From IMG/VR virus record IMGVR_UViG_3300025543_000056, positions 1-44,080 of that record: a DNA stretch of 44,080 nucleotides; one strand, 5' to 3'. The notes beneath the pieces were generated by a model. It made no database searches and had not been told where the DNA came from. It worked only from the letters and a program-made list of their open reading frames with translations. This DNA comes from a virus. Position 1 is the first letter of the stretch. Each line of letters begins with the position of its first letter. The translations under genes were made by a program, and so were the position numbers. Below, one piece after another: positions 1 through 44,080 of the stretch.

Positions 1-349
1 CTTTACGACCGAACCTAACGGCGAGTTCACCCGTATGGGTCGTCTCCATTATTTTCATTTTAGGTTTAAGCCCCATCACCCAAGACGGAAAGAAGGTCGA
101 AGCAAACTCAGATTTGGTATGTCGAGGCGGCATGTTAACAATCAAACGATTGATCTCACCTCGAGCAACTTGCTCTAGCTTTTCGGCGAATATTTGATGA
201 TGGCGACCGCAGACAAACTCTGGCCACATGTGATTGACGTAACTCAAAAAAGATTCTTGACACTCGTCTTGCGTTGAGTAACCGTCTTGCTTTTCTAAAA
301 GCAGCAGGGCTTCTTTGAGTTCAGCCTCTGTAAGTTTGGAAAAATCCAT
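1..349 (-). CDS. terL: Terminase large subunit, N-terminal part (cut by window edge)
   Basis: The first 116 codons of a DNA-packaging motor ATPase. The reading starts MDFSKLTEAELKEALL and contains NMPPRHTKSE at about residues 77-86, the Walker-A-like loop typical of phage TerL proteins (usual form N-M-P-P-R-x-x-K-S). The family cuts concatemeric DNA and pumps it into the prohead, with a C-terminal nuclease that lies outside this window. The start codon (347-349) sits directly against the stop of the upstream gene (350-352), so the two are translationally coupled. TerS is about 9.8 kb away rather than adjacent. I am confident of the family because of the P-loop and its context; the remainder of the gene cannot be seen. 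Confidence 0.9.
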   Translation of the reverse strand, partial: MDFSKLTEAELKEALLLLEKQDGYSTQDECQESFLSYVNHMWPEFVCGRHHQIFAEKLEQVARGEINRLIVNMPPRHTKSEFASTFFPSWVMGLKPKMKIMETTHTGELAVRFGRK

Positions 350-1111
350 TTATTTACTTTGGTATATTTTTCTAATTTTTTCTTCTATATCATTCAGCTG
401 TTGCTGAAATCTTTTGCCGCTTTTAATTGCAGCATTCATCATATAATTACCTTGCTCAATATCTCTAGGGTCAGCCTTAGATGCTAAGTCTTGACCGCGC
501 TCGTAATTAAATTTTTGCTTATCTATTAATTGTTTAAATTTATTTCTTTTAGCAAACAAAGGCTTGAGTTGCATTTTAACTGGAGTAGAAATAACTTTTA
601 ATTTTTTGGTTGGATCGGCCATCATCATCGCAAACTCATCCAACGGATTAGGTTTGTATCTTTCCATTATCGGATTGAATGGTTCGATAGTACCTAAATC
701 GAAAGTACCTGGGGGAGCCTCGGTTACAGGAGCTGACTCCGTTAGCATGTCAAGCGCTGATTGTAAGTAACTCACCTCATCTCCAGTTTGTTTTTTCATT
801 CTAAACTCTTCGTAGTATTTTTCAAAATCTGGATTTATTTTATCTTTGTAGGTTTTAGAAAACTCAATTGCTGAATCTTGGTCTTTGCCAAAATTGATTG
901 AGTCGCCAGAATTAATTGCATCTCGCATGCTTTGCTCAACATACTTGCCGTCTTTAACAACCAGCTTAGGATAAACAATCCAATCGCCTGTTTTTTCGTC
1001 TATATCTGCCGAAAGCAAATGCGTTTGCGGACGGCCTTCCTTATCGAATTTGGTTGGGTTTGGATAGTTCTGCGGATTGCGAACGCGATCTATAAACGGC
1101 AGATCAGCCAT
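350..1111 (-). CDS. Hypothetical protein upstream of TerL, possibly virion-associated
   Basis: A 253-aa soluble protein with no membrane segment or signal peptide. The N-terminal half is mixed and charged; the last 90 residues are Lys/Gln-rich and look helical (for example KRFQQQLNDIEEKIRKIYQSK at the C-terminus). I do not recognise a family. It lies between the 519-aa virion-like protein and terL, starts 3 bases after the stop of the former, and its stop abuts the terL start, so it is expressed with late packaging genes. A packaging or head-completion role is inference from position only. Confidence 0.75.
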   Translation of the reverse strand: MADLPFIDRVRNPQNYPNPTKFDKEGRPQTHLLSADIDEKTGDWIVYPKLVVKDGKYVEQSMRDAINSGDSINFGKDQDSAIEFSKTYKDKINPDFEKYYEEFRMKKQTGDEVSYLQSALDMLTESAPVTEAPPGTFDLGTIEPFNPIMERYKPNPLDEFAMMMADPTKKLKVISTPVKMQLKPLFAKRNKFKQLIDKQKFNYERGQDLASKADPRDIEQGNYMMNAAIKSGKRFQQQLNDIEEKIRKIYQSK

Positions 1112-1113
1112 CG

Positions 1114-2673
1114 TTAGCTAATTTGGGCCAGCTCTGCGTCGATACCGCCTTGTTCCATATTGCTTTGCAACGTCTCCATTACCGCTTGAAATAAAGCCTC
1201 AATATCTTCATCGTCTAAACCAGCTTGTCTTAGCGATTCAATTACCTCGGCTTCAGATGCGCCAGCTTGAATCATCTCAATAACCATTTGTACGTATTGA
1301 TCTAGCGCTTGCATTTCTGGTTGGATGTCTTGGACTTCCATCAAGCTTGCTTCGATTTCATCTCCGCCTGGAGCCATCATTTCAGTTTCTTCCATCATCA
1401 TTACCTCATCACCCTCAGCGTAAACGCCTCGGCCTTTTAATATATCTGCTTGAGTTACTTTACCATCGCCTGTTAGGTCGGGGAAGTCATCTGAGTCAGC
1501 CTCGCCGCCTTCAGCCATCAATAAAGAAACATTTTTCAAACCTTGTTCGGCATCAAGTTGCTGCATTCTCTCTGCTTCCATTTCAGCTTCGTAGGCTCGC
1601 TGAGCTCTACCAACATACTCACCAGGAGCAGCGCCTATCTCTTGCGCTTTTTGAGATGCAATATCAATCAGTTTATCTAATCCAATACGCATGCCAGCTA
1701 AATCTTTACCGAGTTGTTCTGGAGAATTAAGCATCATATTTTGCATACTCGCTTGCTCAGTAAAACCTTGAGTTGCGTCAGTAACTGCCGCACCTCCTAA
1801 AAGGCCGCCTCCTATAATTGCATTCTCGGTACCTCGTCTTAAACGATCGTTGAGGCTTGCAGTACCTGGAATATTTCTATTTTGGCTCATCCTTATTTCT
1901 TTGTTTTTAAATACTTCAGCAAGATTTGTAGGTTTTCCTTGAAAACCTTCCCCTCGAAAAAGCTTGTTGCTTTTGCTCGCCTCTATTGCATTTTTATCAA
2001 TATATTTTAAAAAATCATCGGTATTATCAAACCCGTAATATTTAGCTTCTATTTTTAGCTGGTCCTTTAAAGTTTTTTTATCCTTACCCAATATTTTATT
2101 AGACAAATCTTTCATACGACCTGGTAAGTTTCTGCCTGCTGCCATCGCTGCTGCGGTCAAACCACCTTTTGACATCATCATACGTGGCTGAGGCATCATT
2201 CCAACAGGTGAAACCTCTGGAAGGTCTTGAGTCATCGGCATGTCAGTTGGAACTTGTAAGTTCATTATATCTTCAGGAGATATTTTGGGCATCTGACTGA
2301 AATCCATATCGCCGATAGGTTGACCAAAGATGGTTGGGTTGAAAGAAGGTGCTTCGCCCATCGGTAGACGCTCGAGCGCTGAAGGGTCTTTTCTAGCTAT
2401 AGGTTGAGGCATTTTCAAACGAGCTTCTGGATTATAAAATTTTCCGCCTGGCTTATAGAGACCAGGAGATCCGCCCGCGTAAAATCTGCCATCATCCACA
2501 CTTGGCATTCTTTCTGGTATAGGTTGGGGCAATCTTCCGCCAGCAATTAAATCTTCTAAAGGATTTCTTCTTTTTGGTATCCTCAAACCAGTTAAAACTG
2601 ATCGTCTTCCTCTAGAAGGCATCCTAGATACTTTCTTTCGCATGTTGTTTCTTATTTTACTTAAAAATCCCAT
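1114..2673 (-). CDS. Virion-like protein with EF-hand-type calcium loop
   Basis: A 519-aa protein rich in Met, Pro and Gln, with a very basic N-terminus (about 40 residues, many Arg/Lys) and a strongly acidic Glu/Met-rich C-terminal third. Around residues 393-410 it contains DFPDLTGDGKVTQADIL, a dockerin/EF-hand-like loop with Asp/Gly at calcium-ligand spacing. I recall this sentence in marine phage structural proteins. A Gly/Ala-rich hydrophobic patch lies near residues 290-300. It is the first gene of the short minus-strand packaging operon and has a good ribosome site (AGGAAAGG) just upstream. A role as a minor or internal virion component is inferred; no enzyme motif is visible. Confidence 0.75.
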   Translation of the reverse strand: MGFLSKIRNNMRKKVSRMPSRGRRSVLTGLRIPKRRNPLEDLIAGGRLPQPIPERMPSVDDGRFYAGGSPGLYKPGGKFYNPEARLKMPQPIARKDPSALERLPMGEAPSFNPTIFGQPIGDMDFSQMPKISPEDIMNLQVPTDMPMTQDLPEVSPVGMMPQPRMMMSKGGLTAAAMAAGRNLPGRMKDLSNKILGKDKKTLKDQLKIEAKYYGFDNTDDFLKYIDKNAIEASKSNKLFRGEGFQGKPTNLAEVFKNKEIRMSQNRNIPGTASLNDRLRRGTENAIIGGGLLGGAAVTDATQGFTEQASMQNMMLNSPEQLGKDLAGMRIGLDKLIDIASQKAQEIGAAPGEYVGRAQRAYEAEMEAERMQQLDAEQGLKNVSLLMAEGGEADSDDFPDLTGDGKVTQADILKGRGVYAEGDEVMMMEETEMMAPGGDEIEASLMEVQDIQPEMQALDQYVQMVIEMIQAGASEAEVIESLRQAGLDDEDIEALFQAVMETLQSNMEQGGIDAELAQIS

Positions 2674-3181
2674 ATCCTTTCCTCGGTTGCTTTATTCTAA
2701 CATCCAAAACTTTAAAAAGTATAGAAAAATTTTGGGGGGTATGGGTACCCTTTTGTTTATTTGGATTTGATCTGGGGAAAAAGTGTGAATAACTTTTTTG
2801 TCTGAGGATTTTTTTTGGCTGGAAAAAATTTTTTTAAGGGCAGGCAAAGTAAAGATCTTGGAGAAGATAGATTGAACGAAGTGCAAAAATACCCTACCTG
2901 CATACGAATGATATCTGACGGATATAAAAAAGGCAATCTTTAGATATGAGAGTTTGAGTATGTGTATTGTTGTACTTGTCTGTATGTATATGGATGTTGT
3001 TATATATTTGGGGGGGTGGGGTTGTTTAAATCTGCCCGATCCTCCGACAAAGCCGACCTATAAAGAATCATCCGAGCCGTAGGCGAGGGCATTCTATTAA
3101 GCGAGGTACGAGCGTGTAAATTCTTCAGACAGCGCTTGCGCTGACCTTATTATGCCTTGCAAAAAGGGAAGGGCAGACAGA

Positions 3182-3290
3182 ATAAATACCCCTAAAAATA
3201 TCTATTTATACGGCTATATTCGTCCAAATATGTGCAAATATCTGTAAATATTGCCAAATATCCCTATAAATACCCCTAAATACCCCTAAA
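3182..3290. repeat. 10-bp phased AAATA repeat array (iteron or bent-DNA candidate)
   Basis: Between 3221 and 3290 the sequence falls into successive 10-base blocks ending in AAATA or TAAA: cgtccAAATA, tgtgcAAATA, tctgtAAATA, ttgccAAATA, tccctatAAA, tacccctAAA, tacccctAAA. The period is exactly one helical turn. The word ATAAATACCCCTAAA occurs at 3182-3196 and 3266-3280, with AAATACCCCTAAA again at 3278-3290 and a variant (AAATACCCCCGAA) near 3329. Such phasing suits a protein bound repeatedly on one DNA face, or intrinsic curvature. Confidence 0.7.
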
Positions 3291-3294
3291 TTTG

Positions 3295-3366
3295 CCCCCC
3301 TTCTCCCCTCTCGCCAGCAAATACATACAAAATACCCCCGAATTTAACCCCCCTCCTCCCCTCTCG
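3295..3366. repeat. C-rich direct repeat pair
   Basis: CCCCCCTTCTCCCCTCTCG at 3295-3313 is repeated as CCCCCCTCCTCCCCTCTCG at 3348-3366, differing at one base and spaced 53 bases apart. A shorter related piece overlaps the terminator stem at 3397-3410. The strand asymmetry (almost pure pyrimidine) is strong compared with the AT-rich surroundings. Confidence 0.65.
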
Positions 3367-3378
3367 GTATAAATAAAC

Positions 3379-3402
3379 AAAAAAAAGGGGGCTTTCGCCC
3401 CC
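3379..3402 (-). terminator. Rho-independent terminator of the 4628-3417 operon
   Basis: Read on the minus strand this is GGGGGC-GAAA-GCCCCC followed by eight T: a 6-bp all-GC stem with a GAAA tetraloop and a U-run. It lies 15 bases beyond the stop of the 17-aa micropeptide and so ends the small-gene operon before the phased repeat array. Confidence 0.9.
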
Positions 3403-3416
3403 CTCTCCTCTTGGTA

Positions 3417-3470
3417 TTACCCAGCTATCCAAAGAATAACCAGAAGCAATACGATTAATATCTCAATCAT
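3417..3470 (-). CDS. 17-residue membrane micropeptide
   Basis: Reads MIEILIVLLLVILWIAG, a single hydrophobic helix. It has one of the best ribosome sites in the window (GAGGAGGAAT directly before ATG), and its start overlaps the last codons of the upstream gene, whose C-terminal PEEEYD codons form that ribosome site. A terminator follows at once. Start quality, overlap and terminator together argue that it is translated. It could act on the inner membrane (lysis timing, superinfection exclusion), which is inference. It is too short for homology to be reliable. Confidence 0.55.
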   Translation of the reverse strand: MIEILIVLLLVILWIAG

Positions 3471-3684
3471 ATTCCTCCTCGGGATAAAATCCGTTCTCAA
3501 ATCCGCATGCCTTGATAAATTTATCTCTATCAAAATTAGGATTATCTTGCTTGCACATATAAATCATATCTTCAACAAAATCGATAAACGGCTCTTTATC
3601 AAATTCTAAATTAGCAAAGTTGCAGTTCATTAAATGATTGATATGTTCCGCAATCGCTTCAAAGTGTTTACGACTAAGCGACAT
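3463..3684 (-). CDS. Small conserved phage-type hypothetical protein
   Basis: A 73-aa acidic protein. The pattern SRKHFEAIAEHI near the N-terminus and NPNFDRDKFIKACG near residue 52 matches a recurring small protein I recall from phages and mobile elements (x-FDRxRFxxACG ending), whose function is unknown. The gene overlaps the upstream gene by 11 bases and the downstream micropeptide by 8 bases, so it is part of a tightly coupled four- or five-gene operon. Confidence 0.75.
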   Translation of the reverse strand: MSLSRKHFEAIAEHINHLMNCNFANLEFDKEPFIDFVEDMIYMCKQDNPNFDRDKFIKACGFENGFYPEEEYD

Positions 3685-4012
3685 CTTGCACCTCCTTCTT
3701 GGCTTCTTGTCTCTCGACTTCTCTAAGCGTAGCCTTCATCATTCTCGTTGAGAATTTGGCTTTGCTCTCAAAGGCGATATTGAATTTAGCACCTATCAAA
3801 GCCTTGACCATATTTAAAGTCATCCAAGGCTTTTCATATTCCAAGATGCTAGCTTGAAGCAAGACAAGGCGAGCATATACTTCGAGATAATTCTTCTCGG
3901 TAATCTCACCTATACCAATTGCCATCATATGATAGCCAATCACTTCTTGATGAGGATTATAGATTTTTCTCATACTCTCATCGCATCTAGTAAAGTCTAC
4001 GATCAAACTCAT
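3674..4012 (-). CDS. Hypothetical protein of small-gene operon
   Basis: A 112-aa protein, mixed in composition with a basic, helical C-terminal third (TRMMKATLREVERQEAKKEV). No membrane segment and no motif I recognise. The start overlaps the stop of the upstream gene by ATGA (4009-4012). It probably serves the early or host-takeover phase like its neighbours, which is inference from operon position only. Confidence 0.7.
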   Translation of the reverse strand: MSLIVDFTRCDESMRKIYNPHQEVIGYHMMAIGIGEITEKNYLEVYARLVLLQASILEYEKPWMTLNMVKALIGAKFNIAFESKAKFSTRMMKATLREVERQEAKKEVQDVA

Positions 4013-4359
4013 TTCATCACCTCCTCAAGTCTTTGGATAAGGACTGGGTCAGTCTCGTTGACCAGTAGCATCCAAAAGATTCTAGGCTCTATCTTCAGCA
4101 AGTGTGGGAAGTTCCACTCGTCGCAAGCACATACGGCAAAAGCCAAGGCATTCATATCGCCATCACGCAGAGCGTTGGCAATCGGCAGCGCCCTAGAATC
4201 TGCTAGACCTCGATCGACCAAGGACTTGACCAAGTAGCTATCAGAAGATTCGGAGTAAGCTGTATCTCTCATCCTCTCGCTAAGCTTCTCGCATATCTCG
4301 TCTCTCGCTTGTTCCATTAGCATTTGAGAAACCTCTCTAGTCTCTTTGTCTAATTTCAT
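4009..4359 (-). CDS. Hypothetical protein of small-gene operon
   Basis: A 116-aa mostly helical protein without recognised domain. Visible features are an acidic N-terminus (KLDKETREVSQMLMEQARDE), a Cys pair in VCACDEW near residue 80, and a hydrophobic stretch PRIFWMLLVNE near residue 92. It overlaps its neighbours on both sides by ATGA, a sign of translational coupling. No function can be assigned. Confidence 0.7.
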   Translation of the reverse strand: MKLDKETREVSQMLMEQARDEICEKLSERMRDTAYSESSDSYLVKSLVDRGLADSRALPIANALRDGDMNALAFAVCACDEWNFPHLLKIEPRIFWMLLVNETDPVLIQRLEEVMK

Positions 4360-4628
4360 TTGACACCTCCGAGAATGATTGACTCAGTTCTAAGAGCGAA
4401 CTGGTTAAGGTCTTCGCCTTCCCAAGAATCAACAGTAACTCTGTCGATCACTTCGCCTTTGGCCAATCTGAACAGGTGGCAAGAATGACTGCCGTCGGGA
4501 TTAGACCAAAAGGCTCGACGGATTCCGTCGACCTCGTATTCGTCGCCTTGGATAATTTGACCCTTGACGATATGACGATTCCCTCTAGAGATTCTAGAAG
4601 GGGTAAAGTTTTCAGATAATTTATTCAT
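4356..4628 (-). CDS. Hypothetical protein, first gene of small-gene operon
   Basis: A 90-aa protein with an N-terminal basic part (PSRISRGNRHIVKGQ) and a beta-looking middle, DEYEVDGIRRAFWSNPDGSHSC split over two strands. The ribosome site GGAGATAG lies 5 bases before ATG. It is the first gene after a strong promoter (4676-4704). The family is not recognised. Compact size and position at the head of the operon would suit an early regulator or host inhibitor, but nothing in the sequence proves this. Confidence 0.7.
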   Translation of the reverse strand: MNKLSENFTPSRISRGNRHIVKGQIIQGDEYEVDGIRRAFWSNPDGSHSCHLFRLAKGEVIDRVTVDSWEGEDLNQFALRTESIILGGVK

Positions 4629-4675
4629 TTATCTATCTCCAATTACAGGCTCGCAAAAGTGTCCGCCTTGGGAGA

Positions 4676-4704
4676 ATTATCTCAAATTAGATACAAAATG
4701 TAAA
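4676..4704 (-). promoter_or_regulatory. Sigma-70-type promoter for the 4628-3417 operon
   Basis: On the minus strand: TTTACA (4699-4704), exactly 17 bases, then GATAAT (4676-4681). One mismatch to consensus in each box. It lies 48 bases upstream of the first start codon, and a terminator 0.3 kb further upstream separates it from the previous operon. Confidence 0.65.
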
Positions 4705-4826
4705 AGCCTTTTTTTTGCCTTAATAGTCGGTTATTTGAGGGTCTAAATTGCCTATATTTTTCTAATTTATACTGTATATGCAACTGTACTTGAATGTGTC
4801 TTGGCACTCCTTAGTCTTTAGCTGTT

Positions 4827-4861
4827 CCCGACTCCCGACTTTCCCGACTTCCGACGCCGAC
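4827..4861. repeat. CCGAC repeat cluster in a gene-free spacer
   Basis: Five CCGAC words in 34 bases (first bases at 4828, 4835, 4844, 4851, 4857), three of them CCCGAC(T). They lie in the 387-base gene-free spacer 4629-5015. The rest of that spacer holds the 4676-4704 promoter, AT-rich DNA and the 4972-4995 terminator; I see nothing else in it. The same word is unusually common in the terS gene (10207-10885). Confidence 0.6.
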
Positions 4862-4971
4862 GCCCCCAAATTTTTAAAAGGAAAGGCTAGGAAGCAAGGG
4901 AAATGCTATTTTTTATATAGCTCTCCCCTGCCTATAGAATAGGAACAAATGTTATCGTTTACGCTAGGTAC

Positions 4972-4995
4972 AAAAAAGGGGTCAAAAATGACCCC
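4972..4995 (-). terminator. Rho-independent terminator of the 6198-5016 operon
   Basis: Minus strand: GGGGTCA, TTTT loop, TGACCCC, then six T. The 7-bp perfect stem plus U-run lies 20 bases after the stop of the 196-aa gene. Confidence 0.9.
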
Positions 4996-5015
4996 TTAAA
5001 CTATTGGAGATAGTT

Positions 5016-5606
5016 TTAAATATTGGCAATTAAATCAAAGTGGTTTTCCTCGTCGTACTCCAAATACCAGCTATAAAATAAATCGGTTTCTATCTCGAAT
5101 ATTTTATAATCGGTATAACCACCTCTAACATCTGCCCCGTTATGGACGGATAAAGCGATAAAATTTGAATCGTAAAAATCACCCAAGGCAACAAATTGAA
5201 GTGTCTGAGTTAAAGAGCATTCGCCATTAAAAGTATTAATAACCCTAGGCTCTAATTTATATTTTTCTTTCATATATTGCTCAATATCATACATACAATT
5301 AAGCGATCTGCCCTCGGGATTATCTGCCCAATGGTATTCATCTTCCTCTATCCATTCAACAAGGTCTGCATTTTCTCTCGGCAAGTAAATGCAAGAATCT
5401 GTTAAATGGTGAAAGGTAGATTTTTCATAATATGGATAATCGCTATCTTGATCTAACAATATTAGGCGTGGCTCATTCTCAAAATCTTTTAATGATTTCT
5501 TTTGATTTCTTTGCCAATGGCGTCCGTCGTCTTGACCACTATCAAGCATATGTTTACCCGTAGACTCGGTTAACATTTCATAAATAATTTCGTTTGTTCT
5601 ACTCAT
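5016..5606 (-). CDS. Conserved phage hypothetical (GRxWxRNQ / VRGGYT family)
   Basis: A 196-aa acidic protein, rich in Tyr and Asp. Landmarks are SGQDDGRHWQRNQ near residues 23-35, NTFNGECSLTQTLQF near 124-138, and SVHNGADVRGGYTDYKIF near 153-170. I recall the same three blocks, in this order, in an uncharacterised protein widespread in phages and some plasmids. No membrane segment and no known catalytic motif. It is the last gene of a three-gene operon, with start and stop sharing one base with its neighbour, and is followed by a terminator. The family recall is confident but its function is unknown. Confidence 0.8.
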   Translation of the reverse strand: MSRTNEIIYEMLTESTGKHMLDSGQDDGRHWQRNQKKSLKDFENEPRLILLDQDSDYPYYEKSTFHHLTDSCIYLPRENADLVEWIEEDEYHWADNPEGRSLNCMYDIEQYMKEKYKLEPRVINTFNGECSLTQTLQFVALGDFYDSNFIALSVHNGADVRGGYTDYKIFEIETDLFYSWYLEYDEENHFDLIANI

Positions 5607-5941
5607 TATTTCACCTCTCCATATCCAACAACCCTAGCTGACATTCTAGGATTAAATCTCTCCAAAGACTTTAATTTGTCTTGCCATTGTTCTGCCGTTA
5701 TATATTTAATGTCGCCGTATCTTATCGGCTCATCTTTTGCATACGCATATGCAGTACAAAATGACCAAGCGTCTACATCTTCCTCTAAGTAAACGGTAGT
5801 GCCATCTGTGTATGAGTATTCGCTAATCTCATCTGCTAGTTCTAGTGTTAACACTTCATTCATAGGCACAACCAAATAAGCGTGGGTCTGTGTGTCTATA
5901 TATGTGTATTTGCCGTCGTCTGGATTAATATCAGTTCTCAT
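5606..5941 (-). CDS. Hypothetical acidic protein
   Basis: A 111-aa protein with many Tyr, Asp and Glu residues, beta-rich at the N-terminus (KYTYIDTQTHAYLVVPMNE), then DAWSFCTAYAYAKDEP near residue 57. No recognised domain. It shares single bases with both neighbours (TAATG type overlaps) and probably works with the 196-aa protein, with which it is co-translated. The ribosome site is inside the end of the preceding gene. Confidence 0.7.
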   Translation of the reverse strand: MRTDINPDDGKYTYIDTQTHAYLVVPMNEVLTLELADEISEYSYTDGTTVYLEEDVDAWSFCTAYAYAKDEPIRYGDIKYITAEQWQDKLKSLERFNPRMSARVVGYGEVK

Positions 5942-6198
5942 TATTTAATCCCCTCTAAGACTTTAGAAACCTTTTGCAGTTCAGCTAAAGACAATTTATT
6001 AATAGCGTCTCTGTTAACTAATCTGCCGTCTTGCCATGCTTTGAGATCGTCGGCTACTTGTAAGGCGTCTATCTCAACTCTTAGCCTTTCAGTATGTATT
6101 ATTGCTGGATGATCTAGATCAACATCCAATTCTCTACAAATGACGACTTCCAAATTTAATATGGCGTCCTCGATTATTTCATATTTACTTTTATTCAT
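5941..6198 (-). CDS. Hypothetical protein, first gene of three-gene operon
   Basis: An 85-aa helical acidic protein; LKAWQDGRLVNRDAINKLS sits near residues 52-70. The ribosome site TAGGAGATAG lies 6 bases before the start. It heads the operon 6198-5016 and is read away from the divergent 6199-6350 control region. Not recognised. Confidence 0.7.
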   Translation of the reverse strand: MNKSKYEIIEDAILNLEVVICRELDVDLDHPAIIHTERLRVEIDALQVADDLKAWQDGRLVNRDAINKLSLAELQKVSKVLEGIK

Positions 6199-6275
6199 TT
6201 TTTCTATCTCCTAAAAAAGTGCCTAATAAAAGGCGTTAATTTATTCTTTAATTATTGCATACTAATAAATTAATT

Positions 6276-6315
6276 TCTACAAAAAGTAGACAATTATTTA
6301 ATCTTTATATATGCT
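6276..6315 (+). promoter_or_regulatory. Promoter with overlapping palindrome for the plus-strand small-gene array
   Basis: TAGACA (6287-6292), 17 bases, TATGCT (6310-6315), followed by a ribosome site (TTGGAGAAG) and the first ATG at 6351. The inverted repeat TCTAC-AAAAA-GTAGA (6276-6290) overlaps the -35 box, as an operator would. The minus-strand operon starting at 6198 reads the other way, so this is a divergent control region; I see no clear minus-strand promoter. Confidence 0.45.
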
Positions 6316-6350
6316 CTGTTTTTTAATTAATTTTTGGAGAAGTTAAACAA

Positions 6351-6605
6351 ATGTATTTTAAACCTAAAGAAAATGAAGTTTACGCTAAAAGAGAAGTAAA
6401 TATCGGAGAAGTAAGTATTGAAATAAATATTATGTATCCCGACAAATTATCATGGAATGGTGTTATCAATGAATCATTACCCATTGATTATTCATCAAGT
6501 CATACCCGACTTGGAAAAATGTTAAACAAGGCTATCGCCGACTATCTAACAGAATCAGATGATTATGTAGTTTGTGGTATGAACAAAGACGGGAGTTTGA
6601 AATGA
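6351..6605 (+). CDS. Hypothetical protein, first gene of small-gene array
   Basis: An 84-aa protein, beta-rich in the first half (VNIGEVSIEINIMYPDK) and near neutral in charge. No recognised family. GGAG precedes the ATG by about 10 bases. It is the first of 15 overlapping plus-strand genes, probably expressed early from the promoter at 6287-6315. Confidence 0.65.
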   Translation: MYFKPKENEVYAKREVNIGEVSIEINIMYPDKLSWNGVINESLPIDYSSSHTRLGKMLNKAIADYLTESDDYVVCGMNKDGSLK

Positions 6606-7099
6606 AATCATTACTTAGAACAATCTTAGACGAGTGTGAGAAAAATAAACTCATGTACCGAGCCAATGCTTACGATCTAGCCGACAACGGATGCGAAGAT
6701 ATGATTGTCCCGTGGGGGTATGACTTCAAAGCCTTGGTGGAAACTATGAGTGAATTTGAACTTGACGAAAAACGGGGCAATATCCAAATTATTCCCGAGA
6801 GTAAAGTTAAGACTCATGCAGAATTAATAGATTCTATCAGATCAGATTTATTGGAATATATTTATGAAGATGAGGAAAGAAGTTTAATTCAAAATTTGAC
6901 TGATGAGCAAATTATCGACGAACAACCAGATGAATACTACTCTGGATGCTATTGCATCATGTGGACTAATTACGGGGGCAACGAACACCTTGATTGTTTT
7001 ACCGACTATACAACAGGTTTGGATAAATACTTTGATGTCAGCAAGTTAACCAACGATTGGGAAGATGAGTACAACAAATTCAGATTAGGATTGATCTAA
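6602..7099 (+). CDS. Hypothetical acidic protein
   Basis: A 165-aa strongly acidic protein (many Asp/Glu, for example YIYEDEERSL). I chose ATG 6602, which overlaps the previous stop as ATGA and has GGGAG upstream, over the longer frame from 6572. The C-terminal half contains SGCYCIMWTNYGGNEHLD, with two Cys. No known domain. The charge is of the kind found in DNA-mimic inhibitors, but this is only a composition argument. Confidence 0.65.
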   Translation: MKSLLRTILDECEKNKLMYRANAYDLADNGCEDMIVPWGYDFKALVETMSEFELDEKRGNIQIIPESKVKTHAELIDSIRSDLLEYIYEDEERSLIQNLTDEQIIDEQPDEYYSGCYCIMWTNYGGNEHLDCFTDYTTGLDKYFDVSKLTNDWEDEYNKFRLGLI

Positions 7100-7551
7100 T
7101 GGATAACCAATATTATGAAATGCCTAAGTGGTCAACTTGGGAAATTGAAACTTGGAGAAGAAAAGATAGTGCAGATTTTGAAATGTACCGACAATTTAAG
7201 TGGGCAACGCTCAATACAGATGAGTTGGAATATATCAGCAGAGACAAAGATTTTGATGAATCTCTTTTTAAATTATTTCCAACTTGCCCAAAAGAAACAG
7301 GATTTTATATTTGTATTTTTTGCTCAATAGATTCTGGATGTGATATTTATAATTTCCCGTCTTGCGAAGATGAAGAAATATTAAAAGAGTATGAAAAATT
7401 GGTTAAAGAGGAAGATTGGCTAGATGTTCTGGAAGATATGGGATATGAGCAAGAAGAATCTGCAACATATTTTCAGTTAAAAAGAACGGGAGATTTTTCT
7501 TTTGATATAACCAAAGACTTTGAAAAGTATTTTGAGGAGAACGCCAAATGA
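7099..7551 (+). CDS. Hypothetical acidic, Trp/Tyr-rich protein
   Basis: A 150-aa acidic protein with an aromatic-rich N-terminus (EMPKWSTWEIETWRRK), a Cys-containing middle (FYICIFCSIDSGCDIYNF, residues about 73-90) and an acidic helical C-terminus. TAATG overlap with the preceding stop. The four Cys could bind metal but spacing does not fit a standard zinc finger. Not recognised. Confidence 0.65.
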   Translation: MDNQYYEMPKWSTWEIETWRRKDSADFEMYRQFKWATLNTDELEYISRDKDFDESLFKLFPTCPKETGFYICIFCSIDSGCDIYNFPSCEDEEILKEYEKLVKEEDWLDVLEDMGYEQEESATYFQLKRTGDFSFDITKDFEKYFEENAK

Positions 7552-7859
7552 TTATCTATACAATTCAAGTACAGGACGGAGAGCATACATATACTGAATG
7601 GGGATATTACGAAACATTTACATTAGAACAATATGAAAACGGAGAATTATCAGATCAAGAAATACTTTCCGAATTTTATAATATTCAATTTGAAGATACC
7701 GACATTATCGGTTATGACTTTGAAACTAGCAAAGAACCTATTACTGCATTTCTATCTAACAATAGAGAAAGTTATTGGGTGGATAATGCAATCGTTGAGA
7801 TTGATTCAGTTAAAGAAATAACCCCAAAACATTTAGAAATAATCCAGAGGTACTTATGA
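7548..7859 (+). CDS. Hypothetical acidic protein
   Basis: A 103-aa acidic protein, beta-rich at first (MIIYTIQVQDGEHTYTEWGY) and then helical. It overlaps both neighbours by ATGA. Its ribosome region GAGGAGAACG followed by CCAAATGA is an early, imperfect form of the junction motif that becomes regular from 8.5 kb onward. Not recognised. Confidence 0.65.
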   Translation: MIIYTIQVQDGEHTYTEWGYYETFTLEQYENGELSDQEILSEFYNIQFEDTDIIGYDFETSKEPITAFLSNNRESYWVDNAIVEIDSVKEITPKHLEIIQRYL

Positions 7860-8116
7860 ACCGACAACAAATGATAGACATTCTATTGGAAGAAAATGTG
7901 AATGGCGATTGGACGGACAATTATTACTTTGAAAAAGATAATATACATATAGTTTGGTGTGAAGCTTTGGAACTTTGGCTCATGCTGGATTACAAAACCT
8001 TTCCTAAAACTTTTGAATCTAGCTCTACCTTAGAGGAAGCATTTAAATATGTTTTTGAAGATCAATTATCAACCGAAGGAATAAAGCATTTTTTAGATGA
8101 AAGGGGGTTGCTCTAA
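7856..8116 (+). CDS. Hypothetical protein
   Basis: An 86-aa acidic helical protein. IHIVWCEALELWLMLDYK near residues 30-47 is hydrophobic but interrupted by charges, so not a membrane segment. It shares ATGA with the previous gene and TAATG with the next. No recognised family. Confidence 0.65.
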   Translation: MNRQQMIDILLEENVNGDWTDNYYFEKDNIHIVWCEALELWLMLDYKTFPKTFESSSTLEEAFKYVFEDQLSTEGIKHFLDERGLL

Positions 8117-8460
8117 TGGATATCGGCAACAGATGTGTGAATTGTGGTAAGGATACCTCGTTTGGTTCTGGACTATTTGTTAACAGGATTCCAGCAGACG
8201 CAGATTACGAATCCGATATCAACGACGAACAAGGCAATCCTATATTTGCAGACGGAGAATACAGAGACGGATATCTTTGTCCCGATTGCTCAGCTTTACC
8301 TTGCGACAGATGTGATGAAATGATTCCCCTAGACGAAGATTTAACCCCGATTGATTTATATGGTATTGAAGATGAAAGAAGTACCAGAAACTTCTCAGAC
8401 GGCTCTTACAGAGTTCATGCTAAATGCTTGACCAAGGAAGAAGCTAAATGTTTGAGTTAG
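8116..8460 (+). CDS. Zinc-ribbon protein of the CxxCGKDTxFGSGxFVNR type
   Basis: A 114-aa protein with CVNCGKDTSFGSGLFVNRIP at residues 7-26 and further Cys pairs CPDC (about 55-58) and CDRC (about 63-66), plus a late HAKC. This block is familiar to me from small conserved phage and plasmid proteins of unknown function. The Cys spacing suggests one or two structural zinc sites. It may bind nucleic acid or a host protein; no catalytic residues are visible. It overlaps the preceding gene by one base. Confidence 0.75.
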   Translation: MDIGNRCVNCGKDTSFGSGLFVNRIPADADYESDINDEQGNPIFADGEYRDGYLCPDCSALPCDRCDEMIPLDEDLTPIDLYGIEDERSTRNFSDGSYRVHAKCLTKEEAKCLS

Positions 8461-8528
8461 CCATTTTAATATTAATGATTTTATTTGTAATAGATAACAA
8501 AACCGAGGAAAACGAAGATGATAACTAA
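8448..8528 (+). CDS. 26-residue membrane micropeptide
   Basis: Starts inside the end of the zinc-ribbon gene (ATG 8448, with AAGGAAGAAG upstream) and reads MFELAILILMILFVIDN followed by an acidic tail KTEENEDDN. A single hydrophobic helix with a charged C-terminus. Its tail is encoded by the first good copy of the junction motif. A chance frame is possible, but without it there would be a 57-base hole in an otherwise overlapping array. Confidence 0.5.
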   Translation: MFELAILILMILFVIDNKTEENEDDN

Positions 8529-8715
8529 AGAAGAATTAGAAAAAAATGATTGGACTGTAGTACCAAAAGGTGTCTGGTTTGGAGTGGACTTTGCAGAAAG
8601 CCATAAAGTAAATGTCCTTAACATACTTGCAGATTTATTAGAATTAGATACAGATGCAGAGGGATATAACTTTGTTGTATGTGCTTATAAAAAACAGGAA
8701 AACGAAGATGAATGA
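8518..8715 (+). CDS. Small hypothetical protein with ENEDE tail
   Basis: A 65-aa acidic protein; the middle is hydrophobic-helical (VNVLNILADLLELD). It ends KKQENEDE, whose last codons are the ribosome site and start of the next gene. No recognised family. Confidence 0.6.
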   Translation: MITKEELEKNDWTVVPKGVWFGVDFAESHKVNVLNILADLLELDTDAEGYNFVVCAYKKQENEDE

Positions 8716-8959
8716 TGGAGTAGAAAAAATAGTATCGCCTTTACGAAAGGCGATGAGTGAACTTGATTATGCAATCCCAGAGTATGTTTTTGATTCAGAA
8801 GATGGAAATAAAATACATGATCTGATTCAAAAAGTTTGGGATGAAATAGATAACTTAGAATACAAAGATATGACTTGGGATAGCCTAGCAGAGCAAGGTC
8901 ATTCCCCTCAGATGATTGAAAGTATTTTGGCAAAACAGGAGGCCGAAGATGAGACTTAA
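8708..8959 (+). CDS. Small hypothetical protein
   Basis: An 83-aa acidic helical protein starting MNDGVEKIVSPLRKAMSE. I chose ATG 8708, inside the junction motif, rather than the longer frame from 8654. It ends QEAEDET from the next junction copy. Not recognised. Confidence 0.6.
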   Translation: MNDGVEKIVSPLRKAMSELDYAIPEYVFDSEDGNKIHDLIQKVWDEIDNLEYKDMTWDSLAEQGHSPQMIESILAKQEAEDET

Positions 8960-9257
8960 TATTTCTGGTACAGAATATGAATTATCAGATAATCATTTTG
9001 ATAAATTTAATAAAAAGTTTAACCATATATCTGATGAACAAATTGAATATGAATTTAAAACTTTTGGTTGGGAAGTAGAATACAACAATATTGCAGTATG
9101 GGATTTAACTTTTTACAGATGTGATGATGACGGCAATGAACTCAAAGATAAAAGCGGAAAAGTAATTACTTATAATGCAGAAGCCGTTGATTGTTCCTAT
9201 TTGGCAGAGGGATTAGATATTGACGACCTAGAGGAGATAGAAGATGAAAACATTTAA
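8949..9257 (+). CDS. Small hypothetical protein
   Basis: A 102-aa acidic protein with a beta-looking N-terminus (MRLNISGTEYELSDNHF) and a start inside the junction motif (ATG 8949). It ends LEEIEDENI, the tail coming from the next, more diverged junction copy (GAGGAGATAGAAGATGA). No recognised family. Confidence 0.6.
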   Translation: MRLNISGTEYELSDNHFDKFNKKFNHISDEQIEYEFKTFGWEVEYNNIAVWDLTFYRCDDDGNELKDKSGKVITYNAEAVDCSYLAEGLDIDDLEEIEDENI

Positions 9258-9450
9258 AGTGATTACAAGTTGGACAGGTTATTCAGAAATAACTGTTCAA
9301 GCTGAAAACGAAGAACAAGCTAGGCTGTTAGTTGAAAAAGGCGAATACGATACCGATAACGAAGTCTTAACAGGCAACGGACTAGGTTATGGTTATGAGA
9401 ATGAAACAATTATCAAGGTTATAGATACCGAGGAGAACGAAGATGAGTAA
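9244..9450 (+). CDS. Small beta-sandwich-like protein (DpnD/PcfM-like pattern)
   Basis: A 68-aa protein beginning MKTFKVITSWTGYSEITVQA followed by ENEEQARLLVEKGE. The order strand-strand-(A)EN-E-EEA helix resembles the DpnD/PcfM-type small domain found in phages and conjugative elements. This is a pattern-level resemblance only. It ends EENEDE from the next junction copy. Confidence 0.6.
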   Translation: MKTFKVITSWTGYSEITVQAENEEQARLLVEKGEYDTDNEVLTGNGLGYGYENETIIKVIDTEENEDE

Positions 9451-9613
9451 AACTATGTGTTGCTCTGTTTGTAAGCAAGATAATATTTCTTGGCGAGTAT
9501 GGGCAGATGAATTAAATAATGTTAATGGCAGTTGCGAAGACAAATTTGTTTATTGTGATAATTGCGAAGATGAAACTATAGCTATTTTTAAGGAGAACGA
9601 AGATGAAAGTTAG
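9443..9613 (+). CDS. Small zinc-ribbon protein
   Basis: A 56-aa protein, MSKTMCCSVCKQDNISW at the start and CEDKFVYCDNCEDE near residues 32-45. Two CxxC pairs about 33 residues apart make a zinc ribbon likely. It starts in one junction copy and ends KENEDES in the next. Function unknown. Confidence 0.6.
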   Translation: MSKTMCCSVCKQDNISWRVWADELNNVNGSCEDKFVYCDNCEDETIAIFKENEDES

Positions 9614-9773
9614 AAAATGCAAGAACGCAGAATTAGATGCAAAGAATAAAACAGCTTTGTATTTAGATGATTTTGATAGCCTTGAAGCTTGGCAAAGTGT
9701 TTGCAAAAGTTTTAATGTTCCTATTAACGCAGATCAAATTTATTTTGATGCTGAAAATATAACTTACTGCTAA
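9603..9773 (+). CDS. Small hypothetical protein
   Basis: A 56-aa protein, MKVRKCKNAELDAKNKTALY at the start, then DDFDSLEAWQSVCKSF and a C-terminal ITYC. Unlike its neighbours it stops 12 bases before the next start, so the next junction copy is purely non-coding here. Not recognised. Confidence 0.55.
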   Translation: MKVRKCKNAELDAKNKTALYLDDFDSLEAWQSVCKSFNVPINADQIYFDAENITYC

Positions 9774-9785
9774 AGGAAACCGAAG

Positions 9786-9938
9786 ATGAATAGAGGTTGT
9801 TGCAACGAGTGTGGCTATAAAGCTGATTATATTATTGATAATAATAATTATGCAGATAATGGCTACAAAGATTTAAACCAAGTGCCAAAAGATAAAATGC
9901 TTTGTGGCGTATGTTATGAGGACAACGAAGATGAGTAA
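9786..9938 (+). CDS. Small zinc-ribbon protein
   Basis: A 50-aa protein, MNRGCCNECGYKADYI at the start and MLCGVCYEDNEDE at the end. The two CxxC pairs (about C6/C9 and C41/C44) suit a zinc ribbon. It is the second small zinc-ribbon gene in 500 bases, but outside the Cys pairs it is not similar enough to the 9443 gene to be an obvious duplicate. Confidence 0.55.
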   Translation: MNRGCCNECGYKADYIIDNNNYADNGYKDLNQVPKDKMLCGVCYEDNEDE

Positions 9939-10125
9939 TAAACTAACAGTAGAACAAATCAAAGACAGGTTGTTTGAAGTTGAAAGCAGATACTATAAAG
10001 GTTGGAAAGAGAATGAGTATTGGTGGCGAGTGAGTGGTGATGTTCACCCAACAGACAGACGACTATGGACAAGATATATAAATTTACTTAATAAAAGAAA
10101 ACAGGAGACCGAAGATAAGGACTAA
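9931..10125 (+). CDS. Small hypothetical protein, last gene of the array
   Basis: A 64-aa protein with a Trp-rich centre (YYKGWKENEYWWRVSGD) and a basic stretch RRLWTRYINLLNKRK. It ends QETEDKD, coded by a decayed junction copy. Its stop (10123-10125) shares bases with the stop of terS on the other strand, so the two operons meet with no spacer or terminator. Confidence 0.6.
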   Translation: MSNKLTVEQIKDRLFEVESRYYKGWKENEYWWRVSGDVHPTDRRLWTRYINLLNKRKQETEDKD

Positions 10126-10778
10126 TCCTCGTCCTCGTCTTTTGCTTCCTCTGGTATAGGTCTGGCCTTCTTAGATTTCTTAACAATTTTTTCCTCAACA
10201 ATTTCCCCGACTTCTATTTCTTCCCTCCCCGACAGATCCTCAATCTCAATTTCCGACTTATGTTCAATAGCTTGCTTCCCGAGTAAATCGGCGAGACGTC
10301 TTTCAACTTCATCCCGACTCATTTGATCGACCTTGCCATGCAATACTTCCCGACGATCAACAATAAGGCCCCCGACTTTCAAAAGTAAATTCTGCGCGTT
10401 AATCGCCGCTGTAAAATTACCTGCACTCCAGGCATCATCTCTAAGCTTATACAAATCCTCAACTGCGCCCTCATGCGTAAGCTCAAACTTCTTTTTCGCT
10501 TCCGCCATCAATCTTTCATATTCTCTATACACGTGCTGATACTTTCCATTTGGCCCCATGTACCGACTAACAACCTTTGGATTCTTAAAGCCTGCCTTCT
10601 TAGCCGCTTCTGCAAAAGTAAGTGTAGGATCGTTGACTGCATTCCAGACTAACAAACGCTGTCGCTTGGTTAGATTCTTCTCGTTATGATTCATATACTC
10701 AACTGGCATATCTTCTGCATCTGCTAATGTAGGCTCAACCTTCACTTTCTGTCTGATCCTCGATTCGTCCTTGCTCAT
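10122..10778 (-). CDS. terS: Terminase small subunit
   Basis: A 218-aa protein with LTKRQRLLVWNAVNDPTLTF at about 36-55, followed by AEAAKKAGFKNPKVVSRYMG, a helix-turn-helix-like unit typical of TerS. A second block, NFTAAINAQNLLLKVGG, and then DQMSRDEVERRLADLLG, is also typical of this family. The C-terminal 50 residues are low-complexity and highly charged. TerS recognises the packaging site and loads TerL. Here it is about 9.8 kb from terL, just downstream of the TGACAAAA repeat array. The gene itself carries an excess of CCCGAC words on the plus strand. Confidence 0.82.
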   Translation of the reverse strand: MSKDESRIRQKVKVEPTLADAEDMPVEYMNHNEKNLTKRQRLLVWNAVNDPTLTFAEAAKKAGFKNPKVVSRYMGPNGKYQHVYREYERLMAEAKKKFELTHEGAVEDLYKLRDDAWSAGNFTAAINAQNLLLKVGGLIVDRREVLHGKVDQMSRDEVERRLADLLGKQAIEHKSEIEIEDLSGREEIEVGEIVEEKIVKKSKKARPIPEEAKDEDED

Positions 10779-10905
10779 TTCTCACCTTATAGCTAATTAG
10801 CGTTCCGTTAAAATACCTGACTAATTCTACTACATCTGGTCTTTCAAGCAAATCTATAACTTCTTGAGGTAAAACCTCCCGACATTTTTTTACTAATTTA
10901 TACAT
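10735..10905 (-). CDS. Small hypothetical protein upstream of terS
   Basis: A 56-aa protein starting MYKLVKKCREVLPQEVIDLL. I chose ATG 10905 (GTAGGAGAAGAT ribosome site directly before it) over a TTG start at 10938 that lies inside the repeat array. Its last 44 bases overlap the terS start, suggesting coupling. It could be a partner of TerS or a repressor of the array region, but that is only positional inference. Confidence 0.6.
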   Translation of the reverse strand: MYKLVKKCREVLPQEVIDLLERPDVVELVRYFNGTLISYKVRNEQGRIEDQTESEG

Positions 10906-10917
10906 ATCTTCTCCTAC

Positions 10918-11247
10918 TTTTGTCAGAGCTCTTGACAAAACTCTGACAAAACTATCAGTACCTCTCTAAGCCCTACTAATATAATAAATAATAATATATA
11001 TGTTTATATATATATACCTTATTTATTAGTTTTGTCATACTTTTTCTTACCTACCCTTTTCTTTTACGATTATGAGGTAAATATGAGGGTTATTTTAAGG
11101 GTATCCTGACAAAATGACAAAACGCCTAAAGTGCATTCTTATCACGTTTCTAGCTGTCAGAGACTTCTGACACTCTGACAAAACTAAGCCAATTCCAGCC
11201 AAAATCGACCCAAAAGGGGGTACTTTTGTCAGAAAAGTTTGACAAAA
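10918..11247. repeat. TGACAAAA iteron array with AT-rich core (origin or pac candidate)
   Basis: Nine exact copies of TGACAAAA. Plus strand: 10933-10940, 10944-10951, 11107-11114, 11115-11122, 11176-11183, 11240-11247. Minus strand: 10918-10925, 11030-11037, 11224-11231. Six extend to TGACAAAACT. The first and last pairs are inverted repeats (10918/10933 with a 7-base spacer, 11224/11240 with 8), so they frame the array. Between them is a nearly pure A/T stretch (10974-11029), as in DNA-unwinding elements. The region (10906-11247) has no gene. Confidence 0.85.
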
Positions 11248-11517
11248 CTATTCGGGATCGTCTGAAAGAAAATCTGGGGTAAAAACGATTTCTTTTTCTA
11301 GGCCAAACTCTGCGTTAAGTATGTCGTCGATTTTTCTCACGCCTTCTTCGACCGATTGCGCGTAATTGAGAGTTTCGGTTACGCCGTAAGTAAAGATCAA
11401 CAAAGCGGTAAACTCTGCGTCTGCGCCTCTAGAAATAAAATCTTCAAAGAGTGTATCGAGTCTGCGTCGACCTTCTTCGATGGTGGGTGGGCCTTTTTCC
11501 ATTTTTACTATCTTCAT
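11248..11517 (-). CDS. Hypothetical acidic protein
   Basis: An 89-aa acidic, mainly helical protein (RRRLDTLFEDFISRGADAE; then TETLNYAQSVEEGVRKIDD). Its stop borders the last iteron copy at 11247, so the transcript would run into the repeat array. Not recognised. The ribosome site (AGG, 4 bases from ATG) is weak and an internal ATG at codon 6 is an alternative start. Confidence 0.65.
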   Translation of the reverse strand: MKIVKMEKGPPTIEEGRRRLDTLFEDFISRGADAEFTALLIFTYGVTETLNYAQSVEEGVRKIDDILNAEFGLEKEIVFTPDFLSDDPE

Positions 11518-11531
11518 ACCTAAAGTGTAGC

Positions 11532-11756
11532 TTATAAATCTTCATATGGGTATAACCAGATAGGTGTGTTTTCTCCAACGTAAGCGCCAGAGACGTTAAA
11601 TTCAAAATATTCTATGGCTTCTAGCTCGCTCATGTCGTGATCTTTGATAAGAATATCAATGCACTTGTTGGCGTCGTAGATTAATCTTTGGCCGCTGGTT
11701 GCGATATCGTCAGCCATACCGATAATGGCTTCGTCAAATCCGTCTGCTTTTAACAT
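11532..11756 (-). CDS. Conserved phage hypothetical (YDxxKCIxIL / EYFEFNVxGAYVGE family)
   Basis: A 74-aa protein: LIYDANKCIDILIKDHDMS then LEAIEYFEFNVSGAYVGENT and PIWL. I recall this pattern in a small uncharacterised protein present in many phages. I chose ATG 11756, with GGAG at good spacing, rather than the longer frame from 11807. Two hairpins lie in the leader (11776-11840). Function unknown. Confidence 0.75.
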   Translation of the reverse strand: MLKADGFDEAIIGMADDIATSGQRLIYDANKCIDILIKDHDMSELEAIEYFEFNVSGAYVGENTPIWLYPYEDL

Positions 11757-11775
11757 GTGATCTCCAATAAAAGGT

Positions 11776-11840
11776 GAGGTGTGTATCGTTGCAAGACTAC
11801 ACCTCAAAGTCCCTGGAGACGAGTATGAATTAAACTCGTC
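11776..11840 (-). promoter_or_regulatory. Two leader hairpins before the 74-aa conserved gene
   Basis: GAGGTGT (11776-11782) pairs with ACACCTC (11799-11805) and GACGAGT (11818-11824) pairs with ACTCGTC (11834-11840). Both stems are 7 bp and perfect, in the 135-base spacer between genes. No U-run follows either on the minus strand, so they are not classical terminators. They may be processing sites or a translation control element. Confidence 0.4.
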
Positions 11841-11891
11841 GCAACTGCACTTCTATTGTTTATACAAGCCGAATGAATTGCCTGTTCGCGA

Positions 11892-12080
11892 TTAGCCGTC
11901 GCCGTATTTCCAACGGCACTCTTCCTTGTAATCATCCCAAGTCTGTCTAATCAATCCTGGTGAATACAGGTAATTGATGTCATACATGCGATCGCAAAAC
12001 TCTGTAAAGTTATCGCAATCACCTACGACTATCTGAGCATCTGCTTGAATGTCGATAAGTAAATCTCCTGTTCGACTCAT
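11892..12080 (-). CDS. Small hypothetical protein
   Basis: A 62-aa acidic protein with LLIDIQADAQIVVGDCDNF in the first half and a Trp/Tyr-rich end (RQTWDDYKEECRWKYGDG). A strong ribosome site (AGGAGGAGAT) lies right before the start. I recall a similar short phage protein with the WDxYKxE..W ending, function unknown. Confidence 0.65.
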   Translation of the reverse strand: MSRTGDLLIDIQADAQIVVGDCDNFTEFCDRMYDINYLYSPGLIRQTWDDYKEECRWKYGDG

Positions 12081-12088
12081 ATCTCCTC

Positions 12089-12343
12089 CTATATCTTTTT
12101 TTTGTAGTTGCTACTACTAATGATCTCTGCAAACGCCACGCCGATAACTTTGTGGAGTTTACCCTCTAACAAGAAAGCCTGTCTTTCAAACTCTTCTTGT
12201 TCCTTTGCTGTCATTTGATTCCAATCAACAATGACAGCCTCTGGATTTTTAACAACTTGATTGACCCAAGCAATAACCACGTCAGACAATTCATGTTTGA
12301 CCTTGGTTCTGACTGTGACTTTTTTGCCTTGATACTCAACCAT
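12089..12343 (-). CDS. Small hypothetical protein
   Basis: An 84-aa protein, basic at the N-terminus (MVEYQGKKVTVRTKVKHELS) and with a WNQMTAKEQEEFERQ helix in the middle. It starts one base after the previous stop. Not recognised; translation is supported by spacing and operon continuity. Confidence 0.6.
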   Translation of the reverse strand: MVEYQGKKVTVRTKVKHELSDVVIAWVNQVVKNPEAVIVDWNQMTAKEQEEFERQAFLLEGKLHKVIGVAFAEIISSSNYKKKI

Positions 12344-12344
12344 G

Positions 12345-12563
12345 TTAATGCGTTTTAACTTTTCTCTTTTCGACCTCGGCTAGATTATTGACCATATCAA
12401 TTAAGCGATCCTTGTCAGCTTCTATCTGTTGCAAGGTTGCGTCTGAATTAGAAATCTCAACGCTAGCGGACTGCAAATAAACTTTAATCATTTGGCATAC
12501 CAGTTGTTGTAAGTAATCTCTGGTGTGGTCCACGTAATCTGACATCTTTTTATCTATCGTCAT
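12345..12563 (-). CDS. Small helical protein, first gene of the minus operon
   Basis: A 72-aa mostly helical protein (DYVDHTRDYLQQLVCQMIKV; then EADKDRLIDMVNNLAEVEK). GGAG precedes the start by 6 bases. It heads the operon that continues to terS. Not recognised. Confidence 0.6.
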   Translation of the reverse strand: MTIDKKMSDYVDHTRDYLQQLVCQMIKVYLQSASVEISNSDATLQQIEADKDRLIDMVNNLAEVEKRKVKTH

Positions 12564-12591
12564 TTATGTTCTCCAAAATAAATATACCCTT

Positions 12592-12619
12592 AGTATATCA
12601 AAAGGTGTTTACAAAGCAA
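12592..12619 (-). promoter_or_regulatory. Promoter for the 12563-10122 operon
   Basis: On the minus strand TTGCTT (12614-12619), 16 bases, TATACT (12592-12597). The -35 box lies directly back-to-back with that of the plus-strand promoter at 12608-12636, so one regulator could control both directions. Confidence 0.5.
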
Positions 12620-12636
12620 CTGAAATTTTATACTAT
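12608..12636 (+). promoter_or_regulatory. Promoter for the replication operon
   Basis: TTTACA (12608-12613), 17 bases, TACTAT (12631-12636); a shifted TATACT two bases earlier gives 15-base spacing. The ribosome site GAGGAGA and ATG 12666 follow within 30 bases. Confidence 0.5.
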
Positions 12637-12665
12637 TAATAAAACAATTAATCGAGGAGAAGATT

Positions 12666-12857
12666 ATGCCAATGACAGAAATAGATTTTATTAGGGAAGG
12701 TATGAAAGCTTTACAGCCAGGATTACCAGCTCCCAAGCATACTGCGGATGTAGAAGATGACATGCAATCAACCGAAAGGTTGAGCAAGTTTGTTGAATAC
12801 ATTCGTCAACATCACCCAGCTTTATTTGAGCATGCTTATAAGGAGGCATCCAAATGA
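12666..12857 (+). CDS. Small hypothetical protein, first gene of replication operon
   Basis: A 63-aa protein, IDFIREGMKALQPGLPAP in the first half and a helical, His-rich end (YIRQHHPALFEHAYKEA). Ribosome site GAGGAGAAG 5 bases before ATG. Overlaps the next gene by ATGA. Not recognised. Confidence 0.6.
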   Translation: MPMTEIDFIREGMKALQPGLPAPKHTADVEDDMQSTERLSKFVEYIRQHHPALFEHAYKEASK

Positions 12858-13165
12858 GTAACAGCGATCAGAAAATAAATAAACATTTTGATGTGTGGCA
12901 CTTGTCAGACATTATAGAAATATCTGGTATGTATGTTTGTCAAACATCCAAAGATTTGATTAGTTTGGGAAACACAAATCCTTACGATAGTTGCCACATA
13001 GATATTTGGTTTAAGCCTAGAAAAAAACCAGAAATTGTTATTGCTTTTAGCGACCATTTAGATGCGCCAGATAAAAAAACAGGGTACGCAATTGAGTGTT
13101 GGGCTAAGACTCATGGTTTTGATTTTTCTATTAGAGAATATGAGGAGGATAACTGCGTTGCTTGA
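12854..13165 (+). CDS. Hypothetical protein
   Basis: A 103-aa protein with scattered Cys and aromatic residues (HIDIWFKPRKKPEIVIAFSD near residue 48). Possibly an alpha/beta single domain. It overlaps the previous gene by ATGA. No recognised family. Confidence 0.6.
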   Translation: MSNSDQKINKHFDVWHLSDIIEISGMYVCQTSKDLISLGNTNPYDSCHIDIWFKPRKKPEIVIAFSDHLDAPDKKTGYAIECWAKTHGFDFSIREYEEDNCVA

Positions 13166-13253
13166 GTTTCTTTTATGGGTTTTAGGAATAATAGCCACTT
13201 ACCTTGTAGGTGGTTTGCTTTATTTTATTTGGTTAATGAATAAACATTTATGA
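13158..13253 (+). CDS. 31-residue membrane micropeptide (TTG start)
   Basis: Reads (M)LEFLLWVLGIIATYLVGG then LLYFIWLMNKHL, a single transmembrane helix. The start is TTG at 13158, 9 bases after a perfect AGGAGG; its stop overlaps the next ATG as ATGA. Frame, ribosome site and overlap support it although no ATG start exists in this position. A membrane-lysis or signalling role is possible. Confidence 0.5.
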   Translation: MLEFLLWVLGIIATYLVGGLLYFIWLMNKHL

Positions 13254-13516
13254 AAGACCTAAACAAGAAGCGAGAAGTTTTAGTGGGGGCAACATTTTAT
13301 GTTGATGGTGTAGATCCAAACGCTGAAGGCTTACCAGATTTATTAAGAGATAAGTTTGAGCAAGAAGTTGATAGGAACAAAATATTTTTTAGTATTTGTA
13401 TTCCAGGTGATAACAATCAAATAGATTTAGAAAAACTGGCAGAAGAAAACAACGACTTAAGATATAAAGTTAATTTTTGGCAAGAGCTATATTTAAAAGC
13501 CATTAACCCAAAATGA
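13250..13516 (+). CDS. Hypothetical protein with C-terminal coiled-coil-like helix
   Basis: An 88-aa acidic protein; KKREVLVGATFYVDGVDP at the N-terminus looks beta, and the final third (LEKLAEENNDLRYKVNFWQ) has heptad-like Leu spacing. It overlaps both neighbours by ATGA. Not recognised. Confidence 0.6.
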   Translation: MKDLNKKREVLVGATFYVDGVDPNAEGLPDLLRDKFEQEVDRNKIFFSICIPGDNNQIDLEKLAEENNDLRYKVNFWQELYLKAINPK

Positions 13517-13989
13517 GAAAATGCACTATATGCAAGCAAACAAAAGAATTGAACTCAGTTAATTTTCCCAATAGAAAACTAAAGAAAGCTCCGCCTTTTA
13601 GGCGGGAATGTCGATCTTGCTACAACGAAAACAAAAGAAACAAGCCCCTGTATTGGGCGCATAAGATGTTGTCTGGGGCAAGGCGCAGAACTTTAAATAG
13701 GGGTTGGCCGCCTTGTACTCTAAAACCTCAAGACATTTGGGATGTATGGCCAGAAGATTTTAAGTGTCCAGTTCTTGGTATTGAATTGGTACACGGATAC
13801 GAAAACAGATACAACTCACCCACAATGGAAAGAATAGACAACAATAAAGGGTATGTTATAGGCAACATTCTTGTTGTTTCACATCGGGCCAACTGTATTA
13901 AAAGCGACGGCACTTGGCAGGAGATAATGGCAGTTGCCGAATTTTATAAACAATTAGAGGAAAAAGACAATGGCAAAAACGTGGATTAA
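13513..13989 (+). CDS. HNH-family endonuclease with N-terminal zinc finger
   Basis: A 158-aa protein. CTICKQTKELNSVNFP at the start with RRECRSCYNENKR near residues 31-43 forms a CxxC...CxxC zinc site. Then CPVLGIELVHGYENRYNSPT and MERIDNNKGYVIGNILVVSHRANCIKSD make the HNH core (SPTMERIDNNKGY..GNILVVSHRAN), like phage HNH enzymes similar to homing endonucleases. It would cut double-stranded DNA using a divalent metal. It is embedded in an overlapping operon. It may be a homing enzyme or a working phage nuclease. Confidence 0.8.
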   Translation: MRKCTICKQTKELNSVNFPNRKLKKAPPFRRECRSCYNENKRNKPLYWAHKMLSGARRRTLNRGWPPCTLKPQDIWDVWPEDFKCPVLGIELVHGYENRYNSPTMERIDNNKGYVIGNILVVSHRANCIKSDGTWQEIMAVAEFYKQLEEKDNGKNVD

Positions 13990-14104
13990 AGAAAAAATAG
14001 AAAGAGTTAAAAAGAAAACATCTATTGGCAACTCAAGACTTAGCCGAGGCGCTGGAACTAACAAACGCAAAACGCGTAAAAAATATCGAGGTCAAGGCAA
14101 ATGA
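13970..14104 (+). CDS. Small basic protein
   Basis: A 44-aa protein starting MAKTWIKEKIERVKKKTS and ending RKTRKKYRGQGK, very rich in Lys/Arg. It starts inside the HNH gene end and its stop overlaps the next small frame as ATGA. The charge suggests nucleic-acid binding. Start-stop overlaps on both sides support it. Confidence 0.5.
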   Translation: MAKTWIKEKIERVKKKTSIGNSRLSRGAGTNKRKTRKKYRGQGK

Positions 14105-14181
14105 GAGGTGTAAATTATCCGTGCGGTTGGTTTGACGTTGAACAATTACCAGGGGGATCAAGAGAAAATGACTCAGTATAA
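14101..14181 (+). CDS. 26-residue small frame
   Basis: ATGA overlap with the previous stop; reads MRGVNYPCGWFDVEQLPGG and ends SRENDSV. A ribosome site is not obvious apart from the upstream AGGTCAAGG. It fills the gap to the next gene. Support is only positional. Confidence 0.35.
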   Translation: MRGVNYPCGWFDVEQLPGGSRENDSV

Positions 14182-14341
14182 AAAAAATGTAGAGAAGCAA
14201 AGAAAGAAACTTCAAGCTGAAGAGGAAGATAAAAAAGTAGTTTGGTATGAGTATCAAAAAGGCGCAGGAGAACATTTTAGAAGAATAAGGTACGCAAGTG
14301 GCAAAGAAATTAAAACTGATTATGCAAAAAAAAATAAATAA
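14168..14341 (+). CDS. Small basic protein before the helicase
   Basis: A 57-aa protein, MTQYKKNVEKQRKKLQAEEE, with a highly charged helix. I chose ATG 14168 (GGGGGATCAAGAGAAA upstream) over the longer frame from 14132. Its stop abuts the helicase start. Possibly a helicase partner; inference only. Confidence 0.55.
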   Translation: MTQYKKNVEKQRKKLQAEEEDKKVVWYEYQKGAGEHFRRIRYASGKEIKTDYAKKNK

Positions 14342-15955
14342 ATGCCGTTAAGAGATTACCAACAAGAAGCTTTAAATGCTTTGGAAAACTATATTGCTAT
14401 AGAAGACGGCAATCCTTTGGTTGTTATGCCAACAGGCTCTGGTAAGTCTCATGTAATTGCAGACTTTGTTTTGCATATGAATGAACAAAAAAAACAAAAA
14501 ACTTTAATTGTTTCGCACGTTAAAGAAATACTTTTTCAAAATTATGAAAAGCTACAAGACGCTTGGCCCTATGGAGATATAGGGTTGTATGGCAACAGTT
14601 TAGGAAGCAGAGATACAGAAAACGATATTATCTATGCTCAACTTCAATCAGTTTGGAACAAGGTAGATCAACTGCCCTTATTCGATCTTCTCGCTATTGA
14701 TGAAGCGCATCTTGTTCCAAAAGACGGCGAGGGAATGTACCGTTCTCTCGTTGTCGCCCTTAAAGAACGCAATCCAAACTTACGCGTGGTTGGCTTTACC
14801 GCTACTCCATACAGACTAAACTCTGGCATGTTAACTGAAGGTGAGGGATCTATCTTTGACGATGTAGCGATAGACTTTGGTAGTGGCGATAACTTCATTC
14901 GGTTGATTGATGATGGCTATTTATCACCCTTGGTAACTAAGTGTATGGATACTGAGTACGAGTTAGAAGATATTGGTTTAAGAGGGGGTGAGTTTATTCA
15001 AACGGACTTACAGGCCAAGATGAACGATAGCGGCAGAACCAACAAAGCCATACAAGAAGTTTTAATTAAAGGCGCAAACAGAAAACAATGGCTAATATTT
15101 TGTGCTGGTATCAATCATGCAGAAATGGTCAGCGGTATTTTAAATGCTAACAATATAACTTCTCGCGTAGTAACGGGAGATACCAATCAACTGCAAAGAG
15201 ATAAGTTAATCGCTGATTATAAGAAAGGAGAGATTAGAGCTTTAGTTAATTGTGATGTATTAACGACGGGCTTTGATGCGCCAAATACAGATTTAATTAT
15301 AATGCTAAGGCCTACACATTCACCAGGCTTATATGTGCAAATGATGGGTCGAGGCATGCGTATAGCAGAGGGCAAGAAAGATTGTTTGATTTTAGACTTT
15401 GCCAAGAATATTGAACGTCATGGTCCAATTAATCAAATAGCGCCCAATCAAAAAGGCAAGCGCAAAAAGACGGGTGAAGCTCTGGTTAAGAGCTGTCCAG
15501 AATGTAAGTCATATGTACCCAAAGCTGTAACCACTTGTCCAGATTGTGGCTATGTCTATCCTATGCGTAAGTTAGAGTTAGAGCTGGTTGCATCTAAGTT
15601 AGATATTATTTCTAAAACAGCCAAGAAAGAACGCTACGATACCAAGGTTATCAACATGTGGTTTGGCAATCATCAGAAACAAGGCAAGCCGTTGCCCGTC
15701 CTAAAGGTCAGCTACAAGACACCCAATAAGATTATTAGTGAATACATCTGCTTTGAGCATTCGGGCTACGCAAGAGAAAAAGCTGTGGCTTGGTGGAGAA
15801 AAATGGTAAGTGGTGATAGCTTGCGAAGATCCCCACCCTCTACAGTAGATGAGGCTTTGTTTAGACAAACAGAGGTCAACAAACCAGATTTAATTAAAGT
15901 CGATTATTCGGGCAAGTTTCCTAATATCGTCAACCATATTTATGCAGATAGGTAA
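14342..15955 (+). CDS. Superfamily 2 DEAD/DEAH-box helicase with zinc ribbon
   Basis: A 537-aa helicase. Walker A TGSGK (31-35), DEAH (120-123), motif III TAT (153-155), C-terminal QMMGRGMR (333-340) and a zinc ribbon CPEC...CPDC (C385/C388, C399/C402). Motif order and spacing match RadD/UvsW-type DNA helicases that unwind or remodel branched DNA using ATP. It probably acts in phage replication or recombination, next to the RecE-like exonuclease. The C-terminal domain after residue 410 is specific to this group and not identified. The start abuts the upstream stop. Confidence 0.88.
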   Translation: MPLRDYQQEALNALENYIAIEDGNPLVVMPTGSGKSHVIADFVLHMNEQKKQKTLIVSHVKEILFQNYEKLQDAWPYGDIGLYGNSLGSRDTENDIIYAQLQSVWNKVDQLPLFDLLAIDEAHLVPKDGEGMYRSLVVALKERNPNLRVVGFTATPYRLNSGMLTEGEGSIFDDVAIDFGSGDNFIRLIDDGYLSPLVTKCMDTEYELEDIGLRGGEFIQTDLQAKMNDSGRTNKAIQEVLIKGANRKQWLIFCAGINHAEMVSGILNANNITSRVVTGDTNQLQRDKLIADYKKGEIRALVNCDVLTTGFDAPNTDLIIMLRPTHSPGLYVQMMGRGMRIAEGKKDCLILDFAKNIERHGPINQIAPNQKGKRKKTGEALVKSCPECKSYVPKAVTTCPDCGYVYPMRKLELELVASKLDIISKTAKKERYDTKVINMWFGNHQKQGKPLPVLKVSYKTPNKIISEYICFEHSGYAREKAVAWWRKMVSGDSLRRSPPSTVDEALFRQTEVNKPDLIKVDYSGKFPNIVNHIYADR

Positions 15956-15998
15956 GCCAACACGTTGTTATCCATTTAGGAAGGAGACGGGAGATTTT

Positions 15999-16253
15999 AT
16001 GTTTATTCCCTATGACTATACAGAGGCAGAATTAAAATATGTTGGCGGTGGTAGAGATACTTTAGAACAAATAGAAGATTTTTGGGATTCGATAGGAAAC
16101 CCTATGTATAACAAGCGTCTGTCTCTTGAGGACAACATGCTAAACTTATACAGCAAGTTGCGGTATTGGCCCAGTCCAATGCTTAATGATAATGTCGTGC
16201 AAACGATGATTTTGGAGTATGAATATGATGATAGAAGAACTAAAAGAGTTTGA
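15999..16253 (+). CDS. Hypothetical protein between helicase and exonuclease
   Basis: An 84-aa protein from ATG 15999 (GGGAG 5 bases upstream), which I prefer to the frame starting 15942. Acidic, with AELKYVGGGRDTLEQIEDFW and LYSKLRYWPSPML. The start lies 43 bases beyond the helicase stop. Not recognised. Confidence 0.55.
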   Translation: MFIPYDYTEAELKYVGGGRDTLEQIEDFWDSIGNPMYNKRLSLEDNMLNLYSKLRYWPSPMLNDNVVQTMILEYEYDDRRTKRV

Positions 16254-17055
16254 GTCTGAGCAAAAAGGTGACACCCTGGTGTTCTCAGATATACCCAACC
16301 CTGTTTACCATGCAGGGGTCGGAGTAAGCAGCAGTAAGATTAGAGCCTTTGGCAAATCGCAACTGCATGCGGTGGAGAAAGTCCAAGAGACAACTCCTGC
16401 AATGAACTTTGGCACAGCTGCTCACGCTTTACTGGTAGAAGGTGAAGAAGCTTTTAACCAAACAGTAGCAGTAATAGTGGGATCTCCCTATACCAACGCC
16501 AACAAGGAACTAAAGAAAGAGTATGAAGAGCGTGGCCTAACGGTGATTAAAGAAGCTGAGATGACGGCAATCAAAGGTATGAAGGAGCATATGATTGAAG
16601 AAGGCAACATCTACCTTAACGCTGAAGGTAAGGTAGCAGAGGCCAGCTTCTATTGGTATGAAGGCGAGGTTCTTTGTAAGTGCCGACCAGATGTTATCTG
16701 TCCGCCAGTCCAAAGCCCATATCCAGACAACGCTATATGTGTAGTCGATTACAAGACCACTCAATCATGTGATCCAGTAGAGTTTGCTTATTCAGTTAAA
16801 AAATATGGCTACGATATGCAAGCCGCTTGGTATCGCAGAGGTATGGAAAAAGCTGGTTTTAAGTTAGATGAGTTTGTTTTTGTAGCGCAAGAGAAAGTCT
16901 ATCCCTACGCATCTAAAGTATTTATTATTTCGGAAGAGCAAATGAATCTTGGTTGGGAAAAGATGGAGGGCTTCTTGGAGCTGTATAAGAATCACTCAGA
17001 GGGTGGGCATCTATCTGTTTATAACTCGCCAAATATTGTTACCTTAGCTTTATAA
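16225..17055 (+). CDS. PD-(D/E)XK exonuclease, RecE-like (DUF3799-type)
   Basis: A 276-aa nuclease with GTAAH (63-67), CRPD (about 153-156), VVDYKTT (174-180, the D-x-K core) and QAAWYRRGM (199-207), the order seen in RecE C-terminal/YqaJ-like phage exonucleases. The family degrades one strand of duplex DNA to leave ssDNA for annealing, matching the Sak4 and DUF669 proteins at 17.6-18.8 kb. I prefer ATG 16225 (GGAG 7 bases upstream) to the ATG at 16219. It overlaps the upstream gene by 29 bases. Confidence 0.85.
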   Translation: MMIEELKEFESEQKGDTLVFSDIPNPVYHAGVGVSSSKIRAFGKSQLHAVEKVQETTPAMNFGTAAHALLVEGEEAFNQTVAVIVGSPYTNANKELKKEYEERGLTVIKEAEMTAIKGMKEHMIEEGNIYLNAEGKVAEASFYWYEGEVLCKCRPDVICPPVQSPYPDNAICVVDYKTTQSCDPVEFAYSVKKYGYDMQAAWYRRGMEKAGFKLDEFVFVAQEKVYPYASKVFIISEEQMNLGWEKMEGFLELYKNHSEGGHLSVYNSPNIVTLAL

Positions 17056-17057
17056 TC

Positions 17058-17315
17058 GTGCCAGCTTACAAATTTAGAGAGGATGTTTCTCTTGCTGAGC
17101 TGAAAGATTATATAGACAGCACCTACGATCAGCACTATGCCAAAGGTAAGTACCAGGCAACAGATATGATTGTAGATGCTGGTTTTGGCGAAGGATTTTG
17201 TATTGGCAATATAATGAAATACGCCATGCGCTATGGTAAAAAAGACGATAAAAAAAAGGAGCTACTTAAAATCATTCACTATGCAATGATTGCCTTGTAC
17301 GTCAACGATCAATAA
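17058..17315 (+). CDS. DUF3310-like phage protein
   Basis: An 85-aa protein with GEGFCIGNIMKYAMRYGKKD near residues 48-67 and LLKIIHYAMIAL at the end. This is the pattern of the small DUF3310 (SaV-like) phage proteins found near replication genes. Their function is not settled. The start is GTG (17058), two bases after the previous stop. Confidence 0.75.
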   Translation: MPAYKFREDVSLAELKDYIDSTYDQHYAKGKYQATDMIVDAGFGEGFCIGNIMKYAMRYGKKDDKKKELLKIIHYAMIALYVNDQ

Positions 17316-17337
17316 AAATTATGCTAGGATTATAGGT

Positions 17338-17547
17338 ATGTTATTTCCTAGTATCCCCCAATATCTGTGCGTTTATGAAATAGACAGCAACCTTCATATG
17401 GTTGTTTTGCAGGCCAGAAACTCTGATACCGCAGAGCTATTTGCTTTACTGCGTTCTATGGAAGAAAGCTCTGATTATACGTTTGGAAAAATTCTAGACG
17501 TTAGCGAAATAGATCCCTCTCATCACATTAGTCTAACCATTCATTAA
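17338..17547 (+). CDS. Small hypothetical protein
   Basis: A 69-aa protein, MLFPSIPQYLCVYEIDSNLH, with strands and a helical middle (TAELFALLRSMEE). I chose ATG 17338 over the longer frame from 17290 that overlaps the DUF3310-like gene. It ends before a 74-base convergent spacer in which I see no good terminator. Confidence 0.55.
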   Translation: MLFPSIPQYLCVYEIDSNLHMVVLQARNSDTAELFALLRSMEESSDYTFGKILDVSEIDPSHHISLTIH

Positions 17548-17621
17548 GGTGCTAGGTAGGTATATAAGTATCTAAATGGGGGGAGATAATACCCTTTGGG
17601 CGCCCTAGCAACACCCTATAA

Positions 17622-18134
17622 TTACAAGCTCGGTTTAGCTGGAGCTTTGGCCTCAGAAGTTCCTTCTGTTACCCAAGCTGGAGTGTCGTCTGCTTGTTTA
17701 GGCGACATTTTTTCCAACGGCTTAAAACCCTTGATATTGTTTTTATCATCGGGGTAATCTGGATTTTTGCTTTTCTCAATGCCAAAAGTACAAATCACTT
17801 TGTTACCAACCAACTCTCCAGCATTTGCTGGTGGGTTGTCTTTTCTGCCTAACGCTTTGACTAAGCCAGAAAATTTTCTAGAGGCTATTTCTCTAACCAT
17901 TTCTTGCTTTTCAGCGTCGCTATTTTTGTACCAAAGGTTTAGATTGTCTCTAGCAATCCAGCCTTTGTACTTTTCACCACACACTTTGACTTCCAATTTT
18001 AGATAATCGTTGCCATTGCTTGAAGTGGTCTTCTCGCATGTGCTTATCTCTGTTAGGTAGTCCCCTTCTGGAATAGTGGATTCACCACTACCACCAGATT
18101 CAAAATCAAACTTGACGTCTGCAAAATCGCTCAT
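17622..18134 (-). CDS. DUF669-like protein (candidate ssDNA-binding partner)
   Basis: A 170-aa protein: ESTIPEGDYLTEISTCEKTT near residues 18-37, then NGNDYLKLEVKV and KGWIARDNLNLWYKN, with a low-complexity Pro/Ala tail. The layout matches DUF669-type phage proteins, often next to Sak4-like ATPases and thought to bind ssDNA. The gene overlaps the Sak4 stop (ATG 18132-18134), a two-gene operon opposite to the surrounding plus-strand genes. Confidence 0.75.
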   Translation of the reverse strand: MSDFADVKFDFESGGSGESTIPEGDYLTEISTCEKTTSSNGNDYLKLEVKVCGEKYKGWIARDNLNLWYKNSDAEKQEMVREIASRKFSGLVKALGRKDNPPANAGELVGNKVICTFGIEKSKNPDYPDDKNNIKGFKPLEKMSPKQADDTPAWVTEGTSEAKAPAKPSL

Positions 18135-18844
18135 TATTTTTCTCCTTTTGAAAATCCAAGTTTATTAATAATATATGTCAAGTTAGGCTCTTCAAAAGAA
18201 TCTAGCTTGCCACTCCTATCCTTAGCAATATAGTTATCACCAAGAACTGTTTGCAACCAACGATTGGTTACTTTCTTCCCCTCATCATTTTCTTCGGTGA
18301 AAGTCCTAAGACATAACACTTCATCAAAGAAGTAAGGAATTTGGGTAGGTAGTTTAGCACCAACCATCATAGGTTGATAATGAAACATACCTGTTGCTTC
18401 GTCTCGAAGCTTGTCTTCTTTAGCAACAAAAATAACGTGCATCTTAAGATCTCTAAATCTACGCATCGTTCTAGTCATTACATTAATAACTTCGCCGTAG
18501 GCTTGTCGAGGATCTTTGGACCTTGCTTTTTCTTGCGCTAATAAAAGCTCAGACATCTCAGTAACACTATCTAAACAGACAGTATCATAATCAAGATCTC
18601 CGCTTTCAAGCATTTCAGCAATTTGTTCTATTTCTGAAGCTTCTTTAACCTCAATAGCAGTAACATTGTTTGCATCTTTAATAGACAACAAACCAGCTTC
18701 CATACTAATGATTAAAGTTTTTCCAGGTGATGTAGCACATGCAGTTGTTTTACCAGCTCCAGATGCTCCATACATTAAAATCTTAGCTCCTTGGTTTTCA
18801 ACCAATTCGCTAGGACTTACAATTCTACTTAAAATATCAGACAT
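18134..18844 (-). CDS. Sak4-like AAA_24 ATPase (recombinase)
   Basis: A 236-aa RecA-fold ATPase: YGASGAGKTT (25-34) is Walker A and DTVCLDS (about 87-93) Walker B. KILMYGASGAGKTTACAT with LIISMEAGLLSIKDAN matches phage AAA_24/Sak4 single-strand annealing or nucleotide-binding proteins. With the DUF669-like protein and RecE-like exonuclease it would give a phage recombination system. The ribosome site is AGGAGAAGATTAA-like and precedes ATG 18842-18844. Confidence 0.82.
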   Translation of the reverse strand: MSDILSRIVSPSELVENQGAKILMYGASGAGKTTACATSPGKTLIISMEAGLLSIKDANNVTAIEVKEASEIEQIAEMLESGDLDYDTVCLDSVTEMSELLLAQEKARSKDPRQAYGEVINVMTRTMRRFRDLKMHVIFVAKEDKLRDEATGMFHYQPMMVGAKLPTQIPYFFDEVLCLRTFTEENDEGKKVTNRWLQTVLGDNYIAKDRSGKLDSFEEPNLTYIINKLGFSKGEK

Positions 18845-18874
18845 TTAATCTTCTCCGTTTTATTTAAAAATACT

Positions 18875-18903
18875 ATTTTAATTTATTTTAATATGAATTA
18901 CAA
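18875..18903 (-). promoter_or_regulatory. Promoter candidate for the Sak4-DUF669 pair
   Basis: On the minus strand TTGTAA (18898-18903), 17 bases, TAAAAT (18875-18880), within an AT-rich divergent spacer shared with the HTH gene. No clear plus-strand promoter is seen. Confidence 0.35.
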
Positions 18904-18936
18904 TGTGTGAACATTAAATTTTTAACGGAATGTAAA

Positions 18937-19272
18937 ATGAGAGAAGTAGACCAAAATCAATGGAGAGTGAATTATCTCTGGAGGTTGAAAAACCTAACCA
19001 ATGAAGAGCTTAAATCATTTAAACAGAAAAATCTAGAACCTGAACATAAGGAGAGGGAAGTGCAAAGAATAACTTTAAAGAAGTATATAGAATTTATCGG
19101 AACAGAGCCTGCGGCAGAATTATTTGATTGTTCAGCAGCATCAACCAAAGCTTGGAGGTATGGTTTAAGACAGCCTTCAATTAAACAAGCTAAAAAAATT
19201 ATTAAAGCATCTGGCGGTAAGCTAGACTTCGAGTCTATCTTTGGTCCTATTGAAGAAAGTAGTGAAAGTTAA
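18937..19272 (+). CDS. Cro/YdaS-like HTH regulator
   Basis: A 111-aa protein from ATG 18937 (ribosome site ACGGAATG). The C-terminal half holds AAELFDCSAASTKAWRYGLR then QPSIKQAKKIIKASGGKLD, a helix-turn-helix followed by the QA..I..ASGG ending typical of Cro/YdaS-type proteins. Located at the divergent 18845-18936 spacer, it could control the Sak4-DUF669 pair, the primase operon, or itself. The N-terminal 50 residues are charged and not recognised. Confidence 0.65.
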   Translation: MREVDQNQWRVNYLWRLKNLTNEELKSFKQKNLEPEHKEREVQRITLKKYIEFIGTEPAAELFDCSAASTKAWRYGLRQPSIKQAKKIIKASGGKLDFESIFGPIEESSES

Positions 19273-19274
19273 GA

Positions 19275-21398
19275 GTGTTCAATTTACAAGTAACAGCGCA
19301 AGACTCTGCGTTGGACTTAGCTCTGGCTTATGCAGAATACGGCATAAGCGTAGTACCACTACATAGACACAATAAAGTTCCGCCTAAAGAATTAGGGGGG
19401 TGGCAAAAGTTTCAAGAGCGACAGCCGACGACGGAAGAAATAGAAAAATGGTTTAAAGGGCGAGATGATTTAGTCGTCGCTTTAGTCTGTGGAAAGTTTA
19501 TTGTTATAGATGCAGATACACCCGAAGCAGTAAATTGGTGTGAGGCCAACTTACCAGTAACACCTTTTAAAGTAGCAACAGGGAAAGGGGTTCATTATTA
19601 TTACAACAATCCAGAAAACTTTACTACTTGGGTAGCCAAAAGAACTGAGGGCTATGACCCAGCTAAGTTAATTGATATTAGAGGTGTGGGTGGTTTAATT
19701 GTTGCCCCTCATAATATTCATGCAACTGGCGCTATTTATACCCCTACAAAGATTGATGATTGGGATCTAAATGATGTTGATGATTTACCAAACTTAACTC
19801 AAGAATTATGGGTAAAAATAACTGGTGTTGAGAAACTTAATGGTCAGCCTATAGCTGCGCCTTTATCTATTGACGGCATATCAGAGGGTGGCAGAAATGA
19901 CCAAGCCGCTAGACTTGCTGGTTATTTAATAGCTAAAGGTTTGAATACAGAGTTTACAGAGTTCTTCGTTCAATCTTGGAACGAACAAAACAAACCGCCT
20001 TTATCAAGGTCTGAAATATCTACAACAGTTAATTCAATTCAGAAAACTCATGATAGAAAAAATCAACAAGCTCCTGCTTATATATCAACAACCAAAAATG
20101 TAAAAGAGCCTGTTAATCTTTTTTCTCCTCCAGGAGTATTAAAAGATATTTACGAATACTCAGAAGAGATAGCACATATATCTCAACCAGCTATTAGCAT
20201 GCAAGCAGCTTTATCCTTGGGTTCAGTAGCTTTGGGTAGGATGTATAGAACCAATATGAATAACTTTGCATCTTTGTTCTTTATGTGTATCGCTAAGTCT
20301 GGGCAAGGTAAAGAAAATGTTAAGACGGTTGTTGAAACTATTTTAGATCATGCAGAATACAGCGATTTAATGGCAGGAGACGGTTATACATCAAGTGGTG
20401 CTATTTACAGCTTACTTAGATATAAACCAACCCACATAACTGTAATGGATGAGTTTGGTAAAAGATTAGAAAGCATATCTAAATCTTCTAATTCAAACAA
20501 AGAAGACGCATTACAAATACTTATGGAGACGTGGGGAAGATGTCATGGTGTCTTAAGACCAGATAACTATTCAATGATGACACTAACTAATAAACAACAA
20601 AAAGAAGTATTAGATAGATCAACGATTAAGCCTGCAATTACTTTGGTCGGTATGAGTGTGCCTAAAAACTTTTACGGCGCCTTATCGACAGGCCGTATTG
20701 TAGACGGTTTCTTAAATAGATTTATTGTCGTCGAGTCTCACGTGCCAAGAACCGTTGGCAAAATGGTTTCTTTTGTCGAACCTCCGCAATCGACCTACGA
20801 TTGGGTTTCGCATGTAAGACAGGTTGACAATGAAATGGAGCAAATATCTAGAGACAATGCTGAGCTAGATTTTAAACAAAGAGTATTGAGGTTTGACGAT
20901 GATTCAAATGCGTTACTAGATAGCTTGGCTTATAAGTTAGTGGACCAACAAAATGCTTTAGAGAAAGAAGGCTTAGAGGTTTTGTTATCAAGAACAAGGG
21001 AAAAAGCAATGCGTTTGGCTTTGATTGGAGCTTTAGCAGATGATCGCAAGGCCAAAACTATCAAAGGCGATATAACTCAATGGGCGATAGATTATGTCTA
21101 TTACTACGATCAAGTTTTAATTGAAAGCTGTAAAGATAAAGTTGCAGGTTCCGAAATGGAAGGACGTATTAAACAAATACTTAGCTTTATTAGGTCGCAA
21201 GGAGAATGGGGTATAAGTAAGCGTGATATTGATCGACGTGAAATATTTAGATCAATGAAGTCATACGAAGTAAAAGAAATTATAGAACGATTAAAAAACT
21301 CAGGGGAGATACAAGAAAAAGATTTAAGAGCAAAAGGAACTGGACGACCAACCAAACGTATTGTTGCAATTGATCCAGAATTTTTTAATGAAGATTGA
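19275..21398 (+). CDS. Prim-Pol primase fused to DUF3987-like helicase ATPase
   Basis: A 707-aa protein with GTG start. The N-terminus is a bifunctional primase-polymerase domain: ...IVIDAD (D79, D81), GKGVHYYY (H107), DIRGVGG (134-140), IVAP. A linker with GRNDQAARLAGYLI (207-220) follows. The second half is a DUF3987-type ATPase: AKSGQGKEN (340-348) Walker A and VMDEFGK (390-396) Walker B. The family makes primers and unwinds DNA. No separate polymerase is visible, so this may be the main replication enzyme. The C-terminal 80 residues look like a winged helix. Confidence 0.87.
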   Translation: MFNLQVTAQDSALDLALAYAEYGISVVPLHRHNKVPPKELGGWQKFQERQPTTEEIEKWFKGRDDLVVALVCGKFIVIDADTPEAVNWCEANLPVTPFKVATGKGVHYYYNNPENFTTWVAKRTEGYDPAKLIDIRGVGGLIVAPHNIHATGAIYTPTKIDDWDLNDVDDLPNLTQELWVKITGVEKLNGQPIAAPLSIDGISEGGRNDQAARLAGYLIAKGLNTEFTEFFVQSWNEQNKPPLSRSEISTTVNSIQKTHDRKNQQAPAYISTTKNVKEPVNLFSPPGVLKDIYEYSEEIAHISQPAISMQAALSLGSVALGRMYRTNMNNFASLFFMCIAKSGQGKENVKTVVETILDHAEYSDLMAGDGYTSSGAIYSLLRYKPTHITVMDEFGKRLESISKSSNSNKEDALQILMETWGRCHGVLRPDNYSMMTLTNKQQKEVLDRSTIKPAITLVGMSVPKNFYGALSTGRIVDGFLNRFIVVESHVPRTVGKMVSFVEPPQSTYDWVSHVRQVDNEMEQISRDNAELDFKQRVLRFDDDSNALLDSLAYKLVDQQNALEKEGLEVLLSRTREKAMRLALIGALADDRKAKTIKGDITQWAIDYVYYYDQVLIESCKDKVAGSEMEGRIKQILSFIRSQGEWGISKRDIDRREIFRSMKSYEVKEIIERLKNSGEIQEKDLRAKGTGRPTKRIVAIDPEFFNED

Positions 21399-21609
21399 TA
21401 GGCTGGCTTTAAGAGAAAGTCTCAGCGATGTGGCTGTTGGTGTTGTAATAGCTTTACCTTTATCTTTTTTTGTTCTTAATATATGCAATTATTTTAATAC
21501 TAGCTTGTTAACCACCTCTATTATTCAAACAACAGTATTTACACTTGTTGCAATTATTCGCAAGTATTGTGTTCGTATTGTATTTAAAAAAGGAGAGATC
21601 AATGGATAA
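21388..21609 (+). CDS. Small two-helix membrane protein
   Basis: A 73-aa protein from ATG 21388, which lies inside the primase end. MKIDRLALRESLSDVAVG, then hydrophobic VVIALPLSFFVLNICN and SIIQTTVFTLVAIIRK. This pattern of a small conserved phage membrane protein (DUF7220-like) is familiar to me. It may affect the host membrane; the role is unknown. Confidence 0.65.
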   Translation: MKIDRLALRESLSDVAVGVVIALPLSFFVLNICNYFNTSLLTTSIIQTTVFTLVAIIRKYCVRIVFKKGEING

Positions 21610-22093
21610 ACCAAAACCAAAAATGGAAAACATCAATGACCAGAAACGTGAAGAACGTGTGGCTGGTTTTATAGAAGGCCTTTGGAATGTTAGATGCCAT
21701 AAACTACCAGTTAGTTATGGTTTGGATTACTGGTGTGAATCAAAAGAAGTTTCTTTTTGGCTAGAAGTAAAATGCAGAACTTTTGGTATTGAAAAGTATG
21801 ACACTTTATTACTTTCGGCCAGTAAATTAAGAATGGGCTCAGCCTTGTCTTTAGCAACCAACCAGCCGTTTGTAATTGTGTATGCAATGACAGACAGCGT
21901 TTACAGTCATACCTGGAAAAGGGATCACATATACGATGTAAGATTTGGTACAATTGCAGAACCTGTTTATGAAGAAGATTCAGAACCTTACATTCATTTC
22001 AGCAAGGATGAGTTAGAATGTTTGTCTCCTCATCCTTTAGGTTTTGACAGAGAAGAAATGGGATTAGTAAAAAATTATAAAAAGGAAAAGTAA
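21602..22093 (+). CDS. PD-(D/E)XK-like nuclease candidate
   Basis: A 163-aa protein starting MDKPKPKMENINDQKREER (ATG 21602, GGAGAG upstream). It contains LDYWCESKE (D42) and FWLEVKCRTFG (E55-V-K57), the D...E-x-K signature of PD-(D/E)XK nucleases. The rest (SALSLATNQPFVIVYAMTD) fits an alpha/beta core. It sits between the primase and a second nuclease, so a role in DNA processing is likely. Family is a pattern-level call. Confidence 0.55.
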   Translation: MDKPKPKMENINDQKREERVAGFIEGLWNVRCHKLPVSYGLDYWCESKEVSFWLEVKCRTFGIEKYDTLLLSASKLRMGSALSLATNQPFVIVYAMTDSVYSHTWKRDHIYDVRFGTIAEPVYEEDSEPYIHFSKDELECLSPHPLGFDREEMGLVKNYKKEK

Positions 22094-22257
22094 TGGAAGA
22101 CCCAGTAAAAAAATCACGCGATTATAAAGGGTGGTTTTGGGATCATGTAAATAGAAGAATGTATCGCTGGCATGAGCTAGAGCTACTAATGAAAGAAAGA
22201 ACTTTAAAGGAGAAGAACAATGCCAATCAACTCAAGAACCAAGGGAGCGACGTTTGA
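22093..22257 (+). CDS. Small basic hypothetical protein
   Basis: A 54-aa protein, MEDPVKKSRDYKGWFWDH then RRMYRWHELELLMKERTLKE, charged and probably helical. TAATG overlap with the upstream stop and 38 bases of overlap with the next gene. Not recognised. Confidence 0.5.
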   Translation: MEDPVKKSRDYKGWFWDHVNRRMYRWHELELLMKERTLKEKNNANQLKNQGSDV

Positions 22258-22633
22258 AAGAGACGTTGCTAAAATATTAAACGAATTTTTTGAGTCTGAA
22301 GGTATTGACTACGTTTGCAAGCGTAACCTAGACCAATATCAATCTAAAGATCTTTGCGATATAAATATCCCTCATCATGCCGTAGAGTGCAAGTTTTACA
22401 AAGAAGGGGACTGGTATCAACAAGGTTGGTGGGATCAAGTGTGCAAAGCGACAGACGGCCGTATCCCTGTTTTAATTTTTAAATATAATCGTAAGCCTAT
22501 TCGGGTGTGCGTACCTTTGTATGCAATCAATCCTGAGTGGGATGAAGATAATGATAAAGTAGCGGTTATGCCAATAGATGAATGGCTGGAAGTGCTAAGA
22601 AATAACTGGGACCTTTATTTAATTAAAAGCTAG
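22220..22633 (+). CDS. Hjc-like Holliday-junction resolvase / PD-(D/E)XK nuclease
   Basis: A 137-aa protein: KGATFERDVAKIL (8-20) gives the first acidic residue E13, then CDIN (D47) and VECKFY (E56-C-K58). This is the E...D...E-x-K order of Hjc-type resolvases and related phage enzymes. It would cut branched DNA before packaging, following the recombination genes. Ribosome site AAAGGAGAAGAAC precedes ATG. Its stop shares bases with that of the convergent virion gene. Confidence 0.75.
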   Translation: MPINSRTKGATFERDVAKILNEFFESEGIDYVCKRNLDQYQSKDLCDINIPHHAVECKFYKEGDWYQQGWWDQVCKATDGRIPVLIFKYNRKPIRVCVPLYAINPEWDEDNDKVAVMPIDEWLEVLRNNWDLYLIKS

Positions 22634-25600
22634 GCTAAGCCTCTTAGCCTTTGAGCAATATCTATGTTTGCTGGAGAGCCGCCTAATAGACTTGGGCTAA
22701 CAATACCTTGAGATTGAGGAGGGGTAACAGCTGCAACAGTTGGCAAATCTTGCAACGTAGGTGTTTGTAATTTTTTAGCCTCTGACTGTATGCCGCCTTT
22801 TAAAGTTTCTAGTATACCCTTGACTTCTTGACCTTCTTCACTTTGTTGAAGCTTCTCAACTTCTCTACTGAGAGCGTCTGATGCTTCGCCTGTTTCAACG
22901 GCTAATCCTCTAATACCGCCAAACTTAATAGTGTTAGCAACAAATTTTACAACTTCTGCAATAGAACTTTTGTCTGTTTTAGCAAGCATTCCAGTAATTC
23001 TTGGGTTTGAAAATATTGTTTTGTAAAGACCCATCATCGCAACTGTTGGCCAGAGAGCCACGTTAAATACGTTCAACGCAAGAGCTCCAGCTACCAAGCT
23101 ACCAGCTCCCCCTGTTATTTCATCACTTACAGTTACTCTTAATTGCCTTGCGTAACTTTTTAAAGATTGGGTCATCTCTTTACCAAACATCGCTGTCAAT
23201 GTTTCGTCGTCGTATGAACGCAAAGCTCTTTCTAAATTGCCAGGCTTGAATATATCAGAAAGTTTGTTACTTCCTGTTTGAACTCCGTCTTTTAGTATTT
23301 GTTCTAAAGCTTGATCTTGTATGTCAAGAAAAGCTTCATCACTTACCAAGTTTTTAACTCTTATAATATCGTCAGAAGACTTAGGTCTAAAGACTATTTT
23401 TGCTACTTCTTCTGGTGATGCGGACTCTAGCCTTGTAAAGATATTTGCTTTTTGTATTTCTAATGCTTGAGCGCTTGCTTCTGCTTTTTCTTTTAAAGCT
23501 TCTGCAAACCTGTTAAAGCTAGGCGGATAGTTAAGTCTGCCTGCGTCAGCCATCGCCTCCATCTGAGGTATTCTGCCAGCAAGTTCATCCGCAACTCCTG
23601 TTAGTTCTTTAACAGAAAGATTGGGTCTAAGTTTAGAAAAATCATCCATCAGTTGAAAAAACTGATTTGCTCTTGGTCCTAAAAATTCTGATAACACTTC
23701 TTTGTTTTTTAACATCTTGTTAGCAAACTTAACTGGGTTAACAGCACCTGTTAGTGGATCGTCAATCGAGCTGTTTATCTGTTCTTTTATATATCTTCTA
23801 AGCAAGCCTTGTTGTAATGCTGCCCTTTTCGCCGACGGAATAGCTTGAATTAAAGCTTTGGCATCTCCAACTTCATTTAGTTTAAAGATTGCGTTATATA
23901 CGTCATCGGCATCAATCTCTTTATTGCTCATTATTTTTCTAACTTTTGCTTTATCAAAAGGCAAATGATTCTCGTAGTAAAGTTTATTTTCTTTTTTTAA
24001 ATCTTCTATAATCTTTACAACTTTATTAGAGTCTCCTTTAATCGAGTGTAGATTGTTTGGAAGATCGTTAATTTTATTATCCAAAGCTTTAAAAGTTTCT
24101 TTTACAGCCTGGGTTGCATCTCCTGAAAGTTCTTTAATATCATGCAAGCCTCTGACAACTTTTCTTGTTTCTACCAATTCTTTTAAAGTAAATTCTGGCT
24201 TCTCTTCTATAGCTTTTTTTAATTTTTTTAACTCATCAGGAATATTTTTTTGCCCTATATTTCTAGCTCTGCCAATTATTTCATCTAGCTCTTTACCAAT
24301 ATCACTTAAATCAACAGTATATTCTGGGCTTAGTTTATTTAATCTATCGGCTATTTTCCCGTAAGCTTGTTGATGACCGTCTTGTATTGCTTTATACGCT
24401 GCTGATATTGTCTCTTGAACATTTTGACCTAATTCTTTTTTTCCTGGCGTACCAGCATTCATTATCGCAGAATTGAAACCAGCTGTTTCATCAGCTAAAT
24501 CTGAAAGCAATCTGTTTAATTCGTTTTGAACGCTTTTTTCTGCTTGGTCCAACTCTGCTCTTCTGGCTTTAAGCTCAGATATGACTCTTGAGTCTGAGTC
24601 TGCAAAATCAGAATAAGATTCTAGCTTAGCTCTTTTGTCTGCAATTTTATTTTTTAACTGGTTTAAAGCCGCAATATTATAATTAATAATTCCTTGCTCT
24701 CTTTTTGTTTTGCCAAAAATGGTTTCTCCAGCTCCTTGAAATCTTGCCTGAAGTGCTCGGCCTGTAGTTCTTTGGCTAAGTACGGCTCTTGCGTCTAACG
24801 GTTTTATTTCTCCGCTTTTAATTGCTTTTTTAATATCAGATTCAGTTGCAAGTCTGCCAAGTTTTTCGTCTAGTCTATTTACATCATCAATACTGACGCC
24901 TCTATTTGCAGCCCAAGCATCTCTAATATTTTCTATTGGAGCCTTTCTACCAAAGAAAGCTCCAACAGCTTTTAAACCTATGTCGCCAACTCCTTGAGCA
25001 ACGGTACCAACCCCAAATTCAAATTTAAGAAGATCAGCTAATTCATTTGCATCTTTTTCTTGATAGCCTTGGGCTAAATCTAAACCTTCTTCAGCTGCTT
25101 TACCGCCCGCAGAACCAAGTCCAGCTGCGATAGCATTTGATACCATCGGAGATTTAAAAAAATATTGAATGCCTTTTGCAATTCTTAGCTGGGGACTTAA
25201 AGCTGCTATAGCTCCAAAAATTGGCCCAACAGCTCCAGAGAAATCTGCAAAGTCTCCAGCAGTTCCCATTTTATTTTCCTCTATAACAATATTTTTATCA
25301 GATATTTTGTCTTTGTCTAACAGCCCTTTGTCGGCGAGAGCCCTTTGCCCTTCTGGAGTAATTGCAAAATCACCTTTGGTAGTTTCGGTAAATCCAGAGC
25401 TATCAACGTAGGCCCTTAAAACATTTTCTTTTTCTTCTCTTTTCTCCTGTCTGCCAAGAGCTGCTCTTAGACTTGGTACGTTAATACCTGTTTCGTAATC
25501 AAAATATACTTTGTCGAAAAGCGGAGATGCCTCTCTTTTAACCATTTCGGCTCTAATAATTCTTTGCGCTTCTTCGGCAGATTTTGCTCTGACTGGAATG

Positions 25601-25638
25601 GTTAGATCATCCGTCAGTTTAATATTGTAGGTGTTCAT
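22630..25638 (-). CDS. Large internal-virion-like protein (1002 aa)
   Basis: A 1002-aa, mostly helical protein with a hydrophobic Ala/Gly-rich patch near residues 135-180 (GAIAALSPQL, IAAGLGSAGGKAAEEGL), another near 840-880, and long coiled-coil-like stretches in between. Size and composition match the large internal or ejection proteins of podoviruses, which form a channel for DNA entry. No lysozyme or transglycosylase motif is visible. It is the last gene of the late operon. Confidence 0.6.
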   Translation of the reverse strand: MNTYNIKLTDDLTIPVRAKSAEEAQRIIRAEMVKREASPLFDKVYFDYETGINVPSLRAALGRQEKREEKENVLRAYVDSSGFTETTKGDFAITPEGQRALADKGLLDKDKISDKNIVIEENKMGTAGDFADFSGAVGPIFGAIAALSPQLRIAKGIQYFFKSPMVSNAIAAGLGSAGGKAAEEGLDLAQGYQEKDANELADLLKFEFGVGTVAQGVGDIGLKAVGAFFGRKAPIENIRDAWAANRGVSIDDVNRLDEKLGRLATESDIKKAIKSGEIKPLDARAVLSQRTTGRALQARFQGAGETIFGKTKREQGIINYNIAALNQLKNKIADKRAKLESYSDFADSDSRVISELKARRAELDQAEKSVQNELNRLLSDLADETAGFNSAIMNAGTPGKKELGQNVQETISAAYKAIQDGHQQAYGKIADRLNKLSPEYTVDLSDIGKELDEIIGRARNIGQKNIPDELKKLKKAIEEKPEFTLKELVETRKVVRGLHDIKELSGDATQAVKETFKALDNKINDLPNNLHSIKGDSNKVVKIIEDLKKENKLYYENHLPFDKAKVRKIMSNKEIDADDVYNAIFKLNEVGDAKALIQAIPSAKRAALQQGLLRRYIKEQINSSIDDPLTGAVNPVKFANKMLKNKEVLSEFLGPRANQFFQLMDDFSKLRPNLSVKELTGVADELAGRIPQMEAMADAGRLNYPPSFNRFAEALKEKAEASAQALEIQKANIFTRLESASPEEVAKIVFRPKSSDDIIRVKNLVSDEAFLDIQDQALEQILKDGVQTGSNKLSDIFKPGNLERALRSYDDETLTAMFGKEMTQSLKSYARQLRVTVSDEITGGAGSLVAGALALNVFNVALWPTVAMMGLYKTIFSNPRITGMLAKTDKSSIAEVVKFVANTIKFGGIRGLAVETGEASDALSREVEKLQQSEEGQEVKGILETLKGGIQSEAKKLQTPTLQDLPTVAAVTPPQSQGIVSPSLLGGSPANIDIAQRLRGLA

Positions 25639-27833
25639 TGATTGAACTCGCCTCTCATATCAAGGTCAAAAATTTCGCCAACATTTGTCATTGATTTAGC
25701 ATCAGACGGGCTAGCATTAATTATTGCTTCTATAATTGATCTATATGGAGAAATAGCATCTATACCAACATTTCCATAAACTGGGTTTTGTAAAAGCCTG
25801 TAGGTTTTTTTAACATTTCTTTGTCTTTCAAGATTGCTATCTATTAAGCTTCTTCTTGCATTTTTTAATTTTTTCAAAATTTCAGAAGGTTTATCTGTTA
25901 GATTTAAATCTCCAAATACTTTATCAACAATTTCTCTGTCTAGATTAGATATGGTTCTCCCTGATTCGTTTAATATATCTCTAATGCTTCTTTGTTTTAC
26001 TTGTTCAATATAGTTTGCAATTTTTGTTGCATCAGAAACATTTGAATCAGGTACTCCTATAAATGCTGCTGCCTGATCTTTAAATCTATTTATTCTTCCT
26101 GGCAAACCAGTAATTGCAACTCCTTTTTCTACCGCTTCTTCAAATAAAGAAATAGCATCATTCATAATTGCGACAGAAGCCCTGGATCCTTCATAATTTT
26201 TAATATTTTCATTTAGGCTGTAAGTCATATCATCTAATTTTCCAATATCAGATGGTGTTAAATCTGGACTTTGCCCACTCTCAATAGCTTTTAATAAAAA
26301 TTCTCTATCTGCTTTTTCTTTTTCTAAATCTCTCAAACTTCTTTCTTCAGCAGCCAAAGCTGAACCTAAAGCTAAGCCTGAACCAACTTCTCCAGTCTTA
26401 GCTATTCCTTTTGATAGATTTGCTACGTAGCTAATAAAATCTGGATTGTTAAATACAGTTCCAACTTGTTCTGGAGTGCTTGCTGATGATACGACAGGAG
26501 GCTCCGCATCTGATTTTTTCTGTTCTTCGGTTTTATCGCCTTCTTCATCTGTAACAGTATCTGCAACATCTTCAGCATCTGCTTGAGTTTCGTCAGCAAC
26601 AGCATCTTCTATCTCGCTACCAGCAGCTTCAGCATTTACCTTATCTGCTTGCTCTTGATTTTCAAGATCTTGTAATTCTTTGCCTATTTCATCTTCGACT
26701 GGTTGTTCTACCTGTCCTGTTGATGATCTTAATACTAAGCTATCTAAATCAGCGGCTGGAATACCCATTCTTAAACCACCCGATTTTTCTGGTAAAAGCC
26801 CTTGTTCAAAACCGCCTATAAATTTATCTTCACCCATCGGGTATCTTTCACCTTTAAATATATCTCTATCTCCAGTATCAGCTTCTCTTTCCCCTATAAA
26901 CCCTGCAAGACCTCTTCTTCCTAAGTTATAAAGACCTTCGCCAAACTCGGCTAAACTTTCTATACCAACTCCAGCAATGTCTCGTAATCCTGTTTGCAAA
27001 TTTAAATAATCTGGCAACATTTCTCCAAATTTAAAAGTTGACGGACTAACGCTTGAAAAAGATGCGGCTCGTCTTCCAATTGTATCTCTAATAGCTTCTT
27101 GTAAATTAGATCCGTATTCTACCTCTGGGTTTTGTATTAAAGCTTGTATTTCAAAAACATTTTCTGAATTTAATATTTCAGCAAATCTTTTTGGATCTAC
27201 GTTATATACCTTGCCGTCACTTGCTCGATATTGATTAGGACCTAATACTGAGCTTGCAACTTCAGCCTGTTCGCCAGTCATCACGTCTGCAAGTCCAGGT
27301 AATCCTGGAGTATCAACAGTTGTTCTTTCTGGAACGGTTGATCCAGTTACTAAATCAATCGCTGAGTTTGCTTCTGCCTCAGACATACCAAAGCTAACGC
27401 CTAATCCTCTAACTAGGTTAGCTCTATCTAAAACTCCGCCAGCGTTTGTTATATAGTCTCTAACGCTTTTGGGAACAACGCTAACATCTTCTAAATTTGG
27501 TAATTCTGGGTCTGCTGATGCTTCAAAAGATAAATTTCCAACTGGAGTCGATATGCTTTCAGAAATAATATCTGCCCTTTGCGCTGGAGTAACAACTGGA
27601 GAACCTGTAAAAGATTCGCCTAAAGATACTGCTGGATTTAAACTACCGCCTTCTTCTCTGGCTATCTGCTCGATAAGACCAAGATTAGCTGCTGGGTAAA
27701 CTTCTTGTATTTCTAAAGGACTGTAACCCTGCTGTACGTAATAGCGTACAAGCTCAGAATTTACTGGTTCTACTTGAATCAGTTTGTCTGAAGGTCCGCC
27801 TGTTTGAAACATTCTCCTTTGCAGTACATTCAT
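25635..27833 (-). CDS. Internal-virion-like protein (732 aa)
   Basis: A 732-aa protein. The N-terminal half is rich in Pro/Gly/Ser with acid runs (VNAEAAGSEIEDAVADE and following, about residues 395-450), then a helical C-terminal half (EQVKQRSIRDILNESGRTIS, FKDQAAAFIGVPDS). I see no enzyme motif. It overlaps the next gene by ATGA. Co-translation with the 1002-aa protein supports a shared virion complex. Confidence 0.55.
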   Translation of the reverse strand: MNVLQRRMFQTGGPSDKLIQVEPVNSELVRYYVQQGYSPLEIQEVYPAANLGLIEQIAREEGGSLNPAVSLGESFTGSPVVTPAQRADIISESISTPVGNLSFEASADPELPNLEDVSVVPKSVRDYITNAGGVLDRANLVRGLGVSFGMSEAEANSAIDLVTGSTVPERTTVDTPGLPGLADVMTGEQAEVASSVLGPNQYRASDGKVYNVDPKRFAEILNSENVFEIQALIQNPEVEYGSNLQEAIRDTIGRRAASFSSVSPSTFKFGEMLPDYLNLQTGLRDIAGVGIESLAEFGEGLYNLGRRGLAGFIGEREADTGDRDIFKGERYPMGEDKFIGGFEQGLLPEKSGGLRMGIPAADLDSLVLRSSTGQVEQPVEDEIGKELQDLENQEQADKVNAEAAGSEIEDAVADETQADAEDVADTVTDEEGDKTEEQKKSDAEPPVVSSASTPEQVGTVFNNPDFISYVANLSKGIAKTGEVGSGLALGSALAAEERSLRDLEKEKADREFLLKAIESGQSPDLTPSDIGKLDDMTYSLNENIKNYEGSRASVAIMNDAISLFEEAVEKGVAITGLPGRINRFKDQAAAFIGVPDSNVSDATKIANYIEQVKQRSIRDILNESGRTISNLDREIVDKVFGDLNLTDKPSEILKKLKNARRSLIDSNLERQRNVKKTYRLLQNPVYGNVGIDAISPYRSIIEAIINASPSDAKSMTNVGEIFDLDMRGEFNQ

Positions 27834-27842
27834 ATTATTCCT

Positions 27843-29141
27843 TTAAGCGTAAGTTCCTCTATATGCTTGAGGCGCTCCGTATATTCCTTGTTGAGGCATT
27901 TGCGGGGCGACTGGAGCAGGAGAGGTGGAGAAAGATGGCATGTATGCGCCTAATCCTTGTTGTTGAGGAACTTGATATGGTATTGCTGCGTTATAAAAAC
28001 CTTGTTGCGGTTGTTGTTGCATACCGAAATTAACTTGAGGCTGTTGATAACCAGTAAACATCATTCCGCTCCCATATCCAGGAGATGAAGAGGGTGTTGG
28101 AGCTGGGGCTGGGGCTGGAGCAGCCACTTGCTTAGGAGCCAAAGAAGCATATGTTCCAAGCGCTGTTGATATAGCGCTTGCATATGGATCTGGTGGCTTT
28201 CTATAATCTTTGTCTATTATGGTTTGACTTGCTTGATATTGCGGCGCAAAACCTTGAATAAATTTGGTTGCTTGCAAGGGAGCCATTCTTTGTTGTTGTT
28301 GTTGAGCGAACTCTCTTGCAAGTCTCTGCTCTTCAATTCCTCTTTCTGTTGCGCCAAGACCTGTTAGCTGAGCCACATCTTCTGCTCTTAACCTCTGACC
28401 TGCTGCGCCAAGGCTAGCCATGTCAGAACCAAATAATCTTTGAGCTCCAGAAAGTTGTCCGCCAAATCCAGACTCTAATTGAGCTGCTGATCTAGCGCCT
28501 GATCTTTGACTTTCTAATTCTCTTAACGCTCTTTCTTGGGCTGTCTGGAATCCTCCAGATCTAATTCTACTTAAAACGTCGCCTAAGCCTCGACCTAAAG
28601 ATTCTTGTCTTTCTTGCGCTGTTAATCTAGCTCTTGAGCCAAACGCTGATTCTCCGCCTCTAGCAATATCTGCCGCTCTTTGCTGAATGTCTTGCATTTC
28701 AGCAGCTTTTAAAGTGTCTTGAATTGTTTGCTGAACAACTTGTTGTTCAAAAGGATTGTAAAGCTGGTCTGCCATTCTTGGGTCGTAACCTCGTAAAGAT
28801 TGCCCAAGAAGCTGTCTAGCTGACGGTCCGCCAAGCCCTAAACTTGCTTGTAAAGAGCCAAGACCTGAGCCGTAAGCCTGTTCTGCTTGTCTTAAAAAGG
28901 GCTGATAAGAACCTATTCCAGCTCTAGCAATATCTCTTGCTTCTCTTTCAAGACCAGTTAATCCTGCTGTTTCTTGTAAAATAGCTGGTTGATCTAAATA
29001 AGATTTTTGCGCTGCTTCAGTTGCTTGCGCTATTAAACCTGGAGTATCGGTAGAACCAAAATACAGCTCTCGTAAAGCTGGGTCTGAAATGACCTCTCTT
29101 CTGTCTACTAAGTCTAAAACTGGTAACATCGGTTTAGCCAT
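27843..29141 (-). CDS. Gln/Ala-rich internal-virion-like protein
   Basis: A 432-aa protein: helical Gln/Ala/Arg-rich centre (QSLGRGLGDVLSRIRSG; QQQQQRMAPLQ) and a Pro/Gln/Gly-rich C-terminus (PAPAPAPTPSSS; PQQGLGAYM). Similar Gln/Ala proteins accompany internal proteins of marine podoviruses. Shares one base with the 441-aa gene upstream. No known enzymatic motif. Confidence 0.6.
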   Translation of the reverse strand: MAKPMLPVLDLVDRREVISDPALRELYFGSTDTPGLIAQATEAAQKSYLDQPAILQETAGLTGLEREARDIARAGIGSYQPFLRQAEQAYGSGLGSLQASLGLGGPSARQLLGQSLRGYDPRMADQLYNPFEQQVVQQTIQDTLKAAEMQDIQQRAADIARGGESAFGSRARLTAQERQESLGRGLGDVLSRIRSGGFQTAQERALRELESQRSGARSAAQLESGFGGQLSGAQRLFGSDMASLGAAGQRLRAEDVAQLTGLGATERGIEEQRLAREFAQQQQQRMAPLQATKFIQGFAPQYQASQTIIDKDYRKPPDPYASAISTALGTYASLAPKQVAAPAPAPAPTPSSSPGYGSGMMFTGYQQPQVNFGMQQQPQQGFYNAAIPYQVPQQQGLGAYMPSFSTSPAPVAPQMPQQGIYGAPQAYRGTYA

Positions 29142-30466
29142 TATATTGCCTCAAAAATATTCATTAACTCACGCATATTTTTTACACCTTCTTCGCGTGA
29201 AGCGCTACCACCTTTAATAAGCTCAATACCAGATTTGGTTTTGTTGACGTCAAATGCGCCTGCGCCACGTGTAGCTTTAGCGGTCATTACAAACTCACCA
29301 TCACTTAACATTGCGGGTATATCATCTGAAGTACCAGTCCCTGGTCCAGCAGATTCACCGCCGTCTCGCATGTCAAGTTCTTCAATCATAACTGCGCCAC
29401 CTTGAGCAAACTTTAAAGCTTTTGGAGCTGGAGCAAGTCCAAACTCTTCTCTAGTACCACCTGTACCTAAAGCTTTAGATATTTGATATCTGCCAAGTTG
29501 ATCCATTGTTACTGCTGGAGTTTCTGCCAAGCCACCTGATCTGCTCTTAGCTTGATCGTAAGCTATCTTACCAACCAAAGCTGCAAGTCCACCTGCGCCC
29601 AAAGTGTTAAGTCCGCCACCTTCTTTGGTGAAAGTATCTTTAATACCGCTTGCGCCACCTTTAATAAAGTCTTCTATCATACCTATTCTACTTTGACCTG
29701 ATCCTGTTCTTGGATCATACCCAGATCTGTTGCCTTTAATAAAGTCTTCTATTAAACCAATTCTGCTTTGACCGCTACCAGTAGCTGGATCATAACCAGA
29801 TGGAGAAGAAGGCATTTGATAACCAGGAGAATAGCCAAAAGTCGGCATAAATCCGCCACCGTAGTATTGTTGAGGAATGTTATATCCTGGAACATAACCA
29901 CCCTGTTCGCTTGGAGCAAACCCACCTTGCATCGCTTGTCCCATCATACCTTTAGGAGTAAACAAACCACCTATTCCAGATGTAATTGCTTGCTTACCAA
30001 ATGATAAAGCGCTTCCTAGTCCGCCGCCAGAACCTGCTGTAATAGCATTTCCAACTCCGCCAAGACCTGGAATTTTGCCAACCAAACCACCAATACCGCT
30101 AGCTACGTTGCCTAAACCAACTTTACCTAACAAAGATCCACCTACAGCGCCTAAAGCCTGACCTACGCCAGGAATAAACATCGCTACAGGAGCAACTTTT
30201 TTGGCTACCTTTTTTACAGATTTAAAAGTTTTTTTCAACCAACCAAACTCAGGTTGCCCTGTAATCGGGTTGATACTCATATGCGGCCCTACAATATACT
30301 CATCTGGATCTAATCCAGCCGCCATCATTTCTCTGCTTAATCTTGCTTGCGTATCAGCGCTTATTACTGGAGGAATAACTCTTTCGCCTGGAGCAACGTG
30401 TGCTACAAAGCGATCTTCATCCCTGCCTAAACTTGCTATACCTGTTCCTGAATTGTCAATAATCAT
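29141..30466 (-). CDS. Gly-rich virion protein with tandem 25-residue repeat
   Basis: A 441-aa protein. N-terminus VAHVAPGERVIPPVIS and C-terminal SDDIPAMLSDGEFVMTAKA with TRGAG are conserved patterns I recall from phage virion proteins. The middle is Gly-rich with hydrophobic segments (GVGQALGAVGGSLLGKVGLG). A 25-residue unit (GYDPxTGSGQSRIGxIEDF plus IKG) occurs twice (DNA about 29658-29807). Probably an internal or tail-associated structural protein. Confidence 0.65.
   Translation of the reverse strand: MIIDNSGTGIASLGRDEDRFVAHVAPGERVIPPVISADTQARLSREMMAAGLDPDEYIVGPHMSINPITGQPEFGWLKKTFKSVKKVAKKVAPVAMFIPGVGQALGAVGGSLLGKVGLGNVASGIGGLVGKIPGLGGVGNAITAGSGGGLGSALSFGKQAITSGIGGLFTPKGMMGQAMQGGFAPSEQGGYVPGYNIPQQYYGGGFMPTFGYSPGYQMPSSPSGYDPATGSGQSRIGLIEDFIKGNRSGYDPRTGSGQSRIGMIEDFIKGGASGIKDTFTKEGGGLNTLGAGGLAALVGKIAYDQAKSRSGGLAETPAVTMDQLGRYQISKALGTGGTREEFGLAPAPKALKFAQGGAVMIEELDMRDGGESAGPGTGTSDDIPAMLSDGEFVMTAKATRGAGAFDVNKTKSGIELIKGGSASREEGVKNMRELMNIFEAI
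29658..29807 (-). repeat. Tandem 75-bp in-frame repeat
   Basis: Two adjacent 75-bp units in the Gly-rich virion gene encode GYDPATGSGQSRIGLIEDF and GYDPRTGSGQSRIGMIEDF, both followed by IKG. Near-identical DNA suggests recent duplication and possible length variation between relatives. Confidence 0.8.
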
Positions 30467-30468
30467 AT

Positions 30469-31200
30469 TTAAATTTTACTCTTTTCTTCATCACATGTTA
30501 ACCAAAAAACCAACAAATAGCGATTGCCGCTTTTTACTGGTAAGCCTCGGTGCATATGCGTAAAGCTTGGAAATATCAAAGCATTTCCTGTTGGGATGGG
30601 ATCAACAATGCCTCGGTTTAAAAATTCTGTTCCACCGCCCTCGTATTCGCCTGTATTTAAAGGAACAACAATGCTTATATCTGCGCTAGCATCGTGATGC
30701 CAAGCACCTTGTTTTTTGTCTTTTAAATTATAATTTGCTATTTGGATGCCTCCGCCTGTTACGTGACGATTCCAAATGCTTAATAAGATAGGATTAACAA
30801 CTGAAAAAACTATCTCTAATAAAGAATTGTATATAGGAAGACAACATTCTTGCAATACTATTTCTGGTATTTGTCTTAACTTATCCTCGTCTGGATTTGG
30901 CGTAAAGCCGTAAAAAGATTCTAAGTTTTTCATTTCGTCTATTAGTAGATTGCAAAATGTTTGAGAAAACAAAGGAACTTTGTACACATCTTTAACTGTT
31001 TCTTCAATAATACTTTGAACCAAAGTAGGGTCTGGGTTTTGAGTACCTTCTGATTTGTAAAATTTTAATAAGTTTGGAAGAGATAGTTTTGTTTTTTCTA
31101 GAGTTTCTTTATCAATAAACCAATCGTTAGGATAAGCCAAAAGAAGATTCTTTAGCTGATAGTCTTGTTCTAATTGTTCTGCAAGCATACCTTGTTCCAT
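30469..31200 (-). CDS. 2-oxoglutarate/Fe(II)-dependent oxygenase
   Basis: A 243-aa protein. WHHDASAD (H168-x-D170) and PSFTHMHRGLPVKSGNRYLL (distal His 215 or 217, Arg 227) form the H-x-D...H...R signature of prolyl-4-hydroxylase-like 2OG dioxygenases; GGGTEFL and IPTGNALIFPS fit the jelly-roll core. The family hydroxylates proteins or nucleic acids using Fe(II), O2 and 2-oxoglutarate. Such genes are frequent in marine phages. Here it lies among virion genes, so a virion or host protein could be the substrate, which is inference. Confidence 0.8.
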   Translation of the reverse strand: MEQGMLAEQLEQDYQLKNLLLAYPNDWFIDKETLEKTKLSLPNLLKFYKSEGTQNPDPTLVQSIIEETVKDVYKVPLFSQTFCNLLIDEMKNLESFYGFTPNPDEDKLRQIPEIVLQECCLPIYNSLLEIVFSVVNPILLSIWNRHVTGGGIQIANYNLKDKKQGAWHHDASADISIVVPLNTGEYEGGGTEFLNRGIVDPIPTGNALIFPSFTHMHRGLPVKSGNRYLLVFWLTCDEEKSKI

Positions 31201-31215
31201 ATGTTATTTTATTAT

Positions 31216-31545
31216 TTACAAGGTTATTGTAATATTTCCGTTTGTTTTTACCGAAATACTACCCAGTAAACCTTGGGCTTCGTATCCTTGAGGATTGGGT
31301 TCATCCATTAAATCAATAAACTCAGTCCCGTTAAATACTTGCAACACTTGGGTTGTCGTATTAAAGATTAGCGTGCCAAGATTAAAATTTAACTTATCAC
31401 GTTGCGTAGTTGATAATTGCAAAGTATTATCAGGGTCTACTGCTCCTAAGTTTATCTCTAAAATTCTTATAAGTCTATTAAAAGTAGAAGAAGTAACGCC
31501 CTCTCCTTGCGCTTGCGGGAGCTGAGTTGGAAGTAGCTTGCTCAT
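31216..31545 (-). CDS. Hypothetical virion-associated protein
   Basis: A 109-aa protein with TFNRLIRILEINLGAVDP near residue 21 and a beta-looking second half (GTLIFNTTTQVLQVFNGTEF). The pattern NTTTxxLQVFNGTxF resembles small trimeric tail-fibre-like proteins. It overlaps the 626-aa tail gene by ATGA. Function unknown. Confidence 0.65.
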   Translation of the reverse strand: MSKLLPTQLPQAQGEGVTSSTFNRLIRILEINLGAVDPDNTLQLSTTQRDKLNFNLGTLIFNTTTQVLQVFNGTEFIDLMDEPNPQGYEAQGLLGSISVKTNGNITITL

Positions 31546-33419
31546 CTCCTTCCGTCAGTTCTAATATCTATTCTTGTTGCGCCGAGTCTCCAGCCAATTC
31601 CTAAGTTACCGTTGTTTTCAGCATCATCATCTGACTCAAACCTTAAGACCATTTGCCTTGCTCGGCCTCTAACGTAAGCTTGTTGAGTATTGGCTTGTAT
31701 AGCGCTGGTAGAGTTGGTTGTTAGAGAATCTCCAGGAAAGTTTCTTGTTTTAACGACAATATTAACTGAGCCACTCTCGTTATCATTTTGGATAAATTTA
31801 AAGTCAGGTATGATTCTTCTAATAAAAGTAAACTGTTCGCCATCACCTATATCAAAGTCAGAGCTTTCAATAAATACATTTGTCATCGGCGAGCCATCAT
31901 CGTCAAAGCCTAGTTCTTGTTGATATAGATAACCGCTGCTTACAGCTCTAGGATAGTTTTCTATACCAGCATCTAGCCAAGCCGTTCTACTAAGTTGACC
32001 ATACACCCAAGTTTGTTCTGCATAGTTATAAATAACGTATCTGTCTATTTCGTTGCTTGAAGCAGAGCAGTAGAACCAACCCACTTCATTTTTATCAGCA
32101 ATTGTAAAAGCGTTAACTTTAAAAGATTGCGTAAGGTTAATATCGTTGAATACGTAATTATGAACGCTGCAAGGCAAAGTTTGTACGCTACCATTATAGG
32201 CGTAAAAATTGTTATATCCCATCCAGTAAACAGCAGAAGTAGCTGTTGTTGCAGCTTTTGGCCCTACCAAACCAGTACCCTCGTTAATTAAATTAACAGA
32301 GAATGTAAACGGCGGCCCAACAAACTGCATGCTGTATAAAGCAGTATCAGTCCAAACCAATACCTCTTGTCTTGATTTAACAGCTCCAATAATAGAAGAA
32401 CCAGAAGATAGTCTTAAAGATCCAGCAGTATTGGTAATTGTTGGTTCAAAGTCTAAATTGTTTTCTTGATCGGAAAAAGCAATCAGCATAGGGTCAACGG
32501 TACCTGTTCTAGCTGAACCCGCATCATTAATTGGATCAGCGCCCAAAACAATTAAATGTCTGTCAATTTCTGAAGTAATAACTTGCAAGCCAACCGTAGG
32601 TACTAAATTAGCACCAGCTATTCCAGACATATCAACGGCTCTTGTTCCAACGCCGTTGTTTTCAGTCCATTGATAAATACCTCCACCCCTAACATTTATA
32701 ATTAAGTTTTCGCCAAAGTTATCATGAGTCCAAAGCCTTAACTGGTTGGTAACAGATAAAGCAGTAACAGAACCGAAGGTTCCTTCACCCCACCCATTTA
32801 AACCCCAGCCAGTTCCAGGAACATAAACATCAAGACCTACATTTATTTGGTAAGTTCCAACCGTAGAACCCCCTCCATTACCGCTGTCACTTGCGCTGGC
32901 TGTTACAGTAGCTCCGCTAGTATCCTTGGCTTCTATTGTATAAGAGTTAGCATTTACGATTGTCGCTATTTGGTATTCTTGATTAAGTACGGTAGCAGTA
33001 ATATTGCCGCCAAGAGACGCCGCTCCAGAAAAAGTTACAAAGTCATTTTGTACTGCCCCATGAGCTGTATCAGCGACGGTAATTGTCGCATCGCCGTTGG
33101 ATGCAGAAAAGGTAACATCTCCAGCGCTGGTCGTAGATCTTATTGGGGTAATATCATTAAAGGTAGATCCTTCTTCTATATAATATTTCCAAGTTGTACC
33201 TAAACCTAAGTATTTAGTTCCACCCAAGGCTACCCAAGCATGTAAAGCTCTGCAAGTTCCTAAAAAAGTATTAAGATTTTCTTTTGCCCAGCCGCCAAAT
33301 TTTTCTGGCAAACCTTTTCTAAATCTTACAAGATTAATATCAAACCAACCGCCCTCATTACTATAATCAGTTCCTTCTCTATTTACCCCTGGTTTGAATA
33401 ATGTTTTTTGTAACGCCAT
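31542..33419 (-). CDS. Tail-hub/DNA-stabilisation-like protein (P22 gp10-type)
   Basis: A 625-aa beta-rich protein (ATG 33419, one base before the upstream stop; the longer frame is not used). LFKPGVNREGTDYSNEGGWF and VRFRKGLPEKFGGW at the start, then repeated beta blades (GGIYQWTENN, LIAFSDQENN, ALYSMQFVGPP). This opening is familiar from marine phage head-closure or tail proteins related to packaged-DNA stabilisation factors. Ig-like segment near residues 95-190. Exact role not proven. Confidence 0.6.
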   Translation of the reverse strand: MALQKTLFKPGVNREGTDYSNEGGWFDINLVRFRKGLPEKFGGWAKENLNTFLGTCRALHAWVALGGTKYLGLGTTWKYYIEEGSTFNDITPIRSTTSAGDVTFSASNGDATITVADTAHGAVQNDFVTFSGAASLGGNITATVLNQEYQIATIVNANSYTIEAKDTSGATVTASASDSGNGGGSTVGTYQINVGLDVYVPGTGWGLNGWGEGTFGSVTALSVTNQLRLWTHDNFGENLIINVRGGGIYQWTENNGVGTRAVDMSGIAGANLVPTVGLQVITSEIDRHLIVLGADPINDAGSARTGTVDPMLIAFSDQENNLDFEPTITNTAGSLRLSSGSSIIGAVKSRQEVLVWTDTALYSMQFVGPPFTFSVNLINEGTGLVGPKAATTATSAVYWMGYNNFYAYNGSVQTLPCSVHNYVFNDINLTQSFKVNAFTIADKNEVGWFYCSASSNEIDRYVIYNYAEQTWVYGQLSRTAWLDAGIENYPRAVSSGYLYQQELGFDDDGSPMTNVFIESSDFDIGDGEQFTFIRRIIPDFKFIQNDNESGSVNIVVKTRNFPGDSLTTNSTSAIQANTQQAYVRGRARQMVLRFESDDDAENNGNLGIGWRLGATRIDIRTDGRR

Positions 33420-33420
33420 T

Positions 33421-33867
33421 TTATATGTGTTCCCAGCTTTTACCCTCAAACATCAAAGCTTCTGCCTCTCTTCTTCTTGTAAGACCAGCCAAAACCTTGC
33501 CTTTTGCTTTGTTCCATCTTTTCATTTGCGCGGGAACTTCATCGTATTTTCCCTCATTTAAAACTCTAAGCATGCTAGACCTTTTTAAATTGTTTGGCCC
33601 TAAGTTATATGTCCAAGAAACCAAAGAATCGAATTGTGATTGATTCATTGGGACAGTTACCAATGAATTAACATAATGTTCATACTCGTCATCAAGCTCA
33701 CGCCATAACATAAAGTCTGCTTTTTCTTCAGACCACTTATCGCCTTCTTGTACATCTTTGGTATGGCCATAACCTATAGTCCATACTCCAGCAGCACATT
33801 GATAAGCTTCAAGTTCACAGCCTTCAAATTTTTTTATAAGCTCAAAGCCTTTATCTGAGGTGTGCAT
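33421..33867 (-). CDS. Lysozyme (glycoside hydrolase family 24 endolysin)
   Basis: A 148-aa protein from ATG 33867 (sharing one base with the previous stop). FELIKKFEGCELEAYQC then AAGVWTIGYGH gives E15, C24, T30, the E-8-C/D-5-T catalytic triad of T4/P1-like lysozymes. SLVSWTYNLGP and TRRREAEALM are further family signatures. It cuts peptidoglycan. No signal peptide is visible, so release depends on the holin at 34072-34560. Confidence 0.9.
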   Translation of the reverse strand: MHTSDKGFELIKKFEGCELEAYQCAAGVWTIGYGHTKDVQEGDKWSEEKADFMLWRELDDEYEHYVNSLVTVPMNQSQFDSLVSWTYNLGPNNLKRSSMLRVLNEGKYDEVPAQMKRWNKAKGKVLAGLTRRREAEALMFEGKSWEHI

Positions 33868-34082
33868 TAGTTTCCGAATACGATTGTTACAAAAGCGATA
33901 AATAAAGTTCCTATAAAGCCAAAAGTTCCAAACATTGCTATTCTTAGGGTTTTGTTTAAATCGTTCATCTCTTGCTTGATCTCTGCTGTTTCTTTGAATA
34001 TGGTCTTCCATCTTTCTTCACATTTTGCCTCATGCGATTTTAAATCTGATGCAACAGATTGTACTGTATTTCTACTCGCCAT
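33867..34082 (-). CDS. XhlA-like or spanin-like membrane protein
   Basis: A 71-aa protein from ATG 34082: SVASDLKSHEAKCEERWK and a helical part, then a C-terminal membrane segment (IAMFGTFGFIGTLFIAFVTI). The arrangement resembles haemolysin XhlA-like proteins of phage lysis modules. It overlaps the holin and lysozyme genes. Confidence 0.65.
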   Translation of the reverse strand: MASRNTVQSVASDLKSHEAKCEERWKTIFKETAEIKQEMNDLNKTLRIAMFGTFGFIGTLFIAFVTIVFGN

Positions 34083-34560
34083 CTTTTTTATCACCCGTAT
34101 TGGATGCTCCAAAGTAAAACGATATAACTGCTGATGCCAGCCCACCTAAATATCCTAACACTAAATTAATTAAAGCTTCAGAGTTTTGCTCAGGTGGTTG
34201 TAAGGTTACTAAAAATATATAACCCATAAATCCACCAACAACAAAAGTACCCATAATTCTTGCTGTCCAGTCTTTGTTAAAAGTTTTTCTAGCGTCTTGT
34301 TTTTCTGCTGTTTCTAATCTAAATATATCTACATCTAGCTCTTTCATTTGAAGCTCAAAACCTTGTTCAGCCTTTTTAAGCTCTAACATTTGTTCTGGAG
34401 TAGCCTCTTGTATAGCTTTGTTAATAGATTTTGGATCTGCTTGACATCCAAGCACACCAGCAATAACTGATGCTGCTTGTCCACCTAACGGCCCACCTAA
34501 TGCTGATCCTAAAGTTGGAGCAAGCGCTCCTACTACATTTTTAATTAAACCAAATTTCAT
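34072..34560 (-). CDS. Holin of three membrane segments
   Basis: A 162-aa protein matching 3TM holin-type proteins: hydrophobic GALAPTLGSALGGPLGG near residue 11, an acidic helix in the middle, and IMGTFVVGGFMGYIFLVTL (105-123) and VLGYLGGLASAVISFYFGAS (133-152). These are known in phage and gene-transfer-agent release. It opens the inner membrane for the lysozyme. It overlaps the next gene by a few bases. Confidence 0.78.
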   Translation of the reverse strand: MKFGLIKNVVGALAPTLGSALGGPLGGQAASVIAGVLGCQADPKSINKAIQEATPEQMLELKKAEQGFELQMKELDVDIFRLETAEKQDARKTFNKDWTARIMGTFVVGGFMGYIFLVTLQPPEQNSEALINLVLGYLGGLASAVISFYFGASNTGDKKDGE

Positions 34561-34562
34561 AA

Positions 34563-34916
34563 TTACCCCGCTAATGGATTTTTATCATTCATCTTTGCTT
34601 CTATCTTATCTACTTCTTTGTTTAAAGATTGAATGTCAGCTTTAATTGTAGCTATATCTGTTTTTATTTCAGTAACATCTGGAACAGAAATGCCGTCTAT
34701 TTGTTTTTCTAAATACTGTACAGATTTTTCTATACCTGCAAATCTTTCCTCAATAACTTTTTGTTTTTGTTCGGTATCACCTATACCGCCTATTTGAGCT
34801 TCTAGGTTATCTAATCTGTTAACATACTGAGCGCCTTGATAGCCAAAGCCAGCAAGCGTTGTAACAATACCAACAAGAGCTATTAATTGCGTTGTTTTAT
34901 TTTCAAACCAATTCAT
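34563..34916 (-). CDS. Membrane-anchored coiled-coil protein
   Basis: A 117-aa protein with an N-terminal membrane segment (TQLIALVGIVTTLAGFGYQG) and a long coiled-coil (LDNLEAQIGG, KSVQYLEKQIDG, TIKADIQSLNKEVDKIEAK). It may be an i-spanin-like or lysis-regulating protein. It lies directly before the holin. Not recognised by family. Confidence 0.65.
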   Translation of the reverse strand: MNWFENKTTQLIALVGIVTTLAGFGYQGAQYVNRLDNLEAQIGGIGDTEQKQKVIEERFAGIEKSVQYLEKQIDGISVPDVTEIKTDIATIKADIQSLNKEVDKIEAKMNDKNPLAG

Positions 34917-34925
34917 TTCAGTCTC

Positions 34926-37079
34926 CTATAATGTTGGCTGTAATTCTTTTAATTCAGTCAAAGTTTTTATGCTTTGTCCTGCTAGCCCATAAAAAGCCGC
35001 AGTATTATCTGAAAGGTTGCTATTAGTATAAATGCTTTTTGGTTCATACCAAAATTCTTTTTCAGGTATGTTTACTGCTCTATAACTATTAAAACCTGGC
35101 AAAAAGCCCATAACCGCTATAATAGCGTTTTCTGAACCATACTCTCCAGTTTCTTCTTGTTTAGCTGCAACTTGTTCTTGAGCTGTCTGTAAGTTTTGAG
35201 CAATAATATTTTCAACGGTAGTTTCTGAGTCAGAATCAACAGATGCAATAGATGTATCCATTTGATCTTGCGTTGTTTCTGTTGTTACATTAGCAACTGT
35301 TACTTCTGTTGTTACCGTTTCTGTTCCTACTGTTGTTGAGCCAAAAGAAGAATCTGATACAGACATACTGCTCATATCAAGAACTTGATTGGTTTGAGCC
35401 GTAGATGATGCAAACTGATCTGACATGCTAGGGGAGCTGCTTGTACTAAAACCAGCCGTAGATGAGTTGTTTACGGCATTTCCAGCAGCCACGCTATTGC
35501 CTGTAGCATGTATAGAATTACCAGCGTTAGTACCGCTAACACTTTGATTTGCGGTTCTTATTGTAGATGCAACCACCCTAAGAGCCACTTCTCTACTAAT
35601 TGAACTTTCACCTTTTGTATTTTCTCTTTCAGCAACTTCAAACTCTTCTTCAAATACATCTTCTTCTATAGTCTCTTCTTTCTCTATTCTCTCTTCTTCT
35701 ATTTCAGCCTCAGCCAGTCTTTCTTCTATAGCTTCAAAAACCTCCTCAACGACCTCTTCTTCAAAAATTTCCTCTATAAACTCTTCTTCTGGTTCTTCTA
35801 ATACTGCAATATCTTCTTCTCTTCTAGTTTCTTCCTCAAACCATTCTTCTAATTCTTCAATAGTTTCTAGCTCAATAAAAGTTTCAGGCTCTCTAAAGTC
35901 TTCTACCAAAAATGTTTCTTGAAAAATAAACTCTTCAATAATTAAATCTTCCACAGGAATAAATATTTCTTCACTCGGCATTTCAAAATCTGGTATCAAA
36001 GGAAATGGATCTACAAAATCATCTTGACGAAACATCTCTTCAAAAATTATTTCTTCTTCAAACATAAACTCTTGTTCTTCAAAGTGCTGTTCGTCAAATT
36101 CAAATACAAACTCTTCAAACATCGGTTCTTCTTCGTAGCCAAACTGCTCTTCTTCTTCATAACCGTAATGAAACTCATCTTCTTGAAAATACCCCACGTC
36201 TTCTTGTTGGCTGTAGCCAGGGCAGAATGGGCCATACTGAGGATCTAAATCGCATTGCTGGTCATCATATGCATCCCAATAATAGGGGCAAGACTCATCA
36301 TAAAGAGAATTTATATTACATTGTTGCGTTAATAAAGCATCTGCATAACCGCTACAACTAGAATCATTTAAAGGATTGCTGCAATCAATACCGTTGCCAC
36401 TACCTGCGCCATATAAAGATCCACCATTTTCTAGCGTGGTATTGATAGATGTTGCATTCCAATTTTTATTGACGCAAGAAGATGAGTTGGTTGTACCTGT
36501 ACCGCATTCATCATGATAGTAGTAAGTATAGGAGTCATCTTTGTTGGCTCCCACTTCACCAATTAATACATCATGATTAATAATATCTAAATGGCCGTAG
36601 CGCAAATCAAAAGAATTATTATTCCAAAGTATTATCTCAAAGCTGTTGTCTGATGCTCTGTTGTACTCCCTAAGGTCATACCAACCGAATATCATTTTGC
36701 TTGAGTCTCCCCAAGACTTCATACGAGAATTGTTGTCTCTAATTAAATCGGTCCAGAAAGCGTATATGGTATAGGTGTGTTGTCCGTTAATAGGGTCAGG
36801 AGTATAGTCGTTACAATAACTACCACTATTACCAAAATGCAAACATCCATTGGTTGCCATCCTTGCTTGGCTAAATGTAGAGCCATAGAAAGTAAAGTCA
36901 AAAGAAAGGTCAATTGCAGGGCTAATACCATCATCAGAAACTGAGTATGCTAACTCACCCTCAAAGTCGTTGGCATTTGTTTGTAGGTGATATAAGTCTT
37001 GTCCTGATTCATAAATGTATTGAGCTGATAAATTACTTGTAAGTAATAAGCAACATATTATTTTAAAGCAGCGATACAT
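34926..37079 (-). CDS. Secreted NIDO-like protein with Glu/Phe repeats
   Basis: A 717-aa protein from ATG 37079 (start overlapping the previous gene by 22 bases). Signal peptide MYRCFKIICCLLLTSNLSA. Residues about 40-190 (LSFDFTFYGSTFSQARMATN, then GCLHFG, AFWTDL, FEIILWNN) resemble nidogen-type NIDO domains. A Cys-rich segment QQCNINSLYDESCPYYW / QQCDLDPQYGPFCPGYS follows, then about 200 residues rich in Glu/Phe/Ile and a Ser/Thr-rich region, ending in a conserved-looking tail (GFLPGFNSYRAVNIPEKEFW). Function unknown; probably exported or surface-exposed. Confidence 0.65.
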   Translation of the reverse strand: MYRCFKIICCLLLTSNLSAQYIYESGQDLYHLQTNANDFEGELAYSVSDDGISPAIDLSFDFTFYGSTFSQARMATNGCLHFGNSGSYCNDYTPDPINGQHTYTIYAFWTDLIRDNNSRMKSWGDSSKMIFGWYDLREYNRASDNSFEIILWNNNSFDLRYGHLDIINHDVLIGEVGANKDDSYTYYYHDECGTGTTNSSSCVNKNWNATSINTTLENGGSLYGAGSGNGIDCSNPLNDSSCSGYADALLTQQCNINSLYDESCPYYWDAYDDQQCDLDPQYGPFCPGYSQQEDVGYFQEDEFHYGYEEEEQFGYEEEPMFEEFVFEFDEQHFEEQEFMFEEEIIFEEMFRQDDFVDPFPLIPDFEMPSEEIFIPVEDLIIEEFIFQETFLVEDFREPETFIELETIEELEEWFEEETRREEDIAVLEEPEEEFIEEIFEEEVVEEVFEAIEERLAEAEIEEERIEKEETIEEDVFEEEFEVAERENTKGESSISREVALRVVASTIRTANQSVSGTNAGNSIHATGNSVAAGNAVNNSSTAGFSTSSSPSMSDQFASSTAQTNQVLDMSSMSVSDSSFGSTTVGTETVTTEVTVANVTTETTQDQMDTSIASVDSDSETTVENIIAQNLQTAQEQVAAKQEETGEYGSENAIIAVMGFLPGFNSYRAVNIPEKEFWYEPKSIYTNSNLSDNTAAFYGLAGQSIKTLTELKELQPTL

Positions 37080-38098
37080 TCTCTTTTCTTTTGAGTAGAA
37101 GAGTGCCAAACTTGCTTGCAGCGCTGAACTTTTTCTTTATACCATACTTTATAATCAGGCCTTTCTCTTTTATTTTCTTTCCAAGCAACGGTTGCTTCTT
37201 TACCAATTTTACCTTTGTATGGGCAAGGAGTACCAGCCATCTCCATAGCATTAAAAACCCTAGAATCTTGACAAAGAATAGATACTGATGCCACTTTCAT
37301 ACCAGTATCGTATAAATATTTAGAAAGTTTTAATCTTTCACAATTTTCATCTCTTACAGTCTTTCCCCCTGAAAAACCAAATACCTGCCCTTGGAAAGCA
37401 CCAGAGCGTCCTACAGTACAAAGATCTTGCGAATAGGACATAATGCTTGGAGCTATCGCTGACGCTGGAGGAGCCTCGCTCTTGACGTTTTGGTTAATCG
37501 TTTGAGTAGAATTAGATTCGTTAATATTTCGGTTTGTATTATCAGATTTAGTATTATTTTCGTTTACGTTTCGATTATCGGTTGTGACGTTTGATTCTGA
37601 GGTTGACTGATTAATATTGGTATTTTGATTAGTGCTAGAGCTGGTCGAAGTCGAATTATTAGTATTTGTAACATTTTGATTAACAGTTGAATTAACCGTT
37701 GAATTAGATGTAGAAGTCGAAGTATTGATGTTGTTATTCGTATTAGTATTATTCGAGGTCGAAGTATTTACATTTGTATTTGAATTAGTCGAAACATTCG
37801 TATTGGAATTTGTATTAGTCGAATTATTCGTATTAGTCGATACGTTGGTGTTGGAATTTGTATTGGTATTGGTATTAGAATTTGTATTAGTATTGGTATT
37901 AGTATTGGTAGTGGTCGTATTATTTACCGTATTTAAACTATTGTTTTCGCAATACTGAGAACCGTTGACGCAAGCTGTACCAGACTGTTGAGAAGATTGA
38001 GCGTTAACATTTATAGACAAACCAATAACTAAAGTTACTAAAAAACCAATAGCTGACCAAGCTATTATCCTATCATGTTGTTGTTGCTCCTTGTCCAT
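37058..38098 (-). CDS. Exported Asn/Thr-repeat protein
   Basis: A 346-aa protein: N-terminal membrane anchor or signal (IIAWSAIGFLVTLVIGLSIN), about 150 residues made almost only of N, T, S and V, then a folded C-terminal part (SYSQDLCTVGRSGAFQGQVF; CQDSRVFNAMEMAGTPCPYK). I recall this C-terminal domain as common in marine phages, with function unknown. The DNA of the N/T tract is a simple repeat of GTATT-type words. It overlaps the SNase and NIDO genes. Confidence 0.7.
   Translation of the reverse strand: MDKEQQQHDRIIAWSAIGFLVTLVIGLSINVNAQSSQQSGTACVNGSQYCENNSLNTVNNTTTTNTNTNTNTNSNTNTNTNSNTNVSTNTNNSTNTNSNTNVSTNSNTNVNTSTSNNTNTNNNINTSTSTSNSTVNSTVNQNVTNTNNSTSTSSSTNQNTNINQSTSESNVTTDNRNVNENNTKSDNTNRNINESNSTQTINQNVKSEAPPASAIAPSIMSYSQDLCTVGRSGAFQGQVFGFSGGKTVRDENCERLKLSKYLYDTGMKVASVSILCQDSRVFNAMEMAGTPCPYKGKIGKEATVAWKENKRERPDYKVWYKEKVQRCKQVWHSSTQKKRECIAALK
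37520..37935 (-). repeat. Simple-sequence tract encoding Asn/Thr repeats
   Basis: A low-complexity stretch of words such as GTATTAGTATTGGTATTAG, densest at about 37790-37935 with close 6-base periodicity. It encodes alternating Asn and Thr/Ser. Replication slippage could change length. Confidence 0.75.
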
Positions 38099-38513
38099 TT
38101 GGCTTATAAACTCCTAGTTCAATTAATTTAGCTCTATTATTCATATGCTCTAATTTAATATCCTTTTTGCTTTGGCCTGTATATTTAACCGCCATATGTT
38201 TTTCAATCATTTGCTGGTTAATATCTATTCCATCTACGATAACTGATGCCAAAACTCTACCGAATTTACCTTTAGAGTCTTTTAATTGCGTCTGTAAGAT
38301 GACGTGCTTGCCATTTGATATGGCGTCTTGTAAAAACTTAGCAGCTAGCTTACCTCTAGCCTTTTCGTCTTTGTCGCGAGTTCTCGACTCGGGAGTGTCA
38401 ATACCGTATAAACGTACACGACACTTATGGTGAATATTAAAACCGAGATCCAGATCAGCGTCAATAGTGTCACCATCAACCACCCTAGTGACTTGGCAAC
38501 TATACTCATACAT
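38073..38513 (-). CDS. Staphylococcal-nuclease-like (SNase) enzyme
   Basis: A 146-aa thermonuclease-like protein: TRVVDGDTIDADLDLG (metal Asp), VRLYGIDTPESR (R34, D39, E42) and KGKFGRVLA (R86) match the catalytic set of staphylococcal nuclease. No signal peptide is visible. It would cut DNA or RNA using calcium and could degrade host DNA or other nucleic acid. The C-terminal end overlaps the Asn/Thr-repeat gene start. Confidence 0.85.
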   Translation of the reverse strand: MYEYSCQVTRVVDGDTIDADLDLGFNIHHKCRVRLYGIDTPESRTRDKDEKARGKLAAKFLQDAISNGKHVILQTQLKDSKGKFGRVLASVIVDGIDINQQMIEKHMAVKYTGQSKKDIKLEHMNNRAKLIELGVYKPNGQGATTT

Positions 38514-38716
38514 TATTTTTTCTTACGAGGTCGGCCTCTTTTTTTTGGAACTTTTGTATAAGCTTCGTTTACGTCTGGAGTGTTGGGATCGTCAGCGACA
38601 TATCTGCCTTTTTTATTCCTAGCCCTAACGGTTTCCATTTCCTCTTTAAGAGGATTAGGTAGTTCTGCTGAACTAAGAGGCGTAAAAAAATGTACTACTT
38701 TTTTCCACCAAGACAT
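38513..38716 (-). CDS. Small basic protein with AT-hook-like tail
   Basis: A 67-aa protein, SWWKKVVHFFTPLSSAELPN at the start and a C-terminal KVPKKRGRPRKKK; the GRP core with flanking Lys/Arg matches an AT-hook, which binds the minor groove of AT-rich DNA. It overlaps the next gene by one base. Structural role not known. Confidence 0.6.
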   Translation of the reverse strand: MSWWKKVVHFFTPLSSAELPNPLKEEMETVRARNKKGRYVADDPNTPDVNEAYTKVPKKRGRPRKKK

Positions 38717-38717
38717 G

Positions 38718-38825
38718 TTACTTCTTAATTTTAGATGTAACTTTTTCCCAAAGTTCAGGTTTAAATCTTTTTACAGACCAAGCCAAAACTATTGTTACTA
38801 TTATTAATGGTATTAATATATCCAT
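38718..38825 (-). CDS. 35-residue membrane micropeptide
   Basis: MDILIPLIIVTIVLAWSV then KRFKPELWEKVTSKIKK: a membrane helix with a basic C-terminus. The ribosome site AGGAGTAAA precedes ATG. It ends one base before the ATG of the next gene. Its place in the late operon is compatible with a lysis-linked role. Confidence 0.55.
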   Translation of the reverse strand: MDILIPLIIVTIVLAWSVKRFKPELWEKVTSKIKK

Positions 38826-38834
38826 ATTTTACTC

Positions 38835-39443
38835 CTATGAAGTTGGTTCTGTTGGCCACTCACCAAGCGGTCTAACTGGTGGTGTAGCGTCATTATAAAC
38901 GTATAGTGCTGCGAGTTCATCTACAGTTGATACTGCGTTTATTTTTGTTTTCATGCTTGATGCAGCTGTTCTTACTGCCACCCTGTAGTCTAGCCAATCT
39001 GAAGGTATAGCTTTAGAACTTTCTGCATTTCTAACCACCATCCAGTCGTTAGGTTGTAGTAAGCCATATGCTAAATCTCGTATGTTTTTTAAATGTTGCG
39101 GTCTAATTCCAGGTGTTTTTACATCACCTGCTGAAGTTCCTTCTGGCATATCTGAATCACCACTTTGCCACAAAACATTATCTAAAGGTTTAGCTGTAGC
39201 TGTTCCATAAGTTGCTGTTACTTGATTACTAGCAAATGTAAAAGTTTGATTTGTGTTGTTATAATAATCCCCATCTTTAAGGTTGGTATTATCTATTACA
39301 ACCTCATAAATACCTATAGCTTTTAATTCAGAAATACTCCACAAACTGAAAATATTACTAGGATATTGAGTATCTCCTATTGTTATTTGTTTAGGGTTTT
39401 TTATAACTTTACTTATATTCCCTGATTCTACTAATGCCCACAT
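38835..39443 (-). CDS. Tail-fibre-assembly-like protein
   Basis: A 202-aa protein with DWMVVRNAESSKAIPSDW then LDYRVAVRTAASSMKTKI (residues about 130-165), the pattern of phage tail-fibre-assembly/chaperone-type proteins (DUF4376-like). The N-terminal half is a separate domain. It follows the tail proteins, as expected. Homology is by pattern only. Confidence 0.6.
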   Translation of the reverse strand: MWALVESGNISKVIKNPKQITIGDTQYPSNIFSLWSISELKAIGIYEVVIDNTNLKDGDYYNNTNQTFTFASNQVTATYGTATAKPLDNVLWQSGDSDMPEGTSAGDVKTPGIRPQHLKNIRDLAYGLLQPNDWMVVRNAESSKAIPSDWLDYRVAVRTAASSMKTKINAVSTVDELAALYVYNDATPPVRPLGEWPTEPTS

Positions 39444-39446
39444 AAT

Positions 39447-40508
39447 TTACCTCGCTGTTGTTGGGATTCCTGTTGATGTTACAAATGGATTTTCTGCCCA
39501 TGCCATATAGATGTATGTATGACTGCTTTGGTTTACCCAGCCAAAACTTGAACGCAGTTTAAAGCCATTGCTTAATATGTCTATATTTGCATTTGCATTA
39601 TCATATTCTGCTGCATCTGAATTTGGTCTTAATGCTCTATCAACCACATTGCCGTTACTATCACTTCTTTTGTCATCGTACACCATCCAGTTATCGCCAT
39701 TATCACTTGATTTTTTAAGTAATATGTAGGCAGGTTTGAAACCTGTATAAACAAACGGACCATTTGTATCTCCATTGCCGTAATAACTGCCAAACTTGCT
39801 GTAGCCTTTAATTGGACTCCACGCATAACATATATAAGTAGCTGTATCTGCGTTTGTGTTTGGATTCCCTGAATCTCCTACTCTTATATTTGTAGCATCA
39901 GGTAATGTACTATTCATAAAAGAAGCATCGGCATCTTTGCCGTCTGTGCTATTAAGTACAATTTTATAATCATCCCCTAAAGCAACATGCCAACACGCCC
40001 AAACATTTGTAGCATCTCTTCTTTTAAATATAATCCATTCGGGAGCAGAAGGTAAACCATGAGCTATATTGCCTGGTGCACCTGTTCCTGTGTAAGCTAT
40101 AATGCTAAATCCTCCTGCTGTATTTGTTTGTATAGTTCCACCAGGATTATTACCACTTTCAGTAAAAGAACTTGTACTACCTGCATTGGCTTTCCAGTTC
40201 CAACAAACCATTGAATTTTCATTAACTGCTGCTGCTGATGTAACTCTAAAACCATCTGACTGAAACTGAGTTAAACCATTGGTAACTGTTGTCTCTACAT
40301 TTGTAACATCAGAAAAAAGAGCTTTTGTTGTTCCTCTTGAACTATCATAAAGTTGATTTGAATATCCTACATCTCTATTTTTAAACCAAACAAGGTCAGG
40401 CTGCATATCTGAATTACCATCAAGAGTAACATTATGTATTCCACTTGTTCCTTCATAAATTTTAGCTTGAAAATTTTCTGAAGGATCATCTACTGTTGTA
40501 TAAGCCAT
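39447..40508 (-). CDS. Tail/receptor-type protein (DUF7483-like)
   Basis: A 353-aa protein from ATG 40508, which shares one base with the previous stop (the longer frame is not used). DLVWFKNRDVGYSNQLYDS and SDGFRVTSAAAVNENSMV resemble a module common in marine phage tail proteins; it recurs (ILLKKSSDNGDNWMVYDDK; NGFKLRSSF), so the gene looks like a tandem duplication of the domain. It may form the host-contacting part of the tail. Confidence 0.65.
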   Translation of the reverse strand: MAYTTVDDPSENFQAKIYEGTSGIHNVTLDGNSDMQPDLVWFKNRDVGYSNQLYDSSRGTTKALFSDVTNVETTVTNGLTQFQSDGFRVTSAAAVNENSMVCWNWKANAGSTSSFTESGNNPGGTIQTNTAGGFSIIAYTGTGAPGNIAHGLPSAPEWIIFKRRDATNVWACWHVALGDDYKIVLNSTDGKDADASFMNSTLPDATNIRVGDSGNPNTNADTATYICYAWSPIKGYSKFGSYYGNGDTNGPFVYTGFKPAYILLKKSSDNGDNWMVYDDKRSDSNGNVVDRALRPNSDAAEYDNANANIDILSNGFKLRSSFGWVNQSSHTYIYMAWAENPFVTSTGIPTTAR

Positions 40509-41917
40509 TATCCAAACTCCGCTAAATTTTTTGAACACAAAGCATAAAAACCAGACGGCACAGCATACTCAAAGTTGCCATATCCGTTGGCATCGCTGTT
40601 GCCACTTGATATAGAAAGTAAAGTATAACCACCAAAATTACATTTCCAATGAATATTACTATAGCCAGTTACACCCATTGTTATAACATCAGTCCAATCA
40701 TCTCCAAGACTAGAAGTTGTGTTCCATGTAGCACCATTCGCAGGTGTGCCACTATTATCTGAGGACATCCAAGTGCCGTTTACAGAAAAATTTATTTTTC
40801 TATCATCCATGTTCAAACCAACACCAATAATGTCACTGGCACTATATGAAGCACCATAAAAATCACCAGTCCTATTTAGTAAAGCTCCATCTGACCCTCT
40901 TAAACCAACTGACCTATTTTGATTGCTACCTGCATAACCTAAATAATAACCACTATGGTCTTGTGGTATATAAGCATCTGCAACATCAACTATGCCGATA
41001 AAAGACGTGGTTGAATCACAACTGAACTCTGCATACCACTTACCTTTTGATACTGCTATTGATGCAACTGCTGTTTGATAATTACTGTTTATATAAAACT
41101 GTACTGCACCATTAGCTACATTTGTGCCTGATGCTTTAGGGTGTAATTGGTTAAAGGTTGCAAAATTGTTGGTTGGTGTGTCAGTCGCTTGATCTGCGGA
41201 TGAGATGTTGGTTTCAGTAAAGTCTGTACCACCATTAGCATCATTACCCATGTTAGAGGAATCTTTAAAATCTAAATATGCTCCATTAGTACCAAAAGTT
41301 AAACCACTTACATCTATAGGAATCCAAATACCTGTGTCACTATCAAACTCTCCTAAGTCTGTATGTGCAGCTTTAGTGTCATCTAAATAAACAAACTCAG
41401 ATAAATAACCACTCATGTCTGCATCTGCCGCAGCTCCTCCTTTACCTACATAAATATTAGTAGTCCAGTCAAATAATGCATTTTGTCCAGGCACTACAGA
41501 AACAGAAAATGATGTTTCCAAAACACCATTAACATAAATTTGTGTTCTTTCACTTGCTGTTGAAAGTCTTGTATCTACAAGAAAAGCAAAATGATACCAA
41601 GCATTAGTATCACGAAAAAGTCTATTGGTTTTATAACGCATAGCATATGCACCTTCCCATGAGTAAAACTCTAATTCATCAGAACTTGTAAATTGAATAA
41701 TAACTTCGTTGTTGCCACTTGCACCTGCTCCTACAAGTCTTTGTGCGCCTAAGGCTGTTCTTTTTAACCAAAAACTAATTGTAAAACAATCTCTGCTTTG
41801 ACTTGATAGAGATTTATGTAAACCTTCTGAAAGACCATCTTCAAATGCACAAGAGTTATCTACATCATACCCAGTAGAGACACTACCTCGATTAGCTGTT
41901 CTCTGTAGGGTTTCCAT
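40508..41917 (-). CDS. Tail protein with LamG and SPRY-like domains
   Basis: A 469-aa protein. Residues about 40-165 (FTISFWLKRTALGAQRLVG; WYHFAFLVDTRLST; TQIYVNGVLETSF) form a LamG/concanavalin-like fold, and about 290-400 (KGKWYAEFSCDSTTSFIGI; VGLNMDDRKINFSVNGTW) a SPRY-like domain. Such sandwich folds bind sugars or proteins at the host surface. It overlaps the next gene by one base. Confidence 0.75.
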   Translation of the reverse strand: METLQRTANRGSVSTGYDVDNSCAFEDGLSEGLHKSLSSQSRDCFTISFWLKRTALGAQRLVGAGASGNNEVIIQFTSSDELEFYSWEGAYAMRYKTNRLFRDTNAWYHFAFLVDTRLSTASERTQIYVNGVLETSFSVSVVPGQNALFDWTTNIYVGKGGAAADADMSGYLSEFVYLDDTKAAHTDLGEFDSDTGIWIPIDVSGLTFGTNGAYLDFKDSSNMGNDANGGTDFTETNISSADQATDTPTNNFATFNQLHPKASGTNVANGAVQFYINSNYQTAVASIAVSKGKWYAEFSCDSTTSFIGIVDVADAYIPQDHSGYYLGYAGSNQNRSVGLRGSDGALLNRTGDFYGASYSASDIIGVGLNMDDRKINFSVNGTWMSSDNSGTPANGATWNTTSSLGDDWTDVITMGVTGYSNIHWKCNFGGYTLLSISSGNSDANGYGNFEYAVPSGFYALCSKNLAEFG

Positions 41918-41918
41918 G

Positions 41919-42899
41919 TTAAGTTTGAGCCATATTTTGGCTTCTGCCTATTTCTTGCCATACAGAGCCATTGTATCTAAATGCAAATATATCTGTTTTA
42001 GAAGCGGTAGCTGTAACTGTAGGAGCTGTACTGGCAGCAAACTCGAATACTGTATTCCAAGCAACTGTCCTAGCTGTCCCACCTTGAGCTATCTCAATAC
42101 TAATAATAGCCCCCTCTACTGCATTACTTGGGGCTGATATGGTTGTGTTTTCAACTGTTACATAATATGCATTTGCTGCTGCTCGCGCATCCCAAGCTGT
42201 TGCGTTAGAGCTTGAGGTAATAGCTACTTGGCTAATGTTAGCTGAAGTAGAAGCTGTAACTTTTTTAGGCATTGTTACAAACTGATCCTCATCTACTGAG
42301 ATAGCTGGTGTTGTACCAACGGTTGAGCCTAGTCCTATAACTAAATCATCAGCACTATCATCTAATCCCACATAAAAATCTTGAGCGTTTCCATCAAAAA
42401 CTATTTTAGTATCTTCGGCTGTTGCATCACCAATAGTTAAGGTAGTTCCGTTAATTGATAAGCTATCTGTAACTGCTAAATCAGTAAATACATCTAATAC
42501 TGCTGCTCCACTTCCTGCTCCATCTAATTGAACTACTGCTACTTTTCCAGCAGCAATAGTTACGTTAGCTCCTGAGCCTTGCGAAATAATAATATTTTGC
42601 GATCCACTAGTAGCGTTTTCAATTATTTGCACACGCTTCATAGTGTTTGGACCAATCGTAATCGTACAAGCTGAGTCTAGCGTGCCTGTATATTTAAGAT
42701 ACATGGCTCGACCAGCATCTGCTGATCCATCTGCGACTGTAGTTGTATGAGTATCTGCGTTAGTGGTGATCGCTTCAGTACCTATACCAAGAGCTTCACC
42801 AATTAATTCTAAGTTAGTATTTGTAGAAGTACCCCAAGTTCCGCTTTCATCACCTGTAGCGATCTCTTTGAGTCTTAAATTATTTACATAAGTTGCCAT
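41919..42899 (-). CDS. Tail-fibre-like protein
   Basis: A 326-aa protein, MATYVNNLRLKEIATGDESG followed by WGTSTN, widely seen as the opening of marine phage tail-fibre or structural proteins. Middle and C-terminus are repetitive beta-strand segments (TTTVADGSADAGRAMYLKYT; SVWQEIGRSQNMAQT). It probably forms a trimeric fibre or adaptor. Role inferred. Confidence 0.65.
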   Translation of the reverse strand: MATYVNNLRLKEIATGDESGTWGTSTNTNLELIGEALGIGTEAITTNADTHTTTVADGSADAGRAMYLKYTGTLDSACTITIGPNTMKRVQIIENATSGSQNIIISQGSGANVTIAAGKVAVVQLDGAGSGAAVLDVFTDLAVTDSLSINGTTLTIGDATAEDTKIVFDGNAQDFYVGLDDSADDLVIGLGSTVGTTPAISVDEDQFVTMPKKVTASTSANISQVAITSSSNATAWDARAAANAYYVTVENTTISAPSNAVEGAIISIEIAQGGTARTVAWNTVFEFAASTAPTVTATASKTDIFAFRYNGSVWQEIGRSQNMAQT

Positions 42900-42953
42900 T
42901 TCTTACCTCTGAGCATTTATTATGCCATTTTAAATTGCTTATTGTATATTAAA

Positions 42954-43592
42954 TTATGCAGCTACGTCTGTCCAATTAGGCGTCTGAGATTCATCAATAT
43001 CTTGCCACTTAAACGGAGTGCCAAGTTCTCCTGTAGCTGATACACCTGTGATTGTAACATTAGCTTTACAATTAAAGGTTGGGTCTCCAACCAATCCAAC
43101 AGTATTACCAAATACATTTACCACAAATCTATTATCAGTTTGAGTAGTTGCAGTACCAAGGGCTGATGTTCCAGCTTGTCCTGTTGGTGTTTGATTGGCT
43201 TTAGCTGTAATGGTTGGAGTGCCTATAGCTCCAGTCCCTTCTTGACCAGTAACTGATACATTTGCTTCTGCATCTGGAACGATAGATCCAACTGCTGAAG
43301 TGCCAGCGACTCCACTAATACTTATGCTATTGTTTGATATGGTTGTAGCTGTACCTAAAGCAGATGCGCCTGCAAATCCATTTACTCCTACAACGCCACC
43401 AGCATCAACCGCTACGCCACCATTAGTAATTGTGGCAGATAAACCGCTAGGTGATACTTTTGCTTTTGCTACAACTGATACAGTACCTAGAGCAGATGTG
43501 GCCGCTGAAGGCGCTGAAAGAGTAACTGGGATGGGTTCGCCCCACGTGAGTTGGCCCCACGTGCCTCTACCCCAACCGTTAATGATAGCCAT
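42954..43592 (-). CDS. Virion protein with GTSALG-type repeats
   Basis: A 212-aa Gly/Ala-rich protein beginning INGWGRGTWGQLTWGEPIPV, followed by repeats (SALGTVSVVAKAKV; GASALGTATTISNN; GTSAVGSIVPDAEANV; GTGAIGTPTITAKANQ; GTSALGTATTQTDN). About six units of roughly 28 residues. Probably a fibrous, beta-rich tail component. Family seen in marine phages. Confidence 0.65.
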   Translation of the reverse strand: MAIINGWGRGTWGQLTWGEPIPVTLSAPSAATSALGTVSVVAKAKVSPSGLSATITNGGVAVDAGGVVGVNGFAGASALGTATTISNNSISISGVAGTSAVGSIVPDAEANVSVTGQEGTGAIGTPTITAKANQTPTGQAGTSALGTATTQTDNRFVVNVFGNTVGLVGDPTFNCKANVTITGVSATGELGTPFKWQDIDESQTPNWTDVAA

Positions 43593-43598
43593 TTAAGG

Positions 43599-44024
43599 CT
43601 AGGCGATTCTTATAATCGCTGTAGAAGCTGCTGCTGCTGGAAATACAATAGTAAAGTCTCCAGCGGTAGATGTTTTATCACCACCAAAGTCAATTGTTGC
43701 TACTGATTTGTTTGAATCGCTTGAGTTATAAATCATACATCCTCTAGCTGTTACCGTAGCTGTACTAAAAGTTAAATCAGCAAAATCAGTAAAAGCTGTA
43801 GTACCAGAACTTGTAGGTGCAACTTTAGTTAAAGTTCCTCCGCCTGAAGAATAATTAGTACCAGATGCTTGACCTGTAGTGGTGAAAGAAGTTGTGGTAG
43901 CTCCTAAAGTAGCTGATGAAGTATACAAAGCTAATTTAAAAGCATCTCCATTGGTAGCAAAGTTATGATTACCAAGCAAAAGCTCTTTTTTAAAGCTGGT
44001 TGTAAGTGTTGATGTAATTGCCAT
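43599..44024 (-). CDS. Small virion protein
   Basis: A 141-aa protein beginning LTTSFKKELLLGNHNFATNG; DAFKLALYTSSATLG follows, then Gly/Ser/Thr-rich beta-strands. This pattern is common in marine phage late operons. It is likely a structural tail or capsid-linked protein. The ribosome site is weak (AGGAAACTATAATATT). Confidence 0.65.
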   Translation of the reverse strand: MAITSTLTTSFKKELLLGNHNFATNGDAFKLALYTSSATLGATTTSFTTTGQASGTNYSSGGGTLTKVAPTSSGTTAFTDFADLTFSTATVTARGCMIYNSSDSNKSVATIDFGGDKTSTAGDFTIVFPAAAASTAIIRIA

Positions 44025-44028
44025 AATA

Positions 44029-44080
44029 TTATAGTTTCCTAATTAAATCGGCAGCCTCTTTTAAGCCTGCTTTATCTAAT
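44029..44080 (-). CDS. C-terminal end of a late gene cut by the window edge
   Basis: The last 16 codons before a stop read LDKAGLKEAADLIRKL. A helical, charged tail; too short to assign. It belongs to the same late operon and shows that the genome continues beyond this edge. Confidence 0.5.
   Translation of the reverse strand, partial: LDKAGLKEAADLIRKL

Follow-up and report, generated by a model that had tools for sequence, protein, structure and literature searches.

The small terminase subunit gene (terS) of an uncultured phage lies ~140 bp from an array of nine exact TGACAAAA words that flank an A/T-rich core. From sequence comparison, we consider it somewhat probable that this array is a TerS-bound packaging-initiation (pac-like) site, a reading that also takes the source to be an uncultured marine tailed phage.

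An array of exact words lies beside terS

The window, by which we mean the whole 44,080-nucleotide stretch that was analyzed, is a linear piece, 44 kb long, of the genome of an uncultured phage. Its right-hand genes are structural, and the replication genes (endonuclease, helicase, exonuclease, DUF669 SSB, Sak4, HTH protein, and Prim-Pol/PriCT/DUF3987 primase) occupy 13.5–21.4 kb. A search for direct DNA similarity to deposited phages returned none, and we found no RNA elements or tRNAs. The features discussed below are as follows (positions in the window; strand in brackets).

2–262 (−): start of TerL, truncated at the contig end; 49–55% identity to the HTVC023P/027P TerL
10122–10778 (−): terS, small terminase subunit and proposed reader of the array; 32–33% identity to the annotated TerS of pelagiphages HTVC027P and HTVC023P
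10735–10905 (−): 56-aa ORF in the interval between the array and terS, overlapping terS; poorly conserved
10918–11247 (no strand): iteron array of nine TGACAAAA words, from exact-word search, 8-mer scan, and simulation
10918–10925 (−), 10933–10940 (+), 10944–10951 (+): TGACAAAA copies 1–3, exact matches
11030–11037 (−), 11107–11114 (+), 11115–11122 (+): TGACAAAA copies 4–6, exact matches
11176–11183 (+), 11224–11231 (−), 11240–11247 (+): TGACAAAA copies 7–9, exact matches
10978–11033 (no strand): A/T-rich core, 52/56 A/T (93%), richer in A/T than any other 56-mer of the window
11131–11160 (−): embedded element CTGACAGCTAGAAACGTGATAAGAATGCAC, with the core TGACAGCTAnAAACrTGATAAGAATG common to type-X phages (see below)
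11248–11517 (−): 89-aa ORF, conserved neighbor on the far side of the array
18907–19272 (+): 121-aa YdaS/Cro-like HTH protein, just upstream of Prim-Pol; the binder if the array were an origin
19275–21398 (+): Prim-Pol/PriCT/DUF3987 primase-helicase

Exact matching recovered the nine 8-mers in 330 bases that a preliminary description of this DNA had reported, as well as the inversion of the first and last word pairs (at 10918/10933 and 11224/11240, with spacers of 7 bp and 8 bp, respectively). The 56-base A/T stretch that it had called nearly pure is best placed at the core listed above, which is indeed nearly pure and not pure. Its statement that the 330 bases are gene-free holds for the span between the stop codon of the 89-aa ORF and the ATG (10905) of the 56-aa ORF, except that a TTG-start extension of the latter would reach 10938. 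Within the array, steps of 8 bp and 11 bp recur, the extended consensus of the unit is TGACAAAACT, and partial words with the TGACA core (TGTCAGAGACTTCTGACA) are present at 11156–11172. The single further copy of TGACAAAA in the whole window, the tenth, is isolated at 39668. When the whole window was simulated (100 first-order Markov runs), no 8-mer exceeded five copies per 400 bp, three being the usual maximum, and the local Markov expectation for TGACAAAA was 0.016 per 330 bp with a maximum of one copy in 2000 simulations. TGACAAAA also ranked first in an unbiased scan of all 8-mers in the window and two relatives.

Between terS and terL, the window also carries about a dozen tiny plus-strand genes (6351–9938), which run against the direction of the late genes.

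The words are conserved upstream of terS

TerS relatives were taken from IMG/VR, and we counted those loci in which TerS was 66–98% identical and enough upstream DNA was present (n = 74). All 74 carried 5–11 exact TGACAAAA words upstream of terS, at 110–530 bp bar one extra copy in one locus, with almost none, and usually zero, elsewhere in the locus. Thus no relative with the same terS lacked the array, and this outcome, which the preliminary description had named as one that would refute its reading, did not occur. Two array layouts occur among these relatives. In an alignment of 18 members with the layout of the window, the word columns were 98.5% conserved compared to 74.6% for the spacers, and the A/T core retained its composition while its sequence drifted. 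These comparisons show that the array is under strong word-specific conservation and fixed beside terS. The 56-aa gene that the preliminary description had offered as a possible source of the binder was often only 38–55% identical in relatives, or not detected, while the words stayed fixed, and it is a poor candidate for that reason. In TerS itself, residues 25–70, the expected HTH region, are ~80% conserved.

Since the contigs of the IMG/VR relatives run through the array and continue on both sides, the array is not a fixed genome end, and a reading as a cos site or terminal repeat is disfavored. Host or prophage copies were sought in 84,980 bacterial and archaeal genomes, in which we found no arrays and five isolated triplets.

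Exchange of the replication module leaves the array with terS

A set of recombinant contigs allowed the array to be followed separately from the replication genes. From the exonuclease through the array, a stretch of 2983 bp, contigs L110 and L176 are 99.8% identical, after which they diverge sharply. Their replication modules differ, with identities to the window of 56% vs. 74% for Prim-Pol, 47% vs. 53% for the HTH protein, and 60% vs. 77% for Sak4, and the arrays are alike bar one or two bases (four contigs of each kind). The sister contigs L106/L177 and L176 have the same TerS type. Conversely, L110 and L488 share an SSB-Sak4-HTH-Prim-Pol block that is 99.2% identical over 4.5 kb, and L488 has a TerS that is only ~48% identical, upstream of which a single exact TGACAAAA stands among 4–6 words with the TGACA core. 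Eleven other phages of this kind, here called type X, have 1–3 exact TGACAAAA upstream of a ~50% identical TerS, and in those with ~22 kb of DNA no 8-mer reached five copies. The type-X region nevertheless retains the core of the element at window positions 11131–11160, suggesting that the reduced and the full sites share a common ancestry and making this element a candidate target of the first cut or of a bending protein.

The word pattern thus appears to go with the TerS type and not with the replication genes, as judged from one recombinant lineage in which array and terS are physically linked. Since the L110 and L488 modules are 99.2% identical and the type-X sites are reduced, near-identical initiators must function with and without the full array. 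The HTH protein, the other binder named in the preliminary description, belongs to the module whose exchange leaves the array unchanged, and we regard TerS as a better binder candidate than either this protein or the 56-aa protein. It was also observed that the exchanged DNA starts at a sharp junction, located between the exonuclease and SSB genes, the whole SSB-Sak4-HTH-Prim-Pol module being swapped between phages of different TerS.

PolA pelagiphages carry their own array at terS

HTVC023P-type phages replicate with PolA, have a TerS that is 33% identical to that of the window, and yielded no detectable relative of the Prim-Pol of the window. In most of the 51 members examined, CTAGGAAA words lie 100–270 bp upstream of terS and are nearly absent from the remainder of the flanks. 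Relatives with this array fall within L399–L478, and in cultured pelagiphage HTVC023P (L100) it is at 7768–7868. The spacing is conserved in most members (8, 11, 21; 186/178/134/123/102), and in some the word has drifted in concert across its copies, for example to CTGGGAAA or CTAAGAAA. This group (PMC9599517) therefore resembles the window in its related TerL/TerS and in having an array upstream of terS, and differs in the word and in PolA replication. A second kind of PolA phage (L313-type) has four TGACAAAA words at a distance of ~320 bp from the 3' end of its terS, the product of which is 26% identical.

Roseobacter phages CRP-901 and CRP-902 (PMC10149686) also have related TerL/TerS, and the CRP-901 type joins a Prim-Pol module to HTVC023P-like structural genes, the same two module kinds as here; CRP-902, although its TerS/TerL are HTVC023P-like, has no array at its terS. 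Likewise, we saw no obvious exact-word array upstream of terS in HTVC027P. In the latter (L480), TGTTACAATG/TGTTTCAC-like repeats occur at 14739–14953, in the gap from the exonuclease to the terS-adjacent gene, which is the place of the TGACAAAA array in L313-type phages, and many CAAGC(C/T)ACAAGC-type repeats occur at ~16513–17511 in and around the annotated ORFs gp32–gp33.

The same word occurs beside primases in other phages

A search for the word itself in 2.9 million contigs, in which chance coincidence is possible, returned four phages that carry it beside a primase gene. In L107 (2710–3008), nine words lie immediately downstream of a Prim-Pol/DUF3987 gene whose product is 25% identical to that of the window and belongs to the same module kind. 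The array is at the 3' end of a Toprim/AAA_25 primase-helicase gene in L299 (6762–6878), of a PriCT_2/AAA_25 primase-helicase gene in L321 (3248–3360; likewise in L365), and of a Prim-Pol + D5 gene in L363 (3676–4062); in L321 the true repeat unit is longer, CAGGTGTGACAAAA. None of the four has a detectable relative of the TerS of the window. The TGACA-type arrays of these phages are probably their replication origins. When relatives of the L107 Prim-Pol were sought in order to assess conservation of its array, only L107 itself was found. Elsewhere, L369 (13779–13954) carries nine direct TGACAAAA words in 10-bp steps and two blocks, and Moraxella phage Mcat10 (L389, 3552–4139) has a CGCAGACA-type repeat array downstream of its primase gene that is a possible origin.

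The primase and HTH proteins of the window were modeled. The C-terminal tail of Prim-Pol (approximately residues 631–705) was modeled as a winged helix with moderate confidence; a fold search with it gave generic winged-helix matches that lacked significance, and a PDB profile match was rejected as a chance match. The tail is among the best-conserved protein parts within its family (82% vs. 60–80% elsewhere), which would fit an initiator, but one that is without a tie to this array. The HTH protein was modeled as a five-helix domain that is closest to prophage YdaS, with an E-value that was not significant. As a speculative aside, the NrS-1 Prim-Pol priming motif TTTGGTTA resembles TTTTGTCA in 6/8 bases.

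Packaging site, replication origin, or operator

If the array is a packaging site, a TerS ring encoded ~140 bp away would bind the TGACAAAA words, with their TGACA core, on the flanks of the flexible A/T core, wrap the 330-bp stretch, and present to TerL a target beside or within it, which may be the conserved element at 11131–11160. TerL would then make the first cut of the concatemer at this target and packaging would run by headful. We infer each of these steps, namely binding, wrapping, cut site, and headful packaging. Lambda cosB, in which the R1–R3 sites are bound by the TerS gpNu1, is similar in having repeated TerS sites (predicted ones here) just upstream of terS. The words of the present array are far more numerous and shorter, and since contigs cross the site there is no sign of a fixed cohesive end. 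The pac site of SPP1 lies at and upstream of terS, and its TerS, gp1, binds pacL and pacR (PMC6316719). The two sites are alike in being a non-coding stretch at and upstream of terS with TerS binding, as proposed here, at several places and the cut site between or beside them; in the present case, however, an A/T core is surrounded by 8–11 exact 8-mers within 330 bp, TerS binding is a prediction, a small gene lies between the site and terS, and terS is kilobases from terL. TerS rings bind DNA with many HTH motifs (PMC4737164).

The preliminary description had left the choice between an origin and a TerS-bound packaging site. Having favored an origin on account of L107 and the other primase-adjacent arrays, we reversed this view in the light of the HTVC023P arrays and the recombinants, and packaging is now preferred because the array stays with terS during replication-module exchange and the PolA sister group has its own array at terS. 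An iteron-type origin, to which either Prim-Pol/DUF3987, by means of the winged helix at its C terminus, or the YdaS-like HTH protein would bind, melting the A/T core and loading the helicase, is weakened by these results to a rather unlikely, if still serious, alternative. P4/SaPI-type replicons offer parallels for such an origin. The repeats do adjoin an A/T-rich region of the unwinding type, the Prim-Pol tail modeled as a winged helix is strongly conserved, and in L107, L299, L321, and L363 the same word in a similar geometry (steps of 11 bp and an A/T core that separates the sites) lies directly downstream of the primase-helicase, although these four word-driven cases may be chance. SPP1 oriL/oriR, too, consist of direct repeats, bound by gp38, next to an A/T unwinding element (PMC6316719), and the likeness is that of repeats beside an A/T-rich stretch; here, in contrast, the array is 8 kb from Prim-Pol, and recombination separates it from the replication module, near-identical modules occurring with a full array (L110) or with one exact word (L488). 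PolA phages with no Prim-Pol relative carry an array at the same place beside terS. After detrending, the GC-skew minima are 2–9 kb away from the array; they track gene direction, which confounds the skew. An origin with a tolerant TGACA-reading initiator may adjoin terS by chance, since the co-segregation stems from one lineage and close linkage.

Several findings count against packaging as well, namely the same-word arrays beside primases in phages with no detectable TerS relative, the likeness of the A/T core to an origin unwinding element, and the lack of an evident exact-word array at terS in CRP-902 and HTVC027P. Linkage by itself might account for the array staying beside terS, and words with the TGACA core persist in type-X phages. 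A cluster of operators, through which a phage or host regulator would control the promoter that the 56-aa gene and terS share as an operon, or silence early transcription, seems improbable to us. Such a cluster would suit the position of the array upstream of the terS operon, the weak sigma-70-like match (10/12) inside it, and the YdaS/Cro-like protein encoded in the genome, but promoter-like matches are at chance level (3 found vs. 2.1 expected), a single promoter would not call for as many as eight to eleven sites spread over 330 bp at several helical steps, and the HTH gene is swapped while the array is unchanged. We give similarly little weight to the proposal that one site serves as both origin and packaging start, with TerS and the Prim-Pol winged helix (or the HTH protein) reading the same TGACA-core word. 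If true, such a dual-use site would link the completion of replication with the first cut for packaging, and would explain why the word adjoins primases in some phages but terS in others.

Significance

A literature search with the bare word returned nothing useful, and the papers found on this phage group map neither a packaging nor a replication start site. Among uncultured marine phages, almost none has had such sites mapped. The conserved array is visible in raw contigs and has an equivalent in HTVC023P, which would open the packaging signal of an abundant phage group to direct testing, and the recombinants constitute a natural experiment that separates packaging from replication functions.
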